A stretch of DNA of 13,300 nt from CBDUXP01 sp965371225 [NCBI: uncultured bacterium]. Its GTDB lineage: Bacteria; Abyssobacteria; SURF-5; CBDUXP01. Location: positions 1 through 13,300 of the forward strand of contig CBDUXP010000087.1 of assembly GCA_965371225.1 (NCBI GenBank), read 5' to 3'. Below the pieces are notes generated by a model. The model was not told where the DNA came from. It saw only the letters and a program-made list of their open reading frames with translations, and did no database searches. Position 1 is the first letter of the stretch, and each line of letters starts with the position of its first letter. The translations under genes and the position numbers were made by a program. Positions 1-13,300 of this stretch are shown piece by piece.

Positions 1-1292
1 GCGCCGAACGCGGTGGCTTCCAGCGGCGCCATGCGCTCCACCGGCTGGCCGACCACGTCCGCCTGAATCTGCATGAAGGTGTCGTTCGCCGCCGCGCCCC
101 CGTCCACGCGCAGCGCAGCGGGCCGCGGCACCGGCGCGTCGGCGTACACCTGGTCGAGCATCTCGCGCACGCGGAACGCGACCCCCTCCATCGCCGCGCG
201 GACCACGTGCGCTTTCGTCGCGCCGCGCGTCAGGCCGCCGATGAGCCCATGGCGCCCAGGGTCCGCGTGAGGCGTGCCGAGCCCCTGGAGCGCCGGCAGC
301 ACGAACACGCCATGGCTGTCCTCGACGCTCGCGGCGAGCGCCCCCGCCTCGGCCGGTGCGCCGAACATGCCCAGCCCCCCCGCCAGCCAGTCGAAGACCG
401 CGCCGGCGGTAATCACCATCCCTTCGATGCAGAAGACCGTCTCGCCGTCCCGCCGCCACAGCACGAGCGGATAGGTGCCCTGGGCCATCACGAGATCGCC
501 GCCCGTATGCACGTTGCAGGTGCCCGACGTGCCGAAGGTCACCTTGCCGTCGCCCGGTTGGCGGCAACCCTGCCCCACCGCGGCGCTCTGCTGATCCCCG
601 ACGATGGCCCCGATGGGGACCTCCGCCCCGAGCACCGCCTTCGCGCACTGCCCGAGGTTCCCTGCCGTATCACACAGTGTAGGAAGGAACTCCGGCGTAA
701 GGCCCTGGGCAGCGATCAGCTCCGCGTTCCAGCCGCCGCTGATGAAATCGTAGTAGCCGGTGGCGCAGCCCTGCGACGGGTCTGTGATGTGCGCGGCGCC
801 ACCGCTGAGCCGCCACACCAGGAACGCGTCCACGTTGCCCCAGATCAAGTCCCCCCCTTGCATCCGTTCCCGCCCGCGGTCGATCCCGTCCAGCACCGCT
901 TCGAGTTTGGCCGCCGACGTCTGCGGCACCACGAGATACCCCTCGCCCTGCAGTTCCGCCGCGCGCGCGGTCCCGCGCAGGTCCTGCCAACTGACCAGGG
1001 GGGCGGCGGCACGGCCCGAGCCCCGTTCCCACACGATGATGCTCGCCCGCTGGCTGGTGATGCCCACCGCGCCCAGGTCCGCGGCGGACAGGCCCGCCGC
1101 ACTCAGCGCCTGGCCAATCGTGTCCCGCGCCGTGCTCCACAACTGCTCGGGATCCTGTTCCACGAGGCCCGGCGCGGGGTACTGGAGGGTGAACGGCGCC
1201 CGCGCCTGGCCGCGCACCGTCCCGTCGGCCCCGATGACCAGCGCGCGGACACTCGTCGTGCCGGCGTCCAGGGCGAGAACGGCCTCAGGCAT
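1..1292 (-). CDS. FGGY-family carbohydrate kinase, glycerol kinase-like, 3' end outside window
   Basis: This is an ATP-dependent sugar or polyol kinase; about 430 of roughly 500 residues are present and the reading frame is still open at base 1. Seen: the N-terminal phosphate-binding motif LALDAGTTSVR (residues 6-16), TSQRASIIVWER, WGNVDAFLVWRLSGG, the catalytic-base motif GDQQSA (Asp about 233), GTSGTCNVHTG, LQGLGTPHADPGRHG and DGGAAAND (397-404). The order and spacing follow GlpK, and phosphorylation to a 3-phosphate would feed the adjacent GlpD. However, positions that contact glycerol in E. coli GlpK look changed: Glu84 to Ala (QRA instead of QRE), Tyr135 to Gln (PQTSAAKL instead of PYFSATKL) and Phe270 to Thr. 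Substrate identity is therefore uncertain and I give no symbol. The ATG at 1290-1292 lies inside the end of the upstream oxidase gene (8-bp overlap) without a clear Shine-Dalgarno, which points to translational coupling. Confidence 0.88.
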   Translation of the reverse strand, partial: MPEAVLALDAGTTSVRALVIGADGTVRGQARAPFTLQYPAPGLVEQDPEQLWSTARDTIGQALSAAGLSAADLGAVGITSQRASIIVWERGSGRAAAPLVSWQDLRGTARAAELQGEGYLVVPQTSAAKLEAVLDGIDRGRERMQGGDLIWGNVDAFLVWRLSGGAAHITDPSQGCATGYYDFISGGWNAELIAAQGLTPEFLPTLCDTAGNLGQCAKAVLGAEVPIGAIVGDQQSAAVGQGCRQPGDGKVTFGTSGTCNVHTGGDLVMAQGTYPLVLWRRDGETVFCIEGMVITAGAVFDWLAGGLGMFGAPAEAGALAASVEDSHGVFVLPALQGLGTPHADPGRHGLIGGLTRGATKAHVVRAAMEGVAFRVREMLDQVYADAPVPRPAALRVDGGAAANDTFMQIQADVVGQPVERMAPLEATAFG

Positions 1293-2712
1293 CGGGCACG
1301 AGCACGCCCGGGTTCATGAAGCCGGTGGGGTCGAGCGCTTGCTTGAGCGCGCGCAGGACCTGCACGCCGCTTTGCCCCAGGTCGTGGCCGATGTAGGGCC
1401 GGCGCAGGCGACCAATGCCGTGGTGGTGCGCCACGCCGCCACCGCCGTCTGCCGTCGCGGTCATGACGCGGCGCCAGCATTCGCGGTACGTGTCCGCCAT
1501 GGCGGCCGGGTCGTCGGGCCGCGCGGCGAAGGTGAAGTACAGGTTGATCCCCGAGCGGTACACGTGGGAGCTGTGCGCCGAGGCGTTGAGGATGCCCTCC
1601 ACCTCTTGCAGCGCCGCGAGCGCGGTCCGGTAGATGGGCCCAATCCGGTTCCAGGTGGCGGAGATTTCGATGGTGTCCAGCACCACCCCGTTCTGCAGGA
1701 ACCGGTCCCACGTGGGCACGTGGTTGCGCTCCGCCAGCCAGTGGGCCACCGCCTCCACGGGCGCGTCCTCCAGGCCCGCCCCATGGGCTATCGCGCGGGT
1801 GGCCGCCAGCTCCGCCTCCACTCGGGCCGCGGGCCCCTCGTGCACGAAGAGCAAGAACGCGTCGTCCCCCCGCGCCTGGTCGGGGAACAGGCGGTGCGCC
1901 TCGCTGGAGTCGTACTGGCGCATGACCACGGGCAGCCAGCCCGCCTGCACGATCTGCCGCTGCGCGTCGAGCCCGGCTTCCATGTCCCGCGCGTACAGCG
2001 CCAGGTGCGTCTGCTGCTCGGCGGCGCGGCGCAACATGAATGTGACCCCGGTGATGACGCCCAGGGTGCCCTCGCTGCCCAGGAACAGGTGGCGCAAGTC
2101 CGGCCCGGCGGCCGCGCGCGGGGCTTTGCCGGCTTCGATGACCTGGCCGGTGGGCAGCACCGCTTCGATGCTATAGATGATGTCTTCGATGCTGCCGTAG
2201 CCGGTGGAGAATTGTCCTGCCGCGCGCGTGGCCACCCAGCCGCCGACGGTGCTCACGTCGATGGACTGGGGCCAGTGGCCGATGGTCAGGCCGCGAGCGG
2301 CGACGGCGCGTTCGGCGGCCATGCCGTTGTGGCCCGCGTCAAAGCCGGCGAGCAGGTTCTTTTCGTCGATGAAACGCACGCGATCCATGGCGCTCATGTC
2401 GATGAGCACGCTTTCCGGGTGCGCCACCACTCCGCCGCAGACGCCGCTGCCGAGCCCGAACGGGATCAGCGCGGTCCCACTCTCGCGGCAGGCGTTGACG
2501 GTGGCCACCACGTCCTCGACATTCGCGGGGCGTACTACGCAGGCAGGCGTCGGCGCCGGCCGGTCCTGCAGGTCGTCCAGGTGGCTCAGCACCCAGTAGT
2601 CGTGCCGCCGCGCCTGCAACGTCTCCGCGTCGGTCCGGACTTTCTCGTCGTCCAGCACCCGCTTCAACTCGTCGACAATCGCCATCGTCACGGAAGAACC
2701 CCCTGCCTTCAT
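1285..2712 (-). CDS. FAD-binding oxidase, alkylglycerone-phosphate synthase (AGPS)-like
   Basis: A 475-residue flavoprotein of the FAD_binding_4 / FAD-linked oxidase C-terminal family. Seen: the FAD-binding part RPANVEDVVATVNAC (61-75) with PFGLGSGVCGG (84-94), then GHWPQSIDVSTVGGWVATRA (145-164), YGSIEDIIYSIEAVLPTG (172-189), FLGSEGTLGVITGVTF (210-225), LYFTFA (391-396) and AHHHGIGRLR (428-437), ending ALDPTGFMNPGVL. STVGGWVATR and the His triplet are hallmarks of AGPS rather than of D-lactate dehydrogenase or GlcD, which normally carry EHGIG. AGPS makes ether bonds from acyl-dihydroxyacetone phosphate, but many bacterial homologues are uncharacterised, and no acyltransferase is in view. I chose the ATG at 2710-2712 because it overlaps the glpD stop as ATGA; a longer start at 2757 would overlap glpD by 49 bp, and an internal ATG at 2685 (MAIVDELK) is also possible. 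Its 3' end overlaps the FGGY kinase. Confidence 0.88.
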   Translation of the reverse strand: MKAGGSSVTMAIVDELKRVLDDEKVRTDAETLQARRHDYWVLSHLDDLQDRPAPTPACVVRPANVEDVVATVNACRESGTALIPFGLGSGVCGGVVAHPESVLIDMSAMDRVRFIDEKNLLAGFDAGHNGMAAERAVAARGLTIGHWPQSIDVSTVGGWVATRAAGQFSTGYGSIEDIIYSIEAVLPTGQVIEAGKAPRAAAGPDLRHLFLGSEGTLGVITGVTFMLRRAAEQQTHLALYARDMEAGLDAQRQIVQAGWLPVVMRQYDSSEAHRLFPDQARGDDAFLLFVHEGPAARVEAELAATRAIAHGAGLEDAPVEAVAHWLAERNHVPTWDRFLQNGVVLDTIEISATWNRIGPIYRTALAALQEVEGILNASAHSSHVYRSGINLYFTFAARPDDPAAMADTYRECWRRVMTATADGGGGVAHHHGIGRLRRPYIGHDLGQSGVQVLRALKQALDPTGFMNPGVLVPDA

Positions 2713-4310
2713 CCTTGGCGCACCACCGCCATCTCTTGCGAGCGGCACAGGCGACATGCTGCGATTTGCCGGTCGCGTTCCTCGTCGGTCCAGCCCAGCA
2801 GGGACGCCATCGCCTCGGCCGCGGGGGCCAGCGCCGCCATGCCGCCGTCGTCATCGAACCGCGCGCGGGCACTGCGGCGGATCCAGTAATCCTCCAGGGT
2901 CACCGCCCCTTCGCACTGGACGGCGTGCGCGGCTTCCGCCGCCGGCCCACCGCCCGCGGCGCAGACCTCGAGCGCCTCGGCACCGTACAACCGGGCGGCC
3001 CGTTCCGCCTCATCCGTCCCCAGGCCCAGGGCCTGCAAGCGCGGGCGCAAGTCCGCGAGGCAGCCCGCCACGTCGCCCCCCGGCAGAGGCTCCTCGGCCG
3101 TGCGACACGCCGTGGGCTGGCGGCCCAGGCGCGGCTCGCAGGTGTCCACCACCCGCTCCGCCATGCAGCGGTAGGCGGTGAGTTTGCCCCCGGCGATGGA
3201 GAGCACGCCCCCCGGCCCCTCGAGCACTTCGTTCCGCCGCGAAATCTCGCTCGGCTTCCGGCCGGGCTCACCAAGCAGGGGCCTCACGCCGGCCCAGACC
3301 GCCACCACGTCCGCCGGGGTGAGGGGAGGTACGGTGAACGCCCGCGCCGTGGCGCTGAGAAGATACTGGATATCATCTGTGCTAATCGTTGGCCAATACA
3401 CGGCTTCGGAATAGAACGTATCGGTGGTGCCCAGATAGACGAAACGGCCGCGAGGCACCGCAAAGATGCCGCGCTTGTCAGGCGTCTGCATGGTGAGCGC
3501 CCGCGAGATGGGCAGCCGCTCTCGGGGCACCACCACGTGAATCCCCTTGGTGAGCTGCAGTTTGCCGGTCGCGTCGCGATCTTCCAGCCGCCGGATGGCG
3601 TCCACCCACGGGCCCGACGCGTTCACCACGATCCGCGCGCGGACGGTCGCACCGCCCGTCTCGTCCGTGAGGGCGTCGCGCACCTCCGCACCACAGGCCA
3701 CGCCCCCGTCGAGGATGATGCTGTTGACGGCGGCGTAGCTCGACACCACCGCCCCCGCGGCCGCGGCGCTGCGGGCGTTGGCCACGGTCAGGCGGGCGTC
3801 GTCGGTCAGGTACTCCGGATACACCACCACGCCTGCAAGCCGGTCGGCGACCACCGCGGGCTCCTCCGCCCGAAGGCGCTCGGCATCCCACACCTCGTGG
3901 CGCTCGCCCGCGTCCACGTTGCCCAGCTTCTCGTACATCCACATGGCCGTTTGCAGCGTCTTCAACCCGACGGCGGACCGGGCAGGGAGCACGAAGGGAA
4001 GGCGTTGCGCCAGGTGCGGCGCGATCCGGCGCAGAATCCGGCGCTCGTTGGCCGCCTCGCGCACCACGGCCACGTCGCCCTGTGCCAGGTAGCGCATGCC
4101 GCCGTGCACCAGCTTGGAGGAGCGGCTCGAGGTGCCCGATGCGATATCGCGCGCCTCCACCAGCGCCACGCGCAGCCCCCGCTGGGCCGCGTCCCGCGCG
4201 ATGCCGCACCCCGTAATGCCCCCGCCGATCACCAGGACATCGAAAGTTTCCCCCTCCAACGCGGCGAAAGCTGCGGCGCGGTCGCGGAAATCCAGGTTGG
4301 CAGCGGTCAT
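2709..4310 (-). CDS. glpD: Glycerol-3-phosphate dehydrogenase, FAD-dependent (aerobic GlpD type)
   Basis: Oxidises sn-glycerol 3-phosphate to dihydroxyacetone phosphate and passes electrons to the quinone pool at the inner membrane. The protein is 533 residues, in the normal range of about 500-560. Seen: the Rossmann and family signature VIGGGITGCGIARDAAQRG (27-45), SSKLVHGGMRYL (64-75), MWMYEKLG, VNASGPWVD (229-237), the substrate-side stretch TKGIHVVVPRERLP (254-267), VYLGTTDT, AGVRPLLGE, the second signature region IAGGKLTAYR (372-381), and a C-terminal DAO_C domain with TLEDYWIRRSARARFDDDGG (471-490). The ATG at 4308-4310 begins a typical GlpD N-terminus; the frame stays open upstream to 4691 but that part runs antisense through tetR. 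There is no obvious Shine-Dalgarno, and a 9-bp-stem hairpin ends 8 nt before the start. It is followed without a gap by the AGPS-like oxidase (ATGA), so it is probably co-transcribed from the tetR promoter. Confidence 0.93.
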   Translation of the reverse strand: MTAANLDFRDRAAAFAALEGETFDVLVIGGGITGCGIARDAAQRGLRVALVEARDIASGTSSRSSKLVHGGMRYLAQGDVAVVREAANERRILRRIAPHLAQRLPFVLPARSAVGLKTLQTAMWMYEKLGNVDAGERHEVWDAERLRAEEPAVVADRLAGVVVYPEYLTDDARLTVANARSAAAAGAVVSSYAAVNSIILDGGVACGAEVRDALTDETGGATVRARIVVNASGPWVDAIRRLEDRDATGKLQLTKGIHVVVPRERLPISRALTMQTPDKRGIFAVPRGRFVYLGTTDTFYSEAVYWPTISTDDIQYLLSATARAFTVPPLTPADVVAVWAGVRPLLGEPGRKPSEISRRNEVLEGPGGVLSIAGGKLTAYRCMAERVVDTCEPRLGRQPTACRTAEEPLPGGDVAGCLADLRPRLQALGLGTDEAERAARLYGAEALEVCAAGGGPAAEAAHAVQCEGAVTLEDYWIRRSARARFDDDGGMAALAPAAEAMASLLGWTDEERDRQIAACRLCRSQEMAVVRQG

Positions 4311-4318
4311 GTAGTAGG

Positions 4319-4349
4319 GCCGTCGCGCGCGCGGGCGGCTCGCGACGGC
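4319..4349 (-). promoter_or_regulatory. Hairpin in the tetR-glpD junction, next to the glpD start
   Basis: Bases 4319-4327 (GCCGTCGCG) pair perfectly with 4341-4349 (CGCGACGGC), leaving a 13-nt loop. On the minus-strand mRNA the stem ends 8 nt before the glpD ATG, where a Shine-Dalgarno would normally be, and there is no U tract. It could limit glpD translation or mark an mRNA processing point between regulator and enzymes. Function is inferred; in such GC-rich DNA a 9-bp stem can also arise by chance. Confidence 0.4.
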
Positions 4350-4396
4350 GCAACAGCCTACCCCAAACCGTCTGGGCCGGTGCAGGGCGCGGCGGT

Positions 4397-5023
4397 TCAG
4401 TCCGCCGTGCCGGTCAAGTAGGCCTGCAGCAAGTCGGCCACCCAGTCCTGAAAGCGGTCCGCGGTGCGGTGATCCCCCGGCAACCCGACGCTCCGGCGCA
4501 TCTCGCGGCCCAGGATGGGCTCGGCGCACAGAAGGATCTGCATCAGGGCCAGAGCGTGCATGGTGTCTGCCGCATCCGGCACGCGGGTGCCCGCCCGGCG
4601 GGCGCGCGCGGTGCGTCCTGCATGCACCGCTTCGGACAACTCCTTGAACATGCCCGCGCCCTTGGGACGCCATCCCGCCATGGACAGCCATAAGGCCAGC
4701 CGGGCGTAGCCCTTGCGCTCGTAGGTCTCGGCCAGCAGGTCAACCAGGCGCCGCACGTCCAGCGCATCCGCATCCCAGTCCGCGACCGCCGCGGTCACCT
4801 CCTGCCGCAGCCGGCGCCCTGCGGACCGGAGCAGGGCGTCCATGAGCCCCACCCGGCTGCCGAAATGGTAGTGCACCGCCGCGTCGGTGATGTCCAGTTC
4901 CCGGGCCACGGCCTGCACGCGGACGGCATCGGGGCCGCCGTCGATGAGGAGGCGCTCGGCGGCTTCCAGGATAGTGCGGCGCGCATCCGCCGCCGGGAGG
5001 CGCCGGCGCTGTCGTCTGGCCAT
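4397..5023 (-). CDS. TetR/AcrR-family transcriptional regulator
   Basis: A 208-residue one-component repressor-type protein. Seen: a basic N-terminus (MARRQRRR), then the TetR DNA-binding domain TILEAAERLLIDGG (17-30) and a helix-turn-helix at about 36-55, VQAVARELDITDAAVHYHFG, with the family-typical VHYHFGSRVGLMDALL. The remaining about 140 residues are a helical ligand-binding and dimerisation domain that I cannot assign to a ligand; LALWLSMAGW and ALALMQILLCAEPILG look like core helices. It is the first gene of the tetR-glpD-oxidase-kinase set (86-bp gap to glpD) and diverges from the alpha/beta hydrolase. The palindromic operator array begins 40 bp upstream of its start, so autoregulation and control of both directions is the simplest reading. 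The inducer may be a substrate or product of this pathway (inference). Confidence 0.9.
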   Translation of the reverse strand: MARRQRRRLPAADARRTILEAAERLLIDGGPDAVRVQAVARELDITDAAVHYHFGSRVGLMDALLRSAGRRLRQEVTAAVADWDADALDVRRLVDLLAETYERKGYARLALWLSMAGWRPKGAGMFKELSEAVHAGRTARARRAGTRVPDAADTMHALALMQILLCAEPILGREMRRSVGLPGDHRTADRFQDWVADLLQAYLTGTAD

Positions 5024-5049
5024 GGGCGTACCCCGGCCCGGGGACCGGA

Positions 5050-5078
5050 TTGACGGCGGGCTGTACTTAGAGTAGCCT
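5050..5078 (+). promoter_or_regulatory. Candidate sigma-70-type promoter for the alpha/beta hydrolase
   Basis: TTGACG (5050-5055, five of six bases of the -35 consensus) is followed after 17 bp by TAGCCT (5073-5078, three of six of the -10). The -10 hexamer falls inside the palindromic operator array, so bound repressor would block it. The strong -35 and correct spacing support it; the weak -10 makes it tentative. A reverse promoter for tetR must also lie in this gap but I cannot place it confidently. Confidence 0.35.
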
Positions 5079-5107
5079 AAGTAACGCTACTTAGGAAGAC
5101 CTAAGTA
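5064..5107. promoter_or_regulatory. Operator array of four alternating 8-bp half-sites (probable TetR site)
   Basis: Half-sites are TACTTAGA (5064-5071), CCTAAGTA (5076-5083), TACTTAGG (5088-5095) and CCTAAGTA (5100-5107). They alternate in orientation, each is separated by exactly 4 bp, and the pitch is 12 bp. This yields two tandem 20-bp palindromes 24 bp apart (5064-5083 with one mismatch, 5088-5107 perfect) and a third perfect one between them (5076-5095). The array is an AT-rich island in GC-rich DNA, lies between the divergent tetR and hydrolase starts, covers a candidate -10, and its last base is the first base of the hydrolase Shine-Dalgarno (AAAGGAG, 5107-5113). Binding by the adjacent TetR is inferred from position and symmetry. 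Confidence 0.85.
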
Positions 5108-5120
5108 AAGGAGCCCGCCC

Positions 5121-6047
5121 ATGCTGGATTTTTCCCATCCGGATTCGGATCTCGCCCACCAACACCTCGCCGCGGAGGTCGCCGGGTTGTCCATCGAACG
5201 ATTCGGCGCCCCTCACCACCGCCACGCAATCATGCGCGACCGGCGCTTCCATTACCTCGACTGGGGCCCGCCCGGCGCCCCGCCCCTCCTCTTCCTCCAC
5301 GGAGGCGGGCAGACGGCCCGCACCTGGGACCTGGTCTGCCTGGCCATGCGATCGGAGTTCCACTGCCTCGCGCTGGACCTGCGCGGCCACGGGGACTCCG
5401 AGTGGTCCTACGAAGGTGAGTACGGCATCGCGGCACACACGGCCGACGTGGGAGCCTTCGCGGACCACCTGAACCTGGACCGGTTCGTGCTGGTGGGCAT
5501 GTCCCTCGGGTGCTTCGCGGCCCTGAGCTACGCCACCCAAAACAGCGCCCGCTTGGCCGCCCTGGTGGCCGTGGATGCCGGCCCCGGCATCCCGGCTCAG
5601 GCCGGGCAGCGCGTGGTGGACTTCATGGAACGGTGCGCCACCCTCCCTTCGGTCGAGGCCTATGTCGAGGCCGCCCTGACCTACAACCCGCGGCGGGATC
5701 CGCGCCTGCTGCGGCGGAGCCTGCTGCACAACCTGCGGCAGCTGCCCGACGGCACCTGGACCTGGAAACACGACCGGCGCCACAGGTGGGATCCAGAGGC
5801 GCTGTTGGCGGAGCTGGAGCCGGTGTGGGACCGGCTCGGCGCCATCCGCTGCCCCACCCTGGTGGTACGCGGCGCGGAGAGCCACGCGTTTACGGAGGAG
5901 CTAGCGGGCGATCTGGCCGCTCGCGTTGCGGACGGCTGCTGGGTCACGGTGGAGAACGCGGGGCACACCGTGCAGGGTGACAACCCTGCCGGCCTGGTGC
6001 GCGAGCTGCGGCACTTTCTCAGTCGTGCCGTCCGCGGCGGCCTCTAG
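5121..6047 (+). CDS. Alpha/beta-hydrolase fold protein (esterase/lipase-like)
   Basis: A 308-residue soluble hydrolase; no signal peptide is visible. Seen: the oxyanion-hole region LLFLHGGGQTARTWD (56-70, HGGG 60-63), LALDLRGHGDS (83-93), the nucleophile elbow VGMSLG with Ser128, the late strand CPTLVVRGAESHAF (244-257) and the catalytic-His motif ENAGHTVQGDNP with His282. The catalytic acid is not obvious: where relatives usually have an Asp after the strand, this protein reads GAESHAF, leaving Glu253 as the nearest candidate. The substrate is unknown; an ester of the glycerol-type molecule handled by the divergent operon is a reasonable guess. The start is fixed by a strong AAAGGAG 7 nt upstream of ATG 5121. 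It is transcribed away from tetR and is probably repressed through the shared operator. Confidence 0.9.
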   Translation: MLDFSHPDSDLAHQHLAAEVAGLSIERFGAPHHRHAIMRDRRFHYLDWGPPGAPPLLFLHGGGQTARTWDLVCLAMRSEFHCLALDLRGHGDSEWSYEGEYGIAAHTADVGAFADHLNLDRFVLVGMSLGCFAALSYATQNSARLAALVAVDAGPGIPAQAGQRVVDFMERCATLPSVEAYVEAALTYNPRRDPRLLRRSLLHNLRQLPDGTWTWKHDRRHRWDPEALLAELEPVWDRLGAIRCPTLVVRGAESHAFTEELAGDLAARVADGCWVTVENAGHTVQGDNPAGLVRELRHFLSRAVRGGL

Positions 6048-6242
6048 CCACCCAGCGCCCGCCCCCCGGGCAAGAACGCTGTAGATGGGATCGGGAGGTG
6101 CCGACAAAGATAATAGGAGGACCGCCTGCACGCTGCCGATCGTGCCGGGGCCTGGCCCCAACCTCAGCTGCGGGCGCCGGGTGACGCGGGCGCGGGGCGG
6201 CGCGGAGTATCCGCCCGTACACTTCGGACGAGGCCCCTGGCA

Positions 6243-6304
6243 ATGCAGTGCAAATCCGGACGGACAGGCCCGAATTTGTTGCATATCGGGAGCACCCGTA
6301 GTAC
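6243..6304 (+). promoter_or_regulatory. Candidate aceBA promoter/operator patch
   Basis: An imperfect inverted repeat pairs ATGCAGTGCAAAT (6243-6255) with ATTTGTTGCAT (6274-6284), one of the few AT-rich places in this leader. TTGTTG (6276-6281) and TAGTAC (6299-6304) are 17 bp apart, but each matches only three of six consensus bases. The patch lies about 100-165 bp before the aceB start. It is a candidate only. Confidence 0.25.
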
Positions 6305-6307
6305 CGT

Positions 6308-6359
6308 GAGCGGCCGTGGCGCAGCGCGTCATTTTGCTGACTGCACGAGCGGCCGTGGC
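6308..6359 (+). repeat. 13-bp direct repeat GAGCGGCCGTGGC, two copies
   Basis: Identical copies lie at 6308-6320 and 6347-6359, offset by 39 bp, each containing the palindromic core CGGCCG. The second copy ends 47 bp before the aceB ATG. Paired direct sites in front of a regulated operon can be activator or repressor sites; no binding protein can be assigned from sequence. Confidence 0.5.
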
Positions 6360-6406
6360 CCGGCCCAGGGCGGGGCCGGCCGAGAGCGTGGCCTGAGGAT
6401 CATCGC

Positions 6407-8050
<1,644 letters not shown>

Positions 8051-8112
8051 GTCACCGGAACCCCTGGGAAGACGCGCGCACGCAACAGAGCCCGTCACAA
8101 GGAGAAGTCACC

Positions 8113-9396
8113 ATGTCGCACGAGCCTCGGCCGACCGAGGAACTGAGCAACGAATGGGATGCGGATGCCCGATGGGACGGGGTCACCCGGACCTACGGAC
8201 CGGCTGACGTCCTGAAGCTGCGCGGGACGGTACACATTGAACATACGCTCGGCCGGATGGGGGCGGAGCGGCTGTGGCACCTGATGCAAACGGAGCCCTA
8301 CGTGCGGGCGCTCGGCTGCCTGACGGGCAACCAGGCCATGCAATGCGTGAAGGCCGGGCTCCAAGCCATCTACCTGAGTGGCTGGCAGGTGGCCGGCGAC
8401 GCGAACATCGCGGGCCAGATGTATCCGGACCAGAGCCTCTACCCGGCCAACAGCGTGCCGGAACTGGTCAAGCGGCTGAACAACACGCTGCGGCGCGCCG
8501 ACGAGATCCACCACGCGGAAGGCAAGAACGATTACTACTGGTACCCGCCCATCGTCGCGGATGGCGAGGCCGGTTTTGGCGGGCACTTGAACGTGTTCGA
8601 GTTGACGAAGGCGATGATCGCCGCCGGCGCCGCGGCCGTGCACTACGAAGATCAACTCTCCTCGGAGAAGAAGTGCGGCCACATGGGCGGCAAGGTGTGC
8701 GTGCCCACGAGCCAGTTCATTCGCACCCTCATCTCGGCTCGCCTGGCCGCGGACGTCTGCGATGTGCCGACGATCATCGTCGCCCGCACGGATTCCAAGG
8801 ACGCCAAGCTGCTGACCAGCGACGTGGATGAGCGCGACCGAGAGTTCATCACGGGCGAGCGGACCCCCGAAGGGTTCTATTGCGTGCGCGACGGCCTCGA
8901 CGTCGCTATCAAGCGCGCCCAGGCCTACGCGCCGTACGCCGACCTGCTCTGGTGCGAGACGCAGCACCCGGACCTGGACGAGGCGAAGCTGTTCGCCGAG
9001 GGCGTGCACGCGGTGGCGCCGAACAAGATGCTGGCGTACAACTGCTCGCCATCGTTCAACTGGGAAGCGAACCTGGACGACACCACCATCGCGAAGTTCC
9101 AGCGGGAACTCGCGGCCATGGGGTACAAGTTCCAGTTCATTACCCTGGCGGGCTTCCACGCGCTGAACCATTCCATGTTCGACCTGGCGCGCCACTACAA
9201 CGGCGCGGACGCCATGACCGCGTACGTGGACCTGCAGCAGCGGGAATTTTCCGACGACGTGCATGGCTACACCGCCACGAAGCACCAGCGCGAAGTCGGC
9301 GCCGGGTACTTCGATGCCGTGGCGCAAATCGTGGCCGGCGGTGAAGCCTCCACCACGGCGCTCACGGGCTCCAGCGAACAAGAACAATTCGCGTAG
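8113..9396 (+). CDS. aceA: Isocitrate lyase
   Basis: Cleaves isocitrate to glyoxylate and succinate, the committed step of the glyoxylate shunt, allowing growth on acetate and fatty acids. The 427-residue length matches the short bacterial form (E. coli about 434). Seen: [12 protein letters not shown] (87-98), MYPDQSLYP (103-111), metal-binding [10 protein letters not shown] (148-157) with Asp150, the catalytic signature [12 protein letters not shown] (183-194) with Cys188, IIVARTD (221-227), [11 protein letters not shown] (307-317) and the typical C-terminus with TGSSEQEQF. All catalytic residues I can identify are present. The start is set by AAGGAG (8099-8104), 8 nt before ATG 8113. It follows aceB and is followed by a strong hairpin at 9433-9460. 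Confidence 0.96.
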
Positions 9397-9432
9397 GGCG
9401 GCCCACCGGGGACGCTTTCGTCCAATGTAGCC

Positions 9433-9460
9433 CGGGCCCGGCTGACACCAGTCGGGCCCG
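9433..9460 (+). terminator. Strong hairpin after aceA, terminator-like
   Basis: Bases 9433-9444 (CGGGCCCGGCTG) pair with 9449-9460 (CAGTCGGGCCCG) through 12 bp, one of them a G-U wobble, around a 4-nt loop (ACAC). The hairpin begins 36 bp after the aceA stop. No U run follows, so it may instead be an RNA-stability or Rho-assisted 3' end. It separates aceBA from the regulator gene. Confidence 0.5.
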
Positions 9461-9489
9461 TGGCGTGTCCCGCCGCGGCGCACGGTGTG

Positions 9490-9495
9490 TACAAT
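9490..9495 (+). promoter_or_regulatory. Candidate -10 element for the regulator gene
   Basis: TACAAT matches five of six bases of the -10 consensus and lies 70 bp before the chosen GTG start, just after the aceA hairpin. No recognisable -35 lies at the right distance. If used, transcription would begin near 9502, which would rule out in-frame starts at 9485 and 9494. Confidence 0.25.
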
Positions 9496-9565
9496 GCATG
9501 GCGCACCGAATGCCGTGTGCCCCGGTTTCGCCCGGGCGCCGCCGCCCCGGCGCGCGAGATCCCCG

Positions 9566-10936
9566 GTGAGCAGCGCTCCCCCGTTTCAGGTTCTCATCAT
9601 CGAGCCCGAGTCCGCGGGCGGCTCGCTGTTGCATCACCAGGTGGAAGCGTTCGGGCATGCGGCGCGCTACGTCCGCACGGCGGAAGAGAGCCTCGTGTGG
9701 CTCACCACCGAAGTGATGGACGTGGTCGTGTTCCGCGTCACGCGCGCGGATGCCGCCGCCGGGCGAGAGATCCGCGACCTTCGCGCCCGCGCCGCCGGGG
9801 CTGAGGTAGTGCTGGTGGCGAATCAGAATGCGGTCGCAGCCGCGGCCGAAGCGGTGCGCCAGGGCGCGTTCGCCCTCGTGGCCGAGCCGTACCGCATCGA
9901 CGCGTTGGAACTGGCTATCCTCCGGGCGGGCGAGACTCGCCGGCTCCGGCTGGCGCGCGACGGGATGCGGGCGCTCACGCGCGGCCGGCCCGCGGCTTCC
10001 AAGCTCGTCGGCTCGAGCCCGCCCCTGCGCCGCCTGCGGGAGGATGCGGCCCGGGTGGCGGCCACGGATACGCCCGTGCTGATCACCGGGGAGTGGGGGT
10101 CGGGAAAGACCGCGCTCGCCGAGACCATCCACCAACTCGGCGACCGGAGCGAGCATCCGTGCTGCGTCGTCGAGTGCGCGGGGAAAACCGAGTCCGCTGT
10201 GACCGCCGAGCTGTTCGGCCATGCGGGAGAAGGGAGCCATCCCCCCGGGATCCTGCACGCGGCCGACGGCGGCACCCTCGTCGTGCAAAACGTGGTCGCC
10301 CTGCCCCCAACGCTGCAAACGGCTCTGGCGCGCTTGCTCGAGACGGGCGAGGTGGTGCCGCCCCACGGCGGCCCGAGCCGGCGCGTGGACGTGCGGGTGA
10401 TCGCCACCTCTGCGGAGGACCAGGCGGGATCCGTCGCGGCCGGCGTCTTCCGCAAAGAACTCCTGTACCGGCTGAACGCGCTGGAGTTTCACGTACCGCC
10501 CTTGCGCGAGCGAGCCGGCGACATCCGCGAACTCACGGAATACTTCCTCGCGGCGGCACCAGTGGCCGGCCCGGCGGAGGGCGTGCACGACGCGGTGATC
10601 GACCTGTTCGCGCGGTACGGGTGGCCGGGAAACGTGTGGGAACTGCGCACGGTCGTCGAGTGGGCCGCGGTCCGCGCGGCGGGCCCGCTCATCACGCTTG
10701 CAGACGTGCCGCCCCTGGAGCGGCGGGAACTGGAACCCAGCCACGGGGATGCGCCGCGGACATCGCTGCGGCTCGCGGAGATCGAGTTGCTGCACATTCA
10801 GCGGGTGCTGCACCTCTTCCGCGGCAACAAGACTCAGGCTGCGCGCGCGCTGGGCATCACCACGAAAACTCTGTACAACAAACTCAACCGGTACGCGCGC
10901 ACTGCCGCGGCGGCGGACCCGGCGGCACGCCCCTAA
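9566..10936 (+). CDS. Degenerate NtrC-family regulator: pseudo-receiver, inactive-looking AAA+ domain, Fis-type HTH
   Basis: A 456-residue DNA-binding regulator with enhancer-binding-protein architecture. The receiver-like domain (about 6-120) starts FQVLIIEPE, but the phosphoacceptor position reads DVVVFR (Arg57 for Asp) and the usual Lys-Pro is Glu107-Pro. In the AAA+ domain (about 145-375), Walker A is intact, GEWGSGKT (175-182). The region that should carry GAFTGA reads ELFGHAGEGSHPPG (215-228) with the motif deleted. Walker B is GGTLVVQNV with Gln-Asn (241-242) for Asp-Glu, and the sensor II GNVREL is GNVWEL (Trp358). FRKELLYRLN and PPLRERAGDI are well kept. The C-terminal HTH, GNKTQAARALGITTKTLYNK (420-439), looks fully functional. 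It should bind DNA but not drive sigma-54 polymerase. The GTG start at 9566 gives a normal receiver N-terminus; GTG 9485 and ATG 9494 are alternatives with an arginine- and proline-rich extension. Confidence 0.88.
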   Translation: MSSAPPFQVLIIEPESAGGSLLHHQVEAFGHAARYVRTAEESLVWLTTEVMDVVVFRVTRADAAAGREIRDLRARAAGAEVVLVANQNAVAAAAEAVRQGAFALVAEPYRIDALELAILRAGETRRLRLARDGMRALTRGRPAASKLVGSSPPLRRLREDAARVAATDTPVLITGEWGSGKTALAETIHQLGDRSEHPCCVVECAGKTESAVTAELFGHAGEGSHPPGILHAADGGTLVVQNVVALPPTLQTALARLLETGEVVPPHGGPSRRVDVRVIATSAEDQAGSVAAGVFRKELLYRLNALEFHVPPLRERAGDIRELTEYFLAAAPVAGPAEGVHDAVIDLFARYGWPGNVWELRTVVEWAAVRAAGPLITLADVPPLERRELEPSHGDAPRTSLRLAEIELLHIQRVLHLFRGNKTQAARALGITTKTLYNKLNRYARTAAAADPAARP

Positions 10937-10940
10937 CCCC

Positions 10941-11558
10941 ATGACCGGTGTGCCCCCCCCGTCGACCGACGGACCGCCGGCCACGCCCCAGTCACGCACC
11001 GCGACGCAGCGGCTCGCCTGGCAAGCGCTCTTCTGCGCGGCGTGGTATCCCGTTGGTGGGGTGGCCCTGGGATTTCTGCCGCTGGCGGAGTCACGCCTGG
11101 AAGTGGCCCTCGGGCAACTGGGCCTGGCCATCGGCCTGTGTGTCGGGACGGGGATCGCCGCCGCCCTGTGGGCGACGCGCTGGCTGCGCGGCCGGGGTGG
11201 CACCCTGCGCGCACGGCTGAACCTCCTGGGATGGGGCTATGGCGTGCAGGCCGCGGCCGCGCTGCTCGGGCTCGGCATCAGCAGCGCTGCGGATCCGCCG
11301 ACCCTCGCCGCGGTGATCGGCCTCACCGTGGGGTGTACGCTCCCGGTCGCCATCGCCACGGCCTACGCCGCGACCACACCCGCGCACCGCGCGATGGAGT
11401 TCGGCCAGGCGATCTTCGCTGCCCCAGTGGCGGCCGGGGTGTTGCACCTCTCGGGGGTACGGCCCGAAGGGTTCCTGGCCCTGACTGCGGCGTTCATGAG
11501 CCTGACCGGCTGGCAGGCCTGGTCGCGCCAGGTTGAGGCGACGCCGGCTGGGGACTGA
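10941..11558 (+). CDS. Small multi-pass membrane protein of unknown function
   Basis: I do not recognise a family. The 205-residue protein has a Pro/Thr/Ser-rich polar N-terminus (1-27), then about six hydrophobic segments: roughly 28-48, 56-80, 93-113, 119-143, 152-170 and 175-193. A basic loop WLRGRGGTLRARLN (81-94) is probably cytoplasmic. The composition (Ala, Gly, Leu) and short loops suggest a small integral membrane protein; no catalytic motif stands out. ATG 10941 begins 4 bp after the regulator stop and has no clear Shine-Dalgarno, so it is probably translated by coupling with the pseudo-NtrC regulator, which hints at a functional pair. Its TGA stop abuts the stop of the convergent transporter gene. 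Confidence 0.75.
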   Translation: MTGVPPPSTDGPPATPQSRTATQRLAWQALFCAAWYPVGGVALGFLPLAESRLEVALGQLGLAIGLCVGTGIAAALWATRWLRGRGGTLRARLNLLGWGYGVQAAAALLGLGISSAADPPTLAAVIGLTVGCTLPVAIATAYAATTPAHRAMEFGQAIFAAPVAAGVLHLSGVRPEGFLALTAAFMSLTGWQAWSRQVEATPAGD

Positions 11559-13130
11559 TCAGCCGCGTTCGTCCAGGCCGCCGGGCTTGAGCCCGCGCTC
11601 CACTAGCCCCAGCCCCGCGTCCACTGCGACGGCCAGCAACGCGGCGGGCAACGCGCCGGAGAGGATGATGATCGTGTTGTTGAGCTGCAGGCCCGAGACG
11701 ATCTCGCGCCCCAGGCCGCCGGCGCCGATGAACGCCGCCAGCGTGGCGGTGCCGACGGTGATGACGCCGGCGGTGCGCACCCCCGCCATGATGATCGGCG
11801 CCGCCAAGGGCAGGCGCACGTACCGCAGCACCTGACCATCGGTCATGCCGAGGCTCGTCGCGGCCTCGACCACATCCGGCGGCGCGTCGCGCAGCCCCGA
11901 ATACGTGTTCCGCAGGATCGGGAAGATCGAGTAAATCCACAGGGCGGCCACGGCCGGCTTCCATCCCACTTCCCCGAACAGGGGCAGCATGAACGCCAGG
12001 AGGGCGATGGACGGAATGGTCTGCGACACGCCGACAACGCGAATCGTGTGTTCCGCGCCCGCAGGCCAGCGTTCCAGCAGCAGCCCGAGGGGGACGGCCA
12101 CGAGCACGCCGAGGCCGAGCGCCGCGGCCGACAGGAGCAGGTGCTCGACGGTCCGCTGCCCCAACGCGCGCCGGTTCGCCAGCATGTAGCTGAGCAACGT
12201 CTGTCCCGCCGTGGAGACCGCATGCACTTCGCGCTCCCCCACTAGCCCGAGGGCCCGCAGCGCGTCGTGCGCCACCTGTTCCACCGGAGCGCTTTCCGGT
12301 GGCTCCAGGCGCAGGTTGAGCGTACGCATGTGCTCGGCGTCGAGCACGCCGGCCAACTGCTCCAGAATCGCGAAGAGTTCTGGATACTCCTCCAGCGTCT
12401 CCCCGCGGATCAGCGGCGCGGCTTCGTAGGGCGGAAAGAAGTGTTTGTCGTCCTCGAGCACCACGAGATCGAACAGCGCCAGGTTGCCGTCGGTGGTATA
12501 CACGTCCAAGCAGTCCACCTGCCCGAGCCCCGCGGCTTGGTATTTCAGGTTCTGCTGCATGGTCTTCACGTCCTTGAAGACCAGGCCGTAGGTCTGTTCC
12601 AACCCCGGCAGCCCGTCGTCCCGCTTCGCGAATTCATACCCGAAGCCGGCGGTCATCTCGCCCGAGACGGTCGCCAGGTCCGAAATCGTGCGGATGCCGT
12701 GCGCGTCCGCCAAGGCGCGGGGCACGGCCAGTTCGTACGCGTTCTCGAACCCCAGGGGGCTCAGCCACCAGAGGTTCCACCGGCGGAGAAATTCCTGGCG
12801 CACGCGGAAACGCGCCTCGGGCGCGCCGCCCTCCACTTTTTCCCCGAGCAGCGTGACGAGCCCCGTGCCCGTGTACTCGGGATACAGATCGATCGCACCG
12901 GTGCGGAGGGCATCGAAACACACCTTGGTACCGGCCAGGTTCAGGCGGCGGTGGACGGGAATGTCCGAGTGCGCTTCGATGAGCTGCGCAAACATCTCGG
13001 CGAGGAGGCGGCTCTCTTCGAAGTTCTTGGAGGCGACGGTGATATCCGCCCCCGCCGGTTGCGCGCACAGGACGAGCCCCACCGCCGAACCGAGCGCACC
13101 CACCAGCGCGCGCCGCACCCAAGACGCCAT
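11559..13130 (-). CDS. Fused osmoprotectant-type ABC transporter: substrate-binding domain plus permease
   Basis: A 523-residue importer component of the glycine betaine/carnitine/choline (OpuC/ProW-ProX) family. Seen: a Sec signal peptide (VRRALVGALGSAVGLVL, AGA cleavage near 28/29, no lipobox), then a binding domain (29 to about 300) with ITVASKNFEESRLLAEMFAQ (30-49), DLYPEYTGTG (81-90), DCLDVYTTDGNLALF (206-220) and FFPPYEAAPLIRG (231-243). The permease (about 310-515) has HLLLSAAALGLGVLVAVPLG (330-349), VSQTIPSIALLAF, and the ATPase-contact EAA loop EAATSLGMTDGQ (422-433) with RLPLAAPIIMAGVRTA. Binding domain first and permease second is opposite to the fusions I recall (ProWX/OpuFB type). 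I chose ATG 13128-13130 because it starts the signal peptide; the frame is open to 13256 but only by reading through an inverted repeat. No ATPase gene is visible in the window. Confidence 0.92.
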   Translation of the reverse strand: MASWVRRALVGALGSAVGLVLCAQPAGADITVASKNFEESRLLAEMFAQLIEAHSDIPVHRRLNLAGTKVCFDALRTGAIDLYPEYTGTGLVTLLGEKVEGGAPEARFRVRQEFLRRWNLWWLSPLGFENAYELAVPRALADAHGIRTISDLATVSGEMTAGFGYEFAKRDDGLPGLEQTYGLVFKDVKTMQQNLKYQAAGLGQVDCLDVYTTDGNLALFDLVVLEDDKHFFPPYEAAPLIRGETLEEYPELFAILEQLAGVLDAEHMRTLNLRLEPPESAPVEQVAHDALRALGLVGEREVHAVSTAGQTLLSYMLANRRALGQRTVEHLLLSAAALGLGVLVAVPLGLLLERWPAGAEHTIRVVGVSQTIPSIALLAFMLPLFGEVGWKPAVAALWIYSIFPILRNTYSGLRDAPPDVVEAATSLGMTDGQVLRYVRLPLAAPIIMAGVRTAGVITVGTATLAAFIGAGGLGREIVSGLQLNNTIIILSGALPAALLAVAVDAGLGLVERGLKPGGLDERG

Positions 13131-13140
13131 CCCAATAAGC

Positions 13141-13230
13141 TGGGGTAGGGGCCGGTCTTCAGACCGGGCCGGCCCGGGCGGAAACTCGCAGCTGGGGCGC
13201 GGGCCGGTCTGAAGACCGGCCCCTACCCCA
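13141..13230. repeat. Long inverted repeat with 27-bp arms in the transporter leader
   Basis: Bases 13141-13167 are the perfect reverse complement of 13204-13230, with a 36-bp spacer. Each arm contains its own near-palindrome around CCGGTCT/AGACCGG. The element ends 10 bp before the transporter start codon on the minus strand. On the plus strand it is followed by GGTTTTTT (13231-13238), giving a terminator-like layout in that direction. Arms of this kind resemble dispersed REP- or MITE-like palindromes found in many copies in some GC-rich genomes; only one element is in this window, so that is inference. Confidence 0.8.
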
Positions 13231-13300
13231 GGTTTTTTAAACAGCCAGCTAGGCATCGCCGACCACGCCCCCCCCCCCGGCCCCGCGCTCGTGCTCCAGC

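Follow-up and report, generated by a model that had tools for sequence, protein, structure and literature searches.

An enhancer-binding-protein-type regulator with a degenerate receiver and AAA+ domain, encoded downstream of aceB and aceA

Introduction

Which parts of a bacterial enhancer-binding protein (bEBP) are still needed once sigma-54 is no longer its partner? A gene at 9566..10936 (+ strand) of the DNA studied here would be a natural test. It encodes a 456-aa protein, hereafter the regulator, and lies in a stretch of 13,300 nucleotides from an uncultured bacterium that we call the window. A preliminary description, made from the sequence alone, held that the regulator keeps the bEBP architecture and has lost nearly every catalytic motif, and proposed that it is a nucleotide- or ligand-binding switch that does not hydrolyse ATP. 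We asked how far the residues, the predicted structure, the homologues and the surroundings of the gene bear this out. The question has a practical side: profile searches file such proteins under a sigma-54 interaction domain, so automatic annotation is likely to be misleading.

Results

The regulator gene is intact and coding-like

The gene runs from a GTG start at 9566 to a TAA stop at 10934-10936, with in-frame alternative starts at 9485 (GTG) and 9494 (ATG). Its 456 codons contain neither a stop nor a frameshift. GC per codon position (0.766/0.519/0.860) resembles that of the neighbour genes and is thus coding-like. Pfam recognises Sigma54_activat (PF00158, the sigma-54 interaction domain) at 120.9 bits, AAA_lid_14, and HTH_8 at 42.3 bits.

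We considered whether the unusual residues could be base-calling errors. By the codon table, it takes two or more base changes to reach Q241, N242, R57 or E203 from the usual residue, and the loop 1 deletion preserves the reading frame; for K107E or R358W, one base could be enough. As a whole, therefore, the changes are not base-calling errors. We also simulated drift by substitutions only. At 0.3 changes per site, the simulated copies acquired 5.1 stops on average and 3 of 400 runs stayed free of stops. At 0.05 changes per site, 34% of the runs were stop-free, so recent decay of the gene is compatible with the intact frame. A pseudogene dead for a long time is hard to square with this outcome; recent decay is not, and function is not proved by it.

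The receiver-like domain lacks the residues of phosphorylation

We aligned the regulator with 80 homologues, kept from at least 479 confirmed loci of a search of genome contigs, and with NtrC, TyrR and DhaR of Escherichia coli. All 80 listed homologues carry the pattern KTLYNKLN, and the other five patterns occur in none of them. Because HTH columns 434-441 belong to the stretch by which the loci were selected, no count includes them. Motif names are given to residues by what we take to be the usual family alignment.

The receiver-like domain (9584..9925, + strand) has Pro, Arg, Ala and Glu in place of Asp14, Asp57, Thr85 and Lys107. The loss of the phosphoacceptor Asp (Arg57, CGC at 9734-9736) and of the conserved Lys (Glu107, GAG at 9884-9886) had been noticed before and is plain in the alignment, where column 57 is Asp and column 107 is Lys in 79 of the 80 homologues each; Pro14 and Ala85 are additional. 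The first 120 residues score 18.9 bits against Response_reg, below the cut-off of 30.2, and the predicted fold matches the receiver structure 3kcn (Z 18.7, 1.6 Å over 128 residues). A phosphorylated response regulator has a phosphoacceptor Asp, an acidic pair, a Thr/Ser and a Lys, and the regulator has Arg57, Pro14, Ala85 and Glu107 instead. Judged by these residues, its receiver is unable to accept phosphate. The exchange of Asp57 and Lys107 for Arg57 and Glu107 is a reciprocal charge swap, and the two new residues probably form a fixed salt bridge that replaces the Asp-Lys pair. No histidine kinase was found among the nine window proteins scanned with Pfam.

The AAA+ domain is eroded and the helix-turn-helix is kept

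The AAA+ domain, of bEBP type with its lid, occupies 10001..10717 on the + strand. The preliminary description had reported that it lacks GAFTGA and carries Gln-Asn at Walker B and Trp at sensor II; codons and alignment agree with this. GAFTGA or a close variant is present in 80/80 homologues and is deleted in the regulator, whose loop 1 (10208..10249) reads ELFGHAGEGSHPPG, five residues less than in the homologues, and resembles the ELFGHAPEGKKG of TyrR. The Walker B Asp-Glu is replaced by Gln241-Asn242 (CAAAAC, 10286..10291) and the sensor II Arg by Trp358 (TGG, 10637..10639); columns 241, 242 and 358 are Asp, Glu and Arg in every one of the 80. The alignment with NtrC, TyrR, DhaR and the homologues thus gives a deleted GAFTGA and a replaced Asp-Glu. 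It also adds losses not described earlier: Glu203 (10172..10174) for the switch Asn, Ser282 for the sensor I Thr, Glu186 for the Arg after Walker A, and a rewritten loop 2 (VPPH versus RRVG). The changes in loop 1, Walker B, the switch Asn, sensor I, loop 2 and sensor II all fall at columns that are 95-100% uniform among the 80 homologues.

Walker A (GEWGSGKT, 10088..10111), the Arg-finger region (FRKELLYRL, 10448..10474) and the Fis-type helix-turn-helix (10772..10894) had been described as kept, and they are: Lys181, Arg296 and Arg302 are in place, and the HTH keeps 7/7 conserved columns outside the stretch used for selecting loci. Walker A has one peculiarity, Thr182, at a position that is Glu or Asp in the homologues. 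A review reports that bEBPs carry Asp/Glu where the classical Walker A has Thr/Ser after the Lys (PMC7175178); with Thr182 the regulator has thus gone back to the classical GKT form. In sum, what the regulator shares with sigma-54 enhancer-binding proteins is the bEBP-kind AAA+ fold and the Fis HTH; the GAFTGA loop 1, the Walker B Asp-Glu, the switch Asn and the sensor II Arg are missing.

We then took the 70 AAA+ columns in which 95% or more of the 80 homologues agree. The regulator keeps 42 of them, DhaR 41, TyrR 58 and NtrC 63, and in a leave-one-out control each of the 80 homologues kept at least 94%. Erosion is uneven, with 7/7 columns kept in the HTH versus 42/70 in the AAA+ domain.

AlphaFold2, given an alignment of the regulator and 49 of the 80 homologues, predicted a three-domain fold (mean pLDDT 90, pTM 0.74). 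The leading structural matches are NtrC1, NtrC4 and NtrX, with LuxO, FleQ and VpsR lower. The AAA+ part alone superposes on the NtrC1, LuxO, FleQ and PspF structures with an rmsd of about 1.7-3.5 Å. Multi-domain superpositions give 13-22 Å because the domains are placed differently.

The combination is rare among close homologues and one case of a scattered kind

We extended the search to two groups of genomes, centred on the loci L039 and L003, which judging by their loci appear to be Myxococcota and Planctomycetota, respectively. In the L039-centred group (195 genomes, at most the best 8 candidates scored per genome, matches listed at E <= 1e-60) the listed matches are 32-38% identical to the regulator; in the L003-centred group (392 genomes, at most the best 4 candidates per genome, E <= 1e-64) they are 32-41% identical. 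Neither an orthologue of the regulator nor a homologue with Gln-Asn at Walker B is among the matches listed for the genome contigs and these two groups. Walker B Asp-Glu is kept in 53 of the 54 homologue rows from the kept group loci, at least four of these rows being genes that are also in the set of 80. A search of viral contigs returned one match, which covers the HTH end of the regulator alone.

A tree suggested kinship with Planctomycetota, which we rejected: the branch of the regulator is about 10 changes per column long, as is that of DhaR, and its position is therefore meaningless. In the same tree, a regulator whose record title reads Comamonas sp. KCTC 72670 (L053) groups inside the Myxococcus part; the title may be wrong.

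How unusual is a regulator of this kind? We surveyed PF00158 in four genomes of the L039-centred group and one plasmid, which gave 95 rows. Near-full-length rows mostly lie between about 207 and 252 bits, and a tail extends below them; the regulator, at 120.9 bits, belongs to the tail. We fetched 13 of the 95 rows, all of them from the four genomes; two score 207 and 221 bits and the other eleven belong to the tail, so that the set is mostly low-scoring, and it omits short partial rows and most rows below 61 bits. An intact GAFTGA is missing in 10 of these 13 domains and the Walker B Asp-Glu pair in 8. The bEBP-type AAA+ domains seen without Asp-Glu are L160, L162 (the same gene as L133), L165, L166, L167, L168, L169 and L170; among them L160 has a degenerate receiver, and the receivers of L166 and L170 are intact.

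The survey suggests that such degenerate bEBP proteins are not rare in some genomes. The exceptional status implied by the preliminary description was thus overstated: DhaR is equally eroded, VpsR shares features with the regulator, and several more cases turned up in this small survey. By sequence, the regulator's combination is rare among close homologues yet one case of a scattered kind. Loss of loop 1 is already known, GAFTGA deviations having been reported in around 110 homologues in a 2011 survey (PMC3162934), and the novelty of the regulator is moderate to low.

Discussion

The regulator resembles known sigma-54-independent relatives

The regulator has bEBP architecture and has lost loop 1, two features that it shares with the degenerate, sigma-54-independent regulators DhaR, TyrR and VpsR. 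DhaR of E. coli is about as eroded by the column count: its bEBP-type AAA+ domain has no GAFTGA, Walker B is Glu-Lys and sensor II is Phe. In DhaR, unlike in the regulator, the switch Asn is still there and both Arg-finger arginines are gone; DhaR is also longer (639 aa), and its N-terminal region is not known to be a receiver. E. coli TyrR, which is not known to have a receiver, shows a similarly replaced loop 1 but keeps the Walker B Asp-Glu, the Arg-finger arginines and sensor II. L160, from genome G074 of the L039-centred group, is like the regulator in having a receiver-like domain in which the Asp is missing and Arg replaces the Lys, and an AAA+ domain without GAFTGA and with His-Glu at Walker B; it differs in that its Walker A Lys is Arg and its sensor II Arg is kept.

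VpsR of Vibrio cholerae (PDB 7v2b), the third hit when the AAA+ sequence was searched against the PDB, shares the short loop 1 and a degenerate Walker B (Asn-Asp). Its receiver-like and AAA+ domains match those of the regulator with the domains placed differently (Z 27.2, rmsd 21.7 Å over 347 residues). VpsR lacks the Arg fingers and has the sensor II Arg, and the regulator is the reverse. The receiver Asp of VpsR, reported for phosphate sensing (PMC10274813), corresponds to an Arg in the regulator. The NtrC proteins of Rhodobacter capsulatus and Caulobacter have the same receiver/AAA+/HTH order and a deleted loop 1, and their receiver Asp is reported to be required for activation (PMC10274813). 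Both this Asp and the Walker B Asp, the latter needed in Caulobacter NtrC, are missing in the regulator.

The preliminary description was right that relatives without GAFTGA, namely TyrR, R. capsulatus NtrC and VpsR, act with sigma-70: R. capsulatus NtrC, Caulobacter NtrC and VpsR are described at sigma-70 promoters (PMC10274813), TyrR, DhaR and HupR are described as sigma-70-dependent proteins (PMC3162934), and VpsR is also reported to work with sigma-70 in PMC9303241. On ATP, the relatives disagree. R. capsulatus NtrC requires ATP binding and not hydrolysis, VpsR does not require ATP, and Caulobacter NtrC, which also lacks GAFTGA, requires its Walker B Asp in vivo (PMC10274813). Loss of loop 1 alone thus does not mean loss of hydrolysis.

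A regulator that probably neither contacts sigma-54 nor hydrolyses ATP

With loop 1 absent, contact with sigma-54 is not expected, and with Walker B, the switch Asn and sensor II absent, neither is normal ATP hydrolysis. Because loop 1, Walker B, the switch Asn, sensor I and sensor II are altered and the fold, the P-loop and the HTH remain, we think that the regulator is probably a degenerate, sigma-54-independent bEBP-type transcription regulator that does not hydrolyse ATP and acts with a housekeeping-type sigma factor or represses, a reading for which we would argue with some confidence and which is built on one sequence. The Fis-type HTH would attach the regulator to DNA, where it would act on RNA polymerase carrying the housekeeping-type sigma, or repress, with neither sigma-54 nor hydrolysis taking part. 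The receiver would serve as a dimer or contact module held by the Arg57-Glu107 salt bridge. The AAA+ domain may still bind nucleotide and oligomerise, since its P-loop and its two Arg-finger arginines are in place, and the nucleotide would then be a structural or allosteric ligand. Nucleotide binding without hydrolysis appears the likeliest case. The earlier proposal of a non-hydrolysing nucleotide or ligand switch therefore stands in part: a sigma-54-independent, non-hydrolysing protein is the best reading, and its suggestion of c-di-GMP as a ligand is unsupported (Glu186). Should DNA binding be governed by nucleotide binding without hydrolysis, the regulator would connect an AAA+ pseudoenzyme with the control of central carbon metabolism.

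Four other explanations must be set against this. In the first, the regulator is a sigma-54 activator whose residues are noncanonical and which can nevertheless hydrolyse ATP, as the Walker A Lys, both Arg-finger arginines and the overall bEBP fold might suggest. But GAFTGA is deleted, and Walker B Asp/Glu, the switch Asn and sensor II are all replaced. Sigma-54-like sites are at chance level in the window (4 found versus 5.74 expected), and no such site, allowing up to two mismatches, lies upstream of aceB or of the regulator. We consider a sigma-54 activator very improbable. A gene decaying before its first stop codon would account for the 28 of 70 conserved AAA+ columns lost and for the lack of an orthologue among the matches listed, and, as about a third of simulated copies (34%) are free of stops after 0.05 changes per site, recent decay would leave the frame open. 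However, the 456 codons have no stop or frameshift where 0.3 changes per site would give about 5 stops, the codon-position GC resembles that of the neighbours, the HTH is kept 7/7, and two of the receiver changes are charge-reciprocal; we regard decay as unlikely.

The remaining two concern the pocket. The regulator might be a receptor for c-di-GMP or another second messenger, like FleQ, FlrA, VfmH or VpsR, working with sigma-70. VpsR, third in the AAA+ search of the PDB, has the similar short loop and degenerate Walker B that such a reading would want. In VfmH, c-di-GMP binding is reported to require an Arg directly after Walker A (PMC10714721). This residue, by which FleQ/FlrA/VfmH-type receptors may be recognised, is Glu186 in the regulator, an objection that concerns one of three VfmH arginines; and no cyclic-dinucleotide enzyme is among the nine window proteins scanned. 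We hold a second-messenger receptor to be about as doubtful as a decaying gene. A little less doubtful, and still improbable, is a DNA-bound repressor or architectural protein whose AAA+ domain is a scaffold binding no nucleotide. Most pocket residues are gone, and VpsR is reported not to need ATP (PMC10274813). Against this, an intact Walker A in the classical GKT form together with both Arg-finger arginines would be hard to explain if no nucleotide were bound.

The surroundings of the gene

What might the non-hydrolysing, sigma-54-independent regulator that we favour control? Its gene lies downstream of those for malate synthase (aceB, 6407..8050) and isocitrate lyase (aceA, 8113..9396), both identified by Pfam and on the same (+) strand. 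They are candidate targets, and control of aceBA by the regulator is a guess from position only. In 14 aceA regions from other genomes, aceB adjoins aceA in 13, and a comparable regulator directly follows aceA in none (in one region, L100, an EBP-type match lies about 6 kb off), so that the link to aceBA is without comparative support. Judged by titles, no fitting literature was found on aceA control by an NtrC-type protein or on doubly degenerate regulators.

A consensus scan found no + strand sigma-70 promoter-like site upstream of aceB or the regulator; its one site is on the - strand. This counts against the favoured reading, and taken together the sigma-54 and sigma-70 scans, which are simple ones, favour neither side. 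Upstream of aceB, at 6308..6359 (+ strand), there are two exact 13-bp copies of GAGCGGCCGTGGC, 39 bp apart from start to start, which form a weak candidate operator. Shuffling that upstream stretch 2000 times gave such a repeat 5 times, and near-copies of GAGCGGCCGTGGC across the whole window are at chance level. Between the copies, at 6328-6341, GTCA-N6-TGAC can be read by eye. Between aceA and the regulator gene, a GC-rich hairpin without a T run lies at 9433-9460 (12-nt arms, 92% complementary). The interval 9397-9500 has a folding z of -2.22, equalled in 5 of 200 shuffles. Rfam gave no match at gathering thresholds.

A small hydrophobic protein of 205 aa with coding-like composition starts 4 nt past the regulator stop (10941..11558, + strand). 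Pfam (above cut-off), NCBIfam and the plasmid collection gave no match for it. This protein is a possible partner or signal input of the regulator, again a guess from position only. One could go further and imagine the charge-swapped pseudo-receiver and the GKT-type AAA+ domain as a non-hydrolysing ATP/ADP sensor of cell energy, or of a membrane signal received via the hydrophobic protein, that sets aceBA at a sigma-70 promoter; we offer this as a speculation with little chance of being right in full.

On the - strand, a single ORF at 11559-13256 encodes the substrate-binding and permease domains of a glycine betaine-type ABC transporter; its nearest match in the plasmid collection is 52% identical, from Gemmatirosa. 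At the other end of the window, 3-5023 (- strand) holds a row made up of a sugar-kinase-like frame, an FAD-linked oxidase, a glycerol-3-phosphate dehydrogenase-like FAD protein and a TetR regulator. The FAD-linked oxidase is 58% identical to a Novosphingobium plasmid protein, and the match also touches an FGGY kinase there. The best plasmid-collection matches of five neighbours diverge, pointing to Nonomuraea/Streptomyces, Mycetohabitans/Deinococcus, Gemmatirosa, Novosphingobium and Embleya.
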